From: Bradyrhizobium sp. NP1
GTDB lineage: Bacteria; Pseudomonadota; Alphaproteobacteria; Rhizobiales; Xanthobacteraceae
Direction of reading: 5' to 3'
DNA: 64,000 bases
Assembly (NCBI RefSeq): GCF_030378205.1
Contig: NZ_CP127385.1
Span: forward strand, 2,520,001 to 2,584,000
Shown: positions 1 through 64,000 of the stretch, in pieces
Numbering within the stretch: the first letter of the stretch is position 1
Layout of the letters: each line of letters begins with the position of its first letter
The notes under the pieces: generated by a model
Seen by the model: the letters and a program-made list of their open reading frames with translations, nothing else
Databases searched by the model: none
What the model was told of the DNA's origin: nothing
Made by a program: the position numbers and the translations under genes

Positions 1-1907
1 AAGCCGTGCCGCTCCAGCCGCTCCATCGTCTCGCGGCGGAAATCGGCGCTGTCGATGCCGATGATCTCCAGCAAGAGGCGAGCGTCCGGCGCACGGGCGA
101 GGATCTCGGACCAGCCTTTCAGCGTGCGATCGGTGACCTTGGTGAAATTGTTGAAGCAGCCGAACGTCGTGTAGCCGTTGTCCTCGCGAGGCGGATGGTC
201 GATCGGATCGGCGACGCCGGGTCGCGGCTGGTAGACGCAAAAGGTCGAGGGCAGTCGCCACAGTGTTTCTGTGTTGAGGTGTTCGGTCATCCCGGGCGGA
301 TCGGCAAAGGGATCGGTGATCCGGTAGTCGATCGCCGCGACGCCCGTCGTCGTAGTGAAGCCGAGCCAGGTTGCCTGGACCGGCGCGGGCTTGCGCGCAA
401 AGATCATGATCCGGTTGCCGGCGATATGGCCGGACATGTCGATGAGGATGTCGATGCGGTCGGCCTCGATCAGATCGCAGGCCGCGTCGTCGCTCAAATT
501 GCGGATGTTGCGCCAGTGGTCGAAGTTCGGCTTCAGCCGCGCCGTGATCGCGTCCTCGGCGAGCATGTTGGCGTAGGCGAAGAACTCGAAATCGCGCTTG
601 TCGTGATGGGCGAGAAGCGGCTCGAAGAAATAGTTGACCGCGTTGTCGCGAAAATCGCCTGAGACATAGCCGATCCGCAGCCGCCTATCGGGATCGGGCG
701 CGTTGGTGAAGGGGCGGGACCGCAACACCGGCGCTGCGACGTCATTGTTGAACTGGCGGGCATGGTCGACAAGTATTTCATGGGGGACGTCGGCCGAGTA
801 GCCGAGCAGCATGATCAGGTTGTTGTAGGCGTGGACGAAATCCGGCTGCAGGCGGATGGCGGCCTTGTAGTGCTCGACGGCCTCGACGATCAGGCCGCGT
901 GTCTTGAGCGCGCCCGCAAGGTTGCTCCAGGCCCCCGCGAAGCCTGGCTTGAGCCGTATCGCCTCCTGATAGTGCCGCACGGATTCGTCGAGCCGGCCGA
1001 TCTCGCGATGCGCATTGCCGAGGTTGTTGTGTGCCTCTGCAAAGTCCGGCTTCTGCCGGATCGCCTCGGTGAGCTGGATTGCGGCCTGCTCGAGCCTGCC
1101 GAGATCGAACAGCAGCGCGCCGAGGCTGTTATGCGCGTTGGCCGTGTTGACGCCTGTGGCGATGGCGGCCTCGAACTGCGCCGCGGCCTTATCCAGGTGG
1201 CCCAAAGACCGCCACACATTGCCGAGGCCGACATGTGCTTCGGGAAGGGTCGGCTCCAGCTCGATCGCGCGCATAAAACTCTGACGCGCCTCCTCGTGCT
1301 GTCCACGTGCGGCCAGCGCGTTGCCGAGGCTGCAGTGATAGGCCCCGACGTCCGCCTTCAGCCGGATCGCCTGTTCGATCAGCTGAATGCCGACATCGAC
1401 GCGATCGGTCTGGGTGGCGAGCTGACCGATCATGTGCAGGCTGTCGGCGTGCGCGGGATCGACGGAAAGAATGGCGGCATAGAGCGCTTCGGCTTCCGCG
1501 AATTGCCTCAACTGGTGATGGTCGACGGCGCGCTGATAGCGCTCGACCTGTTCAAGCCGCTGTCTCAGCCCGACAAGCTCCGGGCTCGAAAAGCGCATCA
1601 TCGCCTTCTCGATCACGGCGCGTGCATCGCCGATCGAGCCGGCCTGCATCAACGCTTCCGCAAACGACAGCCAGTGCCGCGCTTCCTGCGGGTTCGCCTG
1701 CAGTGCCTTGGTCAGGAAACCGAGCGCGAGCGGCAGATTGCCCTGCTGCACAGCCAGCGTGCCGAGTGCGTGATTAGCTTCCGCATTGCCGGGCTCGGTC
1801 TTGAGCACGCTGCGGAACAGCCGCTCCGCCTCGTCCGCGCGGCCGGCGTTCAGATGGGCGAGGCCCTTGCGAACGGCCTTGTTGCTGGGGCGTGCGCTTG
1901 CATTCAT
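1..1907 (-). CDS. TPR-repeat protein with SPINDLY/O-GlcNAc transferase-like C-terminus (3' end beyond window)
   Basis: The gene starts at ATG 1907 and runs off the left edge, giving about 635 visible residues. The first ~400 residues are tandem TPR units with the usual A/G/L spacing, such as LFRSVLKTEPGNAEANHALG. They are followed by the GT41-type catalytic domain: LRIGYVSGDFRDNAVNYFFEP, then a PVQATWLGFTTTTG segment, LPSTFCVYQP and TFGCFNNFTKVT. This fits bacterial SPINDLY-like O-linked GlcNAc transferases, presumed cytosolic protein glycosyltransferases; the acceptor cannot be told from sequence. It is divergent from cyoA across 199 bp. The C-terminal end is missing only because the window ends. 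The family assignment is firm; actual transferase activity is inferred. Confidence 0.85.
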   Translation of the reverse strand, partial: MNASARPSNKAVRKGLAHLNAGRADEAERLFRSVLKTEPGNAEANHALGTLAVQQGNLPLALGFLTKALQANPQEARHWLSFAEALMQAGSIGDARAVIEKAMMRFSSPELVGLRQRLEQVERYQRAVDHHQLRQFAEAEALYAAILSVDPAHADSLHMIGQLATQTDRVDVGIQLIEQAIRLKADVGAYHCSLGNALAARGQHEEARQSFMRAIELEPTLPEAHVGLGNVWRSLGHLDKAAAQFEAAIATGVNTANAHNSLGALLFDLGRLEQAAIQLTEAIRQKPDFAEAHNNLGNAHREIGRLDESVRHYQEAIRLKPGFAGAWSNLAGALKTRGLIVEAVEHYKAAIRLQPDFVHAYNNLIMLLGYSADVPHEILVDHARQFNNDVAAPVLRSRPFTNAPDPDRRLRIGYVSGDFRDNAVNYFFEPLLAHHDKRDFEFFAYANMLAEDAITARLKPNFDHWRNIRNLSDDAACDLIEADRIDILIDMSGHIAGNRIMIFARKPAPVQATWLGFTTTTGVAAIDYRITDPFADPPGMTEHLNTETLWRLPSTFCVYQPRPGVADPIDHPPREDNGYTTFGCFNNFTKVTDRTLKGWSEILARAPDARLLLEIIGIDSADFRRETMERLERHG

Positions 1908-2106
1908 CCGCGAGGTACCGGCAGGCTGCAAAATTGTAGCAAATTCTTATAGTTGATTCGCCGCGGGCCAGCGTCTTTCAGAACCGGCCGCGCTGTCATG
2001 CGGCGCGTGCACGGACTGGCCTGCGATTCTGGCCGCAATATCGGGTGACATGGGGCTCGGCCTGCGCTTAAATGCAGATCGATCTGATGCGAGGCCGGAC
2101 TTTCCG

Positions 2107-2943
2107 ATGAACCTCCTTGATCCCCAGGGTCCGATCGCGACCGCCGAAAAGACGATCCTGATCGACTCCGTCGCGATCATGCTGGCGATCGTCCTGCCGA
2201 CGATTGTGGCTGTTTTTGCCTTCGCATACTGGTTTCGTCATTCCAATCCGCGCGCGCACTATCAGCCCGAGTGGGCCTATTCGGGCCGCCTCGAGCTCGT
2301 GGTCTGGTCGATCCCGGCGCTGACCGTCATTCTTCTGAGTGGCGTCGCCTGGATCGGATCGCACCAGCTCGATCCGGGCACTCCGGTTGGCGGCACCGGC
2401 AGCCCGGTCCGGGTCCAGGCGGTCTCGCTCGACTGGAAATGGCTGTTCATCTATCCGGACCAGAAGATTGCAACCGTCAATACGTTGACCGTGCCGGTCG
2501 GTTCGGCGCTGCGCTTTGAATTGACTTCGTCCAGTGTGATGAACGTCTTCTTCGTTCCGCAGCTCGGCAGCATGATCTACACCATGAACGGCATGGTCAC
2601 GAAGCTGCATCTTCGTGCCGACAACGAGGGTACCTATCAGGGCTTGTCCGCGCATTTCTCCGGCGACGGCTTTCCGGACATGCTGTTCGACGTCCATGTC
2701 GTTCCGCAGCTCGCCTTTCCCGACTGGGTCGAGCGCACGGCGCGCGACAGCCAGACCGTCCTGAATGCGGACAGCTATAACAAGCTGGCGCAACAGTCGG
2801 TCCCGACCGGCAAGCCGACCTTCCGCCTGGAAGATCCGACCTTGTTCAACGCCATCGCGACCCAGCATCTGCCCCCGGGCCCGGGTCCGCGCATCACCAC
2901 GCAATCCGCGCAATCCTATCTCGGAGCCACCGATGCTCGGTAA
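2107..2943 (+). CDS. cyoA: Ubiquinol oxidase subunit II (CyoA-like)
   Basis: Membrane-anchored subunit II of a heme-copper quinol oxidase, 278 residues from ATG 2107. Two N-terminal membrane helices (about residues 13-38 and 58-80) precede a periplasmic cupredoxin domain with the family motif [10 protein letters not shown] and [18 protein letters not shown]. The CuA cysteine pair is absent (the stretch reads [15 protein letters not shown]), which indicates quinol rather than cytochrome c as donor. An in-frame ATG at 2050 would add 19 residues; neither start gives the lipobox cysteine usual in CyoA. It overlaps cyoB by 11 nt and leads the cyoABCD operon. Confidence 0.9.
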
Positions 2944-4933
2944 GCTCGATTGGTCGGCGATTCCGATAGATCAGCCGATTCCGCTGGTTGCAGCCGCGGT
3001 CGTGCTGGTGGCGATCCTCGGCGTGCTCGGCTGGGCGCTGGTGAAGGGCTACATGCCCTATCTCTGGAGCGAATGGATCACGAGCGTCGATCACAAGCGG
3101 ATCGGCGTGATGTATGTGCTGCTCGCCTCGGTCATGCTGCTGCGCGGCGGCTCCGACGCCATCATGATGCGGGCGCAGCAGGCGATCGCCTACCAGTCGA
3201 ACGGCTATTTGCCGCCCGAGCATTTCAACCAGATCTTCTCCGCCCACGGCACGATCATGATCTTTTTCGTGGCGATGCCCTTCGTGATCGGGTTGATGAA
3301 CCTGGTCGTGCCGTTGCAGCTCGGGGTGCGCGATGTCGCGTTTCCGACGCTGAACTCGGTCGGCTTCTGGCTCACCGCGACCGGCGCGCTCCTGGTCAAC
3401 GTCTCGCTCGTGATCGGCGAGTTCGCGCGCACCGGCTGGCTGCCTTTTCCGCCGCTTTCGGAGCTCACCTATTCGCCTGGCGTCGGCGTCGACTACTATC
3501 TGTGGTCGCTGCTGATCTCCGGCGTCGGCACCCTGGTTGCGGGCATCAACCTGGTCACCACGGTGCTGAAGCTGCGCACCCGTGGGATGACCTACTTGCG
3601 CATGCCGATGTTCTGCTGGACCACGCTGGCGTCCAATCTGCTGATCATCGCGGCCTTTCCGATCCTGACCGCGACGCTGACGATGCTGATGCTCGACCGC
3701 TATTTCGGCTTCCATTTCTTCACCAATGAAGCCGGCGGCAACATGATGATGTTCATGAACCTGATCTGGGCATGGGGACATCCGGAGGTCTATATCCTGG
3801 TGCTGCCGGCGTTCGGCATCTTCTCCGAGGTGGTCTCGACCTTCTCCAGCAAATCGCTGTTCGGCTACCGCTCGATGGTGCTCGCCACCATGGCGATCTG
3901 CGTCATCTCCTTCATGGTCTGGCTGCATCATTTCTTCACCATGGGGGCGGGGCCCGAGGTCAACGCGATCTTCGGCATCGCCAGCATGATCATCGCGGTG
4001 CCGACCGGCGTGAAGATCTATAACTGGCTGTTCACGATGTATGGCGGCAAGGTCCGCTTCACGACGCCTATGCTCTGGGCGATCGGTTTCATGGTGACCT
4101 TCATGCTCGGCGGGCTGACCGGCGTCCTGCTCGCGGTGCCGCCGGCCGACTTCGTGCTGCACAACAGCCTGTTCCTGGTCGCGCATTTTCATAACGTGAT
4201 CATCGGCGGTGTGCTGTTCGGCGCCTTCGCCGGCTATACCTACTGGTTTCCGAAGGCGTTCGGCTTCCGCCTTCACGAAGGGCTTGGCAAGGCTGCATTC
4301 TGGTTCACCCTGGTCGGCTTCTACGTCACTTTCGTGCCGCTCTACGCGGCGGGATTGCTGGGCATGACGCGCCGCATGCAGCATTACGACGTTGCTGCGT
4401 GGCGGCCGTGGATGATCGTCGCCGGAATCGGCACCATTCTGCTCACCGTTGCTATCGTGTTTCAGGTCCTGCAGCTTGCCGTCAGCATTCGCCACCGCGC
4501 ACAGTTGCGCGATACGACCGGCGATCCCTGGGACGGCCGGTCGCTGGAATGGGCGACGTCGTCGCCGCCGCCGGCTTTCAATTTCGCCATCTCGCCCGAC
4601 GTGCGGGGCGAAGATGCCTATTGGGACATGAAGGGCCACGCCAAGCAGCGACTGCTCGAGCCGAAGGAGCCGGAATATCGCGACATCGAAATGCCCCGGA
4701 ATTCGCCGACCGGCTTCGTGTGCGCGTTCTTTGCCGCCGTGATGGGCTTTGCGCTGATCTGGCACATCTGGTGGATGGTCGCGCTGGGCGGGATCGGCGC
4801 TTTCGCGACGTTCGTGGTGTTCGCCTGGCGCGACCATGACGAATATATCATTCCCGCGGCGGAGGTCGCACGCATCGATCGCGCCAATATCGAGGAACGG
4901 CGCAAGCTCGTCAGCCTGGCAGGGAGCCCGTGA
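2933..4933 (+). CDS. cyoB: Ubiquinol oxidase subunit I (CyoB-like)
   Basis: Catalytic subunit of the heme-copper quinol oxidase, 666 residues, integral in the inner membrane, reducing O2 to water with proton pumping. Ligand motifs are visible: SAHGTIMIF (low-spin heme His), WGHPEVYIL (CuB His and cross-linked Tyr), [10 protein letters not shown] (CuB His pair) and [11 protein letters not shown] (heme ligands). Length and the long C-terminal extension match CyoB. ATG 2933 overlaps the end of cyoA and removes an out-of-family upstream extension. The stop overlaps the cyoC start in a TGATG, so translation is probably coupled. Confidence 0.95.
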
Positions 4934-5583
4934 TGGTCGACACCACGGTTGCCTACGGCCACGGCGATCCGCATCACCTGCGCAGCATGCAGGCGGAGGC
5001 CATGGAGCATGAGGGCCCCGCGTCGAAGCGGATCGTCACCGGCTACGGCTTCTGGATCTTCCTGCTCTCCGACATCGTGATGTTCTCCTGCTTCTTCGCC
5101 GCCTATGCGGTGCTGCTGGGACAGATCGCCGGCGGGCCGAAGGGCTCGGAGCTGTTCGATCTTAGAAGCGTCGCGGCGGAAACCGCCTTTCTCCTGCTGT
5201 CGAGCTTCACCTGCGGGCTTGCGATGATCGCCGCCGACCTGCGCGACGCCCGCTGGTACCAGCTCGGCATGGCGGTGACCTGCCTGTTCGGGCTTGGTTT
5301 TCTCGCGCTCGAATTCCGCGAATTCGCCGATCTCGTCGGGCGCGGCGCCGGTCCCACGCGCAGCGCCTTTCTCACCTCGTTCTTCACGCTGGTCGGATGT
5401 CATGGCGCGCATGTGTCGGCGGGCATTCTCTGGCTGCTCACCATGATGGCGCAGGTGTTCGCCAAGGGCTTTCGCGCCGATATCATGCGGCGGCTGTTGT
5501 GCTTTGCGCTGTTCTGGCACGCGCTCGACATCATCTGGGTCGCGATCTTCTCCGTCGTTTATCTGATCGGGAGCGCCGCATGA
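4933..5583 (+). CDS. cyoC: Ubiquinol oxidase subunit III (CyoC-like)
   Basis: Subunit III of the quinol oxidase, 216 residues, five predicted membrane helices beginning at GYGFWIFLLSDIVMFSCFFA and ending in a helix containing FWHALDIIWVAIFSVVYL. The acidic His-rich N-terminus is cytoplasmic. It supports subunit I stability and proton/O2 delivery. Start ATG 4933 shares a base with the cyoB stop; a GTG at 4930 is the only nearby alternative. It overlaps cyoD in another TGATG-type junction. Confidence 0.93.
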   Translation: MVDTTVAYGHGDPHHLRSMQAEAMEHEGPASKRIVTGYGFWIFLLSDIVMFSCFFAAYAVLLGQIAGGPKGSELFDLRSVAAETAFLLLSSFTCGLAMIAADLRDARWYQLGMAVTCLFGLGFLALEFREFADLVGRGAGPTRSAFLTSFFTLVGCHGAHVSAGILWLLTMMAQVFAKGFRADIMRRLLCFALFWHALDIIWVAIFSVVYLIGSAA

Positions 5584-5966
5584 GCGAGGCTGATCTGCAC
5601 CATCGTGCCGATCTTGCGCCGGGCGATGAGGAGGAAGTCCGCATCGGCCCGCGGCTGCTCGGCTACGTCATTGGCTTCGGGCTTGCGGTGCTTTTGACCG
5701 CGACCTCGTTCTTCATTGCCGGCACCGACCTGGTCTGGCAGCCGTCGATCCCGGTGGCGCTGGTCGTGCTCGCGATCGCCCAGATGGGCGTGCACCTGGT
5801 GTTCTTCCTCCACATCACGACCGGGCCGGACAACACCAACAATATCATGGCGCTCGCCTTTGGCCTGCTGATCGTCTTTCTGGTGATCGGCGGCTCGCTC
5901 TGGATCATGGCGAACCTCAATCACAACATGATGCCGATGGATCAGCTCATGCGGATGCAGGGCTAG
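5580..5966 (+). CDS. cyoD: Cytochrome o ubiquinol oxidase subunit IV (CyoD-like)
   Basis: Small membrane subunit, 128 residues with three predicted helices (about residues 26-48, 54-76, 88-112) and the family feature QMGVHLVFFLHI. Proposed to assist assembly of the CuB site. ATG 5580 overlaps the cyoC stop (ATGA). No heme O synthase (cyoE) follows; the next gene is convergent after 51 nt, so farnesylation of the heme must be supplied elsewhere. Confidence 0.93.
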   Translation: MSEADLHHRADLAPGDEEEVRIGPRLLGYVIGFGLAVLLTATSFFIAGTDLVWQPSIPVALVVLAIAQMGVHLVFFLHITTGPDNTNNIMALAFGLLIVFLVIGGSLWIMANLNHNMMPMDQLMRMQG

Positions 5967-6017
5967 CGGGCTGATCGGGGGCGGCGTGGGTGACGGATTC
6001 CGCGAATGCGCTTTCCG

Positions 6018-7163
6018 TCACGACCGTGCACCGAGCACGGACTTGTAGTCCTGCCGCTTCGACCAGGAGACGTAGTAGGCGACGCAGGCCATGATCGAAA
6101 TCCCGGCGGCGCTGACGAACACCTGCATGGCAAGCGAATTCGGTCCGGTGATCAGGAGCAGGTGGCCGGCGAAGGAAAGGAAGACGCCGGCGCAGAAGGC
6201 GGCGAGCCATTCCTGTCCCGAGATCAGGATCGGCTGCAGCGCGCGGGTGCGGAAGCCGGCCCAGTCGCGCGGCACGGCGTCGGCAAACAGCAGCACCAGC
6301 GCCACCAGATGCAGCACGCGGTAGGGCGCGATGTTCTCCCTGTCGACGGGCAGGAACACTTCCAGCAGCCAGTCCGGGGCGAACTTCGCGAATATGGTGG
6401 CTTTTCCCGCCGCGGTGACGATGAGTGCGAAGACGAGGAAGGCCAGCGCCGCGGTGCGCACGAACGGCGTGCTGCGCAGCCCACGCAGGCGTTGCGCCCC
6501 GCCGAGCGCGCACCAGGCACCGAGCACGAGCGGCAGCTGCCAGCAGAACGGATTGAAGTACCAGCTCCCGTCGGGAAACGACGCCAGCGTCCAGTCGAAC
6601 AGGCGCGCCACGAGATAGAGCGCGATCGATGCAAGCAGCGTCAGGTTAGGCCAGCGGAACAGGCCCCACAGCGCCAGCGGAAAAAACGCCATCAGCGCGA
6701 TGAAGAGCTGCAGCACGTCGAGATTGAGCGGCTTTGCCTGCAGCAGGAGGCCGTGAATCAGGATGCGCAGCGGGTGGTCGATGATGCCGCTGATGTTGAA
6801 TTCGTTGATCAGCTCGGGCGCCGCATATTGCGCGGCCACGTGGCTGATGGTGTCGACATAGATGACGAACAGCACGACATAGGCGGCGTAGAGATGCCAG
6901 ACCCGCTTGAACACACGGGTAGCCATGACAATGAAGCCGCGCTCCAGCAGCATTTTTCCGTACAGCAGCGCCGCGGCATAGCCGGTCGCGAACACGAACA
7001 GATCGGTCGCGCCGCTGAAGCCGAAGTTGCGCAGCGTCAGCAGGCTGACGACGTTTTGCGGGATATGGTCCAGAAACAGGAACCAGATCGCGATGCCGCG
7101 TACGAAGTCGAGGCGGGGGTCATGATCGCGGGCAGCGAGATCATCGGCAGCGGGCAGGCGCAT
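6018..7163 (-). CDS. opgC: OpgC-family membrane acyltransferase
   Basis: Polytopic membrane protein of 381 residues with about ten helices. It opens with DPRLDFVRGIAIWFLFLDHI and continues FGFSGATDLFVFATGYAAALL, the signature of the OpgC_C family (succinylation of osmoregulated periplasmic glucans in Rhodobacter/Brucella relatives; part of the acyltransferase-3-like group). Bradyrhizobial paralogues are numerous, so the acyl acceptor here is uncertain. It is convergent with cyoD. The upstream region (7164-7388) holds a 16-bp direct repeat. The symbol is by family only. Confidence 0.75.
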   Translation of the reverse strand: MRLPAADDLAARDHDPRLDFVRGIAIWFLFLDHIPQNVVSLLTLRNFGFSGATDLFVFATGYAAALLYGKMLLERGFIVMATRVFKRVWHLYAAYVVLFVIYVDTISHVAAQYAAPELINEFNISGIIDHPLRILIHGLLLQAKPLNLDVLQLFIALMAFFPLALWGLFRWPNLTLLASIALYLVARLFDWTLASFPDGSWYFNPFCWQLPLVLGAWCALGGAQRLRGLRSTPFVRTAALAFLVFALIVTAAGKATIFAKFAPDWLLEVFLPVDRENIAPYRVLHLVALVLLFADAVPRDWAGFRTRALQPILISGQEWLAAFCAGVFLSFAGHLLLITGPNSLAMQVFVSAAGISIMACVAYYVSWSKRQDYKSVLGARS

Positions 7164-7333
7164 TTCACGAAGAAGGCTTGAGGGTGATTCGGATTGAACG
7201 CGAATCTAGACCGGCTGTTCGCACCGTCCGAATAGAGTTCGCGTGAGATAGTGATCGCCATCGCATTTGGCATGCGATTCGCGGGCATTTTCTCTACCGT
7301 GCGCGATCACAATTGCGCAAGGAAATGTGATCA

Positions 7334-7370
7334 TCCGGTTCGGATGACTTGTCGTCCGGTTCGCATGACT
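7334..7370. repeat. Pair of 16-bp direct repeats, 21-bp period
   Basis: Two copies, 7334-7349 and 7355-7370, read TCCGGTTCGSATGACT and differ at one base. The 21-bp spacing is two helical turns. They lie 171-207 bp upstream of the opgC-like start and 19 bp past the GntR stop. They could be a tandem regulator site for opgC; function is unproven. Confidence 0.45.
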
Positions 7371-7388
7371 CCAGCAACGGGCGATGCA

Positions 7389-8144
7389 TCAGGCGCGCGG
7401 CCGCAGCGAGCGCTGCATGTCCATGGAATAGGTGTAGCGTCCCTCGGGATGCGTGGTGACGGTGACCTCGAACAACTCCTCCTTGAGGCCGTAATAGCGG
7501 CGCACCACAGTCAGCGCAGGCGATCCCGGCTTGACCTTCAGCGCCCGCGCGATACCCGCCGGCATGCCGCGCGCAAAAATCTCCATCTGGGCATATTCGG
7601 TGGTCTGGCCGAACATCCTGGCGATCTGCTCGTGCACCGGCGCGCGGCCATGGTCGCTGCGCTTCACCACGCCGGCGAACTTGCGCAGCACGTAGATCTC
7701 GACCCATCCAAGCGGCGCCGCAAACTGGTCGGCGCGGCGGACAGCCTCGATCAGGAACCAGTGCTTGCCAGGCTCGCATTTCAGCAGGCCTGCGAGCTTG
7801 CGGTCGGCAGTGATCTCGCGGGTAGCGACGACCTCGCGATAGGTCTCGTTCGAATAGCGCAGCCATTCGTTGAGCGAGGTGACGCTGTGGGTGAACAGGA
7901 CGGGCGGCTCCGCGGCGATCACCACCGAGCCGAGGCCGGCGCGCCGCACGATCAGGCCCTGGTCGATCAGGATGCGGAGCGCCTCGCGCACGGTTTGCCG
8001 GCTCGCTGCGTGCTGCGCCATCAGCTCGGTCTCGGTCGGCAGCAGGTCGCCGACCCCGTAACGGCCGAGCCGGACCTCCTTCTGCAGCTTGCCTGCGATG
8101 TCGCGGTAGCGCGAGGGCCTCTGCTTGCGCGGTTTGTCAGCCAT
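7389..8144 (-). CDS. GntR-family regulator, HutC/UTRA type
   Basis: Transcription factor of 251 residues. An N-terminal winged helix (about 15-80, with LPTETELMAQHAASRQTVREA) is followed by a UTRA-like effector domain (about 95-245, ending in GRYTYSMDMQ). HutC-subfamily members usually repress catabolic genes and release DNA on binding a metabolite. ATG 8144 is chosen because the longer frame adds only low-complexity Arg/Pro sequence and because it overlaps the preceding oxidoreductase by 8 nt, implying one operon. The likely target is the 15-bp inverted repeat at 11004-11084. Confidence 0.88.
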   Translation of the reverse strand: MADKPRKQRPSRYRDIAGKLQKEVRLGRYGVGDLLPTETELMAQHAASRQTVREALRILIDQGLIVRRAGLGSVVIAAEPPVLFTHSVTSLNEWLRYSNETYREVVATREITADRKLAGLLKCEPGKHWFLIEAVRRADQFAAPLGWVEIYVLRKFAGVVKRSDHGRAPVHEQIARMFGQTTEYAQMEIFARGMPAGIARALKVKPGSPALTVVRRYYGLKEELFEVTVTTHPEGRYTYSMDMQRSLRPRA

Positions 8145-9105
8145 GACAATCCGCGGGCTGGCCGCTCTGCATCGACCGGAGCGCGGCCTCGAAGGCGGCC
8201 AGCGTCGCCAGCACCTCGTGTTCCGGCACGGGGAAGGGGCGTGTGCCTTCGATCGCGTCCGCAAAGGCATCGAGCTCGGCGGCCAGCGTGTCGATCGCCG
8301 TGTAGCGGATCGTTTCGGGCGGGCGGCCGGAGCGGCGCATCACCATGGTGCTGTCGTCCAGCACCTCGGCCGATCCTGCGGTGCCGAACACATGGACGCG
8401 CCAGAAGAAAGGTGTTGCGCGCACGGTGGCGAGCGTGCCGGTGACGCCGCTGGCGAAATCGATCGCAAGCATGGCGCAATCGCGCGGCGGGGGGCCGGCC
8501 TCGTGTGAGGAGAGGCGGCCATAGACCCGGCTGACGGGGCCGAGCATGCTGACGAAGCCTTCGAGCACGTGCATGCCGGCGCCGGTCAATCCGCCGCCGG
8601 GCGATTCCTCCGGCGACAGCCGCCAGCCTTCCATGATCTTCTCGGAATTCTCGTTGCTGTTGTGACCCTCGACATGGAGCAGCTCGCCGAGCTCGCCGCT
8701 CGCGACGATCGCGCGCAACGCGGCCATCGAAGGCCAGAACCGGCGGTTGTGGCCGACGGCAAGCAGGACGTTTGCCTTGCGGCAGGTCGCGAACATCGCC
8801 TGCGCATCGTCGCGGCGCAGCGCCAGCGGCTTTTCACAGAACACCTGCTTGCCGGCGCGGGCCGCGGCGATCACCTGCGGCAGGTGCAGCGAGTGCGGCG
8901 TCGCCAGCAGCACGGCCTTGATCGCGTCATCGGCGAGCACGGCCTCGAAATCGTCGGTGAGATCGAGGCGATGCTGCGCGCAAAAGTCGCGTGCGCGCGC
9001 CAGATCGGTCTCCACCGCGCGCGTGATCCTGATGCGCCCTGTACCCGCGGCCTCGATGAGGCTGCGACCCCAGCGTCCGAGCCCGATGATCGCGGCGTTG
9101 ATCAT
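8137..9105 (-). CDS. Gfo/Idh/MocA-family oxidoreductase
   Basis: NAD(P)-dependent dehydrogenase of 322 residues. The Rossmann nucleotide motif AAIIGLGRWGRSLIEAA is at the N-terminus and the family motif GKQVFCEKPLAL (catalytic Lys of EKP) is near residue 95. The C-terminal alpha/beta domain carries GGGLTGAGMHVLEGF. Such enzymes oxidise or reduce sugars, inositols or other hydroxy compounds. It overlaps both neighbours by 4-8 nt, so it belongs to the island's catabolic operon. The substrate cannot be told. Confidence 0.88.
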   Translation of the reverse strand: MINAAIIGLGRWGRSLIEAAGTGRIRITRAVETDLARARDFCAQHRLDLTDDFEAVLADDAIKAVLLATPHSLHLPQVIAAARAGKQVFCEKPLALRRDDAQAMFATCRKANVLLAVGHNRRFWPSMAALRAIVASGELGELLHVEGHNSNENSEKIMEGWRLSPEESPGGGLTGAGMHVLEGFVSMLGPVSRVYGRLSSHEAGPPPRDCAMLAIDFASGVTGTLATVRATPFFWRVHVFGTAGSAEVLDDSTMVMRRSGRPPETIRYTAIDTLAAELDAFADAIEGTRPFPVPEHEVLATLAAFEAALRSMQSGQPADCHG

Positions 9106-10001
9106 GACGGCCTTTCGGATTGCCGACGGCCGGCGCGGACGGCCTCGATGATCGCGGCGCTGTCCGCATCGGGGCCGGCCAGCGCGATCGCCTTGCGCAG
9201 CAGTGCTGCTTGCGTCGACGTCATCGGCAGCGGCAGATCATGGCTGTCAGCTTCCTTCAGGATCAATTCGGCGTCCTTCAGCGTCTGGGCGATACGGGAT
9301 TGCGGAGCAAAATCCCCTTTCAGCATCTTCTCGGCCTTGATATCCATCACCCGCGAATAGGCGGCAGACCGCCGCACGGCGGCAAGGAAAGCCTCGCCAT
9401 TGAGGCCCATGGCTTCCGCAAAGGCAATGCCTTCGGCGAGCGCCGCGCGGTTGCTTTGCAAAATCAGGTTGATCGCAAGCTTGAGGCGGGCGGCGTCGCC
9501 GATCGCGGGTAGCGCAATGCGTTCAGGACAGATGATTTCGAGAACGTCTTGGGCGGCAGCGATCGCCTCGCGCGGGCCTGTGATCAGCGCGAGCGCCGAA
9601 CCATGGCGTACTTCTGCACTGGTGCCCGATAGTGGCATCTCCACCAGCGGAAAGCCGGCCAGAGCGGCATGCCCCGCAATGGCGGCGATTTCCTGGGGCA
9701 CGCAGGTCGTGGTGCAGATCAGGACCGGGCGCGTCGGCATCGCCGGCCTTGCGAGATCGGCGAGCAGCGCCTGCACCTGCGCGGCGTCGAACACCGCAAT
9801 CAGCACGATCCGGGATCGCGCCACGGTGTCTGCCACCGACGCAGCCAGCACCCCGCCGGCGGCGGCAAATGACGCGCCGCGCGCGGGGTCGATGTCGAAA
9901 CCGACCGGCGCGACCCCCGCATCGATCAGGCGCGCGCCCAGCGCCATGCCCATCAGGCCAAGCCCGACGATGCCGATGCGCTCGTCCTGTTGCGCGACCA
10001 C
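9102..10001 (-). CDS. NAD(P)-binding 3-hydroxyisobutyrate dehydrogenase-family protein
   Basis: Beta-hydroxyacid dehydrogenase family, 299 residues. The NAD motif IGIVGLGLMGMALGARL is N-terminal, a catalytic Ser/Gly segment follows (LVEMPLSGTSAEV), and the catalytic Lys lies in ARLKLAINLI near residue 170. I place the start at GTG 10001 because GAGGA lies just upstream, and because earlier codons would run through the end of the TctC gene as Arg/Ser-rich shadow sequence. It probably acts on a hydroxyacid intermediate of the same pathway as the Gfo/Idh protein. The exact substrate is unknown. Confidence 0.88.
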   Translation of the reverse strand: MVAQQDERIGIVGLGLMGMALGARLIDAGVAPVGFDIDPARGASFAAAGGVLAASVADTVARSRIVLIAVFDAAQVQALLADLARPAMPTRPVLICTTTCVPQEIAAIAGHAALAGFPLVEMPLSGTSAEVRHGSALALITGPREAIAAAQDVLEIICPERIALPAIGDAARLKLAINLILQSNRAALAEGIAFAEAMGLNGEAFLAAVRRSAAYSRVMDIKAEKMLKGDFAPQSRIAQTLKDAELILKEADSHDLPLPMTSTQAALLRKAIALAGPDADSAAIIEAVRAGRRQSERPS

Positions 10002-10017
10002 GGTTCGTCCTCGCGTG

Positions 10018-10980
10018 CTATTGCGGCTCGATTCCGGCGTCCTTGATGGCCGCCGTCCAGCGCACGATCTCGCTGCGGATGAAGGCACCGAACTCGGCCG
10101 GTGGCAGCGGAGAGACGATGACGCCGACATTGGCGAGCTTCTCCCGGGTTGCCGGCATCGCCAGGAACTTCGCGCATTCCGCGTAGATCTTGTCGACGAT
10201 CGGGGCGGGCGTGTTGGCCGGCGCCAGCAGTCCGTACCAGATCGTCGCCTCGAAGTCCGGCATCGCCTCGGCAAGCGCGGGAAGGTCAGGCAGCAGCTCG
10301 TTGCGCTTCGGCGAGGTGACGCCAATGCCGCGCAGCGTGCCGCCCTGCATCTGCGGGATCGCCACCGAAAAATCGCCGAAAGTCAGGTCGATCACGCCGG
10401 CCATGACGTCGGTCATCGCCTGCGGCACGCCGCGATAGGACGCCGCGACCAGCGACACGCCGCCGCGCGACTGCAGTTGAGCGACCGAGATCTGCGACGC
10501 GCCGGAGCCGAAGCCCGCAGTCAGGTTCGGATGGGATTTGGTGTAGGCGAGAAACTGCGGCAGGTCCTTGGCCGGAAAGCTCGGCTTCACCAGCAGCACC
10601 ATCGCCGTGGTGGTGGTCCGGATGATCGGCGCGAAATCCTTCACCGGGTCGTAGGGCAGGTTCTTCAGGCTCGCCACGTTGCTGGCATGGGTGGTGTTGG
10701 TGCCCATCACGAGCGTATAGCCGTCCGGCGCGCTGCGGGCGACCTCCAGCGCGCCGATGCTGCCGAGCGCGCCGGCGCGGTTTTCGATCAGCACGGTCTG
10801 GCCGAACGCATCCTGCAGATGCTGTCCGATCAGGCGCGCAACATTGTCAGGACCCGCGCCGGCCGGAAACGGCACGATGATCCGGATCTGCCGCTGCGGG
10901 TAGTCGTCGGCGGCGCGGGCGTTCGGCGTCGCGAGCGCAAGCGCGCACAGGCCGGCAAGCAGGCGCAGGGGCAGGGTCAT
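10018..10980 (-). CDS. Tripartite tricarboxylate transporter substrate-binding protein (TctC/Bug family)
   Basis: Periplasmic receptor of 320 residues with a Sec signal peptide (LPLRLLAGLCALALATPNARA) and family motifs RIIVPFPAGAGPDNVARL and VVGTNTTHASN-like loop (here VMGTNTTHASN). Bug proteins bind carboxylates or related small ligands. No TctA/TctB membrane genes are present, which is common for Bug receptors. ATG 10980 has GGGAG upstream; the longer reading adds charged residues before the signal and would cross the operator arm. First gene of the minus-strand operon, facing the decarboxylase gene. Confidence 0.9.
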   Translation of the reverse strand: MTLPLRLLAGLCALALATPNARAADDYPQRQIRIIVPFPAGAGPDNVARLIGQHLQDAFGQTVLIENRAGALGSIGALEVARSAPDGYTLVMGTNTTHASNVASLKNLPYDPVKDFAPIIRTTTTAMVLLVKPSFPAKDLPQFLAYTKSHPNLTAGFGSGASQISVAQLQSRGGVSLVAASYRGVPQAMTDVMAGVIDLTFGDFSVAIPQMQGGTLRGIGVTSPKRNELLPDLPALAEAMPDFEATIWYGLLAPANTPAPIVDKIYAECAKFLAMPATREKLANVGVIVSPLPPAEFGAFIRSEIVRWTAAIKDAGIEPQ

Positions 10981-11003
10981 CGGACGTCTCCCGCATTTTT
11001 GTA

Positions 11004-11084
11004 ATTTATACGGACAAAGTTTGAGGAAGCGCAAGCCGAGAGACTGCTCCTGGATTGAATAGTGACAAATTTGTCCGTATAAAT
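11004..11084. promoter_or_regulatory. Perfect 15-bp inverted repeat in divergent promoter region (candidate GntR operator)
   Basis: ATTTATACGGACAAA at 11004-11018 is exactly repeated in inverse orientation at 11070-11084 (TTTGTCCGTATAAAT). The arms are centred 66 bp apart, near six helical turns. The right arm also overlaps a small palindrome GACAAATTTGTC (11064-11075). The site lies between the divergent TctC and decarboxylase genes, so a dimer bound at each arm could control both directions. The GntR gene at 7389 is the obvious candidate ligand. Confidence 0.65.
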
Positions 11085-11120
11085 CGAGGACTGAACTCCC
11101 CCGGAGGAAGCGAGGCCGTC

Positions 11121-11513
11121 ATGGTCGACGTCACGGATTTGCATGCGCGCGGTCTTCGGCGCCGCAAAAAGATGTTCGGCGCCGCCGATGTCGAGAAGCG
11201 GATGGCGGCCGCGGGCGAATTCGGCGCGCCGCTGCAGAATATCATCAATGCCTATGTTTATGGCGACGTCTGGGAACGGCAGGGCCTTTCCGACGCCATG
11301 CGCAGCCTCGTGATGCTCGCGATCACGGCCGCGAGCGGCCGGACCACCGAGTTCCGGGTCCATGCCAGAGGCGCGCTTGCCAACGGCTGTACGCGGGAGC
11401 AGGTGCAGGACGTGCTGTTGCTGGTCGCGATGTATTGCGGCATTCCCGCCGCCATCGAGACCAACAGCATTGCGGCGGAGTTTTTCGGCAAGGACGCGGC
11501 CGCGAAAGCGTGA
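11121..11513 (+). CDS. Carboxymuconolactone decarboxylase/AhpD-like protein
   Basis: A 130-residue all-helical protein of the CMD family (FGAPLQNIINAYVYGDVW, then GCTREQVQDVLLLVAMYCG). Family members are PcaC-type lactone decarboxylases or gamma-carboxymuconolactone-like enzymes. The AhpD CxxC redox motif is absent, so a peroxidase-reductase role is unlikely. ATG 11121 is preceded by GGAGGAAGCGAGG; an upstream in-frame ATG (11055) lies inside the regulatory palindrome region. First gene of the plus-strand arm, followed after 15 nt by the amidohydrolase. The family suggests breakdown of a cyclic or carboxylated intermediate. Confidence 0.85.
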   Translation: MVDVTDLHARGLRRRKKMFGAADVEKRMAAAGEFGAPLQNIINAYVYGDVWERQGLSDAMRSLVMLAITAASGRTTEFRVHARGALANGCTREQVQDVLLLVAMYCGIPAAIETNSIAAEFFGKDAAAKA

Positions 11514-11528
11514 GGGGCAGCGACGACG

Positions 11529-12419
11529 ATGAAGCCCGTTCCGACCATTGATGCCCATCACCACATCTGGCGGCTTGGCGACCTGCCCTGGCTTTCGGGC
11601 CCGCAGGTGCCGCGCATCTTCGGCCCCTATGCGCCGATCTGCCGCGACTATCCGATTGAGGAATACCGCGACGACATCAAGAGTTGCGACGTCGTCAAGT
11701 CGGTCTATGTCCAGACCAACTGGCCTGCGGGCAAGAGCTATGACGAGGCACTCTGGGTACAGTCGGTGATCGATGCGACCGGATGGCCGCACGCCAATGT
11801 TGCGCATGCGGATCTTGCGGACGAGGACGCGCCGGCGCTGATCGCGCGGCTGGCAAAACTGCCGGCGACGCGCGGCATCCGCCAGCAGCTGCACTGGCAC
11901 GAGAAGGCGCAATATCGCTTCGCCCCGCGACCTGACGTGATGAACGACGCCGCCTGGCGGCGCGGCCTGGCCGCGCTTGCTGACCACGGACTGTTGTTCG
12001 AAATCCAGGTCTTCACCAGTCAGATGGCCGACGGCGCAAGGCTCGCGCGTGCGTACCCGGACATCGTTTTCGTGCTCGAACATGCCGGGATGCTCGAGGA
12101 TACCTCGGCCAGCGGCGTCAGGCTGTGGCGCGAGGGGATGCGGGCGCTTGCGGATTGTCCGAACGTCAACGTCAAGCTTTCCGGCCTCGGCACCTTCGTG
12201 CATGAATGCCGCGCGGAGCTGATGAAGTTCGTCATCGGAGAGACGGTCGCCATTTTCGGCGCCGATCGCTGCTGCTATGGCAGCAATTTCCCGATCGAAA
12301 AGCTGTGGACCGACTACAAGACGCTATACCGGACCTTTCGCAGCACCATCGCGACGTTCAGCGATCGCGAGCAGGCCGCAATCCTCCACGATACCGCGGC
12401 CCGGCTATACCGCATTTAG
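11529..12419 (+). CDS. Amidohydrolase-family (COG3618) metal-dependent hydrolase/lactonase
   Basis: TIM-barrel hydrolase of 296 residues. It opens IDAHHHIWRLGDLPWL, has ANVAHADLADEDAPAL and RGIRQQLHWHE in the middle, and a late CCYGSNFPIEKLW segment, matching Amidohydro_2 proteins such as L-fuconolactonase and 2-pyrone-4,6-dicarboxylate lactonase. The HxH metal motif and the SNFP aspartate-replacement motif are visible. It is probably a lactonase or hydrolase in the same pathway as the upstream CMD-like protein. Substrate not assignable. Confidence 0.85.
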   Translation: MKPVPTIDAHHHIWRLGDLPWLSGPQVPRIFGPYAPICRDYPIEEYRDDIKSCDVVKSVYVQTNWPAGKSYDEALWVQSVIDATGWPHANVAHADLADEDAPALIARLAKLPATRGIRQQLHWHEKAQYRFAPRPDVMNDAAWRRGLAALADHGLLFEIQVFTSQMADGARLARAYPDIVFVLEHAGMLEDTSASGVRLWREGMRALADCPNVNVKLSGLGTFVHECRAELMKFVIGETVAIFGADRCCYGSNFPIEKLWTDYKTLYRTFRSTIATFSDREQAAILHDTAARLYRI

Positions 12420-12497
12420 CCTTGCCATCACCGCCGCAATCGGCTGAAGCTCTCGCAAAATCCTTTGCGAACAAGCCCAGCCGAGGGAGCAGCGGCC

Positions 12498-13841
12498 GTG
12501 ACCCATATCCTCCATCGCGTCGCCAATGCCGTGATGCCGGTTGCCGTCGGCGGCAAGGGCATCGAGCTGTTCGACCAGAACGGCAAGAGCTATATCGACG
12601 CCTCGGGCGGTGCTGCGGTTTCCTGCCTTGGCCACGGCCACCCCGATGTGATCGCGGCGCTGCACAAGCAGCTTGACGCGCTGGCCTACGCGCATACCGG
12701 CTTCTTCACCAGCGAGGTCGCCGAGAAGCTCGCCGACCGCCTGGTCGAGGATGCTCCGCAGGGAATCGACCACGTCTATTTCGTGAGCGGCGGGTCGGAG
12801 GCGGTCGAGGCGGCCATCAAGATGGCGCGGCAATATTTCGTCGAGAAGGGCGAAAGCCAGCGCCGCCACATCATCGCGCGCCGTCAGAGCTATCACGGCA
12901 ACACGTTGGGGGCGCTCGCGACCGGCGGCAATGCCTGGCGTCGTGCCCAGTTCCAGCCGCTGCTGTTCGAGACCCACCATATCGAGCCCTGCTACGCCTA
13001 TCGGTTGCGCGAGGCCGGCGAGAGCGAGGCGGATTACGCCGCGCGTGCGGCGCAGGCGCTGGAGGACAAGATCCTCGAACTCGGAGGCGACCAGGTCATC
13101 GCCTTCGTCGCCGAGACCGTGGTCGGCGCCACGCTCGGCGCGGTGCCGCCGGCGGGGGACTATCTCAAGCGCATCCGCGCGATCTGCGACCGCTACGGCG
13201 TGCTCTTGATCCTCGACGAGGTGATGTGCGGCATGGGCCGTACCGGCACGCTGCATGCCTGCGAGCAGGACGGCGTGGCGCCCGACCTCATGACCATCGC
13301 CAAGGGACTCGGCGGCGGCTATCAGCCGGTCGGCGCGGTGCTGCTCTCAGGCGCGATCTTCGAGGCCTTCTCGAAGGGCTCGGGCTTCTTCCAACATGGT
13401 CATACCTATACCGGCCATCCGATGGCGGCGGCCGCGGGCCTTGCGGTGCAGGAAGTCATCCGGCGCGACAATTTGCTGCAGAACGTGGTGGCGATGGGCG
13501 GCCATCTGCAGCGGCGGCTGGAGGAGCGCTTCGCCAATCACCATCATGTCGGCGACATCAGGGGGCGCGGGCTGTTCCGCGGCATTGAGCTCGTGGCCGA
13601 TCGCGACACCAGGCGGCTATTCGCGTCGCAGGCGAAGCTCCACGCGCAGATCAAGCGCGAAGCGATGGCGCGCGGGCTGATGGTCTATCCGATGGGCGGC
13701 AACATCGACGGTGTCAACGGCGACATCGTGTTGCTGGCGCCGCCCTTCATCGTGAATGCGGCGCAGGTCGATACTATCGTGGAGCGACTGGGTGATGCGG
13801 TCGATGCGGCGATCGCCTTGGTGAGGCAGCCCGCGGCATAG
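12498..13841 (+). CDS. Class III pyridoxal-phosphate aminotransferase
   Basis: A 447-residue omega-type aminotransferase. Features include SGGSEAVEAAIKMARQYF (PLP phosphate site), DEVMCGMGRTG (Asp to the PLP pyridine N) and TIAKGLGGGYQPVGAVLL (Schiff-base Lys). GTG 12498 is taken as start because GAGGGAG lies about 12 nt upstream and family similarity begins directly after it. The neighbourhood implies transfer of an amino group in catabolism of an amino compound taken up by the TctC-type receptor. It is convergent with the HWE kinase (19-nt gap). Confidence 0.9.
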   Translation: MTHILHRVANAVMPVAVGGKGIELFDQNGKSYIDASGGAAVSCLGHGHPDVIAALHKQLDALAYAHTGFFTSEVAEKLADRLVEDAPQGIDHVYFVSGGSEAVEAAIKMARQYFVEKGESQRRHIIARRQSYHGNTLGALATGGNAWRRAQFQPLLFETHHIEPCYAYRLREAGESEADYAARAAQALEDKILELGGDQVIAFVAETVVGATLGAVPPAGDYLKRIRAICDRYGVLLILDEVMCGMGRTGTLHACEQDGVAPDLMTIAKGLGGGYQPVGAVLLSGAIFEAFSKGSGFFQHGHTYTGHPMAAAAGLAVQEVIRRDNLLQNVVAMGGHLQRRLEERFANHHHVGDIRGRGLFRGIELVADRDTRRLFASQAKLHAQIKREAMARGLMVYPMGGNIDGVNGDIVLLAPPFIVNAAQVDTIVERLGDAVDAAIALVRQPAA

Positions 13842-13860
13842 TCGATCGTGCCGGAGACGC

Positions 13861-15342
13861 TCAGGATACCCGCTGCAGGCGGCTCGCCGAGGCATCGGCG
13901 GCCTGCGACGGCGTCAGCGCCTGCCGCGCCAGCGGCACCGTGAGCCGGCAGACCAGGCCCTCGGGGCGCCAATCGAACGCGGTCTGTCCGCCGAGCTGGG
14001 TTTCCACGCTTGCGATCAGGCTGCGCGTGCCAAATCCGCGCGTCGTCGGCGGCAGCACCACTGGTCCGCCGGATTCCTCCCAGGTCACCGCCAGCACGTT
14101 GTCGTCGACCTGCCATTTGATCGCGAGCTGGCCCGACAGCGCCGAGAGCGCGCCATATTTCGCGGAATTGGTGACGAGCTCGTGCAGGGCGAGCGCGAGC
14201 GTCTGGGCAGTCGCCGGCTGCAGCTGCACCTCCATGCCGGAAAGCTTGATCTGGCCGGCGCGCGAATAGGGTGCGAGCTCTTCATCGACCAGCCGGCTGA
14301 TCTCGGCGCCCTGCCAGCTCGACAGCGACAGGATGGTGTGCACGCGCGCCAGCGCGCTGATGCGGCCTTCAACCGCATCGACGTAGGTCTTGACGTTGTC
14401 GGCGCGGGTGAGACGGACGATCGACTGGGCCAGCGCCAGCGCGTTCTTGGCGCGATGGTCGACTTCCCGTGTCAGCAGGCTCTGGCGTTCTTCAGCGCGC
14501 TTGCGTTCGGTGATGTCGATGGTGACGCCGCTGATGCGGACGACCCGGCTTTGCCTGTCCACGGTCGCAGCCGCGGTGCCGACGCACCAGCGCACCTCGC
14601 CGTCAGGCCTGCAGATGCGGAATTCCGCCTCGTAGGACCGCGCCCCCTTGGTGAATTCGACGACCACCTTGCGCAGCGCTTCGACGTCATCGGGGTGCAG
14701 CAGCGCCTGGATGTTCACCGAGGTGACCTCGAACTTTTCCGGGTCGACACCAAAAATCCGGTATTGCCCGTCGTCCCACATCCAGTCGCCGTTGATCCAG
14801 TCCCAGTCCCAGGACCCCATTTTGCCGGCGGCAATCGCCATGCTGCGGCGCTGCTCGCTCTCGACGAGCTGCGCGGTCGAACGCTCGAGCTCGGCCGTGC
14901 GCGCGCGAACGCGATCCTCGAGCTCGGTGTTGAGGCGCTCGAGCTGACGGGTCTTGCGGTAGAGTTCGGCAAACACCTTGATCTTGGCCCGCAGCACCTC
15001 GGGCACGACCGGAACCGGCACATAATCGACGGCGCCCATTTCGTAGCCGCGCAGCCGATCGATATCGCTGACCTGAATCGCCGAGATGAAGATCATCGCG
15101 GTTTTCTGAAAGCGCGGATGTTCGCGGATCATGGCCGCGAGCTCGAAGCCATCGAGCTCCGGCATGCAGACGTCGACCAGGATGATCGCGATCTCGTTCT
15201 TCAGCAGGATTTCCAGCGCCTCGCGGCCAGACGCGGCGACCACGAGGTTCTCGCCGAGCTCCTTGAGGATCACCTCATAGGCGAGCAGCTTCGCGGGCTG
15301 ATCGTCGACCAGAAGGATATTTACCTTTTCATGCTCCATCAT
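13861..15342 (-). CDS. Response regulator-PAS-HWE histidine kinase
   Basis: Cytosolic 493-residue kinase. REC domain about 7-120 (phospho-acceptor D57 in ILVDVCMPELDG), short coiled coil 122-168, PAS/PAC about 170-285 and an HWE kinase core (H296 in VDHRAKNALALAQ, N-box HELVTNSAKYGALS, WEE signature in VTWEESGGPV). The usual REC lysine is replaced in the stretch DYVPVPVVP. HWE kinases commonly feed the PhyR general-stress pathway in alphaproteobacteria. The gene begins 11 nt after the giant kinase stop, so the two are cotranscribed. ATG 15339 is an equally possible start; no clear RBS is seen. Confidence 0.9.
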   Translation of the reverse strand: MMEHEKVNILLVDDQPAKLLAYEVILKELGENLVVAASGREALEILLKNEIAIILVDVCMPELDGFELAAMIREHPRFQKTAMIFISAIQVSDIDRLRGYEMGAVDYVPVPVVPEVLRAKIKVFAELYRKTRQLERLNTELEDRVRARTAELERSTAQLVESEQRRSMAIAAGKMGSWDWDWINGDWMWDDGQYRIFGVDPEKFEVTSVNIQALLHPDDVEALRKVVVEFTKGARSYEAEFRICRPDGEVRWCVGTAAATVDRQSRVVRISGVTIDITERKRAEERQSLLTREVDHRAKNALALAQSIVRLTRADNVKTYVDAVEGRISALARVHTILSLSSWQGAEISRLVDEELAPYSRAGQIKLSGMEVQLQPATAQTLALALHELVTNSAKYGALSALSGQLAIKWQVDDNVLAVTWEESGGPVVLPPTTRGFGTRSLIASVETQLGGQTAFDWRPEGLVCRLTVPLARQALTPSQAADASASRLQRVS

Positions 15343-15353
15343 GCGGCAACCGG

Positions 15354-21644
<6,291 letters not shown>

Positions 21645-21774
21645 ATATTCCCCCAGTAATGCGCGCCTGAGTCGGCGCAGCAGGTGACGCATTTGAAGCG
21701 CCGCAGAATCTCAAAGCAAGCAAACAACGCAATGCTCGAAAAATGGAACCCGCTCGATTCGGTACAGGCGCAAC

Positions 21775-21799
21775 AACGCCGCCGCGGCGCGCGGGTTCC
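21775..21799 (-). promoter_or_regulatory. EcfG-type general stress promoter for the poly-HAMP kinase operon
   Basis: On the minus strand GGAAC (21799-21795) is followed after exactly 16 nt by CGTT (21778-21775), the alphaproteobacterial sigma-EcfG consensus. It lies 131 bp upstream of the kinase ATG. Its GGAACCCGC is also part of an 11-bp inverted repeat with 21743-21753, so part of the match could be symmetry-driven. Confidence 0.55.
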
Positions 21800-21847
21800 A
21801 TTGCGCGCGTCGTTTTGGCCTACCGCGGGCGCGTTTTCCGGAGAATT

Positions 21848-21872
21848 GGAACCCGCCATTTTCCGAGACGTT
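21848..21872 (+). promoter_or_regulatory. EcfG-type general stress promoter for the CsbD operon
   Basis: GGAAC (21848-21852), a 16-nt spacer and CGTT (21869-21872) match the sigma-EcfG consensus exactly. The start codon follows 28 nt downstream with AAGGAG between. Control of a CsbD gene by the general stress sigma factor agrees with what is known of CsbD in other bacteria. Confidence 0.7.
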
Positions 21873-21899
21873 AACGATTAGCCGTTGAAGGAGACTGCC

Positions 21900-22190
21900 A
21901 TGAAGTCTGCGATCGTCTGTGCCATCGCGGTGTTCGCGAGCGGCCTTACCTGGGCGCAGTCGGGCGTCCCCAGCGGACGTGGTTCAACCACCGGCGATCC
22001 GGCGGCGAGCTCCGCCACACCCGGCTCGTCGCCAACCACGGGCAGCGCAATGAAGCCGAATCGCAGCGGCAGCGGCACATCCACCTCCGGCGGCAGTGAC
22101 GCCACTGGCGATCAGGGGCGCGACAAGATGCCGGAGTCGAACCGGGCCGTGAAGCCGCTCCATGAGGAGGGCAAGCCGGATAAGATGTGA
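21900..22190 (+). CDS. Small secreted Ser/Gly/Thr-rich protein of unknown function
   Basis: A 96-residue protein with a Sec signal peptide (MKSAIVCAIAVFASGLTWAQ) and a low-complexity, probably disordered mature part rich in Ser, Gly, Thr and Pro, ending in a charged LHEEGKPDKM tail. ATG 21900 has AAGGAG 7 nt upstream. It overlaps the CsbD start by one base (TGATG), so the two are translationally coupled and share an EcfG-type promoter. I do not recognise a domain; a periplasmic stress role is inferred only from context. Confidence 0.8.
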   Translation: MKSAIVCAIAVFASGLTWAQSGVPSGRGSTTGDPAASSATPGSSPTTGSAMKPNRSGSGTSTSGGSDATGDQGRDKMPESNRAVKPLHEEGKPDKM

Positions 22191-22354
22191 TGAGCAAGTT
22201 CCGCGAAAAGGCCCAGGGCCGAACCAAGCAGGTCGTTGGCGAGATGATCGGCGATCGCGAGCTCGTCGACGAGGGCAGGGAGCAGGAGCGCAAGGCCGAG
22301 AAGGAAGCGCAGCGCGACCACCAGGATGCCGACCAAGCGCCCGACCGGCACTGA
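22190..22354 (+). CDS. CsbD-family stress protein
   Basis: A 54-residue, very charged helical protein beginning MSKFREKAQGRTKQVVGEMI, with GDRELVDEGREQERKAEKEA after it. This is the CsbD pattern (K.KGRVKEVVGKVTGD.EL..EG). CsbD proteins are abundant general-stress proteins of unclear biochemical role. The start overlaps the stop of the secreted peptide gene. Confidence 0.85.
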   Translation: MSKFREKAQGRTKQVVGEMIGDRELVDEGREQERKAEKEAQRDHQDADQAPDRH

Positions 22355-22486
22355 ACGTCTTCGTCCAACGTCCTCGTCGCCAGCATGCCCCGGGGTGCCG
22401 TGGACCTGATTTGCCTGTGCCGATTTCCTGTGGGGCTTTAATCCGGCCGCCTCGCGCGCCATATGACCAGTGGGTGGAGGAGAGAC

Positions 22487-22633
22487 ATGGGAGGTCGCGT
22501 CATGCGCCCGAAATCCGTCTTGATCGCGCTCATTGTCGCCTTCGGCATTGCGGTAGCGTTTGCGACGGCGACCACGATCAGGCAGGTCCATACCGCCAAT
22601 TCGTTGACGACGCACCAGACCACGCGGACCTGA
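22487..22633 (+). CDS. Small single-span membrane protein, unknown function
   Basis: A 48-residue ORF from ATG 22487 with a strong RBS (GGTGGAGGAGAG). It has a short positively charged N-terminus, one hydrophobic segment (SVLIALIVAFGIAVAFATA) and a polar Thr/His-rich tail. It may be a membrane microprotein or a cleaved secreted peptide. No family is recognised. The hairpin at 22718-22739 follows it. Confidence 0.6.
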   Translation: MGGRVMRPKSVLIALIVAFGIAVAFATATTIRQVHTANSLTTHQTTRT

Positions 22634-22717
22634 ACCGAACGCCAGGATGCGAGCGCGGCTCGCCGCTTCCGCCGCCGATCGTGCCCGATCACATTCCGGA
22701 AATGGCGAAGTGATGTC

Positions 22718-22739
22718 CCCCTGCATTTCGGTGCAGGGG
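22718..22739 (+). terminator. Perfect 8-bp GC-rich hairpin, possible terminator
   Basis: CCCCTGCA (22718-22725), six-base loop TTTCGG, TGCAGGGG (22732-22739). It lies 85 nt after the small membrane protein stop and 49 nt before the sugar dehydrogenase start. No U-run follows, so it may be a rho-type or processing structure rather than an intrinsic terminator. Confidence 0.35.
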
Positions 22740-22788
22740 ACGTTGTCCTATGGTCGGGCGTCAACTCGGGGCCGCCAGGGAAGGTTCA

Positions 22789-24105
22789 ATGAAATATGCG
22801 GTTTTGACAGCCCTGCTGATCACCTGGCAGGGCGCGGCGCTCGCCGATCACCTGCAGGGCAGCGAAGCCTTCGGCGACTGGCGAGGCGACAAGCCCGGCA
22901 CCATCAGACTGATCAGGCCGGCCGACTTGCCGAAGCCTGGCGCGACACCGTCGTCGGCCAATGTCTCGCGGGTGGTGGCGCGTCCCCAGGGCGCCACGCC
23001 GCAGGTGCCGCCGGGATTCAAGGCCGACCTGTTCGCTGAAGGCCTGAGCGGGCCGCGCATCATCCGCGTCGCGCCCAACGGCGACATCTTCGTGGCGGAG
23101 ACCCGCGCAGGGCGCATTCGCGTGCTCCGTCAGGCGGAGGGCTCGGCAAGGCTCGTCGCCAATGAGAAGTTTGCCGGTGGCCTTCATGCGCCGTTCGGCA
23201 TCGCTTTCTTTCCCAGTGGCGATAATCCGCAATGGGTCTACGTCGCCAACACCGACAGCGTCGTGCGGTTCGCCTATCATTCCGGCGATCTGAAAGCATC
23301 GGGGCCTCCGCAGACGGTTGTCGGCAACCTGCCGCACGGCTACGGCCACTCCACCCGCGACATCGCCTTCACCGCCGACGGCAAGCGAATGCTGGTTTCG
23401 GTCGGCTCGGCCGGCAATGACGGCGAGGGCCTCGGCAGCCCGCCCGGCGGGCTTGCCGCCTGGAGCGCGCGGCATGCGGTCGGCGCTGCCTGGGGCAATG
23501 AGACTGATCGCGCGGCGGTGCTGTCCTTCGATCCCGGCGGCAAGGACAAGCGGCTGTTCGCGACCGGCATCCGCAACTGCGTCGGCCTTGCGGTGCAGCA
23601 GGCCAATGGCGCGGTGTGGTGCTCCACCAACGAGCGCGACGGCCTCGGCGACAATCTGGTGCCGGACTACGTCACCCGCGTCCGGGAGAGCGGGTTCTAT
23701 GGCTGGCCCTGGTTCTACATCGGCGCCAATGAGGACCCGCGCCATGCCGGCGCGCGCCGCGACCTCAAGGACAAGGTCGCGGTGCCCGACGTGTTGTTGC
23801 AGGCGCATTCGGCCTCGCTTGGCCTCGCCTTCTACCAGGGCGACAACTTTCCCGCCGATTATCGCGGCGACGCCTTCGCTGCCGAGCATGGCTCCTGGAA
23901 CAGGTCGAAGCGCACGGGCTACAAGGTCGTCCGCATCCGGATGAAGGACGGCGTGCCGACGGGCGAATACGAGGATTTCGTCACCGGCTTCGTCGTCAAC
24001 GACTCCGAGGTCTGGGGCCGTCCGGTCGGCGTTGCGGTGGCGCGCGACGGCGCACTGCTCGTCTCGGAGGACGGCAACGGAACAATTTGGAGGATTTCCC
24101 ACTAA
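22789..24105 (+). CDS. PQQ-dependent sugar dehydrogenase (sorbosone/GdhB-like beta-propeller)
   Basis: Periplasmic protein of 438 residues with a signal peptide (YAVLTALLITWQGAALA). Beta-propeller motifs of the soluble glucose/sorbosone dehydrogenase family are present: FKADLFAEGLSGPRIIRVAPNGDIFVAET, PFGIAFFPSG, GHSTRDIAFTADGKRMLVSVGS, NERDGLGDNLVPDY and AAEHGSWNRS. It would oxidise an aldose or similar sugar using PQQ. ATG 22789 is preferred because it directly precedes the signal peptide and has AAGGTTC upstream; an earlier in-frame ATG lies at 22750. Substrate unknown. Confidence 0.88.
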   Translation: MKYAVLTALLITWQGAALADHLQGSEAFGDWRGDKPGTIRLIRPADLPKPGATPSSANVSRVVARPQGATPQVPPGFKADLFAEGLSGPRIIRVAPNGDIFVAETRAGRIRVLRQAEGSARLVANEKFAGGLHAPFGIAFFPSGDNPQWVYVANTDSVVRFAYHSGDLKASGPPQTVVGNLPHGYGHSTRDIAFTADGKRMLVSVGSAGNDGEGLGSPPGGLAAWSARHAVGAAWGNETDRAAVLSFDPGGKDKRLFATGIRNCVGLAVQQANGAVWCSTNERDGLGDNLVPDYVTRVRESGFYGWPWFYIGANEDPRHAGARRDLKDKVAVPDVLLQAHSASLGLAFYQGDNFPADYRGDAFAAEHGSWNRSKRTGYKVVRIRMKDGVPTGEYEDFVTGFVVNDSEVWGRPVGVAVARDGALLVSEDGNGTIWRISH

Positions 24106-24170
24106 TCACCTTGCGGGGCGATGCGCGGCGGCCTTCACTGTTCGACGCAAATTGCTTGCCGGAGGCATGA

Positions 24171-25658
24171 TTGACCGACGTCTGGGCGCGGAAATCCATT
24201 GTTGAGCTTCTGGCGGAAGCCTCGCATGCCGGCGCCGGCGACGAGGTGCAGCCCTTGAAGCGCACGCTGTCCGCGCTCAACCTCGTCGTGCTCGGCGTCG
24301 GCGGCATCATCGGGGCGGGTATCTTCGTGCTCACCGGCCATGCCGCGGCGGCCAATGCCGGCCCGGCCGTCACCCTGTCCTACGTGCTCGGCGCGGTCGC
24401 CTGCGCCTTCGCCGGGCTTTGCTACGCCGAGATGTCCTCGACCGTGCCGATCAGCGGCAGCGCCTACACTTACGCCTATGCCACGCTCGGCGAGCTGATC
24501 GCCTGGATCATCGGCTGGGACCTGATCCTGGAATATGCGGTGGGCGCCATCGCGGTCGCGATCGGCTGGTCGGGCTATGTCGTCAGCTTCGCACGCGATT
24601 TCGGCATCACTCTGCCGGCACAATTCGTCTCCGCGCCGCTCTCCTTCGATTCCCAGACGCACACATGGGCCGCGACCGGCGCCATCCTCAACGTGCCCGC
24701 AATCATCGTGGTCGTCCTCATCTCGGCCTTGCTTGTGATCGGCATCCGCGAATCCGCGCGGTTTTCCAGCTTCGTCGTGGCGGTCAAGCTGATCGTGATC
24801 TTCCTGTTCATCGCCTTGGCCGCACATGCGGTCACGACCGCGAACTGGGTGACCGCGGCCAATCCCGAAGGGCGCTTCATTCCGCCGAATGCCGGCGAGG
24901 GTGTCTTTGGCTGGTCCGGCGTGATCCGCGGCGCCGCCGTGGTGTTCTTCGCCTATATCGGCTTCGACGCGATCTCGACCGCAGCCCAGGAGGCGAGAGA
25001 GCCGAACCGCGACATGCCGATCGGCATTCTCGGCTCGCTCGCGATCTGCGCCGTGCTGTATGTCGCGGTTGGCTTCGTGCTGACGGGCATCGTGCCTTTC
25101 GACAGGCTCAACGTGCCCGATCCGATCGCCGTCGGCATCGACGCCGCAGGGATCGGCTGGCTGTCGCCGTTGATCAAGCTCGGCATCGTGCTCGGTCTCA
25201 CCTCGGTGATCCTGGTCATGTTGATGGCGCAGCCGCGCATCTTCCGCGCGATGGCCCATGACGGGCTGTTGCCGCAGGTCCTTGCAAAAATCCATCCGCG
25301 CTTCCAGACGCCCCATGTTGCGACCATCGGCTGCGGCGCGGCGGCGGCACTGCTCGCGGGGCTGTTGCCGATCGGGCTCGTCGGCGAGCTCGTCAGCATC
25401 GGCACGCTGTTCGCCTTTGCGGTTGTTTCCGCCGGAACGCTCGCGCTGCGCATCATCGATCCCGCGCTGAAGCGGCCGTTCCGCGCGCCGTTGATCTGGG
25501 TGGTCGCGCCGGCGGGCGCGCTGACATCGATCGCGCTGATGCTCGGGCTGCCCGAAGATACCTGGCTGCGATTCGCGATCTGGCTCGTGATCGGGTTGGT
25601 GGTTTATTTTACCTATGGCCGCAGCCGCGGCCGCGGCCGGCGGGCGAGGACGAATTAA
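24171..25658 (+). CDS. Amino-acid permease, APC superfamily
   Basis: Twelve-helix transporter of 495 residues of the cationic/general amino-acid permease (YfnA/CAT-like) type. [22 protein letters not shown] is the family TM1 signature and [28 protein letters not shown] the TM6/TM7 signature. The start is TTG 24171: GGAGG stands 6 nt upstream and the adjacent ATG (24167) is out of frame and closes after 12 codons. Its stop overlaps the convergent SDR stop (TTAA, 25655-25658). Substrate probably neutral or cationic amino acids. Confidence 0.88.
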
Positions 25659-26455
25659 CCCCGCCGCACGCTGGCCCCGCCGTCGACCGGCAGCGTCACG
25701 CCGGTGATGAAGCTGGCCTCGTCGGAGGCCAGAAACAGCGCGGCATTGGCGACGTCCCAGGGCGTACCCATCTTCCGCCGCAACGGCACCTTGCTGTCGC
25801 GCTCGGCGGCGACCTCGGCGCGGGTCTTGCCGAATTCGCGCGCGCGGGTGTCGACCGCCATCGGCGTGTCCATCAGTCCCGGCAGGATGACGTTGGCGCG
25901 AATGCCGTATTCGGCGTTCTGGTAGGCGAGCTGTTCGGTGAACGCGATCATCGCGGTCTTGGTCGCCTTGTAGGCGACGTAGGGGTAGGTGGTGATCGCG
26001 GCCATCGAGGAGATGTTGATGATGGCGCCGCTGCCCTGCTTTCGCATCACCGGGATCACGTGCTTGGCGGCGAGGATGCAGCTCTTCAGGTTGATGGCGA
26101 CGCAGCGGTCGAAAGCCTCCTCGGTCAATTGAAGCAGCTCGGCGTCGCCGCCGGCGAGGCTGACGCCGACATTGTTGTGCAGGATATCGATGCGGCCCCA
26201 GCGCGCCAGCGCCTCGCCGATCATCGCCTTGATCTCGGCATCCCGGGTGACGTCGGCCTGGAAGGCTGCCGCGGTGCCGCCCTTGGCGGCGATCAGGTCG
26301 ACGGTTTCCTGCGCGGACGCAAGGTTGAGGTCGACGCACAGCACCCTGGCGCCCTCGCGGGCAAAGGTCAGCGCGGTGGCGCGGCCGTTGCCCATGCCTT
26401 CGCCGGGGCTCTGCCCGGCACCGACGACGATGGCGATGCGATCCTTCAGGCGCAT
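25655..26455 (-). CDS. Short-chain dehydrogenase/reductase
   Basis: Classical SDR of 266 residues: Rossmann motif [21 protein letters not shown] motif ([10 protein letters not shown]), catalytic Ser in INISSMAA and YxxxK in YVAYKATK, then PGLMDTPM and the C-terminal [12 protein letters not shown]. It catalyses NAD(P)-dependent alcohol/ketone interconversion, substrate unknown. ATG 26455 has GGGAGTGA upstream. It is 5 nt from the thermonuclease gene, so probably in the same transcript. Confidence 0.92.
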
Positions 26456-26460
26456 GACGT

Positions 26461-27231
26461 TCACTCCCGGCTGCCGGTTCTGGCGCGGCAATTAAAGGCG
26501 CGGCGGAAGCCCGCGGCCTGGGCTTCGTCCTCGGAGCAGAACCAGCGATCCGGCTGGGTGCCCGGATAGCTTGCGCAGCCCTGCAAATGGTAGATGCCGA
26601 TATTGCCGGTCACCCGCGCCCGCACCGCGAACTTGCCCTTGATGTTGCAGGCCGACGGCATCGCAAGACCGTCCGGAAACAGCACCTCGCGGATCTGGCG
26701 GTCACGATCGGTGCGGCAGGCGGCGCCGCGCAGGGCGCCGTCTTTCTCCCGCTCGCGGAATTCGGCCGGCGCCACGAAGCAGCCCTTCCACAGACCAAGG
26801 CGCGCATCCCGGGCCGCCGCCTCATCCTGCAGGAAGCGGCCCCTGGCGGCGGGTTCGAAGTCCAGCGCAAAGCCCTGGCGAATCATCAGCTGATTGAGGC
26901 TCGTGGCTTCGCCTTCCACCTTGCAGACGCCGGCGCGGCGCCGCTTGAAAATCCGGTCGGGGCCCTGGTCATCGCAGCGCACTGATCGTCCCGCGATCAG
27001 CCGGGTCAACTGGTCCCGGGCTTCGACGCCGCAGGTCCAGGGATCGGCATGATCGTCGATGCAGATCTGGTCGAGCTCCGGCGCGTCGACGCCTTCCAGC
27101 CGATAGGTGGTATCGCCAAACTGGATCGTGTTGCCGTCCTTGACCACGGCGGTCGCGGCGCGCGCCTCGGCTATTGCCACGGACAAGCCGAGCAACAGCG
27201 GAAAAAACCAATAAAAATGTCCTGAACGCAT
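26461..27231 (-). CDS. Secreted thermonuclease (SNase) family protein
   Basis: A 256-residue protein with a signal peptide (FYWFFPLLLGLSVAIAEARA). An SNase-like OB-fold follows (GNTIQFGDTTYRLEGVDAPELDQ; RLIAGRSVRCDDQGPDRI; LNQLMIRQGFALDFEP), then a Cys-rich C-terminal region (about 165-256) seen in rhizobial homologues. Whether all catalytic residues of staphylococcal nuclease are retained is unclear (the second arginine/glutamate region reads FKRRRAGVCKVEGEATSL). ATG 27231 puts the signal peptide first; ATG 27276 would give a longer leader. It is divergent from the GMC operon. Confidence 0.85.
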   Translation of the reverse strand: MRSGHFYWFFPLLLGLSVAIAEARAATAVVKDGNTIQFGDTTYRLEGVDAPELDQICIDDHADPWTCGVEARDQLTRLIAGRSVRCDDQGPDRIFKRRRAGVCKVEGEATSLNQLMIRQGFALDFEPAARGRFLQDEAAARDARLGLWKGCFVAPAEFREREKDGALRGAACRTDRDRQIREVLFPDGLAMPSACNIKGKFAVRARVTGNIGIYHLQGCASYPGTQPDRWFCSEDEAQAAGFRRAFNCRARTGSRE

Positions 27232-27374
27232 GCGCACTCGCTGGGATGCCTGACGCCAATCCCGATCGCCTACCATATCCGGAAAGCGCGGTCATGCCAG
27301 TGGTCCGATTCCGCCATTCGTTCTCCCATGCGCTGCGCGATTGCGGCCTTGTCGGCTGCGCGGCGCACCACGCT

Positions 27375-27404
27375 TTGACTGATCGCCCGCTCTGATCCTA
27401 TCGT
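27375..27404 (+). promoter_or_regulatory. Candidate housekeeping promoter of the GMC/cytochrome c operon
   Basis: TTGACT (27375-27380), 18-nt spacer, TATCGT (27399-27404), 23 nt before the GMC start codon. Only sequence similarity to the sigma-70 consensus supports it. Confidence 0.4.
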
Positions 27405-27426
27405 CGAGCCCGGAGGAAATGCCTGC

Positions 27427-29025
27427 ATGAACGATCCGGTCGATGTCCTGATCATCGGCGCTGGCGCTTCCGGCGCAGCCGTCGCCTGGAGCCTCGCCGA
27501 GACCAGGATGCATATCCTCTGCATGGACCAGGGCGGCTGGATGAACCCGGCGCACTATCCGAGCACGGGGCGGGACTGGGAAGCCCGCTTCTTTGGCGAC
27601 TATTCGCCGAGCCCCAACATCCGCGCGCGCCCCGAGGACTATCCCATCAACGACGACAACTCGCCGATCAAGGTGGTGAACTTCAACGGCGTCGGCGGCT
27701 CGACCATCATGTACACGGCGCATTTCCCGCGCCTGCATCCTTCCGATTTCAAGGTCAGGACCTTGGACGGCGTCGCCGACGACTGGCCGATCGATTACGA
27801 GACGCTCGTGCCGTTCTTTGCCGAGAACGACCGCATCATGGGCGTCTCGGGCCTTTCGGGCGATCCCGCCTTTCCGCCGACCACTCCACCGATGCCGCCA
27901 TTGCCGCTCGGGCGCTCCGGCGCGATGCTCGGGCAAGCCATGAACAAGCTCGGCTGGCACTGGTGGCCGTCGGACACCACGGTTGCCACGACCGACTATG
28001 AGGGGCGGGCACGCTGCATCAACCTCGGCCATTGCACGCCGGCCTGTGCGCAGGGTGCGAAGGCCTCCACCGACATCACCTATTGGCCGCTGGCCCAGCG
28101 CGCCGGCGTCGAGCTGCGCACGCATTGCCGGGTGCGCGAGATCGTGACCAACGAGCACGGCATGGCGTCCGGCGTGGTCTATTACGACAAGGACGGCATC
28201 GAGCAATTCCAGCCGGCCGAAGTCGTCATCGTCGCCTGCAACGGCATCGGCACGCCGCGGCTCCTGCTCAACTCCGCATCGGGGCGCTTTCCGAACGGGC
28301 TTGCCAATTCGAGCGGCCTCGTCGGCAAGAACCTGATGTTCCACCCCTATGCGCAGGTCTATGGCTATGTCGACGAATTCACCGACAGCAACCGCGCCCC
28401 GCCGACCTGCCTGTGGAGCAAGGAATTCTACGAGACTGACCGCGCGCGCGGCTTCGTTCGTGGCTACGCCTTCCAGTTCGGGCGTGGCATGGGGCCCGTC
28501 ATGGAAGCGGTGCAGAGCGAGGCCAAGGGCGTCCTGCCCTGGGGCGAACAGCATCATGCGGTGTTCCGCAAGCTCAATGGCCACCGGCTACAGCTCTCCG
28601 CGATCTGCGAGGATCTGCCCGAGGAGCACAACCGCGTCACGCTCGATCCTGTCCTCAAGGACAGTCACGACATCCCCGCGCCGAAGGTCGACTACACCAT
28701 CAGCGAGAACAGCGCGAAGATGATGGAGCACGGCATCGCGCGCGCCAGGGAAGTGCTCGCCGCCGCCGGCGCCAGCGATATCTGCGTCAACAGCCCGATC
28801 CTCTATGGCGGCTGGCATCTGCTCGGCACCGCGCGCATGGGGACTGATCCCGGACGCTCCGTCGTCAACGAATGGGGACGTTCGCATGACGTCAAGAACC
28901 TCTTCATCGTCGACGGCAGCGTGTTCGTGACATCTGGCGGCGTCAATCCGACCTCGACCATTCAGGCCATCGCGCTCTACATTGCCGACCAGATGAAGCG
29001 CCGCCTCGCCGACCTGTTCGATTGA
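27427..29025 (+). CDS. GMC-family FAD oxidoreductase
   Basis: A 532-residue flavoprotein with the FAD-binding motif DVLIIGAGASGAAVAWSLAE and VNFNGVGGSTIMYTAHFPRL. The late catalytic HxG region reads GGWHLLGTARMGTD and the C-terminal FAD segment reads NLFIVDGSVFVTSGGVNPTSTI. It resembles the catalytic subunit of gluconate/fructose/glucose dehydrogenase-type complexes and would pass electrons to a cytochrome rather than O2. No signal peptide is seen, so export would need a Tat-bearing partner. GGAGGAAAT precedes the ATG. First gene of a five-gene operon. Confidence 0.88.
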   Translation: MNDPVDVLIIGAGASGAAVAWSLAETRMHILCMDQGGWMNPAHYPSTGRDWEARFFGDYSPSPNIRARPEDYPINDDNSPIKVVNFNGVGGSTIMYTAHFPRLHPSDFKVRTLDGVADDWPIDYETLVPFFAENDRIMGVSGLSGDPAFPPTTPPMPPLPLGRSGAMLGQAMNKLGWHWWPSDTTVATTDYEGRARCINLGHCTPACAQGAKASTDITYWPLAQRAGVELRTHCRVREIVTNEHGMASGVVYYDKDGIEQFQPAEVVIVACNGIGTPRLLLNSASGRFPNGLANSSGLVGKNLMFHPYAQVYGYVDEFTDSNRAPPTCLWSKEFYETDRARGFVRGYAFQFGRGMGPVMEAVQSEAKGVLPWGEQHHAVFRKLNGHRLQLSAICEDLPEEHNRVTLDPVLKDSHDIPAPKVDYTISENSAKMMEHGIARAREVLAAAGASDICVNSPILYGGWHLLGTARMGTDPGRSVVNEWGRSHDVKNLFIVDGSVFVTSGGVNPTSTIQAIALYIADQMKRRLADLFD

Positions 29026-29027
29026 AG

Positions 29028-29483
29028 ATGTCCATGCATGCTCCCGCGCCACTGACCCAGCGCCAGCGCAGCGATCTGCGCGCCGTCGCCGCGATGATCG
29101 TCCCCGCGAGCGAGCAATATCGCGTGCCCGGCGCCGACGACGAGAAAATCCAGGCGGACATCCTGGCGACGCTCGGGCGCGACATCGAGCGTGTCGCGGA
29201 AGCGCTCGATCATCTGGCGCGGCTCGCGGGCCGGCCGCTCGCCGAGCTCGATCGGGAAAAGCGCGACGAGGTCGCGAGCGAATTCCGCAGCACGGGAGGC
29301 ATTTCCGCAAGCACGCTCACCCGCGTGGTGCTGCAATGCTACTATCGCGACGATCGTGTCCTGCGTTCGCTTGGCCTCGAGCTGCGGCCGCCGTTCCCGA
29401 AAGGCTATCCGCTCGAGCAGGGCGATTGGTCGTTGCTCGATCCTGTCAAGGCGCGGCCGCCGATGTGGCGACGCGTGAAATGA
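29028..29483 (+). CDS. Small helical subunit-like protein accompanying the GMC oxidoreductase
   Basis: A 151-residue helical protein beginning two bases after the GMC stop. It contains LRAVAAMIVPASEQYRVPGA, which recalls the start of gluconate 2-dehydrogenase subunit 3 proteins, but lacks the Tat leader and is only half to two-thirds of their length. It is probably the small partner of the first GMC subunit. ATG 29034 is an alternative start. Function by context only. Confidence 0.7.
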   Translation: MSMHAPAPLTQRQRSDLRAVAAMIVPASEQYRVPGADDEKIQADILATLGRDIERVAEALDHLARLAGRPLAELDREKRDEVASEFRSTGGISASTLTRVVLQCYYRDDRVLRSLGLELRPPFPKGYPLEQGDWSLLDPVKARPPMWRRVK

Positions 29484-29531
29484 ACCGGCCAATTGTACAA
29501 GATCGGTCGCGCCGGTCGGGGGTAGGAGGGA

Positions 29532-30320
29532 ATGATGCCTGGAATTGATGCCCGACAGCCGAACCGGAAACCGCCGCAACGGCATGCGTCTCATTCCGGC
29601 GTCACACGCCGCAGCCTGCTTGCCAGCGCAGCCCTTCTGATGACGACTTCGATCGCGGGCGCGCGGGTCGTCACGAAAGTGCTGCCCTGGAAGCCGAACG
29701 AAGCCTATCCGGTCACCCCGGTCGTGCCCGGCGGCTATCTGTTCTTCACGCCGGCCGAAGCGACCATTGTCGATGCCTTCGTCGATCGCCTGATTCCGAC
29801 CGACGAACTCGGCGCCGGCGCCAAGGACGCCGGCGTCACCACCTTCATCGACCGCCAGCTGACCGGACCCTATGGCGGGCACGACTGGCTCTATATGCAG
29901 GGACCGTTCTCCGCGACGCCCTTGCCGTCGCAAGGCCTGCAGTCGCCGCTGACGCCGCGCCAGCAGTACCGCTTGGGGCTCGCCGCGCTCGAAGCCTATT
30001 GCAAGGAGAGCTATGGCGGCCGCGGCTTCACCGAGCTCAATTCGGACGAAAAGGACAAGCTGATCGCGGCCATGGAAAAGAGCGAAGTCCAGTTCAAGGG
30101 TTTCTCGAGTCGCATGCTGTTTTCCGCGCTCTACACCAACACCATCGAGGGCTATTTCGCCGATCCGATCTATGGCGGCAATCGCGACATGGTCGGCTGG
30201 AAGCTCGTCGGCTTCCCCGGCGTGCGCTACGATTTTCGCGACGTGATGGAGAAGCCGAACCAGGCCTACACGCTGCCGCCGGTTTCCATGCAGGGCCGCG
30301 CCGCCTGGGGAGAACGCTGA
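29532..30320 (+). CDS. Gluconate 2-dehydrogenase subunit 3 family protein (Tat-exported)
   Basis: A 262-residue protein with a twin-arginine leader (VTRRSLLASAALLMTTSIAGA). The Gluconate_2-dh3 domain follows: FFTPAEATIVDAFVDRLIPTDELGAGAKDAGVTTFID, then LTPRQQYRLGLAALEAYC and DPIYGGNRDMVGWKLVGFPG. In characterised complexes this gamma subunit carries the FAD subunit through the Tat system as a folded heterodimer. It overlaps the next gene by one base, as expected for that partnership. Confidence 0.9.
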   Translation: MMPGIDARQPNRKPPQRHASHSGVTRRSLLASAALLMTTSIAGARVVTKVLPWKPNEAYPVTPVVPGGYLFFTPAEATIVDAFVDRLIPTDELGAGAKDAGVTTFIDRQLTGPYGGHDWLYMQGPFSATPLPSQGLQSPLTPRQQYRLGLAALEAYCKESYGGRGFTELNSDEKDKLIAAMEKSEVQFKGFSSRMLFSALYTNTIEGYFADPIYGGNRDMVGWKLVGFPGVRYDFRDVMEKPNQAYTLPPVSMQGRAAWGER

Positions 30321-32083
30321 TGGCCCGCCGTCTTCCGCGCAAGGATGTCGTCATCGTCGGCCTCGGCTGGACCGGATCGATCCTGGCTTACGAGCTTTCG
30401 CGCAGCGGGCTCGAGGTCGTAGCCCTCGAACGCGGGCCGTGGCGCGACACCGCCTCCGATTTCAACATCGGGACCGCCGCCGACGAGCTGCGCTATGCGG
30501 TGCGCCACGACATCTTCCTGCGTCCGAAGCAGGAAACGCTGACCATGCGCAACAACCCGTCGCAGACGGCGCTGCCGATCCGCAAATGGGGCAGCTTCCT
30601 GCCCGGCAACGGCGTCGGCGGCGCCGGCGTGCACTGGAACGGCCAGACCTGGCGTTTCCTGCCCGACGACTTCCGCATCCGCAGCCACATGATCGAGCGC
30701 TACGGCGAAGCGATCCTGCCCGAGGGCAACCAGATCCAGGACTGGCCGGTCTCCTATGAAGACCTCGAGCCGCACTACGACAAGTTCGAGCGCGTCGCCG
30801 GCATCTCCGGCAAGGCCGGCAACATCAAGGGCGAGGTCCAACCGGGCGGCAATCCGTTCGAGGGCGCGCGCGAGCGCGACTATCCGACGCCGCCGATGCG
30901 GCAGGGCTACGCGCAGGAGTTGTTCACCAAGGCCGCGAGCGGCATGGGGCTGCATCCGTTCCCGCGGCCGTCGGCGAACATCTCGATCGCCTACACCAAT
31001 CCGTATGGTTGCAGCATGGCGCCCTGCACCTATTGCGGCTTCTGCGAGCGGTTCGGCTGCGCCAACTATTCCAAGGCCTCGCCGCAGACCTGCGTGCTGC
31101 CGGCGCTGGTGCGCGAGCCGACCTTCGAGGCGCGCACCGAGTGCGAGGTGATGCATGTGAACCTGTCCGGCGACGGCAAGATGGCGACCGGCGTGACCTA
31201 TGTCGATGCGAGCGGCGAGGAGTGGGAGCAGCCGGGCGATCTCGTGCTGATCTGCGCCTACAGCCTGTTCAATGTGCGCCTGCTGCTGCTGTCGGGCATC
31301 GGCAGGCCGTTCGACCCCGCGACGGGCGAGGGCGTGGTCGGGCGCAATTACGCCTACCAGACCGGCTCCGGTTCGACGGCGTTTTTCGAGGACGCCAAGT
31401 TCAATCCGTTCGCGGCGGCGGGTTCGCTGGGCGCGGCGCTCGACGATTACAACAGCGACAATTTCGATCACGGCCCGCACGGCTTTGTCGGCGGCGCCAA
31501 TATCACCTGCGCCTATACCAATGGACGGCCGATCCTCTATCACCCGACGCCGCGCGGCACGCCGACCTGGGGCAGCGCCTGGAAGAAGGCGGTGCACGAC
31601 ACCTATCAGCGCGTCACCACCGTCGGCGCGCAGGGCAGCGTGATGAGCTACCGCAACAACTATCTCGACCTCGATCCGACCTACAAGGATCCGCTCGGCC
31701 GTCCGCTGATGCGCATGACCTTCGATTACCAGGACAATGAGCGCAAGATGGCGAACTGGATGGCCGATCGTTGCGACGAGATCGCGAAGGCGATGGGCGC
31801 CAAGACCACGCAGATCGGCCGCCTGGTCGGACCGTGGTCGGTCGTGCCCTACCAGACCACGCACAATACCGGCGGCACCATCATGGGCAGCGATCCCAGG
31901 ACCAGCGTGCTCAACCGTTACCTGCAATCCTGGGACGTGCCGAATGTGTTCGTAACGGGCGCTTCCGCCTTCCCGCAGAATGCCGGCTATAACCCGACCG
32001 GCACGGTGGGCGCGCTGACCTATTGGGCGCTGGACGCGATCTTCGACTATCTGAAGTCGCCCGCGCCGCTGGTGCAGCCGTGA
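30320..32083 (+). CDS. GMC-type FAD dehydrogenase catalytic subunit (gluconate/FAD-glucose dehydrogenase-like)
   Basis: A 587-residue flavoprotein beginning DVVIVGLGWTGSILAYELSR, with GNGVGGAGVHWNGQTWRF and a C-terminal FAD-binding FVTGASAFPQNAGYNPTGTV. A cysteine-rich segment (CSMAPCTYCGFCERFGC, near residue 235) matches the place of the 3Fe-4S cluster in FAD-dependent glucose dehydrogenase alpha subunits. It is probably exported with the Tat-bearing subunit encoded just upstream and feeds electrons to the downstream cytochrome. Sugar or polyol substrate not predictable. Confidence 0.9.
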   Translation: MARRLPRKDVVIVGLGWTGSILAYELSRSGLEVVALERGPWRDTASDFNIGTAADELRYAVRHDIFLRPKQETLTMRNNPSQTALPIRKWGSFLPGNGVGGAGVHWNGQTWRFLPDDFRIRSHMIERYGEAILPEGNQIQDWPVSYEDLEPHYDKFERVAGISGKAGNIKGEVQPGGNPFEGARERDYPTPPMRQGYAQELFTKAASGMGLHPFPRPSANISIAYTNPYGCSMAPCTYCGFCERFGCANYSKASPQTCVLPALVREPTFEARTECEVMHVNLSGDGKMATGVTYVDASGEEWEQPGDLVLICAYSLFNVRLLLLSGIGRPFDPATGEGVVGRNYAYQTGSGSTAFFEDAKFNPFAAAGSLGAALDDYNSDNFDHGPHGFVGGANITCAYTNGRPILYHPTPRGTPTWGSAWKKAVHDTYQRVTTVGAQGSVMSYRNNYLDLDPTYKDPLGRPLMRMTFDYQDNERKMANWMADRCDEIAKAMGAKTTQIGRLVGPWSVVPYQTTHNTGGTIMGSDPRTSVLNRYLQSWDVPNVFVTGASAFPQNAGYNPTGTVGALTYWALDAIFDYLKSPAPLVQP

Positions 32084-32091
32084 GGGGCGTC

Positions 32092-33339
32092 ATGACAGGC
32101 TTGCGGCGGGCTACGACGCTGTGCGGCGCGCTCGCGCTCGTCTTGCTGGTTGGCGCCGAACGCGCCATCGCCGATCCCGACACCTTTACCGACGTCGAGC
32201 GCGGCAAGGCGCTGGCGACCGCGGGCGACTGCACCGCCTGCCACACCGTGCCCGGCGGCAGGCGGTTTGCCGGGGGACTCGCGCTGCAAACGCCGTTTGG
32301 CGTGATCATGACGCCCAACATCACGCCTGACAACGCGACGGGGATCGGAAGCTGGTCGGCGGATGATTTCGCGCGCGCCATGCATGAGGGCCGGCGGCCG
32401 GGCGGCACCTTCCTCTATCCGGCGTTTCCCTATCCCTATTACACCAGGGTGACGCGCAAGGATCTCGACGCGATCTACGCCTATCTGCGCTCGCTTGCTC
32501 CTGTCGACAATCGCGTCAACCGCAACACGCTGCCGTTCCCGTTCAACATCCGCCTGTCGATGGTCGGATGGAATGCGCTGTTCTTCAAGCCCGGCGCCTT
32601 CGTGCCCGACCCGAAACGCTCCGACGAGTTCAACCGCGGCGCCTATCTGGTCGAGGGGCTCGGCCATTGCGGCGCGTGCCATACGCCGTTCAACGCGTTC
32701 GGCGCCGGCAAGAACGAGCGCTATCTCGAAGGCAACCAGATCGACAACTGGACCGTGCCCAACATCACCAACGACCCGCATGTGGGACTGGGCAAATGGT
32801 CGGTCGACGATATCGTGCAGTACCTGAAGACCGGCCAGAGCCGCACCAGCCTCGCCAGCGGCCCGATGAAGGATGTGGTGGAGAATTCGACCTCGAAAAT
32901 GCCGGATGCGGACCTGAAGGCGATCGCGGTCTATCTGAAGGAGCGCGGCGCGGCCGGCCCGTCCGCGCCGGCGCCGCTGCCGGAGACGGACGCGCGCATG
33001 CAGGTCGGGCAGGCGATCTTCGTCGACAGCTGCGCGGCATGCCATACCCGCGCCGGCGCCGGGGTCGAGCACATGTTTCCAAAGCTCGCCGGCAATGTGA
33101 TCGCGACGCAGGACGATCCGGCTTCCCTGATCCGCATCGTGATTGCGGGCGGCCGTGCCGCCTCGACCGACGAGCGGCCGACCGCGCCAGCGATGCCCTC
33201 TCTCGGCTTCCGCCTGAGCGACGAGCAGATCGCCGCCGTCGTCACCTATGTCCGCAATTCCTGGGGCAACGCGGCTTCCCCCGTCTCGGCCGAGACGGTG
33301 AAGGCCTTGCGAGGGCGCGTCGCGGGGGCGGGGGACTAA
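32092..33339 (+). CDS. Triheme cytochrome c subunit of a membrane-bound dehydrogenase
   Basis: A 415-residue secreted cytochrome with a signal peptide and three heme-binding CxxCH motifs: GDCTACHTVPGG, GHCGACHTPFNA and DSCAACHTRAGA. This is the layout of the electron-accepting subunit of gluconate, sorbitol and alcohol dehydrogenases, which reduce ubiquinone or a terminal oxidase. ATG 32092 precedes the signal peptide closely; the frame extends to 32023 inside the previous gene. The 8-nt gap to the FAD subunit supports one complex. Confidence 0.92.
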   Translation: MTGLRRATTLCGALALVLLVGAERAIADPDTFTDVERGKALATAGDCTACHTVPGGRRFAGGLALQTPFGVIMTPNITPDNATGIGSWSADDFARAMHEGRRPGGTFLYPAFPYPYYTRVTRKDLDAIYAYLRSLAPVDNRVNRNTLPFPFNIRLSMVGWNALFFKPGAFVPDPKRSDEFNRGAYLVEGLGHCGACHTPFNAFGAGKNERYLEGNQIDNWTVPNITNDPHVGLGKWSVDDIVQYLKTGQSRTSLASGPMKDVVENSTSKMPDADLKAIAVYLKERGAAGPSAPAPLPETDARMQVGQAIFVDSCAACHTRAGAGVEHMFPKLAGNVIATQDDPASLIRIVIAGGRAASTDERPTAPAMPSLGFRLSDEQIAAVVTYVRNSWGNAASPVSAETVKALRGRVAGAGD

Positions 33340-33468
33340 TGGTCCAATTCTGACATTCGCTCTCCACTTTGGGAGACAGGCTTGCGAATGCTGGAACCAC
33401 TAGCCGGTTGGCTAGGCTTGCGCGGCTTACGCCGGGTAACCATCTGATGTGGCCAAAGGAATTTCGCC

Positions 33469-34497
33469 ATGTTGGATTTGACCTCTGCCCTCCCGGATAA
33501 CGGCGCGTCATCGCGGGCGACTGAACGTACCCCCGACAACGACCAGGCGCTGCTCGACGCCTATTCAAACGCCGTGATCGCCGTGACCGACCGCGTCGGC
33601 CCGGCGGTCGTGCGCGTGGAGACGGGCCCGAAGGTCCGCAATCCGCGCGAGCGCGGCGGGCTCGGCTCCGGCATCGTGATCTCGCCCGACGGCCTGGTTC
33701 TCACCAATAGCCACGTCGTCGGCACCTCGAAGGAAATCAGGCTCCGCGACATCGAGGGCGTCGTCACCGATGCGCGCGTGCTCGGCGTAGACCCCGACAC
33801 CGATCTCGCGCTGCTGCGCGCCGACGGCGTGCGCGACCTGCCTTACGCCTCGCTCGGCAACTCCAAGACCTTGCGGCGTGGCCAGCTCGTGGTCGCGATC
33901 GGCAATCCGCTCGGCTTCGAGTCGACGGTCACCGCGGGCGTGGTTTCCGCGCTCGGCCGCTCGATCCGCTCGGTGAGCGGGCGGATGATCGAGGACGTGA
34001 TCCAGACCGATGCCGCGCTCAACCCCGGCAATTCCGGGGGGCCGCTGGTGTCGTCGAAATCGGAGGTGATCGGCATCAACACCGCGATCATCAACGGCGC
34101 GCAGGGAATCTGCTTTGCGGTCGCGAGCAACACCGCGCAATTCGTGCTGTCGGAGATCATCCGCCACGGCTATGTCCGGCGCGCCTATATCGGCGTATCC
34201 GGCCAGACCGCGCCGATCCCGCGGCGGCACGCGGTTGTGGCCGGCGTCGAGAACAAGATGGGCGCGCTCTTGGCGCAGATCGAGCCGGACGGGCCGGCGG
34301 CGAAGGCCGGGTTGTTGCCGGGCGACGTCGTCATCAAGCTGGACGGCGTCGACATCAAGGGTGTCGACGACCTGATCCGCGCGCTCGATCGCGACCGCAT
34401 CGACCGCACGCTCGAGACGGACGTACTGCGGCTCGGCCGCCTGCGTTCTCTGGCGATCCACCCGGTCGAGCGCAAGCCTGCGGGGCGCGCTGCTTGA
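33469..34497 (+). CDS. Trypsin-like serine protease with PDZ domain (HtrA/Deg-like, no signal peptide)
   Basis: A 342-residue S1C protease. The catalytic triad is visible: H82 (LTNSHVVGTS), D112 (DTDLALLRAD) and S189 (NPGNSGGPLV). A single PDZ domain (about 240-320: IEPDGPAAKAGLLPGDVVIKLDG) follows. It lacks the export signal and second PDZ of DegP, so it would act in the cytosol unless it is translocated in an unusual way. RBS AAAGGAAT precedes ATG 33469. Nothing in the neighbourhood names its substrate. Confidence 0.9.
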   Translation: MLDLTSALPDNGASSRATERTPDNDQALLDAYSNAVIAVTDRVGPAVVRVETGPKVRNPRERGGLGSGIVISPDGLVLTNSHVVGTSKEIRLRDIEGVVTDARVLGVDPDTDLALLRADGVRDLPYASLGNSKTLRRGQLVVAIGNPLGFESTVTAGVVSALGRSIRSVSGRMIEDVIQTDAALNPGNSGGPLVSSKSEVIGINTAIINGAQGICFAVASNTAQFVLSEIIRHGYVRRAYIGVSGQTAPIPRRHAVVAGVENKMGALLAQIEPDGPAAKAGLLPGDVVIKLDGVDIKGVDDLIRALDRDRIDRTLETDVLRLGRLRSLAIHPVERKPAGRAA

Positions 34498-34545
34498 GCC
34501 TGCGCCTCGATCTTTGTCGGCATCACGCTTGAACAAAGGACTGCC

Positions 34546-34800
34546 ATGGAGCGAGACATAAAGGACGTCATTGGCATTCTGATGCGCGTGTTGGATGGTG
34601 GGGAAACCTCGCACGATGAATTGAACGATCTGGTATTCGAAGCTGACGGCGAATTGGGGACTGCCCTCAATGAGACGTACGTAAAGCTGCGAGAATTTGT
34701 AAACGATCGAGAGCTCAGGCTGAAAAATCTCGAGATGGATCGAGGGATGCGTTTCGAGCTGCAGGATTGTCTCGACAATATCGTGAAAGCTTGTCCATAG
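34546..34800 (+). CDS. Small acidic helical protein, unknown function
   Basis: An 84-residue protein from ATG 34546, acidic and helix-rich (DELNDLVFEADGELGTALNE), with no recognised domain. Codon use is less GC-rich than its neighbours. It follows the protease gene by 48 nt on the same strand and ends before a hairpin array. It could be a small regulator or adaptor; nothing in the sequence decides. Confidence 0.6.
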   Translation: MERDIKDVIGILMRVLDGGETSHDELNDLVFEADGELGTALNETYVKLREFVNDRELRLKNLEMDRGMRFELQDCLDNIVKACP

Positions 34801-34837
34801 GCGAATGCAAGAGGGGCTATTTGTCTGTGGAGGCAAA

Positions 34838-34955
34838 CCCCTCACCCGGATCGCATCTTCCGATGCGACATAGCCGAAGCTGCGCTTCGGCGTCGTCTTC
34901 AAAGAACGGCCGCCGAAGGCGGCCTATGCCTCTCCCACAAGGGAGAGGTGGATTG
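34838..34955. repeat. Array of four hairpins, REP-like intergenic element
   Basis: Four perfect stems lie in a 201-bp convergent gap: TCGCATC/GATGCGA (34851-34868), GCCGAAGC/GCTTCGGC (34873-34891), GGCCGCC/GGCGGCC with a GAA loop (34908-34924) and CCTCTCCC/GGGAGAGG (34929-34948). The flanks CCCCTCACCCGGATC and GGGAGAGGTG resemble intergenic repeats that I recall from Bradyrhizobium-type genomes. It may act as a bidirectional terminator or mRNA-stabilising element. Confidence 0.55.
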
Positions 34956-35001
34956 GCGATCCGGCAACAACTTAACTTGATCGTATCACGCCCTAGCAGC
35001 G

Positions 35002-38000
35002 CTATTCCGCTGCCGCCGCAAACCGGCTGTTCTCCAGCTCCGCTTTCAGCCGCGAACGCTCGGCGGCGGCCTTGGCCATGCTCGCTTCCTTGATGTGGCC
35101 GTAGCCGCGGATCGTTTCCGGAATGCGCGCAAGCCGCGCCAGCAGCGGGATCTGCTCCGTTTTCAGGCCAGCCGTGCGCTCGTCGATCATCGCGAAATAA
35201 TCCTCGACCAGCCTGCGTTCGGCCTTGCGCTCGGCGGTACGGCCAAAGATGTCGAACGCGGTGCCGCGCAAAAATTTCAGCCGCGCCAGGAGGCGGAAGG
35301 CCGACATCATCCAGCCGCCGAATTCCTGCTTCTGCAACCTGCCGGTTCTCTTGTCGCGGCGCGCGAAGATCGGCGGCGCCATATAGAACTTGAGACTGAA
35401 ATCACCTTCGAATTTCTCGCCGATCTTGCTGGCAAAGCTGCCGTCGGTGTAGAGCCGCGCGACCTCGTATTCGTCCTTGTAGGCCATCAGCTTGAACAGG
35501 TTTTTCGCGACCGCTTCGGTCAATTCGGTCGAGGCGGGCGCAACGGCGCCTTCCGCCTTGCGCACCTTGCCGACGGCTTCGCGGTAGCGCGCGGCATAGG
35601 CTTCGTCCTGGTAGCCGGTCAGAAATTCCGCGCGCAGATCGATGGTCTCGTCGAGCGTCCGCGTTGCGGTCGCCGGACGCGTGCGGAACTGCAGCACGCT
35701 GCGCACCCGCGACAGGTCATGCGCGGCGAGCCGGCCCCAGGTAAAGGCCTGCTTGTTCATTTCGATCGCGGCGCCGTTGATCTCGATCGCGCGCAGGATC
35801 GCTTCCAGCGACAGCGGGATCGCCCCCTTCTGGAAGGCATAGCCGAGCATGAAGGCGTTGGTCGCGATGCTGTCGCCCATCAGCGTCGTCGCCATGCCGG
35901 TGGCGTCGATGATGTCGAGATTGTTGTCGCCGATGGCGTCGCGCAGCGCACTCCGCATCGCGCCCATCTCGAAATCGATGTCCGGATTCTGCACGAAGCT
36001 CGCGGTCGGCTGCAGGTCGGCGTTGACGAAGGCTTTGGTGACACCGCGCTCGGCGCGGCTGAGCGCGGGGTCGCTGACGGACACCACGATGTCGCAGCCG
36101 AGGATGAGGTCGGCGCCTCCCGAGGTGATGCGGACGGTCGAGATGTCCTCCGGCCTGGGCGCGATCCGCACATGGCTCATGACCGCGCCGTTCTTCTGCG
36201 CAAGGCCCGTGAAGTCGAGCGCGGAGCAGCCGCGGCCGTCGACATGGGCGGCCATGCCGAGCAGGGCGCCGATGGTGATGACGCCGGTGCCGCCGATGCC
36301 GGTGACGAGGATGTTGTAGGGGCCGTCGAGCGGGCGTACCGGCGGCAGCGGCAGGTCGGCGAACAGCTGGCCGGAATCGACCGCCGTATTCCTGGCGCGC
36401 TTGAGCGTGCCGCCATGCACGGTGACGAAGCTCGGGCAAAACCCCTCGACGCAGGAATAGTCCTTGTTGCAGTTCGACTGGTCGATCTGGCGCTTGCGGC
36501 CGAACTCGGTCTCCAGCGGCTGCACCGAGACGCAGTTCGAGGCGGCCGAGCAGTCGCCGCAGCCTTCGCAGACGAGATCGTTGATGAAGACGCGCTTGGG
36601 CGGATCGGGATAGAGCCCGCGCTTGCGGCGCCGCCGCTTCTCGGCCGCGCAGGTCTGGTCGTAGATCAGGGCTGACAGCCCCTTGACCTCGCGCAATTCG
36701 CGCTGCAGCGCGTCCATCTCGCGGCGGTGATGCACGGTGGCGCCGGGCGGGAAGTAGTTCGCGGGGTATTTGTCGGGATCGTCGGAGACAATCGCAAGCC
36801 GCTTCGTCCCCTCGGCCCAGACCTGGTGCGCGATCTGCGCGACATTGAAGCGCCCTTCCGCGGGCTGACCGCCGGTCATTGCGACCGCATCGTTATAGAG
36901 GATCTTGTAGGTGATGTTGACGCCGGCGGCTGACGCGGCGCGCAGCGCCAGCAGGCCCGAATGGGTATAGGTGCCGTCGCCGAGATTCTGGAAGACGTGG
37001 TCTTCGCTGGTGAAGGGCGCCTGTCCGATCCAGTTCGCACCTTCGCCGCCCATATGCGTGATGGTCGCGGTGCGCCGCGCCGGGATGTAGAGCGCCATGC
37101 CGTGGCAGCCGATGCCGGCCATGGCGCGGCTGCCCTCGGGCAATTTGGTCGAGGTGTTGTGCGGACAGCCCGAGCAGAAATAGGGCGTGCGCTGCAGCGT
37201 GATGGGCGTGCTCGCCGCGACCGGGGCGTCGAAGGCCTCCAGCCGCGCCAGACGCTGCTCGAGCACCGGGTTCGGCGGCCCGAGCCGCCGCAGCCGGGCC
37301 ATCAGCGCGGAAGCGACGATGGTCGGCGTCAATTCGCCCTCGCTCGGCAGTAGCGGGCGGCCTGCCTCGTCGCGCTTGCCGACCACGGTGGGCCGATTCC
37401 AGGCATCCACATTGTAGAGGATGCGCATCAGCTGGTCCTCGATGAAGCCGCGCTTCTCCTCGACCACCAGCACGTCCTGCAAGCCCTCGGCGAAGCGCTT
37501 GGCGCCTTCCTCTTCCAGCGGCCAGGTCAGCGCCACCTTGTAGATGCGCAGTCCCAGCGCCTTGGCCTCGCGGTCGGTGATCCCGAGATCGGCCATGGCC
37601 TGCCGCAGATCGAGATAGGCCTTGCCGGTTGCGATGATGCCGAGCCGCGCCGGCTTGGCGTCGAGCACGATTCTGTCGAGCTTGTTGGCGCGCACGAAGG
37701 CTGCAACCGCGGCCATCTTCGCCCCGAACAGCCGCCGTTCCTGCTCCAGCGGCGGATCGGGCCAGCGGATGTTGAGGCCGTCGGGCGGCATCTCGAAATC
37801 GCTTGGCGTCACGATCTCGATCCGCGACGGGTCGCTGTCGATCGAGGCGGAGCTTTCCACCGTCTCGGAGATCGCCTTGAAGCCGACCCAGCAACCGGAA
37901 TAGCGCGACAGCGCAAAGCCATAGAGGCCGAGGTCGAGATAATCCTGCAGCGTCGACGGATTGAGGATCGGGATCAGCGCGGCGGCAAACACCTGCTCGC

Positions 38001-38475
38001 TCTGATGCGCCAGCGTCGAGGACTGGCAGCCATGGTCGTCGCCGGCGAGCGCCAGCACGCCGCCATGGCGCGAGGAGCCGGCCGAATTGGCATGCTTGAG
38101 CGCATCGACCGAGCGGTCGACGCCCGGTCCCTTGCCGTACCAGATGCCGAACACGCCATCGACCTTGGCGCCCGGAAACAGGCCAACCTGCTGGCTGCCC
38201 CAGACCGCTGTTGCGGCAAGGTCCTCATTCAGGCCGGGGACGAAGGCGATGTCCTGCGCCTGCAGGAAGGATTTCGCGCGCCACAGCGCGTGGTCGTACA
38301 TGCCAAGCGGCGAGCCGCGATAGCCGGAGATGAAGCCCGCGGTGCTGAGGTTTGCGCGCCGGTCCCGTTCGCGCTGCAACATGGGCAGCCGCACCAGCGC
38401 CTGGACGCCTGAGAGATAGATTCGCTTGGTCTCGAGCCGGTATTTGTCGTCGAGCCCAACCTCCATCAGCGTCAT
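35002..38475 (-). CDS. Indolepyruvate ferredoxin oxidoreductase fusion (IorA-IorB)
   Basis: A 1157-residue fused 2-oxoacid:ferredoxin oxidoreductase. The N-terminal half is IorA-like: SGYRGSPLGMYD, then TPP and Cys motifs in PYFCSGCPHNTST. A ferredoxin-like segment carries CEGCGDCSAASNC and CNKDYSCVEGFCPSF, and the C-terminal half is IorB-like (ILVTGIGGTGVITIGALLGMAAH). It oxidatively decarboxylates arylpyruvates to acyl-CoA with ferredoxin. ATG 38475 has GGAG 8 nt upstream; ATG 38466 is possible. Monocistronic, upstream of the Sox region. Confidence 0.93.
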   Translation of the reverse strand: MTLMEVGLDDKYRLETKRIYLSGVQALVRLPMLQRERDRRANLSTAGFISGYRGSPLGMYDHALWRAKSFLQAQDIAFVPGLNEDLAATAVWGSQQVGLFPGAKVDGVFGIWYGKGPGVDRSVDALKHANSAGSSRHGGVLALAGDDHGCQSSTLAHQSEQVFAAALIPILNPSTLQDYLDLGLYGFALSRYSGCWVGFKAISETVESSASIDSDPSRIEIVTPSDFEMPPDGLNIRWPDPPLEQERRLFGAKMAAVAAFVRANKLDRIVLDAKPARLGIIATGKAYLDLRQAMADLGITDREAKALGLRIYKVALTWPLEEEGAKRFAEGLQDVLVVEEKRGFIEDQLMRILYNVDAWNRPTVVGKRDEAGRPLLPSEGELTPTIVASALMARLRRLGPPNPVLEQRLARLEAFDAPVAASTPITLQRTPYFCSGCPHNTSTKLPEGSRAMAGIGCHGMALYIPARRTATITHMGGEGANWIGQAPFTSEDHVFQNLGDGTYTHSGLLALRAASAAGVNITYKILYNDAVAMTGGQPAEGRFNVAQIAHQVWAEGTKRLAIVSDDPDKYPANYFPPGATVHHRREMDALQRELREVKGLSALIYDQTCAAEKRRRRKRGLYPDPPKRVFINDLVCEGCGDCSAASNCVSVQPLETEFGRKRQIDQSNCNKDYSCVEGFCPSFVTVHGGTLKRARNTAVDSGQLFADLPLPPVRPLDGPYNILVTGIGGTGVITIGALLGMAAHVDGRGCSALDFTGLAQKNGAVMSHVRIAPRPEDISTVRITSGGADLILGCDIVVSVSDPALSRAERGVTKAFVNADLQPTASFVQNPDIDFEMGAMRSALRDAIGDNNLDIIDATGMATTLMGDSIATNAFMLGYAFQKGAIPLSLEAILRAIEINGAAIEMNKQAFTWGRLAAHDLSRVRSVLQFRTRPATATRTLDETIDLRAEFLTGYQDEAYAARYREAVGKVRKAEGAVAPASTELTEAVAKNLFKLMAYKDEYEVARLYTDGSFASKIGEKFEGDFSLKFYMAPPIFARRDKRTGRLQKQEFGGWMMSAFRLLARLKFLRGTAFDIFGRTAERKAERRLVEDYFAMIDERTAGLKTEQIPLLARLARIPETIRGYGHIKEASMAKAAAERSRLKAELENSRFAAAAE

Positions 38476-38641
38476 CTGGCGAACTCCGTGCGATGCGGAT
38501 TGGATCAGTGAAGGGGATGCGCTGGCGATGTCAATTGGCGCAAGAGGCGGGCGGCTTCAGAAACAGGATGAAGCCACAGAACAATAGTCTGCTGCAGGAG
38601 CGAAGTACAACCGGCTGGAAACATGGGAGATTTGCGCGCGC

Positions 38642-38674
38642 GGCAGTACGGGTGCGCCTCATGGCCGTACTGCC
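38642..38674 (-). terminator. Perfect 10-bp hairpin spanning the soxA stop
   Basis: GGCAGTACGG (38642-38651) pairs with CCGTACTGCC (38665-38674); the loop contains the soxA stop codon (38659-38661). No U-run follows on the minus strand. It is probably the 3' end structure of the Sox transcript. Confidence 0.4.
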
Positions 38675-39438
38675 GGTGTCTCCATCGCCATGCCGCTGGC
38701 GCGCGTCATCAGATAGAGCTCGAGCGCCACCAGCTCCGGCGCGCCATAGTCGTAAGGTTGCGCGCGGATGCCAAAGATGCAGGCGCGCAGCCGGCGCTGC
38801 AGCGAGCCGAGCGACTGCCATTCCAGCCGGTACTCCGGATAGCCGGTCGGATGGGCTTGCGTGATCGGCGAGCCGGCGAGGCGCTTGTCCCAATTGTCGT
38901 CATGGCAGTTGGCGCAGGCGAGGTTGAGCTGGCCCTGCCGCTGCATGAACAGTCTTTGGCCCTGCGCGACGAACGGCTTGAGCTGCGGATCCTCCCCGGC
39001 CGTGATCGGAAGCCCGCGCGACTGCGCGGCGACGAAGGCGGTGAGCGCCAGCAGGTCGTGGCTTTCGTTCGCAAGCGGCGGTGCCTGTTGATGCCGGCTG
39101 CGCTCCAGGTTGATGCGCTGCGTGAGGTCCACCGGCCGGCCGAGCGCCGCGTCGAAGGCGGGATAGCGGGCGGCGAGACCCTTCATGCTGGCGCGGGCGT
39201 CGCCGTGACAGTCGGCGCAGGCCTTGTCCGCGCTGCCGGCCTTGGCGTTCCACAGCTTCTCGCCGTCGACCACCCAGAGCATGCCCGGATTGGCCGTCTC
39301 GTCGTTCTGCATGACCTGGCTTTCCGGCCCCATGAAGGTGAAGCCGGAGCGGCGCTGGTCGCGCGGGATGTCCGCGGCGGTGACCGACGCGGCGGCAAAT
39401 AGCAGCGCCGCAACAGCTATCGCCGGCAGAACCTTCAT
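38659..39438 (-). CDS. soxA: Diheme cytochrome SoxA
   Basis: A 259-residue periplasmic cytochrome with a signal peptide (LPAIAVAALLFAAASVTA). Heme motifs are C74-ADCH and C175-ANCH. SoxA-specific MGPESQVMQNDETANPGMLW is near residue 36, and the C220 heme ligand/active-site cysteine is in LQRRLRACIFGIRAQP. With SoxX it would attach a sulfur substrate to the SoxY cysteine oxidatively. ATG 39438 overlaps the soxZ stop (ATGA), showing translational coupling. Confidence 0.92.
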   Translation of the reverse strand: MKVLPAIAVAALLFAAASVTAADIPRDQRRSGFTFMGPESQVMQNDETANPGMLWVVDGEKLWNAKAGSADKACADCHGDARASMKGLAARYPAFDAALGRPVDLTQRINLERSRHQQAPPLANESHDLLALTAFVAAQSRGLPITAGEDPQLKPFVAQGQRLFMQRQGQLNLACANCHDDNWDKRLAGSPITQAHPTGYPEYRLEWQSLGSLQRRLRACIFGIRAQPYDYGAPELVALELYLMTRASGMAMETPAVRP

Positions 39439-39755
39439 TCGACCGTGATGGCGGCGGACGCGGTTTCGGAAAATCCCTTGTCGCCGATCCATTCGAACTC
39501 GAACTTGCCGCTCTCGCTCGCGACCGTGAAGAAGGAGAAGAAGGGATTGGCGGCGATTGCCGGGAACAGATCGGCGCGGAAAATCTCCTTGCCGTTGAAG
39601 CGGCAACTGAAGTTGGTGATGATGTCGCGCGGGACCTTTTCGCCAGCGGCCGTATAGCGATAGCCGGTCTCCATGATGTGCGACATCAGCGTCTTGATCT
39701 CGATCACATCGCCGCGTTTGGCCTTGGCCGGGACGTTGATCAGGGCTGACGGCAT
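39435..39755 (-). CDS. soxZ: Sulfur carrier partner SoxZ
   Basis: A 106-residue immunoglobulin-like protein with the SoxZ features KAKRGDVIEIKTLMSHIMETGYR, NFSCRFNGKEIFRADLFPAI and NPFFSFFTVASESG. It has no signal peptide and is normally exported as a complex with Tat-bearing SoxY. Its start overlaps the soxY stop in TGATG, with the consensus SD GGAGGTGATC immediately upstream. Confidence 0.94.
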   Translation of the reverse strand: MPSALINVPAKAKRGDVIEIKTLMSHIMETGYRYTAAGEKVPRDIITNFSCRFNGKEIFRADLFPAIAANPFFSFFTVASESGKFEFEWIGDKGFSETASAAITVE

Positions 39756-40234
39756 CAGATCACCTCCTCGGTGCAGGCGGCGAGCGTGACCACGACGTCG
39801 ACGGCGGCCTGCCAGAAACTGCCGTCCGAAAGCTGTGCGATCGCCACCACCTTCTGGCTGTCGGCAAGCCGGATGCGGGTTGCGACCTGCGCGCGGCCGG
39901 CCTGCGGTGTCAGGTAGAAATTGCCGATATTGGGCTGCGGGTTCTTCTCGTTGAAGACGTGGATGCTCTTGACGTGATCCTCCGCCGTCATCGGGCTGTC
40001 GACGCTGACCGTCATCGGCACGGTATTGCCGTTCTCAACCAGCGGCGGGATGTCGAGCTTGACCTTGCCGGTCCTGACCGGGGCCTCGCCGACGACGTTG
40101 CGGATCGCGGAAGCCAGCATGGCCGGCGTCGCCTCCAGTGGCCGCAGCGTGATCACGGGCAATGCGGCCGCAACCGCGGCGCTGCCGGTCAGCTTCAGGA
40201 AACGGCGGCGGGTGGATGGGTCTCCCTGACGCAT
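39755..40234 (-). CDS. soxY: SoxY-like sulfur carrier with AACTEEVI arm
   Basis: A 159-residue protein with a Tat leader (RRRFLKLTGSAAVAAALP) and the SoxY fold (MTVSVDSPMTAEDHVKSIHV, FYLTPQAGRAQVATRIRLAD). Canonical SoxY ends in GGCGG, whose cysteine carries the substrate; here the end is LAACTEEVI with C154 six residues from the terminus. I recall a named SoxY-related paralogue family with an AACIE arm, which this fits. ATG 40234 follows GAGG and lies 10 bp from palindrome A; the frame could extend into the palindrome to 40312. Confidence 0.85.
   Translation of the reverse strand: MRQGDPSTRRRFLKLTGSAAVAAALPVITLRPLEATPAMLASAIRNVVGEAPVRTGKVKLDIPPLVENGNTVPMTVSVDSPMTAEDHVKSIHVFNEKNPQPNIGNFYLTPQAGRAQVATRIRLADSQKVVAIAQLSDGSFWQAAVDVVVTLAACTEEVI
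39757..39766 (-). promoter_or_regulatory. Consensus Shine-Dalgarno of soxZ inside the soxY 3' end
   Basis: GGAGGTGATC directly precedes TGATG, the soxY stop/soxZ start. The same bases encode the last residues of SoxY (EEVI), so the non-canonical tail and the translation signal are one sequence. Confidence 0.7.
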
Positions 40235-40244
40235 GCGAAGGCCT

Positions 40245-40322
40245 CTAGTACCCGCTTTCCGAAGTTCGTGAGTCATTTGCCGCAATCTCCTCTTACGAAC
40301 TTCGGAAAGCAAAGGGTACTAG
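40245..40322. repeat. Palindromic element A (CTAGTACCC-bounded)
   Basis: Outer arms CTAGTACCC (40245-40253) and GGGTACTAG (40314-40322); inner 16-bp perfect stem GCTTTCCGAAGTTCGT (40254-40269) with its complement at 40295-40310; 25-nt loop. It carries no coding capacity. Confidence 0.8.
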
Positions 40323-40334
40323 CAAGCTAACGTT

Positions 40335-40413
40335 CTAGTACCGCTTTCGATTTGAAGTCCGCCTTGCCGATTCGTGGAAGCCTGTGTGGCGGACTTCAAA
40401 TCGGCGGTACTAG
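40335..40413. repeat. Palindromic element B (CTAGTACCG-bounded)
   Basis: Outer arms CTAGTACCG (40335-40343) and CGGTACTAG (40405-40413); inner 15-bp stem GATTTGAAGTCCGCC (40349-40363) with its complement at 40388-40402. The CTAG at its right end supplies the soxX stop codon (40410-40412). It lies 12 bp from element A. Confidence 0.8.
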
Positions 40414-40859
40414 TCGCGCAAGGTTACGAGATAGGCCACGATGTCCTCGATCTGGTCGGCGGACAGGATCGGCTTGCCCCGCCAGGCGGGGCCAACCCGA
40501 TCTAGTCCTTCGGCGCGGTAATAGGAGGGCATGATGGTTGCGGGATTGAGATGGGAGGCATCGACCAGCCGCAGCCTTAGCTGGGCCGCCGAGGCGCGGC
40601 TCCCGGCGCCGGCGAGGCTGGGCGCAAGATCACCCTGGAACCGGGTTTCCGGAAACGGGCCGGAATGGCAGAGGATGCAGGTCGAGGTGCGGTCGAGCAC
40701 CAGCGCCCGGCCGTGCGCGGGATCGCCGGGCACCCCGGTGAGCGATTGCGGAATGCCGTCGCCGACGACGGCGTAGGGCTTGAGTGCCTGCGCCGCCGCG
40801 CTGCACGGCAGCGCCAGGATCAGCGCAAGCGCGGCGCGTCGATTGAGCCGCCTAGCCAA
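40410..40859 (-). CDS. soxX: Monoheme cytochrome SoxX
   Basis: A 149-residue periplasmic cytochrome with a signal peptide (RAALALILALPCSAAA), heme motif C61-ILCH and the axial methionine in ATIMPSYYRAEG (M110). The RGKPILSADQIEDIVAYLVTLR end is typical of SoxX. The start is TTG 40859: GGGAGAGGCG is just upstream, and the longer frame in the flavoprotein gene is Arg/Pro-rich shadow sequence. It overlaps the flavoprotein stop by 8 nt. It partners SoxA. Confidence 0.88.
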   Translation of the reverse strand: MARRLNRRAALALILALPCSAAAQALKPYAVVGDGIPQSLTGVPGDPAHGRALVLDRTSTCILCHSGPFPETRFQGDLAPSLAGAGSRASAAQLRLRLVDASHLNPATIMPSYYRAEGLDRVGPAWRGKPILSADQIEDIVAYLVTLRD

Positions 40860-42135
40860 ACGCCTCTCCCGTGATGGTCTTGAACCATTGCCGCGCCGCC
40901 TCGGCCTCGCGTGCGCGCTGCTCGCGCGGCGCATCGACAGGGCTCGTGCCGGCGGCCTCGACCTCGGCGAAGATGTCGTCCTTCGGCTGGTAGATGCCGG
41001 CGAGCGAGAACGCATAATCCGGTGCCACAATGTTGTAGCAGAAGCCGGCAAGCCGTGGCGTCTCCGGCGTTTTTCCCGAGAGCAGGCTGGCGATCGCGGC
41101 CGCACAGGCTTTGGCCTGGGCGCTCGCGGCGGATGCCGATTTGGGAATGCCGCCGCCGAGACAGGCATCGCCGATCACATGGGTGTTGGGCACGAGCTTC
41201 GAGGCGAAGGTTGAGGGATCGATCGGGCACCAGCCGGTATGGTCGGTGGCGCCGGCGATCTCGGCGATGCGTCCGGCCCGCTGCGGCGGGATCACATTGG
41301 CCACATCAGCCTTGTAGTCGCCGAACTCGGTGACAATCGTATTGGTCGACGGATCGACGGAGGTGACGCGGCCACCCTGCGAGATCGAGATCCGTTCGAT
41401 CAGCCCGCCATAAAGCTCCTTCCAGGCATTCTCGAACAGCTTCTGCTGCGCAAATGAGTCCTTGGCGTCGAGGATCAGCACCTTCGAGCGCGGCTTTTTT
41501 TCTTTCAGATAATGCGCGATGAGGCTGGCGCGTTCGTAAGGCGCGGGCGGGCAGCGCATCGGGTTGGCGGGCACCGCGAGCACGACCACGCCGCCATCCT
41601 CCATCGCCTCCAATTGCCTGCGCAGCAGCACGGTCTGCTCGCCGGCCTTCCAGGCATGCGGCATCTTGCGTGAGGCCGCCTCGTCATAGCCGGGCAGGGC
41701 GTCGAAGCGCACTTCGATTCCCGGCGCCAGCACCAGGCGGTCGAAGGTAAGCGACGTGCCGTCGGCTAGGGTGAGATTGCGCGCCTGCGCGTCGATCTTC
41801 GTGGCGGCCTGTGCCACCACGGTGATGCCACTGGCCGCGATGCGGTCATAGCCGAATTGCTGCGCCTCGATATCGCGCAGGCCGGCGATCACCTCATTGC
41901 TGCCGGGGCAGGCGGTGTAGGTCGGGTTCGACTCGATCAACGTCACGCCGAGCTTCGGGTCGATCTGGCGCAACGCGCGCGCGCAGGCCGCCCCCGCAAA
42001 GCCGCCGCCGACCACGACGATCCGCGCCGCGCTTTGGGCGCGGGCGAGACGCGGCAAGGCGAGGGAGGCGGCCGACGCTGCGACGCCGCCAACGACGGTT
42101 CTCCGCGTCACCGGGCGCAACGCTTCCATCAGCAT
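40852..42135 (-). CDS. Flavocytochrome c sulfide dehydrogenase flavoprotein subunit (FccB/SoxF-like)
   Basis: A 427-residue FAD protein with a Tat leader (TRRTVVGGVAASAASLAL). FAD motif RIVVVGGGFAGAACARAL, and the two redox cysteines expected for FccB are present (MRCPPAPYERAS and FCYNIVAPDYAFS), plus ACPGSNEVIAGL. It oxidises sulfide or a protein-bound sulfane, passing electrons to a c-type cytochrome; SoxX or SoxA could serve, as no FccA gene is visible. It follows an intrinsic terminator by only 8 nt, and its RBS is weak. ATG 42129 is an alternative. Confidence 0.92.
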   Translation of the reverse strand: MLMEALRPVTRRTVVGGVAASAASLALPRLARAQSAARIVVVGGGFAGAACARALRQIDPKLGVTLIESNPTYTACPGSNEVIAGLRDIEAQQFGYDRIAASGITVVAQAATKIDAQARNLTLADGTSLTFDRLVLAPGIEVRFDALPGYDEAASRKMPHAWKAGEQTVLLRRQLEAMEDGGVVVLAVPANPMRCPPAPYERASLIAHYLKEKKPRSKVLILDAKDSFAQQKLFENAWKELYGGLIERISISQGGRVTSVDPSTNTIVTEFGDYKADVANVIPPQRAGRIAEIAGATDHTGWCPIDPSTFASKLVPNTHVIGDACLGGGIPKSASAASAQAKACAAAIASLLSGKTPETPRLAGFCYNIVAPDYAFSLAGIYQPKDDIFAEVEAAGTSPVDAPREQRAREAEAARQWFKTITGEAFG

Positions 42136-42143
42136 ATGTTCCG

Positions 42144-42176
42144 AAAAAAAGGGCGGCGGCCGAATCCGGCCGCCGC
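42144..42176 (-). terminator. Intrinsic terminator between molybdenum hydroxylase and sulfide dehydrogenase genes
   Basis: On the minus strand GCGGCGGCCG (42176-42167 side) pairs with CGGCCGCCGC over a 4-base loop, followed within two bases by seven T. The stem-loop starts 10 nt after the hydroxylase stop and the T-run ends 8 nt before the flavoprotein ATG. This is the only hairpin with a U-run that I found in the window. Confidence 0.85.
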
Positions 42177-42185
42177 GCTACTCTA

Positions 42186-44369
42186 TCAGGCGAAGGTGAT
42201 GTTGAGATCCCGCAACGGCACCGAACGGATGCGTTTTCCGGTGGCGGCGAAATAGGCATTGAGTACCGCCGGACCCGCGACGCAGATCGTGGGCTCGCCG
42301 ACGCCGCCCCAGAAGCCGCCGCTCGGCATGATGATCGATTCGACCTTCGGCATCTCGGCAATTCGCATCGAATTGTAGGTGTCGAAATTGGTCTGCTCGA
42401 TCTTGCCGTCCTTCACCGTGCAGCCGCCGTAGAACAGGCCGGTCAGCCCGTAGACGAAGGAGCCGGCGATCTGCCGCTCGATCTGCGCCGGATTGACCGC
42501 ATAGCCGGGGTCGGTGGCGGCGACGATCCGGCGCACCTTGATCTTGCTGCCGTCGATCACCGAGATTTCCGCGGCGGCGGCGACATAGCTGCCATAGCCC
42601 ATGTGCTGGGCGAGGCCGCGGAAGACGCCCTGCGGCGCCGGCTTGTCCCAGCCGATCTTCTCGGCCACGGCATTGAGCACCGCCAGATGCTTCGGATGGC
42701 TTGCCATCAGCTTGCGCCGGAATTCGAGCGGGTCCTTTCCGGCAGCCTGCGCGATCTCGTCCATGAAGCATTCGAGATAGACCGCGTTCTGGTTCACGTT
42801 CACGCCGCGCCAGAAGCCCGGAATGATGTGCGGGTTGCGCATCGCGTGCTCGATCAGGAGGTTCGGTACCGAGTATCCGATCGCGGCATCGCCGTTCGGG
42901 GCAAGGCCGGCGAAGGTCGCCGGGTCCTTGCCGTTGACCAGCGCTTCCGGGCGCAGGCTGAACAGGATCGACTGCCCCGAGATCCGCATGTGCAGGGCGG
43001 TCAGGTTGCCGTCGGCGTCGAGGCCTGCGGTCATCTTGCACTGCGTGATCGGGTGGTAGCGGCCGCGCAGCATGTCCTCCTCGCGCGACCACAACAGCTT
43101 GATCGGCGTGCCCGGCATCTGCTTGGCGATTGCGACCGCCTGGCTGACATAGTCGGTCTGGCCGCGCCGGCCGAAGCCGCCGCCGAGCATCTGCTTGTGC
43201 ACGTCGCATTTGCTGGCGGGCAGGCCCGAAGCTTCCAGCACCGCGGCGAACGCCGCTTCGCCGTTCTGCGTGCCGGTCCAGACCTCGCACTTGTCCGCGG
43301 TGTAGAGCGCGGTGGCATTCAGCGGCTCCATCGCGGCGTGGTTCTGGTAGGGATAGTTGTAGACGGCTTCGACTTTCCTGGCGGCGCTGCCGAGCGCAGC
43401 CTTGACGTCGCCATTCTCGTTGCCGACGAAGGCAGGGCCCGACTCGAGCCCTTCCGCCAGCCATTTCGCGATCGAGGCCGAGGTGACCTTGGCATTCTCG
43501 CCCTCGTCCCAGACGATGGGCAGCGCCTCGAGCGCGGTCTTGGCGTGCCACCAGGTGTCGGCGACGACGGCGACCGCGCTGTCGCCGACCCGCACCACCT
43601 TCTTCACGCCCTTCATGCCGGCGATCTTGGCCTCGTCGTAGCTCTTGAGCTTGCCGCCGGTGACCGGGCAATCCTTGATCGCCGCGTTCAGCATGCCCGG
43701 CAGCTTGACGTCGATGCCATAGACGGTCGTGCCGGTGACCTTGTCGGGGCTGTCGAGCCGCTTGATCGGCTTGCCTGCGACCTTCCAGTCCTTCGGGTCC
43801 TTCAGCTTGACCTCGGTCGGCGGGGTGAGCTTGGCGGCGGCTTCCGCGACCTTGCCGTAGGTCGTGGTCTTGCCCGAGGCCGTGTGGCTGATGACGCCGT
43901 TCGCAACGGTGCATTCGCCGGCCGGCACCTTCCACTCATTGGCGGCGGCCTGAATCAGCATCATGCGCGCGGTGGCGCCGCCTTTGCGCACATAGTCCTG
44001 CGAGGTGCGGATGCCGCGGCTGCCGCCGGTGGAGAAATCGCCCCAGGCGCGGTTGCGCGCGACGCTCTGGCCCGGAGTCGGAAATTCGGTGACGACCTTC
44101 GACCAGTCGCATTCGAGTTCCTCGGCGACGAGCTGGGCAAGGCCGGTCAGCGATCCCTGGCCCATTTCCGAGCGCGCGATGCGGATCACGACGGTATCGT
44201 CGGGCCGGACCACGACCCAGGCGTTGACCTCGGGCGAGCCGTCGGCGGCGCGCACCACGGAGGGGCCGCCAAAGGGAAGATCGAGGCCGAGCGCGAGGCC
44301 GGCGCCGGCTGCGGCCGTGCCGATGACGAAGGAACGGCGGTTGAGCATGGGTTTGACGTGCTGGTTCAT
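42186..44369 (-). CDS. Molybdenum hydroxylase large subunit (isoquinoline 1-oxidoreductase beta/CoxL-like)
   Basis: A 727-residue molybdopterin-binding subunit with a Tat leader (LNRRSFVIGTAAAGAGLALG). Family features: RSEMGQGSLTGLAQLVAEEL, TGGSRGIRTSQDYVR, MLGGGFGRRGQTDYV and the catalytic glutamate E692 in GGVGEPTICVAG. It is periplasmic, unlike classical xanthine dehydrogenases, and lacks an FAD subunit in the cluster. It probably hydroxylates an aldehyde or N-heterocycle and passes electrons via the Fe-S subunit to a cytochrome. Ends at the intrinsic terminator. Confidence 0.9.
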   Translation of the reverse strand: MNQHVKPMLNRRSFVIGTAAAGAGLALGLDLPFGGPSVVRAADGSPEVNAWVVVRPDDTVVIRIARSEMGQGSLTGLAQLVAEELECDWSKVVTEFPTPGQSVARNRAWGDFSTGGSRGIRTSQDYVRKGGATARMMLIQAAANEWKVPAGECTVANGVISHTASGKTTTYGKVAEAAAKLTPPTEVKLKDPKDWKVAGKPIKRLDSPDKVTGTTVYGIDVKLPGMLNAAIKDCPVTGGKLKSYDEAKIAGMKGVKKVVRVGDSAVAVVADTWWHAKTALEALPIVWDEGENAKVTSASIAKWLAEGLESGPAFVGNENGDVKAALGSAARKVEAVYNYPYQNHAAMEPLNATALYTADKCEVWTGTQNGEAAFAAVLEASGLPASKCDVHKQMLGGGFGRRGQTDYVSQAVAIAKQMPGTPIKLLWSREEDMLRGRYHPITQCKMTAGLDADGNLTALHMRISGQSILFSLRPEALVNGKDPATFAGLAPNGDAAIGYSVPNLLIEHAMRNPHIIPGFWRGVNVNQNAVYLECFMDEIAQAAGKDPLEFRRKLMASHPKHLAVLNAVAEKIGWDKPAPQGVFRGLAQHMGYGSYVAAAAEISVIDGSKIKVRRIVAATDPGYAVNPAQIERQIAGSFVYGLTGLFYGGCTVKDGKIEQTNFDTYNSMRIAEMPKVESIIMPSGGFWGGVGEPTICVAGPAVLNAYFAATGKRIRSVPLRDLNITFA

Positions 44370-44381
44370 GAGCAGCCTCCC

Positions 44382-44840
44382 TCAAGCGTTCGCGGCGGCG
44401 TGAATCGCCTCGCGCACCTGCTGGAAGGTGCCGCAGCGGCAGATATTGGTGATGGCCTCGTCGATATCCTGGTCGGTCGGCTTCGGCTTCTCCTTGAGCA
44501 GCGCCGCCACCGCCATGATCATCCCGCTCTGGCAATAGCCGCATTGCGGCACGTCGTTGGCGAGCCAGGCCTGCTGCACCTTGTGCAGCGCGGCGCCGGA
44601 GGCTAGCCCCTCGATGGTGGTGATCTGCTTGCCGGCGGCATCAGCCACCGAAACGCTGCAGGATCGCATTGCAACGCCGTCGATATGGACGGTGCAGGCG
44701 CCGCATTGTGCAATGCCGCAGCCGTATTTCGTTCCGGTCAGCCCGACGTTCTCCCGGATCGCCCACAGAAGGGGCGTATCGTCCTCGACGTCAACATTGA
44801 TCGTCTTGCCGTTTATGATGAGGTTTGCCATCGCATCCAC
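44382..44840 (-). CDS. [2Fe-2S] subunit of the molybdenum hydroxylase
   Basis: A 152-residue two-cluster protein. Plant-type [2Fe-2S] cysteines lie in [18 protein letters not shown] plus SCSVSV; the second cluster has QCGYCQSGM and NICRCGTF. It lacks a signal, so it is presumably exported together with the Tat-bearing large subunit. ATG 44831 (second Met) is possible. First gene of the hydroxylase transcript; the 175 bp upstream should hold its promoter, but I see no clear motif. Confidence 0.93.
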
Positions 44841-45015
44841 CCTGATTGGTCCAATCCTCCGACTGGACGGGCGGAACCTAAAACTCTCGGCCGGAATCGT
44901 TCAAATCAACATTCCGCGTTCATTCCGGGAGGAATAATCGGGCCCGGCCGGCGTTGCAGGGCCGGACTGCAATGGCATCGGCGGGAGACTGTCTTTTCCG
45001 GTTTTCGGCTTGCGC

Positions 45016-45789
45016 TCAGATGTTCGCGCCGAGCCCAAGGCTGGCATAGATGCGCCGCGCATAGGCGCCGAATTCGTCGGTGGTCTTGATCGGCAGCGCG
45101 CGCGGAAACGGCAGCTCTATCGGAAAATATTCTGCCATCCGCGCCGGCCCAGCGGTGAGCACCGCGCAATGCGAAGCCAGGAACACCGCCTCCTGGATCG
45201 AGTGGGTGACGAACAGGATGGTCTTGCCGCTCTCGCGCCAGATCCGCAGCATCTCCAGGTTCATCTGCTCGCGGGTCAGGGCATCGAGCGCGCCGAACGG
45301 CTCGTCCATCAGGATCAGTTTCGGATCATGGATGAAGGCGCGCGCGATCGCGGTGCGCTGCTGCATGCCGCCGGAGAGTTGCTGCGGATATTTGTCCTCA
45401 TGGCCGGCAAGGCCGACGAGGGCAAGCAGGTCGCGCGCCCGCTCGCGCGCGGCTTTCAGCGGCAGGCCGACGATCTCCGCCGGCAACAGCACGTTGTCGA
45501 GGATGGTGCGCCATTTCAGCAGCAACGCCTGCTGGAACACCATGCCGATGTCGCGCGCTGGATCGAACGGCGTGGTCGCATTGCCGATCCGGATGGTGCC
45601 GCCATCGGCGCCATGCAGCCCGGCGAGGATTTTCAGGACCGTGGTCTTGCCGCAGCCGGAGGGCCCGACGAGTGAGACCAGCTCACCTTCCTGCACGTCC
45701 ATGGTGACGTTGGAGACGGCGAGAAACTCGGCGCCTCCGGTCCGGTACACCTTTCGGACATTGCGCAGGCTGATGAAGGGCTCGCTCAT
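45016..45789 (-). CDS. ABC transporter ATPase (SsuB/TauB/nitrate type)
   Basis: A 257-residue ATPase with Walker A GPSGCGKTT, Q-loop IGMVFQQALLL, signature QLSGGMQQR and Walker B LILMDEPFGALD. C-terminal HCAVLTAGPARM is typical of the taurine/sulfonate/nitrate subfamily. ATG 45789 overlaps the upstream lyase gene stop in ATGA. It partners the permease at 48708 and the receptor at 50418. Substrate unknown. Confidence 0.92.
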   Translation of the reverse strand: MSEPFISLRNVRKVYRTGGAEFLAVSNVTMDVQEGELVSLVGPSGCGKTTVLKILAGLHGADGGTIRIGNATTPFDPARDIGMVFQQALLLKWRTILDNVLLPAEIVGLPLKAARERARDLLALVGLAGHEDKYPQQLSGGMQQRTAIARAFIHDPKLILMDEPFGALDALTREQMNLEMLRIWRESGKTILFVTHSIQEAVFLASHCAVLTAGPARMAEYFPIELPFPRALPIKTTDEFGAYARRIYASLGLGANI

Positions 45790-46841
45790 GCCAGCCATTT
45801 GTGCAGGTTTGCCGCGACGAAATCGTCATCGGAGAGGTCGGCATGCTCGTTGCAGACCCGATCGATCTCCTCGATCTGCCCCGGCGACAGGCCTTCATGC
45901 GGGTCGAGGCACCAGATACCCTGCATCAGGCCCTGACGGCGCAGCACCTCATGGCAGCCGGCAATGCAGCCGTGAAAATCATGGGCGACGTCGAAGAATG
46001 CGCTGTTGCAGTCGGTGACGCGCGCATCGAGCGCCAGCAGGTCCGCCGGCAGGCTTTCCTTGCCGCGCGCGGCCTTGCAGCGCTCGAACTGCCTGATCGC
46101 GGCGGCTGTCCACACCGACCAGTGGCCGAGCAGGCCGCCCTTGATGTGGACGCGGGTGGTGACGCCCGCATCGCGCAGGTCGAACGGCAGGGTCAGATCG
46201 AGCAGGATGTGGTCGTCATTCCCGGTATAAAGCGTGATGCGGTCGAGCGCTTTCGCCGCCGCGACGCCGCGCAGCACGTCGAGCGTGCGATAGCGGTTGA
46301 ACGGCGCGATCTTGATCGCGATCACGTTGTCGATCTCAGCGAAGCGTCGCCAGAAATTCGCGCTCAAGGCGACGCCGCCGACCGCGGGCTGCAGGTAGAA
46401 GCCGACCAGCGGAATCTCGCGCGCAACGGCGGTGCAATGTTCCACGATCTCGTCCTCGCCGGCCGATTTCATCGCGGCCAGGCTGAGCAGGCCGGCGTGA
46501 TAGCCGATGCCGCGCGCCGTCCTTGCTTCCGCGACCGCCTGCCGCGTCGGACCGGCAAGGCCCGCGACCAGCGCCAGCGGCCGCCTGGTCCAGTGCGCGG
46601 CGGTCTCCGCCGCAAGCTCCAGCACCGGCCGGTACAGCCCGACCTCGCGGATCGCGAATTGCGTGGCGTGGACGCCGACCGCGAGTCCCCCGCTGCCGGC
46701 ATCGATGTAATAGCGCGTCAGCGCGCGCTGGTGCTGCGTGTCGAGGGTGCGGTCGCTGTGAAGCGCCAGCGGATGGGCCGGCACCACCGTGCCGTCGGCA
46801 ATCAGCTTGCGCACCTCGGGCTGGATCTCGCTTTGATGCAT
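45786..46841 (-). CDS. DapA/DHDPS-family class I aldolase-lyase
   Basis: A 351-residue TIM barrel. The Schiff-base lysine is in NVIAIKIAPFNRYRT and the relay tyrosine in PLVGFYLQPAVGG; the GSGGLAVGVHATQFA segment marks the N-terminal barrel. It is longer than true DapA by an extra C-terminal domain (after 290). Likely cleaves or condenses pyruvate- or aldehyde-containing substrates of the imported compound. AGGAG precedes ATG 46841; upstream frame sequence is shadow. Confidence 0.85.
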   Translation of the reverse strand: MHQSEIQPEVRKLIADGTVVPAHPLALHSDRTLDTQHQRALTRYYIDAGSGGLAVGVHATQFAIREVGLYRPVLELAAETAAHWTRRPLALVAGLAGPTRQAVAEARTARGIGYHAGLLSLAAMKSAGEDEIVEHCTAVAREIPLVGFYLQPAVGGVALSANFWRRFAEIDNVIAIKIAPFNRYRTLDVLRGVAAAKALDRITLYTGNDDHILLDLTLPFDLRDAGVTTRVHIKGGLLGHWSVWTAAAIRQFERCKAARGKESLPADLLALDARVTDCNSAFFDVAHDFHGCIAGCHEVLRRQGLMQGIWCLDPHEGLSPGQIEEIDRVCNEHADLSDDDFVAANLHKWLA

Positions 46842-46851
46842 CACGTAACTC

Positions 46852-47670
46852 CTATCCGAATTCCGGGCCGGCGACCGCAAATGGCGGCGCCTGGCTCTCG
46901 ACCGTGGCGCGGCCAAGCCGCATGCGCTGGAACGGCCGCTCGACCATCCAGCCGTCGGCGTCGAGGCCGCCAACAAATTCGCGTTGCGACGCCACCGCAT
47001 CCATCAGCAGAGGACCCGCCTCGCGCTCGGCGATCGTTCGGATCAGCGCCCGCGCGCTTTCCGTGTTGTCCGCAAACAGCGGGCCGACATGGCGGGTGGT
47101 GCGGCCATCTCGCACCAGCGCGCACGCCTTGCCGTTGTCGTACAGGTGCGAACCGGGTCGGGCCGCCAGGTCGCGCAGCAGCTCTTCGCGGTCAAAACCC
47201 ATGGCCGCGCGATCGCGTGCGATGAGGCCGTCGAGATCGCCGGCCTCGGGCGTGCCGCGTTGCCCGGCGGCATTGGCGAGCAGCAGCCGCCACAGCTCCA
47301 GCGTCGGCTGGAATCCAAGCGGGCCATAGACCATGGCGCCGGCGGGCGTGGCGTCGAGCCAAGTCGTGAGATCAAGCCGGTCGGCCTGCCTGAGGCAGGC
47401 ATCGATCAGCCGCGTCGCGAGCCCGCGGCGGCGCCAGTCCGCCGTCACCAGCACCATGCTGATCCAGGCCTGGCCCGCGGCGTAGGGCAGCAGCGCGGCG
47501 CTCGCGACCAGGCGCTTGCCGTCGCGCACGCCGTAGACACATCCGTGGGTGAGGAAGAACCGCCAGTCCGCTTCGTTCTGGTTCCAGTGCGCTTCGGTCG
47601 ACAGCAGCAGGCCCGCCGGCGCGTCGGCGACCCCGAGCTGGACGATGGTGGGGCCGTCAGTAGCGGCCAT
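46852..47670 (-). CDS. GNAT N-acetyltransferase (YitH-like, two-domain)
   Basis: A 272-residue protein. The N-terminal GNAT core has WISMVLVTADWRRRGLATRLIDACL (acetyl-CoA V/RRRGLA motif), followed by LDATPAGAMVYGPLGFQP. A C-terminal domain (about 150-270) matches the Acetyltransf_18-type extension. It would acetylate an amine, perhaps an intermediate of the cluster. Start ATG 47670 overlaps the epimerase stop by 14 nt. Confidence 0.82.
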   Translation of the reverse strand: MAATDGPTIVQLGVADAPAGLLLSTEAHWNQNEADWRFFLTHGCVYGVRDGKRLVASAALLPYAAGQAWISMVLVTADWRRRGLATRLIDACLRQADRLDLTTWLDATPAGAMVYGPLGFQPTLELWRLLLANAAGQRGTPEAGDLDGLIARDRAAMGFDREELLRDLAARPGSHLYDNGKACALVRDGRTTRHVGPLFADNTESARALIRTIAEREAGPLLMDAVASQREFVGGLDADGWMVERPFQRMRLGRATVESQAPPFAVAGPEFG

Positions 47671-48694
47671 CGCGCACCTCATATTTGGTCGGCTTGCCGA
47701 GGCTCGGCATTGCGCGGGCAACCCAGTCTGCCGTCCAGCGGATCAACTGCTCGGTATCAACGATCGGCAGGCCGAACAGCCTTGTCGCCTGCGACGTGTC
47801 GGTCAGCCATGCGGTCGGTTCCTCCTTGCCGACGATCACGGGCTCGCGGCCGAGCAGCTTGCCGATCCTGGCGGCGAGATCGCGCACGGCAAGGATCTCG
47901 TGGCCCGAGACGTTGATCGGCGAGGTCGGCGTGTCGCAATGCGCGAGGCAGCGCAGCGCCTGCGCCGCCGCATCGCCCTGCCAGATGAAATTGACATGGC
48001 CGAGGCTGACGTCGATCGGCTTTCCCTGCCAGACCTTGCTCGCGATGTCGTGCAGCACGCCATAGCGCATGTCGATCGCGTAATTGAGGCGGAACAGGCG
48101 GCCGGGCGTGCCGAACTTGCGCGAGAAATACTCGAACATGCGCTCGCGCCCGACGCAGGACTGCGCATATTCGCCGGGCGGATCGGGCGGGATGCTCTCA
48201 TCGGCGCCGCGGCCATCGACCGGCACGAAGGGATAGACGCAGCCGGTCGAGAACGCGACGATGCGCGAGGCGGCAAACGCCTGCGCCACCAGCGCCGGGA
48301 CATGCGCATTCATCGCCCAGGTCAGCGACAAGTCGCCCTCGGCGCCGAACTTGCGCCCCGCCATGAAGACGACGTTCGGCGCTTTCGGCAGTTCGTTGAT
48401 CGCGGCCTCGTCGAGCAGGTCGCAATGCAAGGTCTCGATGCCGCGCGCACGCAGCCACTGCTCGACGTCGGGTTCGCTGAAGCGCGCCACGCCGATGATG
48501 CGGCGGCGCGGGGAGGCCGCTTTCGCAAGGCCCGCCAGCGTCGGCCCCATCTTGCCCGCGACGCCGAGGAACATGATGTCGCCGTCGACCTTTTCGAGAT
48601 CGTCGATCAGCGCCTGGCTCGGCCGGCACAACAGTTCGTCGAGCGCGGCGATATCGGGGATCGTCTTCGGCAGGGTGTCGCGGGTGAGCAGCAT
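47657..48694 (-). CDS. NAD-dependent epimerase/dehydratase-family protein
   Basis: A 345-residue extended SDR. The nucleotide motif is MFLGVAGKMGPTLAGLA (a degenerate GxxGxxG), then VVFMAGRKFGAEGD, FSTGCVYPF and a tyrosine/lysine pair region around GEYAQSCVGRERMFEY. The usual YxxxK is not obvious (YAQSC), so catalytic competence as an epimerase is doubtful; it may be a reductase or a binding protein. It sits between permease and acetyltransferase in one operon. Confidence 0.75.
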   Translation of the reverse strand: MLLTRDTLPKTIPDIAALDELLCRPSQALIDDLEKVDGDIMFLGVAGKMGPTLAGLAKAASPRRRIIGVARFSEPDVEQWLRARGIETLHCDLLDEAAINELPKAPNVVFMAGRKFGAEGDLSLTWAMNAHVPALVAQAFAASRIVAFSTGCVYPFVPVDGRGADESIPPDPPGEYAQSCVGRERMFEYFSRKFGTPGRLFRLNYAIDMRYGVLHDIASKVWQGKPIDVSLGHVNFIWQGDAAAQALRCLAHCDTPTSPINVSGHEILAVRDLAARIGKLLGREPVIVGKEEPTAWLTDTSQATRLFGLPIVDTEQLIRWTADWVARAMPSLGKPTKYEVRDGRY

Positions 48695-48707
48695 GGTTGT
48701 TTCCTTG

Positions 48708-49478
48708 TTATTGCAGCCTGACGTCCTTGACCACGAACAGCCGTTCGAGGCCGAGCACGAGGCCGTAAAGGGCGACGCCGAGCAGGGTCAGCAGCACGAC
48801 CGCCATCACCATGGCGGGCGTATCGAGTGCGGACTGCACCTGGATCATCAGGTAGCCGAGGCCGCGATCGGAGGCGATGAATTCGCCGACGATGGCGCCG
48901 GCGACCGCGAGGATGGCGCCGACCTTCATGCCGGAGAACACGTAAGGCAGCGAGCCCGGAAGCTGGATCTTGCGGAACAGCGTCCAGCGCGAGCCGCGCA
49001 GCGATTTGACGAGATCGAGCAGGTCGGGCTCGACCTCGCTCAGGCCGCGCGCCGTGGTGAGCAGGATCGGAAAGAAGCAGATCGAGAACGCGATCAGGAT
49101 GTTCGGCAGGATGCCGTAGGAGAACCAGACGATGAAGAGCGGTCCGAGCGCCACTTTCGGGATCATGTTGAGCGTGACGAACAGCGGCAGCAGCAACAGG
49201 CTCACCAGCGGCGACCAGGTGAAGAAGACCGCGAGCGCGACGCCGACGACCGCGCCGAGCGAGAAGCCGCCGAGGATTTCCACCGCCGTCACCAGGACGT
49301 TCGACGCCCACGCATAGTTCGGCGCCGCCAATGTGGCGAGCGCCGCGAGCGGCGAGGGCAGGATGAATTTCGGCACCTGGAACAGGTCGACCGCGACCTG
49401 CCAGAGCACGAGCACGGCCAGGTGCACGACCAGGATGATCGCCAATGAACGCGCCGATCCTCCGCCACCATCCGCCAC
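48708..49478 (-). CDS. ABC transporter permease (SsuC/TauC type)
   Basis: A 256-residue inner-membrane permease with six predicted helices and the BPD_transp_1 loop VKSLRGSRWTLFRKIQLPGSLPYVFSGMKVG. The start is GTG 49478, with GAGGAG about 9 nt upstream. It is first in a five-gene minus-strand operon and lies downstream of the TetR operator/promoter (49586-49626). Substrate unknown. Confidence 0.9.
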   Translation of the reverse strand: MADGGGGSARSLAIILVVHLAVLVLWQVAVDLFQVPKFILPSPLAALATLAAPNYAWASNVLVTAVEILGGFSLGAVVGVALAVFFTWSPLVSLLLLPLFVTLNMIPKVALGPLFIVWFSYGILPNILIAFSICFFPILLTTARGLSEVEPDLLDLVKSLRGSRWTLFRKIQLPGSLPYVFSGMKVGAILAVAGAIVGEFIASDRGLGYLMIQVQSALDTPAMVMAVVLLTLLGVALYGLVLGLERLFVVKDVRLQ

Positions 49479-49585
49479 GACGCCTGCTCCTCGCGCGCTT
49501 TCTTGCCGCTCTTCTTGTTCCGGCTCTGCCGGCCCGCTGCCCGTCCGGGCCTTGAGCGTGGTTCCCCCGGGGCGGCCGTCGCGGC

Positions 49586-49626
49586 AATCTAGCCCGGGCC
49601 GCCCGAACTATCAACCAGCTGGTTGA
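49586..49626 (-). promoter_or_regulatory. TetR operator 1 overlapping the permease-operon promoter
   Basis: A perfect 16-bp palindrome TCAACCAGCTGGTTGA (49611-49626). On the minus strand its end forms -35 TTGATA (49614-49609), followed after 17 nt by -10 TAGATT (49591-49586). Repressor binding would block the permease operon. Confidence 0.7.
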
Positions 49627-49636
49627 TTAGTTCGTC

Positions 49637-50284
49637 TTAGGGCCGCAGCGCCTGTAGCACCAGGTCGACGACGTGCCTGCGGCGGGCGCGGCGCGCCGCA
49701 GCGCTGCCGAGATCCTTGCCGAAGATCGCCGACAGCGTCGGTGTGTTGGAGAAGTAGAAGTAGCTCAGTCCCGCGATCGAGATGTAGAGATGCACGGGGT
49801 TGATGCCCTTGCGGAAGGTGCCTTCGCGCACGCCTTCGGTCAGGATCTTGGAGAGCATGGCAACGAGCGGCGAATGCATCGCCTCGAGCCGCGCGGATTT
49901 GCGCACGTGGCGCGCGCCGCCGCGGTTCTCGTCATTGAGCAGCACGATGAAATCAGGATGATCGGCGAGATGGTCGAACGAGCTCTCGACCAGCTTCCGG
50001 ATCGCCCGTTCCGGCGGCAGACCCTCGAGCTTGAGCTTGCGCTCCTGCTCGCGGATCTCCTCATAGACCCATTCCAGCACCGCGAGATACAGCGCGTCCT
50101 TGTCGCCGAAATAGTGGTAGACGAGCTGCTTGTTGACGCCAGCGCGCGCGGCGATCTCGTCGACCCGGGCGCCGGCAAGGCCGCTGGCCGCGAATTCGCG
50201 GCGTGCCGCGGTCAAAAGCTTCCTGCGCGTGGCGGCGGGGTTGCGCCGCTGCGGCGTCGCGCCGTTGGATCCTCGTCTGGGCAT
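49637..50284 (-). CDS. TetR/AcrR-family regulator
   Basis: A 215-residue regulator with an N-terminal HTH (RRKLLTAARREFAASGLAGARVDEIAARAGVNKQLVYHYFGDKDAL) and a C-terminal TetR_C-like domain. It lies between the two transport units it probably controls; matching operators are found on both sides. ATG 50284 is only 3 nt from operator 2, so a weak RBS (TTGGAA) would be used or the mRNA is nearly leaderless. The effector is unknown. Confidence 0.88.
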   Translation of the reverse strand: MPRRGSNGATPQRRNPAATRRKLLTAARREFAASGLAGARVDEIAARAGVNKQLVYHYFGDKDALYLAVLEWVYEEIREQERKLKLEGLPPERAIRKLVESSFDHLADHPDFIVLLNDENRGGARHVRKSARLEAMHSPLVAMLSKILTEGVREGTFRKGINPVHLYISIAGLSYFYFSNTPTLSAIFGKDLGSAAARRARRRHVVDLVLQALRP

Positions 50285-50287
50285 TTC

Positions 50288-50327
50288 CAACCAGATAGTT
50301 GACAATGGGAGCAGTCCCTTGTTGCAT
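50288..50327 (+). promoter_or_regulatory. TetR operator 2 overlapping the receptor-gene promoter
   Basis: CAACCAGATAGTTGA (50288-50302) matches 13 of 15 bases of operator 1. TTGACA (50299-50304), a consensus -35, overlaps its end; TTGCAT (50322-50327) follows after 17 nt as a weak -10. The placement of operator relative to -35 is the same as at operator 1. Confidence 0.65.
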
Positions 50328-50417
50328 TGGTAGCCGCTGGAAGCGGCGCCGACAAGCCAGGCGGCGGAAGAAGCCGGGACAGCGGCCGGGGATAATCCAA
50401 GCGAGGGAGTTGCTCCG

Positions 50418-51422
50418 ATGAAGCGTTTGACGATGGTGGGGCTTGCGCTCGCGTTCTCGCTTTCGGCGGTGCCGGTGCGGGCCGGCGAGGCCGTCAACCT
50501 GCTCCTGAACTGGACGCCGACCGCCGACCACTCGCCGTTCTATTATGCCAAGGCGCAAGGCTGGTACGAGAAGGCCGGCATCGACCTCACCATCGAGGTC
50601 GGCAAGGGCTCTGGCGTTTCGGCGCTGAAGGTTGGCTCCGGCGGCTCGCCGTTCGGCATCGCCGACCTCGCCACCATGCTGGTGGCCCGCAGCAAGGGCG
50701 CCGACGCGGTCGCGGTGATGAGCATCTACGCCAACACCGGGCAGACCTTCTACTGGCTGAAGAGCTATGGCGTGAACGGGCCGAAGGATTTCCCGGGCCA
50801 CAAGATCGGCAACCCGCCGGGCGACGCCTCGCGCGTGATGTGGCCGGCCTTTGCCAAGGCTGCCGGCATCGCGCCGGACTCGGTCAATTTCGTCAATGTC
50901 GGGCCGACCGCGAAGATCGCGGCGCTGAAGAGCCACACCGTCGATATCATCAGCGACTTCTACAACGAGCATGATCTCAAGGTGATCGAGTTCGGCAGCG
51001 ACCTCGGCTACATCAACTGGAAGGATGTCGGGCTCAACCCGTACGGCAACGCGCTGATCGTCAACGGCGCATATCTTCAGAAGAACCCGAAGCTGGTCGA
51101 GGATTTCGTGCGCATCAGCCAGAAGGCCTATGCGGCCTGCGTCGCCGATGTCGCGCCCTGCCTCAAGGCGCTGCTCGACCAGGTCTCGGGGCTCGACAGA
51201 GAGAACCAGCAGCGGCAGTGGGAGCGCATCAAGTTCCTGATGACGGACCCGTTCACCACGACCAGGGCATTGGGCTGGATCGACGGCGAGCGCATGAAAA
51301 AGGACTATGAGCTGGTCCAGACCTATCTCGGCATGGAGAAGCCGTTCGACGTCGAGACCGCATTCGCGACGAAAATGCTCGATCCCGCCATCAAGATGGA
51401 TGCGAGCAAGGTGAAGCAGTGA
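50418..51422 (+). CDS. ABC transporter substrate-binding protein (NMT1/SsuA-like)
   Basis: A 334-residue periplasmic protein with a signal peptide (MVGLALAFSLSAVPVRA). NMT1/THI5-like features: NLLLNWTPTADHSPFYYAKAQGWYEKAGID and IEVGKGSGVSALKVGSGGSPFGIAD. Members bind pyrimidines, sulfonates, riboflavin or aromatic compounds. It is divergent from tetR and separated from its permease and ATPase genes. The stop codon lies in a hairpin. Confidence 0.9.
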   Translation: MKRLTMVGLALAFSLSAVPVRAGEAVNLLLNWTPTADHSPFYYAKAQGWYEKAGIDLTIEVGKGSGVSALKVGSGGSPFGIADLATMLVARSKGADAVAVMSIYANTGQTFYWLKSYGVNGPKDFPGHKIGNPPGDASRVMWPAFAKAAGIAPDSVNFVNVGPTAKIAALKSHTVDIISDFYNEHDLKVIEFGSDLGYINWKDVGLNPYGNALIVNGAYLQKNPKLVEDFVRISQKAYAACVADVAPCLKALLDQVSGLDRENQQRQWERIKFLMTDPFTTTRALGWIDGERMKKDYELVQTYLGMEKPFDVETAFATKMLDPAIKMDASKVKQ

Positions 51423-51438
51423 CGGCCGAAGGCCGTCA
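51420..51438. terminator. 8-bp hairpin with GAA loop between convergent genes
   Basis: TGACGGCC-GAA-GGCCGTCA, including the receptor's TGA stop. It is symmetric, so it could end transcripts in both directions; no U-run is present. Confidence 0.4.
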
Positions 51439-51455
51439 TGGCCGGCCGCTGCGCG

Positions 51456-52427
51456 TCACTGCAGCGCCATGCCCGAGGTCTTGACCACTGTCGTCAGCTT
51501 CTCGTAGTCCGCTTTCATCAGGCTTTCGAGCGCTTGAAGCGACATCGGCCTGCCGGGAACGTCCGACACCGCGAGCTGGCGCTGCACGGTCGGATTGGCA
51601 AGCGCCTTGTTGATCGCAGCGTGGATGGTCTCGACCAGCGGCGCGGGCGTCGAGGCCGGCACATAGATGCCATACCACGGCACGTAGGCCGCCGCCGGAA
51701 AGCCGGCCTCCGCGATCGTCGGCACATCGGGCAGGTCAGCCACGCGCTTGTCGGTGAAGACGGCGAGCGGCTTCACCGTGCCCTGCTTGATATGCGGCAG
51801 CGCCAGCGCCAGCGAGACGATCTCGAAATGCATCAGGTTGGTGATGAGGTCGACCAGCGCCGGCGGCTGACCCTTGTAGCCGACATTGGTGAGCTTGATG
51901 TCGGCGACCTGGAACAGCTTTTGCGCCGACAGGTCGATCGAGGAGCCGGTGCCGGGATTGCCGAAATTGAGCTCGCCGGGCTTTTGCCGTGCCAGCGCGA
52001 CGAATTCGGCCATTGTCTTGACCGGCATTGATGGCGGCACCAGCGCCACGCTTTGGTTCCACACCGCCAGCCCAACGCACTTGAAGTCCTTCAGCGGATC
52101 CCAGCCGGCGTCCTTGTAGAGGCTTGGATTGACCAGCACCGCAGGCCCGGTGACGAGCCAGGTGTAGCCGTCGCCGTCGCTGCGCGCGACCGCCGCGGTG
52201 CCGATATTGCTGTTGGCGCCGGGTCGCGCTTCCACCACGATCGCCTGTTTGGTGTCGCGGCCGACCTGCTCGGTGACGGTGCGCGCGACGATGTCGACGA
52301 TGCCGCCGGCCGGATAGGGCACGATGATGTGAATCGGGCGGTTCGGATAGGCGCTTTCGGCCCTCGCGGCGGGTGCGCCGAGCAGAAGCACGAGCCCCAG
52401 TGCGACCGCGCTTCTCATTCCTCCCAT
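51456..52427 (-). CDS. Bug/TctC-family substrate-binding protein
   Basis: A 323-residue periplasmic receptor with a signal peptide (VALGLVLLLGAPAARA). Bug motifs: IHIIVPYPAGGIVDIVARTV, RPGANSNIGTAAVARSDGDGYTWL and PALVDLITNLMHFEIVS. GGAGGATATC precedes ATG 52427. It lies 46 nt downstream of the IclR gene on the same strand, so regulator and receptor may share a transcript. Ligand unknown. Confidence 0.9.
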   Translation of the reverse strand: MGGMRSAVALGLVLLLGAPAARAESAYPNRPIHIIVPYPAGGIVDIVARTVTEQVGRDTKQAIVVEARPGANSNIGTAAVARSDGDGYTWLVTGPAVLVNPSLYKDAGWDPLKDFKCVGLAVWNQSVALVPPSMPVKTMAEFVALARQKPGELNFGNPGTGSSIDLSAQKLFQVADIKLTNVGYKGQPPALVDLITNLMHFEIVSLALALPHIKQGTVKPLAVFTDKRVADLPDVPTIAEAGFPAAAYVPWYGIYVPASTPAPLVETIHAAINKALANPTVQRQLAVSDVPGRPMSLQALESLMKADYEKLTTVVKTSGMALQ

Positions 52428-52472
52428 GATATCCTCCGGTCCTCGCCGCATCGGTGCGATGCGGCTGGTTGT

Positions 52473-53291
52473 TCAGCGTGTCCCTTGCGCATCATCGGCG
52501 ATGAGCGAGCGGATGCTGCGCGCAAGTCCCAGCATGCGGGGCGCGCATTCGCGCTCGATCTGCTCGGCGCTGAATCGGAACGAGGGGATGCCGCAATTGA
52601 CGGCAAGGCAGTCGCCGTTATCAGCACGATAGAGCGGCGCAGCAACGCCAAAAATCTCGCGCCGCCATTCGCCCAGGGAAACGGCGAAGCCGCGCTCCTT
52701 GCAGAGCGCGATATCCGGCAGCGTGCGGCGCTTGACATAGTCGGCTTCCTGCGGGCGCTCGGCCTTCACCGCCTTCACATAGGCGGCGAGCTCATCCTCA
52801 GTGAACAGCGACAGGAGCGCGCGCCCGACCGCGGTCGGCGCCAGCGAGCTGCAGAAGCCCACGTCAGGCACATGCGGCACCGCGTCGGTGGTGCGCAGCG
52901 TCTCGACATAGATGAAGTCGAGCCCGAACGGCATCGCGATCGAGACCGTGCCGCCGGCATAGCTCGCAAAATCCCGCATCAGCGGCCGCGCCATCTGCCG
53001 CACGCGCAGCGCCGAGAGCAGCGGATAGGCGGTTGCCAGCACGCCAAGTCCGAGCTGGAAGCGCCCCTTCGCGTCGCGCCTGAGATAGCCGAGCTGCGCC
53101 AGCGTGTAGGTGAGCCGCGACACCGTCGGCCGCGACAGCCCGGTCTCGCCCGCAAGCTCGGCGTTGGACCGCGAGCCGGCGCCGTTGCGGAAGACGGCGA
53201 GCACGTCGAGCCCGTGCGCCAGCGTGGTCGCAAAGGCAGGATCGGCGTGGTCGGTCCGCGACCGGCTCGCGGAAGCGCGCGAATGAGCCAT
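52473..53291 (-). CDS. IclR-family transcriptional regulator
   Basis: A 272-residue regulator. The winged HTH (about 20-85: NAELAGETGLSRPTVSRLTYTLAQLGYL) is followed by an IclR effector domain (about 100-265, with SSLAPTAVGRALLSLFTEDEL). It is divergent from the acyl-CoA dehydrogenase gene with direct ATATCGAA repeats between, so it probably controls both directions. Effector likely an acid from the pathway. Confidence 0.9.
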   Translation of the reverse strand: MAHSRASASRSRTDHADPAFATTLAHGLDVLAVFRNGAGSRSNAELAGETGLSRPTVSRLTYTLAQLGYLRRDAKGRFQLGLGVLATAYPLLSALRVRQMARPLMRDFASYAGGTVSIAMPFGLDFIYVETLRTTDAVPHVPDVGFCSSLAPTAVGRALLSLFTEDELAAYVKAVKAERPQEADYVKRRTLPDIALCKERGFAVSLGEWRREIFGVAAPLYRADNGDCLAVNCGIPSFRFSAEQIERECAPRMLGLARSIRSLIADDAQGTR

Positions 53292-53299
53292 GAGCGGAA

Positions 53300-53340
53300 A
53301 TATCGAACAGATATCAGTGATTTGTCAATATATCGAAACA
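53300..53340. promoter_or_regulatory. ATATCGAA direct repeats and small palindrome (candidate IclR operator)
   Basis: ATATCGAACA at 53300 and ATATCGAAACA at 53330 are 30 bp apart, near three helical turns. The first is also half of a palindrome ATATC-N5-GATAT (53300-53314). It lies 9 bp upstream of the IclR start and 51 bp upstream of the dehydrogenase start. Confidence 0.55.
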
Positions 53341-53390
53341 TCAATTGCCAATCGTATCGGTATCCTGTTAGATCGCCGCCAGGAGGCCCG

Positions 53391-54653
53391 ATGGATTTCG
53401 CGTTCTCGGAGCGGTCGGAGACCTGGCGGACCAGGCTGCAATCCTTCTTCGAGAGGGAGGTGCTGCAGCGCCACCGCGCCTGGCTCGATCACGTCGTTGC
53501 CCGCGGCGAGGCCGCGCCCTTCATGGATGAATTGCAGCAGAAGGCGCGCGCGGCAGGTCTGTGGAATCTCGCGCTGCCGGAGCTTGCGCCGGACGAACCA
53601 GGCACGCGGCTGTCCAACCTCGAATATGCGCCGCTCGCCGAGATCATGGGGCGGCTGTTCTGGGCGAGCGAGGTGTTCAACTGCCAGGCGCCCGACGTGC
53701 CCAACATGATCGCGCTGCAGAATTGCGCGACGCCTGCGCAGAAGCAGCGCTGGCTGAGACCGTTGCTCGATGCCGAGACGCGTTCGGCGTTCGGCATGAC
53801 CGAGCCGGATGTCGCGTCCTCCGACGCCACCAATATCGCAACGACAATCCGGCGGGACGGCGACCACTACCTCATCAACGGCCGCAAATGGTTCATCACG
53901 GGGGCCGCGCATCCCCGCTGCAGCTTCCTGATCGTGCTCGGCAGAACCAATCCGGATGTCGAGCGCACGCGCCAGCATTCCTGCGTCATTGTGCCGATGG
54001 CCGCATCAGGCGTGCGGCTGGTGCGGCGATTGCGCTGGATGGGCTGCGAGGACCATGTCGCGCCGATCGGCGAGCTTGCCTTCGACAATGTCCGCGTGCC
54101 CGTCGAAAACCTGCTCGGCGAGGAGGGGGACGGCTTCCGGGTCGCACAGGTCCGGCTGGGGCCGGCGCGCATTCACCATTGCATGCGTTCGATCGGGCTG
54201 TGCGAGCTACTGATCGAATTGATGATGGCGCGGGCCGCAGAACGCTCCGCCTTCGGCCGGCCGGTGATTCAATATGACACCGTGCAGCGCTGGATCGCGG
54301 AATCCCGCGTCGAGCTCGAGCAGGCGCGCCTTTTGACCTATCGCTGCGCCTGGCTGCTCGACCGCAGCGGCCATCATGGCGCGGATTCTGCCATGAAGAA
54401 TTGGCGCGACGTCTCGCTGATCAAGGTCGCGGTGCCCGTCGTGCTGCAGCGGATCGCCGATCGCGCGCTGCAGGTGTTCGGCGCGATGGGCGGCTCCGAC
54501 GATACGCCGATCCACCAGGCGCTCGCCTGGGGCAGGCTCTTGCGGATCGGCGATGGGCCGGACGAGGTGCATCTGCGGCAGATTTTCAAGATGGAAACGA
54601 TGCCGCCGTGGACGATTGCGGCTTCGCCCTATCTGGCGAGCCGGCTGGCGTAA
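53391..54653 (+). CDS. Acyl-CoA dehydrogenase
   Basis: A 420-residue flavoenzyme with the ACAD signatures FGMTEPDVASSDATNI, GRKWFITGAAHP and a C-terminal helical bundle (FGRPVIQYDTVQRWIAESRVELEQARLLTYR; ALQVFGAMGGSDDTPI). It forms a 2,3-enoyl-CoA from an acyl-CoA. ATG 53391 has GGAGG 4 nt upstream; the longer frame crosses the regulator's antisense. It is probably co-transcribed with the downstream hydrolase. Confidence 0.92.
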   Translation: MDFAFSERSETWRTRLQSFFEREVLQRHRAWLDHVVARGEAAPFMDELQQKARAAGLWNLALPELAPDEPGTRLSNLEYAPLAEIMGRLFWASEVFNCQAPDVPNMIALQNCATPAQKQRWLRPLLDAETRSAFGMTEPDVASSDATNIATTIRRDGDHYLINGRKWFITGAAHPRCSFLIVLGRTNPDVERTRQHSCVIVPMAASGVRLVRRLRWMGCEDHVAPIGELAFDNVRVPVENLLGEEGDGFRVAQVRLGPARIHHCMRSIGLCELLIELMMARAAERSAFGRPVIQYDTVQRWIAESRVELEQARLLTYRCAWLLDRSGHHGADSAMKNWRDVSLIKVAVPVVLQRIADRALQVFGAMGGSDDTPIHQALAWGRLLRIGDGPDEVHLRQIFKMETMPPWTIAASPYLASRLA

Positions 54654-54683
54654 AGGGTTTAATTTCCGCGTGAGGAGGAGAGG

Positions 54684-56627
54684 ATGAGCGAGGGAGCGGT
54701 CAACGAGAAAACGGAAATGCCGAAGGACGCCGCTCCCTCGGTCATCGCGCAGCACGCGGCGATGCGAAACGCGCTGCCGTTTCTCGATACGCGCGATTTC
54801 GAGGAGGCCAAGCGCGGCTTTCTCGGCACCATCGAGAACGCGAAAGTCACCTCGGTGCAGGGCCGGGTGGTCTGGAGCCTCGAGCCATACGGCTTCCTGT
54901 CGGAAGCGGAGGCGCCTGCGACCGTCAACCCCAGCCTGTGGCGGCAGTCGCGCCTCAACATGAATCACGGCCTGTTCGAGGTGGTGCCCGGCGTCTACCA
55001 GATACGCGGGCTCGACATCGCCAACATGACGCTGATCGAGGGCGATCGCGGCGTGATCGTGGTGGATACGTTGACCTCGATCGAGGGCGCGCGCGCCGCG
55101 ATGGAGCTTTATTTCCAGCATCGCGGCAAGCGGCCGGTCGCAGCCGTCATCTTCACCCACACCCACACCGACCATTGGGGTGGCGCGCGCGGCGTGCTCG
55201 ACGAGGAGACGCTGGCGAGCGGCCGCGTGCCGATCATCGCGCCCAACCTGTTCATGGAGCATGCGGTCTCCGAGAACATCATCGCTGGCCCCGCGATGCT
55301 GCGGCGTGCGCAGTACCAGTTCGGCCCGTTCCTTGCCAAGGGCGTGCGCGGCCAGGTCGATTGCGGGCTCGGCAAGTCGATGGCGGCCGGTTCAGTGGCG
55401 CTGTTGCGTCCGACCGACCTGATCATGGCGACCGGCGACAGGCGCGTGATCGACGGCGTTGAATTCGAGTTCCAGATGGCGCCGAACAGCGAGGCGCCCG
55501 CCGAGATGCATTTCTTCATTCCGCGCTACAAGGTGCTGAACCTCGCGGAGAACTGCACGCACAACTTCCACAATCTGCTGCCGTTCCGCGGCGCCGACGT
55601 GCGCGATGCGCTGGCCTGGTCGAAATACCTCAACGAGGCGCTGCGATTGTGGGGCGGCAAGGCGGAGGCGATGTGCGGCCAGCATCATTGGCCGGTGTGG
55701 GGAGGAGAGCGGATCGACACCATGATCCGCCAGCAGCGCGACCTCTACAAGTTCGCCCACGACCAGACCATCCGCCTGATGAACCACGGGCTGACCGCAA
55801 CCGAGATCGCCGAGACGATCAGATTGCCGGCAAGCCTCGAAGGCGCCTGGCATGGCCGCGGCTATTACGGCCATATCCGGCACAATGTGAAGGCGATCTA
55901 CCAGAAATATCTCGGCTGGTATGACGCCAACCCCGTCAACCTCGATCCGCTGCCGCCGGTCGAGGCGGGCAAAAAGTATGTCGAGTATATGGGCGGCGGC
56001 GAGGCGATCCTCGCGCGGGCGCGCACGGATTTCGACAAGGGCGAATTCCGCTTCGTGGCGCAGGCGCTCAGTCATCTCGTCTTCGCCGAACCGGACAACA
56101 GCCAGGCGCGCGCGCTGCTCGCCGACACGTTCGAGCAGTTGGGCTATGCCGCGGAAAGCGCGACGTGGCGCAACGCCTATCTGTTCGGCGCGCAGGAATT
56201 GCGGCAGGGCATGCCGAAGGCGCCGCCGCGGCCGCCGATGCCGCGCGAGACGCTCGCCGCGCTGCGCACCGAGCAATTGTGGGACGTGCTCGGCATCCGC
56301 CTCAACGGGCCCAAGGCCGAAGGCAAGCGCATCGTGCTGAACTGGAATTTCACCGACACCGGGGAGACCTTTGCGCTGACGCTTGAGAACTGCGCGCTGA
56401 CCTACACCGAGGGCGTGCCGGCGGCCGACGCCGATGCCGGCTTCACGCTGGCGCGCGCGACGCTGGATGAGGTGATCGCCAGGCAGACCAGCTTTCCGGA
56501 GGCCATCGCTGCCGGCAAGGTCGCGGTCAGCGGCAACCCGATGCGGCTGGCCGAGCTGGTGGCGCTGATGGACGAGTTTCCGCGCATGTTCGAGATCGTC
56601 GAGCCGAAGCGGACGGCGGTGAGCTGA
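54684..56627 (+). CDS. Alkylsulfatase-like metallo-beta-lactamase-fold hydrolase (SdsA1-type)
   Basis: A 647-residue protein of the SdsA1/BDS1 family. The Zn motif THTHTDHWGG is near residue 158, ENCTHNFHNLLPFRG supplies the later histidines, AMCGQHHWPVWGG follows, and a C-terminal SCP2-like domain begins near 530. Such enzymes hydrolyse alkyl sulfates (SDS) to the alcohol and sulfate. It lacks the export signal of SdsA1, so it would act in the cytosol. With the acyl-CoA dehydrogenase it suggests breakdown of a sulfated or long-chain compound. Confidence 0.88.
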   Translation: MSEGAVNEKTEMPKDAAPSVIAQHAAMRNALPFLDTRDFEEAKRGFLGTIENAKVTSVQGRVVWSLEPYGFLSEAEAPATVNPSLWRQSRLNMNHGLFEVVPGVYQIRGLDIANMTLIEGDRGVIVVDTLTSIEGARAAMELYFQHRGKRPVAAVIFTHTHTDHWGGARGVLDEETLASGRVPIIAPNLFMEHAVSENIIAGPAMLRRAQYQFGPFLAKGVRGQVDCGLGKSMAAGSVALLRPTDLIMATGDRRVIDGVEFEFQMAPNSEAPAEMHFFIPRYKVLNLAENCTHNFHNLLPFRGADVRDALAWSKYLNEALRLWGGKAEAMCGQHHWPVWGGERIDTMIRQQRDLYKFAHDQTIRLMNHGLTATEIAETIRLPASLEGAWHGRGYYGHIRHNVKAIYQKYLGWYDANPVNLDPLPPVEAGKKYVEYMGGGEAILARARTDFDKGEFRFVAQALSHLVFAEPDNSQARALLADTFEQLGYAAESATWRNAYLFGAQELRQGMPKAPPRPPMPRETLAALRTEQLWDVLGIRLNGPKAEGKRIVLNWNFTDTGETFALTLENCALTYTEGVPAADADAGFTLARATLDEVIARQTSFPEAIAAGKVAVSGNPMRLAELVALMDEFPRMFEIVEPKRTAVS

Positions 56628-56818
56628 CGCGCCGTCGGCCGTGTTTTGACGAGAGAAATATCGGGAACAAATGCCAAGAGAATGCCGTCGCCATGGCAAA
56701 CTTCCGACACATGGCAACGGCGAAAAGGGGAGATTCGACATGACGCAGGCGCGGCCGCCGATGCCGGTTACGGTTTTGGCGATCGCGCACATAATACCGT
56801 TTGAAAAAAGAGGCCTTC

Positions 56819-59167
56819 GTGTCGCACCGACTGCTTCCCTCGCTCCTGCTCGCCTGCGCACTGTTTGCTTCCCCGGCGGCCGCCCGGACCGATACGCCGC
56901 CTGCGGCGGCGCCCGCCGCCACGAACCAGGCCGATATGCTGACGCCGGATCAGGCGAAGCGGGCGCTCGAGACGCTTCAGGACGACAAGAAGCGGGCGCA
57001 GATGATCGATACGCTGCGCGCGATCGCCAATGCCGTGCCGGGCGGGCAGGCCGCGCCAGCCGCCCCTGAACCGCAACCTGCGATCCCGCTTACGGCTGAC
57101 AGCCTCGGTGCTCAGCTGCTGCTGGCGGTGTCGGAACAGGTCGGCGAGATCTCGCACCAGGTTGCCGATATCGCGCGGGCGGTGACGCATTTTCCGGCGT
57201 TCTATTACTGGGTCGTGAGAACCGCCAACGATCCCTCCGCCATGCAGCAATTGTTCGACATCGCCTGGAAACTGGCGCTGGTATTTGGCTGCGCGTTTGC
57301 CGCGGAATGGCTGGTCTTCCGTATCATCAGGCGCCCCGTGTCGGTGCTGGAAGCCCGTATTCCGCAGGCCGCGCGACTGCCGGCGCAGGTGCTGGCGATG
57401 GCCGATCCGCCATCCTCGGCGGCCGATGTGGCCGCCGAACCCGCGCAGCATCGACGGCGTCTCAGCATGGCGCGTGCCTGGCAGTCGCTGATCAGGCTGC
57501 CGTTCGTGGTGGGGCGCCTCGCGCTCGAACTGCTCCCGGTGCTTGTCTTCGTCGTCGTCGCCACGATGCTGTTGGGAACCGAGATCGGCGACCTCGCCAC
57601 GACCAGGCTCGTGATCCTCGCGGTCGTGAACGCCTATGCGCTGTCGCGGGTGCTGATCTGTGTCGCGCGGGCGCTGGCGGGACCCTTCGGCCTGTTTCGC
57701 GTCCGCGCCGAGACCGCCGCCTATATCGAGATCTGGGCGCGGCGCATCATCGCCGTCGGCGTTTCGGGCATCGCCTTTGCAAATGTGGCGCTACTGCTGG
57801 GCCTGCATCGCGCCGGCTACGCGGCGATGCTGCGCCTGGTGATGCTGCTGGTGCATCTCTTCATTGTCGTCATCATCCTGCAGTGCCGCCGGCAGGTCGC
57901 CCAGGCGATTCGCGGCTCGGTGGAGCGCGACGGCGCAGCCGCCGCGCTGCGCAATCGTATCGCCGGCCTGTGGCATTACCTCGCGATCGCGCTCGACCTC
58001 GCCTTGTGGGCGGTGTGGGCGCTGAACATCCGCAACGGCTACTCGCTGCTGCTGCAGTATTTCGTCGGCTCCATTGCCGTCATGCTGATCACGCGCCTTG
58101 CCACCATCGTGGTGCTGGGCCTGATCGATCGCGGCTTCAGCATCAGCCCGGACATCCTGCAGCGCTTCCCGGGGCTCGAGACCCGCGCCAATCGCTATTT
58201 GCCGCTGTTGCGCAGGATCGTCGCGGCCGGCATCGCCGTTATCGGCTTCGTGGCGCTGCTCGAGGTGTGGGGCGTGGACGCCGTCGTGTGGTTCTACGGC
58301 GGCCGGATCGGCAGCCGGTTGCTGTCGGCGGTGGTGACGATCGGGATTGCCGCGCTGGCGGCTGCGGCGATCTGGGAAGTCAGCAACGCGCTGCTCGATC
58401 GCCAGCTCAACGCGCTGTCCCGCGAAGGCCACTTCGCCCGCGCGGCGCGACTGCGCACCTTTCAGCCGATGCTGCGCACGGCGCTGTTGTGCCTGATCGT
58501 CACCGTGGTCGGCCTGACGGCGCTGAGCGAGATCGGCGTCAACGTCGCGCCGCTGTTGGCCGGCGCCGGCATCGTCGGCATCGCGATCGGCTTCGGCTCG
58601 CAGAAACTGGTGCAGGACCTCATCACCGGGCTGTTTCTCCTGCTGGAGAATACCGTCCAGGTCGGCGACACCGTCAGCGTCTCCGGGCTTTCCGGCGTCG
58701 TGGAGAATGTTTCGATCCGTACCATCCGCCTGCGGGCCGGCGACGGCGCGGTGCACATCGTGCCGTTCAGCGCCGTGACGACGATCACCAATTCAAGCCG
58801 CGGCGCCGGCAATGCGGCCGTCAGCGTCAATGTGTCCTACAAGGAGGATACCGACCGCGCCGGCCAGATCCTGAAGGACATCGTCGCCGAAATGCGCCGC
58901 GAGCCGGAATTCCGGCAGGCGATCCGCGGCGACCTCGAATTGTGGGGCGTCGACAAGGTCGACGGCTCGATGGTGTCGATCGTCGGCCAGATCCGCTGCA
59001 CCGACAGCGGCCGCTGGCCGGTGCAGCGCGAATTCAACCGCCGCATGAAGCGGCGGTTCCAGGAGTGCGGGATCGAGATCGCGTCGATGGGCCAGACCAT
59101 CCTGATGCAGATTCCGGCGCCGGCCGAAGCCGCATCGGAGTCGATGCCGCGGCGAGCGACGGCCTAG
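56819..59167 (+). CDS. Large MscS-family mechanosensitive channel
   Basis: A 782-residue membrane protein. Signal peptide (LLPSLLLACALFASPAAA), periplasmic domain to about residue 140, about ten helices, and a C-terminal MscS core with the pore helix APLLAGAGIVGIAIGFGSQKL and the beta domain (VQVGDTVSVSGLSGVVENVSIRTIRLRAGDG). It is of the YbdG/YnaI-like extended type. The start GTG 56819 with AGAGG nearby is preferred to TTG 56801. Its stop shares CTAG (59164-59167) with the convergent NDH gene. Confidence 0.88.
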   Translation: MSHRLLPSLLLACALFASPAAARTDTPPAAAPAATNQADMLTPDQAKRALETLQDDKKRAQMIDTLRAIANAVPGGQAAPAAPEPQPAIPLTADSLGAQLLLAVSEQVGEISHQVADIARAVTHFPAFYYWVVRTANDPSAMQQLFDIAWKLALVFGCAFAAEWLVFRIIRRPVSVLEARIPQAARLPAQVLAMADPPSSAADVAAEPAQHRRRLSMARAWQSLIRLPFVVGRLALELLPVLVFVVVATMLLGTEIGDLATTRLVILAVVNAYALSRVLICVARALAGPFGLFRVRAETAAYIEIWARRIIAVGVSGIAFANVALLLGLHRAGYAAMLRLVMLLVHLFIVVIILQCRRQVAQAIRGSVERDGAAAALRNRIAGLWHYLAIALDLALWAVWALNIRNGYSLLLQYFVGSIAVMLITRLATIVVLGLIDRGFSISPDILQRFPGLETRANRYLPLLRRIVAAGIAVIGFVALLEVWGVDAVVWFYGGRIGSRLLSAVVTIGIAALAAAAIWEVSNALLDRQLNALSREGHFARAARLRTFQPMLRTALLCLIVTVVGLTALSEIGVNVAPLLAGAGIVGIAIGFGSQKLVQDLITGLFLLLENTVQVGDTVSVSGLSGVVENVSIRTIRLRAGDGAVHIVPFSAVTTITNSSRGAGNAAVSVNVSYKEDTDRAGQILKDIVAEMRREPEFRQAIRGDLELWGVDKVDGSMVSIVGQIRCTDSGRWPVQREFNRRMKRRFQECGIEIASMGQTILMQIPAPAEAASESMPRRATA

Positions 59168-60378
59168 CGCGCCGTCGGCGGTGGCGCCTGCACGCTTGGC
59201 GCGGCGGCCGCGAACAGCTCGGCGCGGCTGCCGTTCCGGGGCGGATAGATCCTGACATGGTTGATGGTCTGTTTGGTCGCTTTGGCAGCCGCGCCGGTCG
59301 TGCGCACCTGGCGGTCCCATCCGGTCGTGTAGAGCGCGCCCCATTGGCCGAGATCGAGCACCGTCACATACCAGTCGATCGTAAGCGGAAGCATCGGCTC
59401 GCCGAACAGGTCGGCCACCACGTTATGCCCGGCGAAGCGGCCCATCGGCCGCGCAAACTGGCAGGACATCACGGTGGGATGGACACCGTCCGCCAGGCAC
59501 GAGGCCGCGTCGCCGGCAGCGAAGATGTTTGGCAGGCCGGTCGCGCGCATGAAGGGGTCGACGATGAGGCGGCCATAGCGGTCGTGCTCAGCCGCGAGCG
59601 TTGCGGCCAGCGGACTGGCGCGCATGCCCGCGCACCAGATGACGGTCTGCGCGGCGATGAATTCGCCCGAGCTGAGCGCGAGGCCATTTGCCTCGACAGC
59701 CGTGACCTTGACGCCGAGCCGCGTCTCGACGCCGAGCGCGGCGAGGGCCTCGTTGATGATGGGGCGCGCATGCTCGCCGATCGTGGCGCCGACCACGGGG
59801 TTCGGATCGACGAGAACGATGCGCCGGTCGCCGGTCACGCCGGCGCGGTCGAGCTTGCCCGGCATCTCGGTCGCGACCTCGATGCCGGTGAAGCCGGCGC
59901 CGACGACGACCACGGTCGACCGTCCTTGCGATGCCCCGCGCTTGCCGAGCGCCGCGAGATGGGCATCGAGCCGGGTTGCCGCCGCATAGGTATCGACGTC
60001 AAAGCTGTACTTGGCGAGGCCGGGGATCGGCGGGCGCACCAGCTCGCTGCCGAGGGTGAGCACCAGCCGATCATGGGCCAGTGATTCCTCGCCGCGGTTG
60101 GTCTTGACGACCACTTCCTGCCTGGCCGGATCGATCGCCTGCACGTCGCCGACGAGGTGCTTGACCCCGATCGGATCAAGAACCCCGGCGAGCGGGATCG
60201 CGGCGTCGCTGATGTCGACCTCGTAATTGCGCACCCGGATGTTGTGATAGGGATTGCGGTCGACGACGAGAATTTCGGTGTCTTTTGCCCGCACTCCGAG
60301 CTCGTCGCGCTTGCGCGCCGCACCGATCGCGGCCCACAGGCCGGCAAATCCCGCTCCCAGCACCAGGATGCGCGCCAT
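59164..60378 (-). CDS. NAD(P)/FAD-dependent oxidoreductase, type II NADH dehydrogenase-like
   Basis: A 404-residue two-dinucleotide-domain flavoprotein. FAD motif ILVLGAGFAGLWAA, NAD motif TVVVVGAGFTGIEVATEMPG and the FAD-closing segment NIFAAGDAASCLADG. It resembles NDH-2, oxidising NADH and reducing quinone without proton pumping; a rubredoxin/ferredoxin reductase is the alternative. ATG 60378 follows GGAGAA; earlier codons are not supported. The stop overlaps the channel gene's stop by three bases. Confidence 0.85.
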   Translation of the reverse strand: MARILVLGAGFAGLWAAIGAARKRDELGVRAKDTEILVVDRNPYHNIRVRNYEVDISDAAIPLAGVLDPIGVKHLVGDVQAIDPARQEVVVKTNRGEESLAHDRLVLTLGSELVRPPIPGLAKYSFDVDTYAAATRLDAHLAALGKRGASQGRSTVVVVGAGFTGIEVATEMPGKLDRAGVTGDRRIVLVDPNPVVGATIGEHARPIINEALAALGVETRLGVKVTAVEANGLALSSGEFIAAQTVIWCAGMRASPLAATLAAEHDRYGRLIVDPFMRATGLPNIFAAGDAASCLADGVHPTVMSCQFARPMGRFAGHNVVADLFGEPMLPLTIDWYVTVLDLGQWGALYTTGWDRQVRTTGAAAKATKQTINHVRIYPPRNGSRAELFAAAAPSVQAPPPTAR

Positions 60379-60512
60379 CGCTGTTCTCCGCTCGCTCGGG
60401 TCGCCGACCAAGCTTGTCGCGAGAGGGTGGCCGGATCAAGCCGGTCGGATTGCGGCCGCCCTCGCGCTGGGCGCGACCGCAAACGGTGCCGCCACGTCCC
60501 GCCTGTCCATGA

Positions 60513-60818
60513 TCAGGGCTTGGTCTTCTTGACCGGCTTTTTGACGGGGAGGGCGTCTGCGGCATTTCGCATCGACCTAGCGTAACTGTCCGCGGCGTTA
60601 TCGGCCGCGATTTGCAGCCGCTTGGCGGCGGCGGTGCCCTGCAACAGGGTGTTTTTGGCGAGCTGCCGGTATCGCGCCCTGGTCTCGCTGTCCTTCGCCT
60701 TGGCGGCGAGACTGATGTATCGATCACGCCTGCTTTTTGCGGCGGCCAGGATGTCTTTATTCTGTCGCTTCGCAAGCTGCCGGATTACGACATCCAGATC
60801 GGCGTTCGCCATCATCAT
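60513..60818 (-). CDS. Small basic helical protein, unknown function
   Basis: A 101-residue, Lys/Arg/Ala-rich protein with long helices (KSRRDRYISLAAKAKDSETR) and a lysine-proline tail (LPVKKPVKKTKP) that resembles nucleic-acid-binding C-termini. It has two Met starts (60818, 60812). No known family recognised. A DNA/RNA-binding role is suggested by composition only. Confidence 0.65.
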   Translation of the reverse strand: MMMANADLDVVIRQLAKRQNKDILAAAKSRRDRYISLAAKAKDSETRARYRQLAKNTLLQGTAAAKRLQIAADNAADSYARSMRNAADALPVKKPVKKTKP

Positions 60819-60953
60819 TCCTCAAGTGCCTCGAACCATTTCGAATCTCGACTATGCAATTGCCGCGCGGGCTTTGCAAATATGCGAGCTGCCGAGGGGC
60901 TCGACTGACCAGCACCGCGGAAAACGTCCCCGGGACGGGCGAGCGGAAGCGAC

Positions 60954-60970
60954 GCCGTCTTTCGGACGGC
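60954..60970 (-). terminator. Short hairpin downstream of livF
   Basis: GCCGTC-TTTCG-GACGGC, 38 nt after the livF stop. No U-run, so a weak candidate. Confidence 0.3.
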
Positions 60971-61007
60971 CAGCCCCAGCCCTGACGGAGCGGGCAAGCG
61001 GCGCGCC

Positions 61008-61712
61008 TCAAATCCCGAGATAAGCCGACTGCACCTGCCTGTTGTTGGCAAGCTCGATGCTCGTGCCCTGCATGATCACGTTGCCGCTTTCCAGCACATA
61101 GGCGCGGCTCACCAGCGACAGCGCGCGGCTGACATTCTGCTCGACCAGCAGGATCGCGGTGCCCATCTTGTGGATCTCGCCGATCTTCTCGAAGGTGACG
61201 TCGGTCATGACGGGGGCGAGGCCGAGCGAGGGCTCGTCGAGCATCAAGAGGCGCGGTTTGAGCATCAGGCCGCGGCCGACGGCGAGCATCTGCTGCTCGC
61301 CGCCGCTCATGGTGCCCGCGAGCTGCCGCCTGCGCTCGGCGAGCCGCGGAAAGATGGCGTAGACCAGCTCCATGCTGCTCGCGCGGTCCGCTTTCGCCTT
61401 CGGCACGTAGGCGCCGATCTCGAGGTTTTCCTGCACGGTCATCTCGGGAAACACCTGCCGGCCCTCCGGCACATGGGCGATGCCGAGCTCCGGAATCCGG
61501 TGCGGCGGCAACGAGGTGAGGTCGGTGCCGGCGAACGTCGCCGTGCCCGAGGTGAGCTTCACGAGCCCCGAGATCGCGCGCAGCGTCGTGCTTTTTCCCG
61601 CGCCGTTGGCCCCGAGCAGGCCGACCGCTTCGCCTTCGCCGATTTCGATCGAGACATTGGAAATCGCCGGCACCGAGCCGTAGCGCGCGCTGATGCCCTT
61701 CAGTTCAAGCAT
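61008..61712 (-). CDS. livF: Branched-chain amino-acid-type ABC ATPase LivF
   Basis: A 234-residue ATPase with Walker A GANGAGKST, GIAHVPEGRQVFPEMTVQENLEIGAY, signature MSGGEQQMLAVGRGLM and Walker B LLMLDEPSLGLAP, all LivF-typical. It overlaps livG by 8 nt. Partner of livG, livM and livH; ligand could be a branched-chain amino acid or another amide or carboxylate. Confidence 0.93.
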   Translation of the reverse strand: MLELKGISARYGSVPAISNVSIEIGEGEAVGLLGANGAGKSTTLRAISGLVKLTSGTATFAGTDLTSLPPHRIPELGIAHVPEGRQVFPEMTVQENLEIGAYVPKAKADRASSMELVYAIFPRLAERRRQLAGTMSGGEQQMLAVGRGLMLKPRLLMLDEPSLGLAPVMTDVTFEKIGEIHKMGTAILLVEQNVSRALSLVSRAYVLESGNVIMQGTSIELANNRQVQSAYLGI

Positions 61713-62454
61713 CGTGCTCTCCCGCGGGCGGATGGACGTAGCCGGTGCCGAGATAGGCGCGGATCACTTCCGGATTCGCCACGATCTCCTTCGGCGCGCC
61801 CTCCGCGATCTTCTGGCCGTGATCGAGCACGACGATGTGTCGGGCCACCGCCATGATCGCGCGCATCACATGCTCGACGATCACGATGGTAAGCCCGCGC
61901 GCCGCAAGCTTCTTCACCAGCGCGACCGCCTGGTCGATCTCGGACGGGTTGAGGCCCGCCATCACCTCATCGAGCAGCAGGATGCGCGGCGCCGTCGCCA
62001 GTGCGCGGGCCATCTCCAGCCGGCGCTGGTCGATGGTGGTCAGGTCCTTTGCCGGCGTCTGCTCGCGCGCGGCAAGGCCGACGAAGTCGATCGCCTCGCG
62101 GGCCTTCTCGCGCGCGGCTGCGACATGGCGGTCGCGCAGGAAGGCGCCGGTCATGACATTGGCAAGCACGGTCATGGCGCCGAACGGCTTTGCCACCTGG
62201 AAGGTGCGCGCGAGCCCCAGCGCGCAGACATCGTGCGGCCTCAAGCCCACGACCTCCTGGCCGAAGGCGAGCACTGAGCCGGAGTCGGCCTTGTGGAAGC
62301 CGGTGATCAGGTTGAAGCTCGTGGTCTTGCCGGCGCCGTTCGGGCCGATCAGCGCCACGGTCTCGTTTTCCTTCACCGTGAAAGAAACGTCCTGCACCGC
62401 GCGAAGGCCGCCGAACCGCTTGCTGATACCCTTGATGACGAGCGCGTCCGCCAT
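61705..62454 (-). CDS. livG: Branched-chain amino-acid-type ABC ATPase LivG
   Basis: A 249-residue ATPase. Walker A GPNGAGKTT and FNLITGFHKADSG, LARTFQVAKPFGAMTVLANVM, and Walker B ILLLDEVMAGLNPSE. Walker B has DEVM in place of the usual DEPA, as in most LivG. The stop overlaps livF; it follows livM by 9 nt. Confidence 0.93.
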   Translation of the reverse strand: MADALVIKGISKRFGGLRAVQDVSFTVKENETVALIGPNGAGKTTSFNLITGFHKADSGSVLAFGQEVVGLRPHDVCALGLARTFQVAKPFGAMTVLANVMTGAFLRDRHVAAAREKAREAIDFVGLAAREQTPAKDLTTIDQRRLEMARALATAPRILLLDEVMAGLNPSEIDQAVALVKKLAARGLTIVIVEHVMRAIMAVARHIVVLDHGQKIAEGAPKEIVANPEVIRAYLGTGYVHPPAGEHDA

Positions 62455-62463
62455 GTCAGCGCC

Positions 62464-63450
62464 TCACGCCCGTGCCGGCTTCGGATGCGCGCGGCGCTGC
62501 CAGACTTCGTTCAGCATGCCCATCAGGCCGGTCGGCCGCCACAGGATCACCGCCATCAGGATCAGGCTGTACACGGTGAGCTGGATGCCGCCGGTGTTGC
62601 TGCCGAGCCAGCTCTGCAGCAGGGCCGACGCGGTTTCCAGCAGCACGGTCCCGATCACGGGCCCCCACAGCGTGCCGATGCCGCCGACGATCGACACCAG
62701 CGCCGCCTCGATCGAGATGCTGAAGCTGAAGGCGGTCGCGGGATCGATGAAGTAGATGTATTGCGTGTAGAACGTGCCGGCCATCGCGGTGAGGAAGGCG
62801 CTGATCATGTAGATGTCGCGCTTGATGCGCGGCGCGTTGACGCCGACCGCTTCCGCGGCTTCCTCGTCCTCGCCGATCGCGACGAGGTAGTAGCCTATCC
62901 ATGACCGCTCGATGCGCCAGGTGATGAGAAGCCCGAGCGTCAGCAATCCGAGCACGACATAGTAGTAGGCGGCCTTGCCCTCGAACTGCATCATCAGCGG
63001 CGATGAACCGAGGTTCGGGATCGTCGTCCCTTCCGCGCCCCAGGCGAAGTCACGGAATTTCAGGAAGATCAGCATCAGCGCTTGCGCGGTCGCGATCGTG
63101 GCGATGGTGAAATAGGGGCCGCGCAGGCGGAAGCAGAGCCAGCCGATCGGCAGGCTCGCGAGTGCGGCGACGATGCCGCCAGCGACCATGCCGATCCAGG
63201 GCGAAATGCCGAAATCGATCTGCATCAAGGTCGAGGTGTAGGCCCCGAGCCCGAAATAGGCGGCGTGTCCGAGCGACAACTGCTTGGCGTAGCCGCCCAT
63301 CAGGTTCCAGGCGACGCCGATGAAGGAGAACAGCAGGATGCGGATGAAGATGTCGATCGCGAACGAGCTCTTCACCACCTGGGGCAGCAGCAGCATGACA
63401 GCCGCCAGGATCGCGAGCGCCAGCCACTTCCATTTGGTGGAGGTTTGCAT
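62464..63450 (-). CDS. livM: Branched-chain amino-acid-type ABC permease LivM
   Basis: A 328-residue membrane protein with about ten helices. Family segments: NLMGGYAKQLSLGHAAYFGLGAYTS, FRLRGPYFTIATIATAQAL and VGGIGTLWGPVIGTVLL. It begins one base into the livH stop (TGATG), showing coupling. Confidence 0.93.
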   Translation of the reverse strand: MQTSTKWKWLALAILAAVMLLLPQVVKSSFAIDIFIRILLFSFIGVAWNLMGGYAKQLSLGHAAYFGLGAYTSTLMQIDFGISPWIGMVAGGIVAALASLPIGWLCFRLRGPYFTIATIATAQALMLIFLKFRDFAWGAEGTTIPNLGSSPLMMQFEGKAAYYYVVLGLLTLGLLITWRIERSWIGYYLVAIGEDEEAAEAVGVNAPRIKRDIYMISAFLTAMAGTFYTQYIYFIDPATAFSFSISIEAALVSIVGGIGTLWGPVIGTVLLETASALLQSWLGSNTGGIQLTVYSLILMAVILWRPTGLMGMLNEVWQRRAHPKPARA

Positions 63451-64000
63451 CAGCGCGCCCTCCTGCCGCCGAGCCCGCTCGGCTTGAACGCCAGTGTCAG
63501 CAGCAGCATCGCGAACACGACGATCAGGCCGGAGTCGGCGCCGACGAACTGGATGCCGAGCGATTCCGCGACCCCCATCATCAGGCTAGCGACCAGCGCG
63601 CCCACGACATTGCCGAGCGTGCCGAGCACGACCGCGACAAAGGCCATCAGCACGAAGACCTGTCCGACAAAGGGATAGGCCGAATAGAACGGCATCAGCA
63701 GCGAGCCGGCAGCACCCGCAAGCGCCAGCGCCGCGCCAAAGGCGACCGCGAAGACACGGTTCGGGTTGATGCCCATCAGGGTCGCCACGTCGCGGTTCTG
63801 CGAGGCGGCGCGCATCGCCCTACCGAGATCGGTGGTGTGCAGGAACAGCCAGAGCAGGCCGCTCAGGGCCATCGCCACCACGAAGGCGATCAGCTTCGCG
63901 ACCGGAATATAGAGGCCGCCGAGATGGATCGCCTCGTCCGAGTACGACGTGTGGACGGTGCGGTAGTTCGCGGAGAAGAGCAGCAGCGCCAGGTTGAGCA
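63450..64000 (-). CDS. livH: Branched-chain amino-acid-type ABC permease LivH (5' end beyond window)
   Basis: The last ~183 residues of LivH are visible; the start codon lies past the right edge. Characteristic segments: GRAMRAASQNRDVATLMGINPNRVF, LAGAAGSLLMPFY and VVLGTLGNVVGALVASLMMG. It is open at the right edge, with an internal Met at 63881 that must not be taken as the start. Confidence 0.92.
   Translation of the reverse strand, partial: LNLALLLFSANYRTVHTSYSDEAIHLGGLYIPVAKLIAFVVAMALSGLLWLFLHTTDLGRAMRAASQNRDVATLMGINPNRVFAVAFGAALALAGAAGSLLMPFYSAYPFVGQVFVLMAFVAVVLGTLGNVVGALVASLMMGVAESLGIQFVGADSGLIVVFAMLLLTLAFKPSGLGGRRAR

Follow-up and report, generated by a model that had tools for sequence, protein, structure and literature searches.

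In the genome of Bradyrhizobium sp. NP1, a set of Sox genes is combined on one strand with the genes of a molybdenum (Mo) hydroxylase of the xanthine oxidase (XO) family. With about even confidence, we interpret this cluster as a Sox variant free of SoxB and SoxCD, whose natural partner is the periplasmic Mo hydroxylase and not the thiosulfate pathway. Its recurrence in many bacterial genera, often without SoxB in the genome, points to a job different from thiosulfate oxidation.

Results

The window, i.e. the whole 64,000-nucleotide stretch of DNA that was analysed (C1:2520001-2584000), contains seven genes of this cluster on the minus strand. The first-pass annotation had listed an FccB-like flavoprotein, SoxX, SoxY, SoxZ and SoxA in this order on one strand, and the profile scores bear out both gene order and identities. 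The span given for them, 38659-42135, indeed holds these five genes but is two genes short, given that the upstream Mo hydroxylase pair is part of the conserved unit. We propose a module of the general order [2Fe-2S]-MoL-(FccA)-(FccB)-SoxX-SoxY(xAC)-SoxZ-SoxA, in which MoL denotes the large subunit of the Mo hydroxylase.

The [2Fe-2S] subunit (44382..44840; PF00111 and PF01799), 58-91% identical across related loci, comes first and is followed by MoL (42186..44369; PF02738/PF20256) with a TAT-type signal. The next gene encodes the FccB-like flavoprotein (40852..42135), an optional member of the flavocytochrome c sulfide dehydrogenase (FCSD) type that carries the FCSD domains PF21706 and PF09242 and reaches 447 and 388 bits against the solved FCSD flavoproteins 5n1t and 1fcd. 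The window has no FccA cytochrome gene next to FccB: MoL and FccB are separated by a gap of 51 bases without a CxxCH. The c-type cytochrome SoxX (40410..40850; putative start codon, open frame reaching 41168) scores 71 bits against TIGR04485 (cut-off 61). SoxY (39755..40234; open frame to 40312) is given in the 159-aa form of P0001, its start being taken from a protein search over at most 8000 candidates. SoxZ (39435..39755; also PF08770) scores 86.9 bits against TIGR04490 (cut-off 76), and the diheme-type SoxA (38659..39438, with 39438 as the probable start in an open frame that reaches 39606) 226 bits against TIGR04484 (cut-off 110); SoxA also matches the diheme SoxA 1h31 with 166 bits.

In an alignment of 31 module rows, a chosen subset of the fetched loci, the CxxCH and Met of SoxX as well as the active-site Cys, its Arg neighbours and the haem CxxCH motifs of SoxA are kept in every row, including the window's SoxA. 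Near haem 1, 30 of the 31 SoxA rows have a further Cys that the window's SoxA lacks. With SoxX, SoxZ and SoxA matching their curated models and an intact SoxXA active site, the set resembles canonical Sox (soxXYZABCD). It differs in its SoxY, which falls below the GGCGG model, in a unit in which no SoxB or SoxCD is seen, in its XO-family Mo partner, and in its occurrence in genomes without SoxB over cut-off.

The suggestion that SoxY, with its C-terminus AACTEEVI, belongs to a named class with an AACIE arm proved correct. The protein scores 238 bits against TIGR04487 ('SoxY-related AACIE arm protein', SoxY_para_1; cut-off 172) and 112 bits against the GGCGG model TIGR04488 (cut-off 125). A damaged or mis-sequenced GGCGG SoxY is ruled out by these scores and by the occurrence of the module with this class of SoxY in 120 of the 146 sampled genomes of the genus. 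Members of this class, here termed xAC, also occur in the same clade below the TIGR04487 cut-off (e.g. 129 bits in G019 and 140 bits in G101), and the class is therefore wider than the model, whose name gives no function. In a SoxY tree of 55 rows, again a chosen subset of the fetched loci, 37 xAC rows lie on one side of a branch with a support of 98/97 and 18 GGC rows on the other. One locus, L184, encodes SoxY-SoxZ without a Cys tail and fits none of the classes.

The earlier statement that the window lacks SoxB holds as well. The only SoxB of the genome over cut-off lies outside the window at C1:744823-746478; the canonical sox cluster, for which a search had been proposed, was found elsewhere in the genome, separate from the window set, and includes soxB and soxC. 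Neither SoxC nor SoxD was seen among the genes inspected in the surroundings of the window's cluster, and none of SoxB, SoxC and SoxD in the 51 module-related stretches, some of which are only 3-5 kb long. Among 61 genomes examined, SoxB over cut-off is present in 29 and absent in 32, and no soxB functionally coupled to the set was found. Of these 32 SoxB-free genomes, 27 have a completeness of 90% or more and a contamination of 5% or less, including five single-contig genomes (G065, G583, G833, G418 and G966). Exactly one SoxY, of the xAC type, is encoded in 21 of the 32; a GGC-type SoxY beside SoxZ is also found in SoxB-free genomes at L267, L268, L270, L271 and L282.

These counts bear on the idea that the SoxXYZA paralogues form an isoenzyme set which modulates or extends ordinary thiosulfate oxidation with a SoxB encoded elsewhere. 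The conserved SoxXA active site, the SoxB and SoxC encoded elsewhere in the same genome and the 29 genomes with SoxB would suit this view. The SoxB-free genomes largely refute it, and SoxY scores below the GGCGG model. According to the portions of the publications consulted, B. diazoefficiens needs only soxY1, the copy in the canonical locus, among its soxY genes to oxidise thiosulfate (PMC5748708), and Starkeya novella hardly expresses its second sox cluster when grown on thiosulfate (PMC3797975). We regard such an isoenzyme role as very improbable. The claim that the set handles something other than thiosulfate is supported as probable by the finding on soxY1 of B. diazoefficiens.

The sequence features of MoL, namely MoCoBD domains, the [2Fe-2S] partner and a catalytic-type Glu, identify it as an XO-family Mo hydroxylase with predicted hydroxylating activity. 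The Glu is present in all 36 module-type rows and all 17 paralogue rows, and a loosely defined twin-arginine pattern in each of the 36 module-type rows. The best solved relative is 8gy3_C, the large subunit of an aldehyde dehydrogenase (249 bits), and MoL is homologous over 716 residues to this periplasmic Mo aldehyde dehydrogenase/isoquinoline-oxidoreductase type. In contrast to that type, module MoLs are 61-100% identical, with the next paralogue at 45% (8 genomes) and intermediate copies at 51-52% in G730 and G986. The 36 module-type rows are also separate from the 17 paralogues in a quick tree of these 53 rows, a chosen subset of the fetched loci.

MoL might alternatively act as a sulfane dehydrogenase, a Mo enzyme of another family that, with its [2Fe-2S] subunit, takes the place of SoxCD and oxidises SoxY-bound sulfane sulfur. 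MoL sits in units where SoxCD is unseen, and both SoxCD and the MoL type are periplasmic Mo enzymes with water as oxygen donor. However, in the 32 genomes without SoxB, sulfate would stay on the arm, the solved protein most similar to MoL is an aldehyde dehydrogenase, and MoL is also found without adjacent Sox genes. This renders a SoxCD-like role improbable.

The proposed check for co-occurrence with the Mo hydroxylase was strongly positive. MoL adjoins SoxY in all 26 SoxY-selected xAC loci read, including the window; five of the 17 xAC SoxY matches over cut-off lie outside this read set, all in the same genus (G171, G216, G270, G035 and G143). Among 80 named loci, kept from 227 found, 77 have MoL, and the three without it (L060, L064 and L079) are truncated, with no more than about 0.5-1.6 kb of upstream sequence. 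In contrast, the GGCGG loci read have SoxB in 10/10 and MoL in 0/10 cases. The distances of SoxY and MoL are correlated (r = 0.80, n = 33, 0/2000 permutations), which may result from shared descent. L298 and L301 were left out of the analysis, and L299 served as a BLAST target only.

A strict dependence of MoL on adjacent Sox genes is ruled out by MoL loci that lack them. No Sox genes were present within the stretches read at L260 and L264 and on plasmids of Methylosinus, Sinorhizobium and Rhizobium, nor in the short MoL stretches of G765 and G915. Of 38 plasmid MoL records (30 listed), six regions were read, plus L308, found by its SoxY; L302, L303, L304, L305 and L307 have no Sox within 6 kb of MoL, while L306 and L308 carry the module. 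L310, likewise found by its SoxY, also has it. L260, L264 and the Sox-less plasmid MoL loci nest inside the module clade, and in G734 the xAC SoxY and MoL occur in the same genome, unlinked.

Operon structure alone might also hold the genes together, with SoxXA taking up electrons from the Mo hydroxylase and SoxYZ left as a non-functional remnant. In line with this, the complete genome G418 has MoL, SoxX and SoxA with no SoxY found, and the Sinorhizobium loci have a cytochrome c beside MoL instead of Sox. Yet the arm Cys of SoxY is kept in 31/31 aligned module rows and in all 48 tails, which have AC throughout and an acidic residue at +2 in 44 cases; SoxY is therefore under selection. Moreover, SoxY is missing from only one of the 32 SoxB-free genomes, and the diverged loci L261 and L266 keep SoxY, SoxZ and SoxA while no SoxX was detected. 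A remnant SoxYZ is thus improbable in our assessment.

The first-pass annotation had further raised the possibility that the flavoprotein stands in for the missing oxidation step. Of the 44 complete module loci, 24 show an FccB, among them L178 and L256 with an FccB of about 40% identity beyond soxA. The 20 loci in which it is unseen comprise fifteen 16-kb stretches, four short ones (L226, L230, L245 and L246) and L148, in which MoL is cut by the contig end. A general replacement of the oxidation step by FccB is therefore rejected, whereas MoL adjoins SoxY in all 26 SoxY-selected loci. Of 98 loci having both MoL and FccB, 19 encode an FccA-like cytochrome between the two.

In another explanation, SoxXA and SoxYZ(xAC) repair the exported Mo enzyme. 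XO-family enzymes require a terminal Mo=S ligand. SoxXA and SoxYZ would make and carry sulfane sulfur, derived from sulfide with the help of FccAB, to restore this ligand in MoL, and exported MoL would need such a route because the cytoplasmic XdhC route cannot reach it. Repair would explain the absence of the sulfane-consuming SoxB and SoxCD, the optional nature of FccAB, and also the asymmetry that xAC SoxY is found with MoL, at the same locus or, in G734, in the same genome, while MoL occurs without adjacent Sox. XdhC genes for maturation lie beside some modules, 3' of SoxA in L142 and L153, and fit this explanation as well as the preferred one. On the other hand, FccAB is unseen in many loci and the scheme is purely conjectural; we know of no precedent for Mo=S repair by Sox, nor of other exported family members that need it. 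We consider repair unlikely, though slightly less so than a remnant SoxYZ or a SoxCD-like MoL.

The recurrent-neighbour searches yielded no neighbouring gene pointing to a substrate. Recurrent were the FccA-like cytochrome, scattered ABC ATPases and LysR regulators, and the few genes common to three genera include those for a cytochrome c and for a two-component system. Among 85 loci of Bradyrhizobium type and near relatives, the window's upstream ABC ATPase recurs in two and its lyase-like gene in none; the window's permease and binding protein genes are too distant to fall within the 8 kb flanks of these loci, which makes zeros there uninformative.

Discussion

Our preferred reading is that the module is a Sox variant serving the Mo hydroxylase, probably for organic sulfur. 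SoxXA, with catalytic Cys and haem motifs kept, would oxidatively attach a sulfur compound, in the likeliest case an organic thiol or the sulfide released from such a thiol, to the SoxYZ arm cysteine. The Mo hydroxylase would oxidise the carbon part of the organosulfur substrate with oxygen from water, while the substrate is bound to the carrier or shortly before it is loaded. The electrons would pass to c-type cytochromes, namely SoxXA, FccA or a cytochrome c encoded nearby, and FccAB, where present, would remove sulfide. The change in the arm, with Ala for Gly before the Cys and in most cases an acidic residue at position +2, may accompany the change of partner. Slightly more tentatively, we suggest a self-standing SoxB-free Sox branch in which the periplasmic Mo hydroxylase and the SoxYZ swinging arm form one machine, the arm either presenting organosulfur substrates or handing over sulfane sulfur to rebuild Mo=S outside the cytoplasm.

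The name of the TIGR04487 family and a cluster of like make-up in S. novella are already known. As described in the available part of PMC3797975, the second cluster of S. novella, soxX2Y2Z2A2F2, shares with our module SoxAX, SoxYZ, a SoxF-like flavocytochrome and an XO-family Mo enzyme, and also lacks SoxB and SoxCD; the likeness is drawn from this description, which leaves the SoxY arm class unnamed. Its transcripts were very low on thiosulfate, methanol and glucose, the SoxAX and SoxYZ proteins were not detected, and the cluster was judged perhaps functionless, in this one organism. A search for papers with SoxY together with AACIE found none, from which we claim no wider absence from print, and the module is unmentioned in the part of PMC11582611 consulted.

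A SoxYZ-type carrier tied to a non-Sox oxidoreductase is also known from the quinoprotein relay, where it occurs with a zinc hydrolase (TIGR04557/TIGR04559), although that carrier is fused and linked to PQQ dehydrogenases, as far as described in the available part of PMC12997753. Against TIGR04557 (cut-off 140), the window's SoxY and SoxZ reach only 66 and 30 bits. The same genome also encodes a fused SoxYZ carrier of the quinoprotein type (L156).

The presence of soxXYZA readily leads to an organism being classed as a thiosulfate oxidiser. If the module is no thiosulfate system, this classification fails in every genome that has no other Sox set, as in the 21 SoxB-free genomes with a single, xAC-type SoxY. 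The AACIE class, an exception class at NCBI, gains a recurrent partner and therefore a testable function. By elimination, soxY2 of USDA110 would be of the xAC type, and the module would then explain why soxY2 of B. diazoefficiens is dispensable for thiosulfate oxidation. The module would represent a further use of the SoxYZ arm outside thiosulfate oxidation, besides the quinoprotein relay, and, if the arm does present organosulfur substrates, a pathway by which many Proteobacteria handle organic sulfur on a carrier protein.

Results

In the window, seven closely spaced genes were found on the minus strand from 44840 down to 38659, in the order [2Fe-2S] protein, large subunit of a xanthine-oxidase-family molybdenum hydroxylase (MoL, 42186-44369), FccB-type flavoprotein, SoxX, SoxY, SoxZ and SoxA. 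The first-pass annotation had described a five-gene Sox-like set whose genes are real, but its coordinates (38659-42135) cover just the last five of the seven. Spacing and conservation suggest a single operon. SoxX, SoxZ and SoxA matched curated NCBI models, and SoxY, with the tail AACTEEVI, scored 238 bits against TIGR04487, the AACIE exception family (cut-off 172), and failed the GGCGG model with 112 bits (cut-off 125); the named family with such an arm that the first-pass annotation had pointed to does exist. The gap between MoL and FccB (42135-42186) holds no FccA-like cytochrome; a further 78 loci, almost all of the Bradyrhizobium type, likewise lack one here, and 19 have one. It is odd to find FccB without its usual cytochrome partner. 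A large indolepyruvate ferredoxin oxidoreductase family gene directly downstream of soxA (35002-38475; NF009588, DUF6537) recurs at 22 of 85 loci from the Bradyrhizobium type and its near relatives and thus probably lies outside the module.

TIGR04487 was matched over cut-off in 120 of 146 genomes sampled from the genus, 17 of 297 from the order and 15 of 398 from the phylum. MoL, SoxX, SoxZ and SoxA accompanied SoxY with Ala before the Cys (xAC type) in all 26 loci picked by SoxY, the window included; the loci read leave out five of the 17 matches of the order sample, all same-genus, and the contig of L148 breaks off within MoL, leaving the [2Fe-2S] gene out of view. In the contrast set of GGCGG loci, SoxB was present in 10/10 and MoL in 0/10, which bears out the co-occurrence with the molybdenum hydroxylase raised by the first-pass annotation. 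Among the best 80 of 227 named loci, mostly Bradyrhizobium, 77 contained MoL, and the other three offer just ~0.5 to 1.6 kb of upstream sequence. Searching 385 genomes from the class with MoL gave 31 that matched at E <= 1e-220 (22 genera). A combined table of 51 loci includes 44 with MoL and SoxXYZA across 27 genera; since MoL was a condition of their selection, the table is informative about FccB and SoxB but not about MoL. FccB was present in 24 of the 44, and no SoxB, SoxC or SoxD was seen in any of the 51 module-related stretches, a few of which span just 3-5 kb. Annotated records with the same set include Methylobacterium sp. NMS14P (SoxY tail AACLEG), Neorhizobium galegae (PACAEN) and Roseomonas marmotae (GACVETG).

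The SoxY Cys was invariant in an alignment of 31 module and 9 or 10 canonical rows, and the preceding residue was Ala in 31/31 module and Gly in 10/10 canonical rows. All 48 SoxY tails contained AC, followed by Asp or Glu at Cys +2 in 44. Both CxxCH motifs and the active-site Cys with its Arg neighbours were kept in 31/31 module SoxA rows, this Cys being the one we take to be catalytic, in agreement with the 1h31 alignment; SoxX retained CxxCH and Met in 31/31. The window SoxA (38659-39438) carries Glu at a position that is Cys in 30 of 31 aligned module rows; judged from the alignment with 1h31, this Cys would be the haem-1 axial ligand. In the SoxY tree, 37 xAC rows fell on one side of a branch (support 98/97) versus 18 GGC rows. 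A quick tree of MoL set 36 module-type rows, all with the catalytic-type Glu and a loose twin-arginine pattern, apart from 17 paralogues. SoxY and MoL distances were correlated (r = 0.80, n = 33, 0/2000 permutations), to which shared descent alone could contribute.

As to INDEPENDENCE from SoxB, a search for this protein covered 61 genomes, all having the module or its MoL except G251, of which only the canonical set is known. It was over cut-off in 16/20, 5/7 and 8/34 genomes, and 32 of the 61 were without it; matches over the cut-off scored at least 808 bits, and the best one below it 174 bits. Of these 32 genomes, 27 were >= 90% complete and <= 5% contaminated, and G065, G583, G833, G418 and G966 are single contigs. 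Exactly one SoxY was found in 21, always xAC type, two or three in 10, and none in G418; some of the 10 also have a GGC-type SoxY adjoining SoxZ (L267, L268, L270, L271, L282).

The window (C1:2520001-2584000) belongs to a complete genome of 7.7 Mb, which the closest named matches suggest to be Bradyrhizobium or a near relative, and in which the canonical cluster with soxB that had been suggested as a check was indeed found, ~1.8 Mb away (L155), with SoxC (656 bits), SoxB (820), SoxA (232), SoxZ (129), SoxX (88) and GGCGG SoxY (150) all over cut-off; the gene taken as SoxD is named from position only, no NCBIfam model having matched. A third carrier, fused SoxYZ (TIGR04557, 284 bits), adjoins a quinoprotein-relay zinc hydrolase (TIGR04559) at L156.

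No Sox genes were seen beside MoL in L260 and L264 of the class sample. G734 carries the FccB-SoxX-xAC SoxY-SoxZ-SoxA set on a contig other than that of MoL, at least 50 kb from contig ends. A second MoL of G986 adjoins SoxY, SoxZ and SoxA (L261), as does the MoL of L266; both are diverged (50-52%), and SoxX was detected in neither locus. L258 in G418, a complete single contig, kept MoL, [2Fe-2S], SoxX and SoxA, and SoxY was not found in that genome. MoL also occurred in 38 plasmid records, and within 6 kb of it no Sox genes were found in five of seven regions read (Methylosinus OB3b, S. meliloti, Sinorhizobium sp. C101, S. medicae, Rhizobium sp. 007). These Sox-less plasmid rows nest within the module clade, the Rhizobiaceae ones grouping with G285 and G247; in both of these genomes, a cytochrome c and a two-component system of the kind found at those plasmid loci lie close to the module. 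Most simply, SoxXYZA would have been lost or relocated repeatedly. In Methylosinus pOB3b1 (L302), the neighbours of the Sox-less module-type MoL are an arylsulfatase gene and a multihaem cytochrome.

Another type of cluster (L181, L182, L185, L311), from several genera including S. meliloti pSymA, combines soxY and soxZ with FccB or FccAB; the soxY tails are GGCLT or GGCGL in the first three, and no soxXA or soxB was seen within the four stretches.

Discussion

Given that MoL is found without adjacent Sox genes, the dependence is lopsided: xAC SoxY accompanies MoL, and MoL does not always accompany SoxY. In L142, SoxA is followed directly by a gene for XdhC, a maturation factor of xanthine-oxidase-family molybdenum enzymes, and in L153 such a gene lies a short way downstream of SoxA. 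The boldest alternative, in which the SoxY arm would furnish the Mo=S centre of MoL with sulfane sulfur, appears improbable to us.

Rows of family f109, which has small genomes, belongs to another class of the phylum and is perhaps Polynucleobacter, adjoin the window's family in both the SoxY and MoL trees, so that transfer of the whole module between classes is probable. Excerpts of PMC3308952 describe a Polynucleobacter genome with a small sox cluster (Pnuc_1154-1157) and with sox genes in common with Bradyrhizobium and not with its own family.

The SoxY protein class is already named and the gene combination has been noted in one organism; our literature search found no recognition of the module as widespread, SoxB-independent and tied to the arm change. 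Like the module, the second cluster of Starkeya novella, soxX2Y2Z2A2F2, is combined with a xanthine-oxidase-family molybdenum enzyme, without SoxB or SoxCD, as far as the excerpted text goes (PMC3797975). Its transcript levels were very low with thiosulfate, methanol or glucose; among its proteins, SoxAX and SoxYZ went undetected and one flavocytochrome subunit was found at low level. The authors suggest that the cluster either lacks functional significance or matters under other conditions (PMC3797975). B. diazoefficiens is reported, again in excerpt, to possess two soxY genes, just one of which, soxY1 in the canonical locus, is essential for thiosulfate oxidation (PMC5748708). Since loci labelled B. 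diazoefficiens (L064, L101) carry the xAC type, soxY2 is by elimination probably the xAC gene. This published physiology fits a non-thiosulfate role of the module, and its retention across 27 genera, often as the sole Sox set, argues against a functionless cluster. Our preferred reading, to which we give roughly an even chance, is that the module works without SoxB as a carrier of an organic sulfur compound, whose carbon part the molybdenum hydroxylase would act on.
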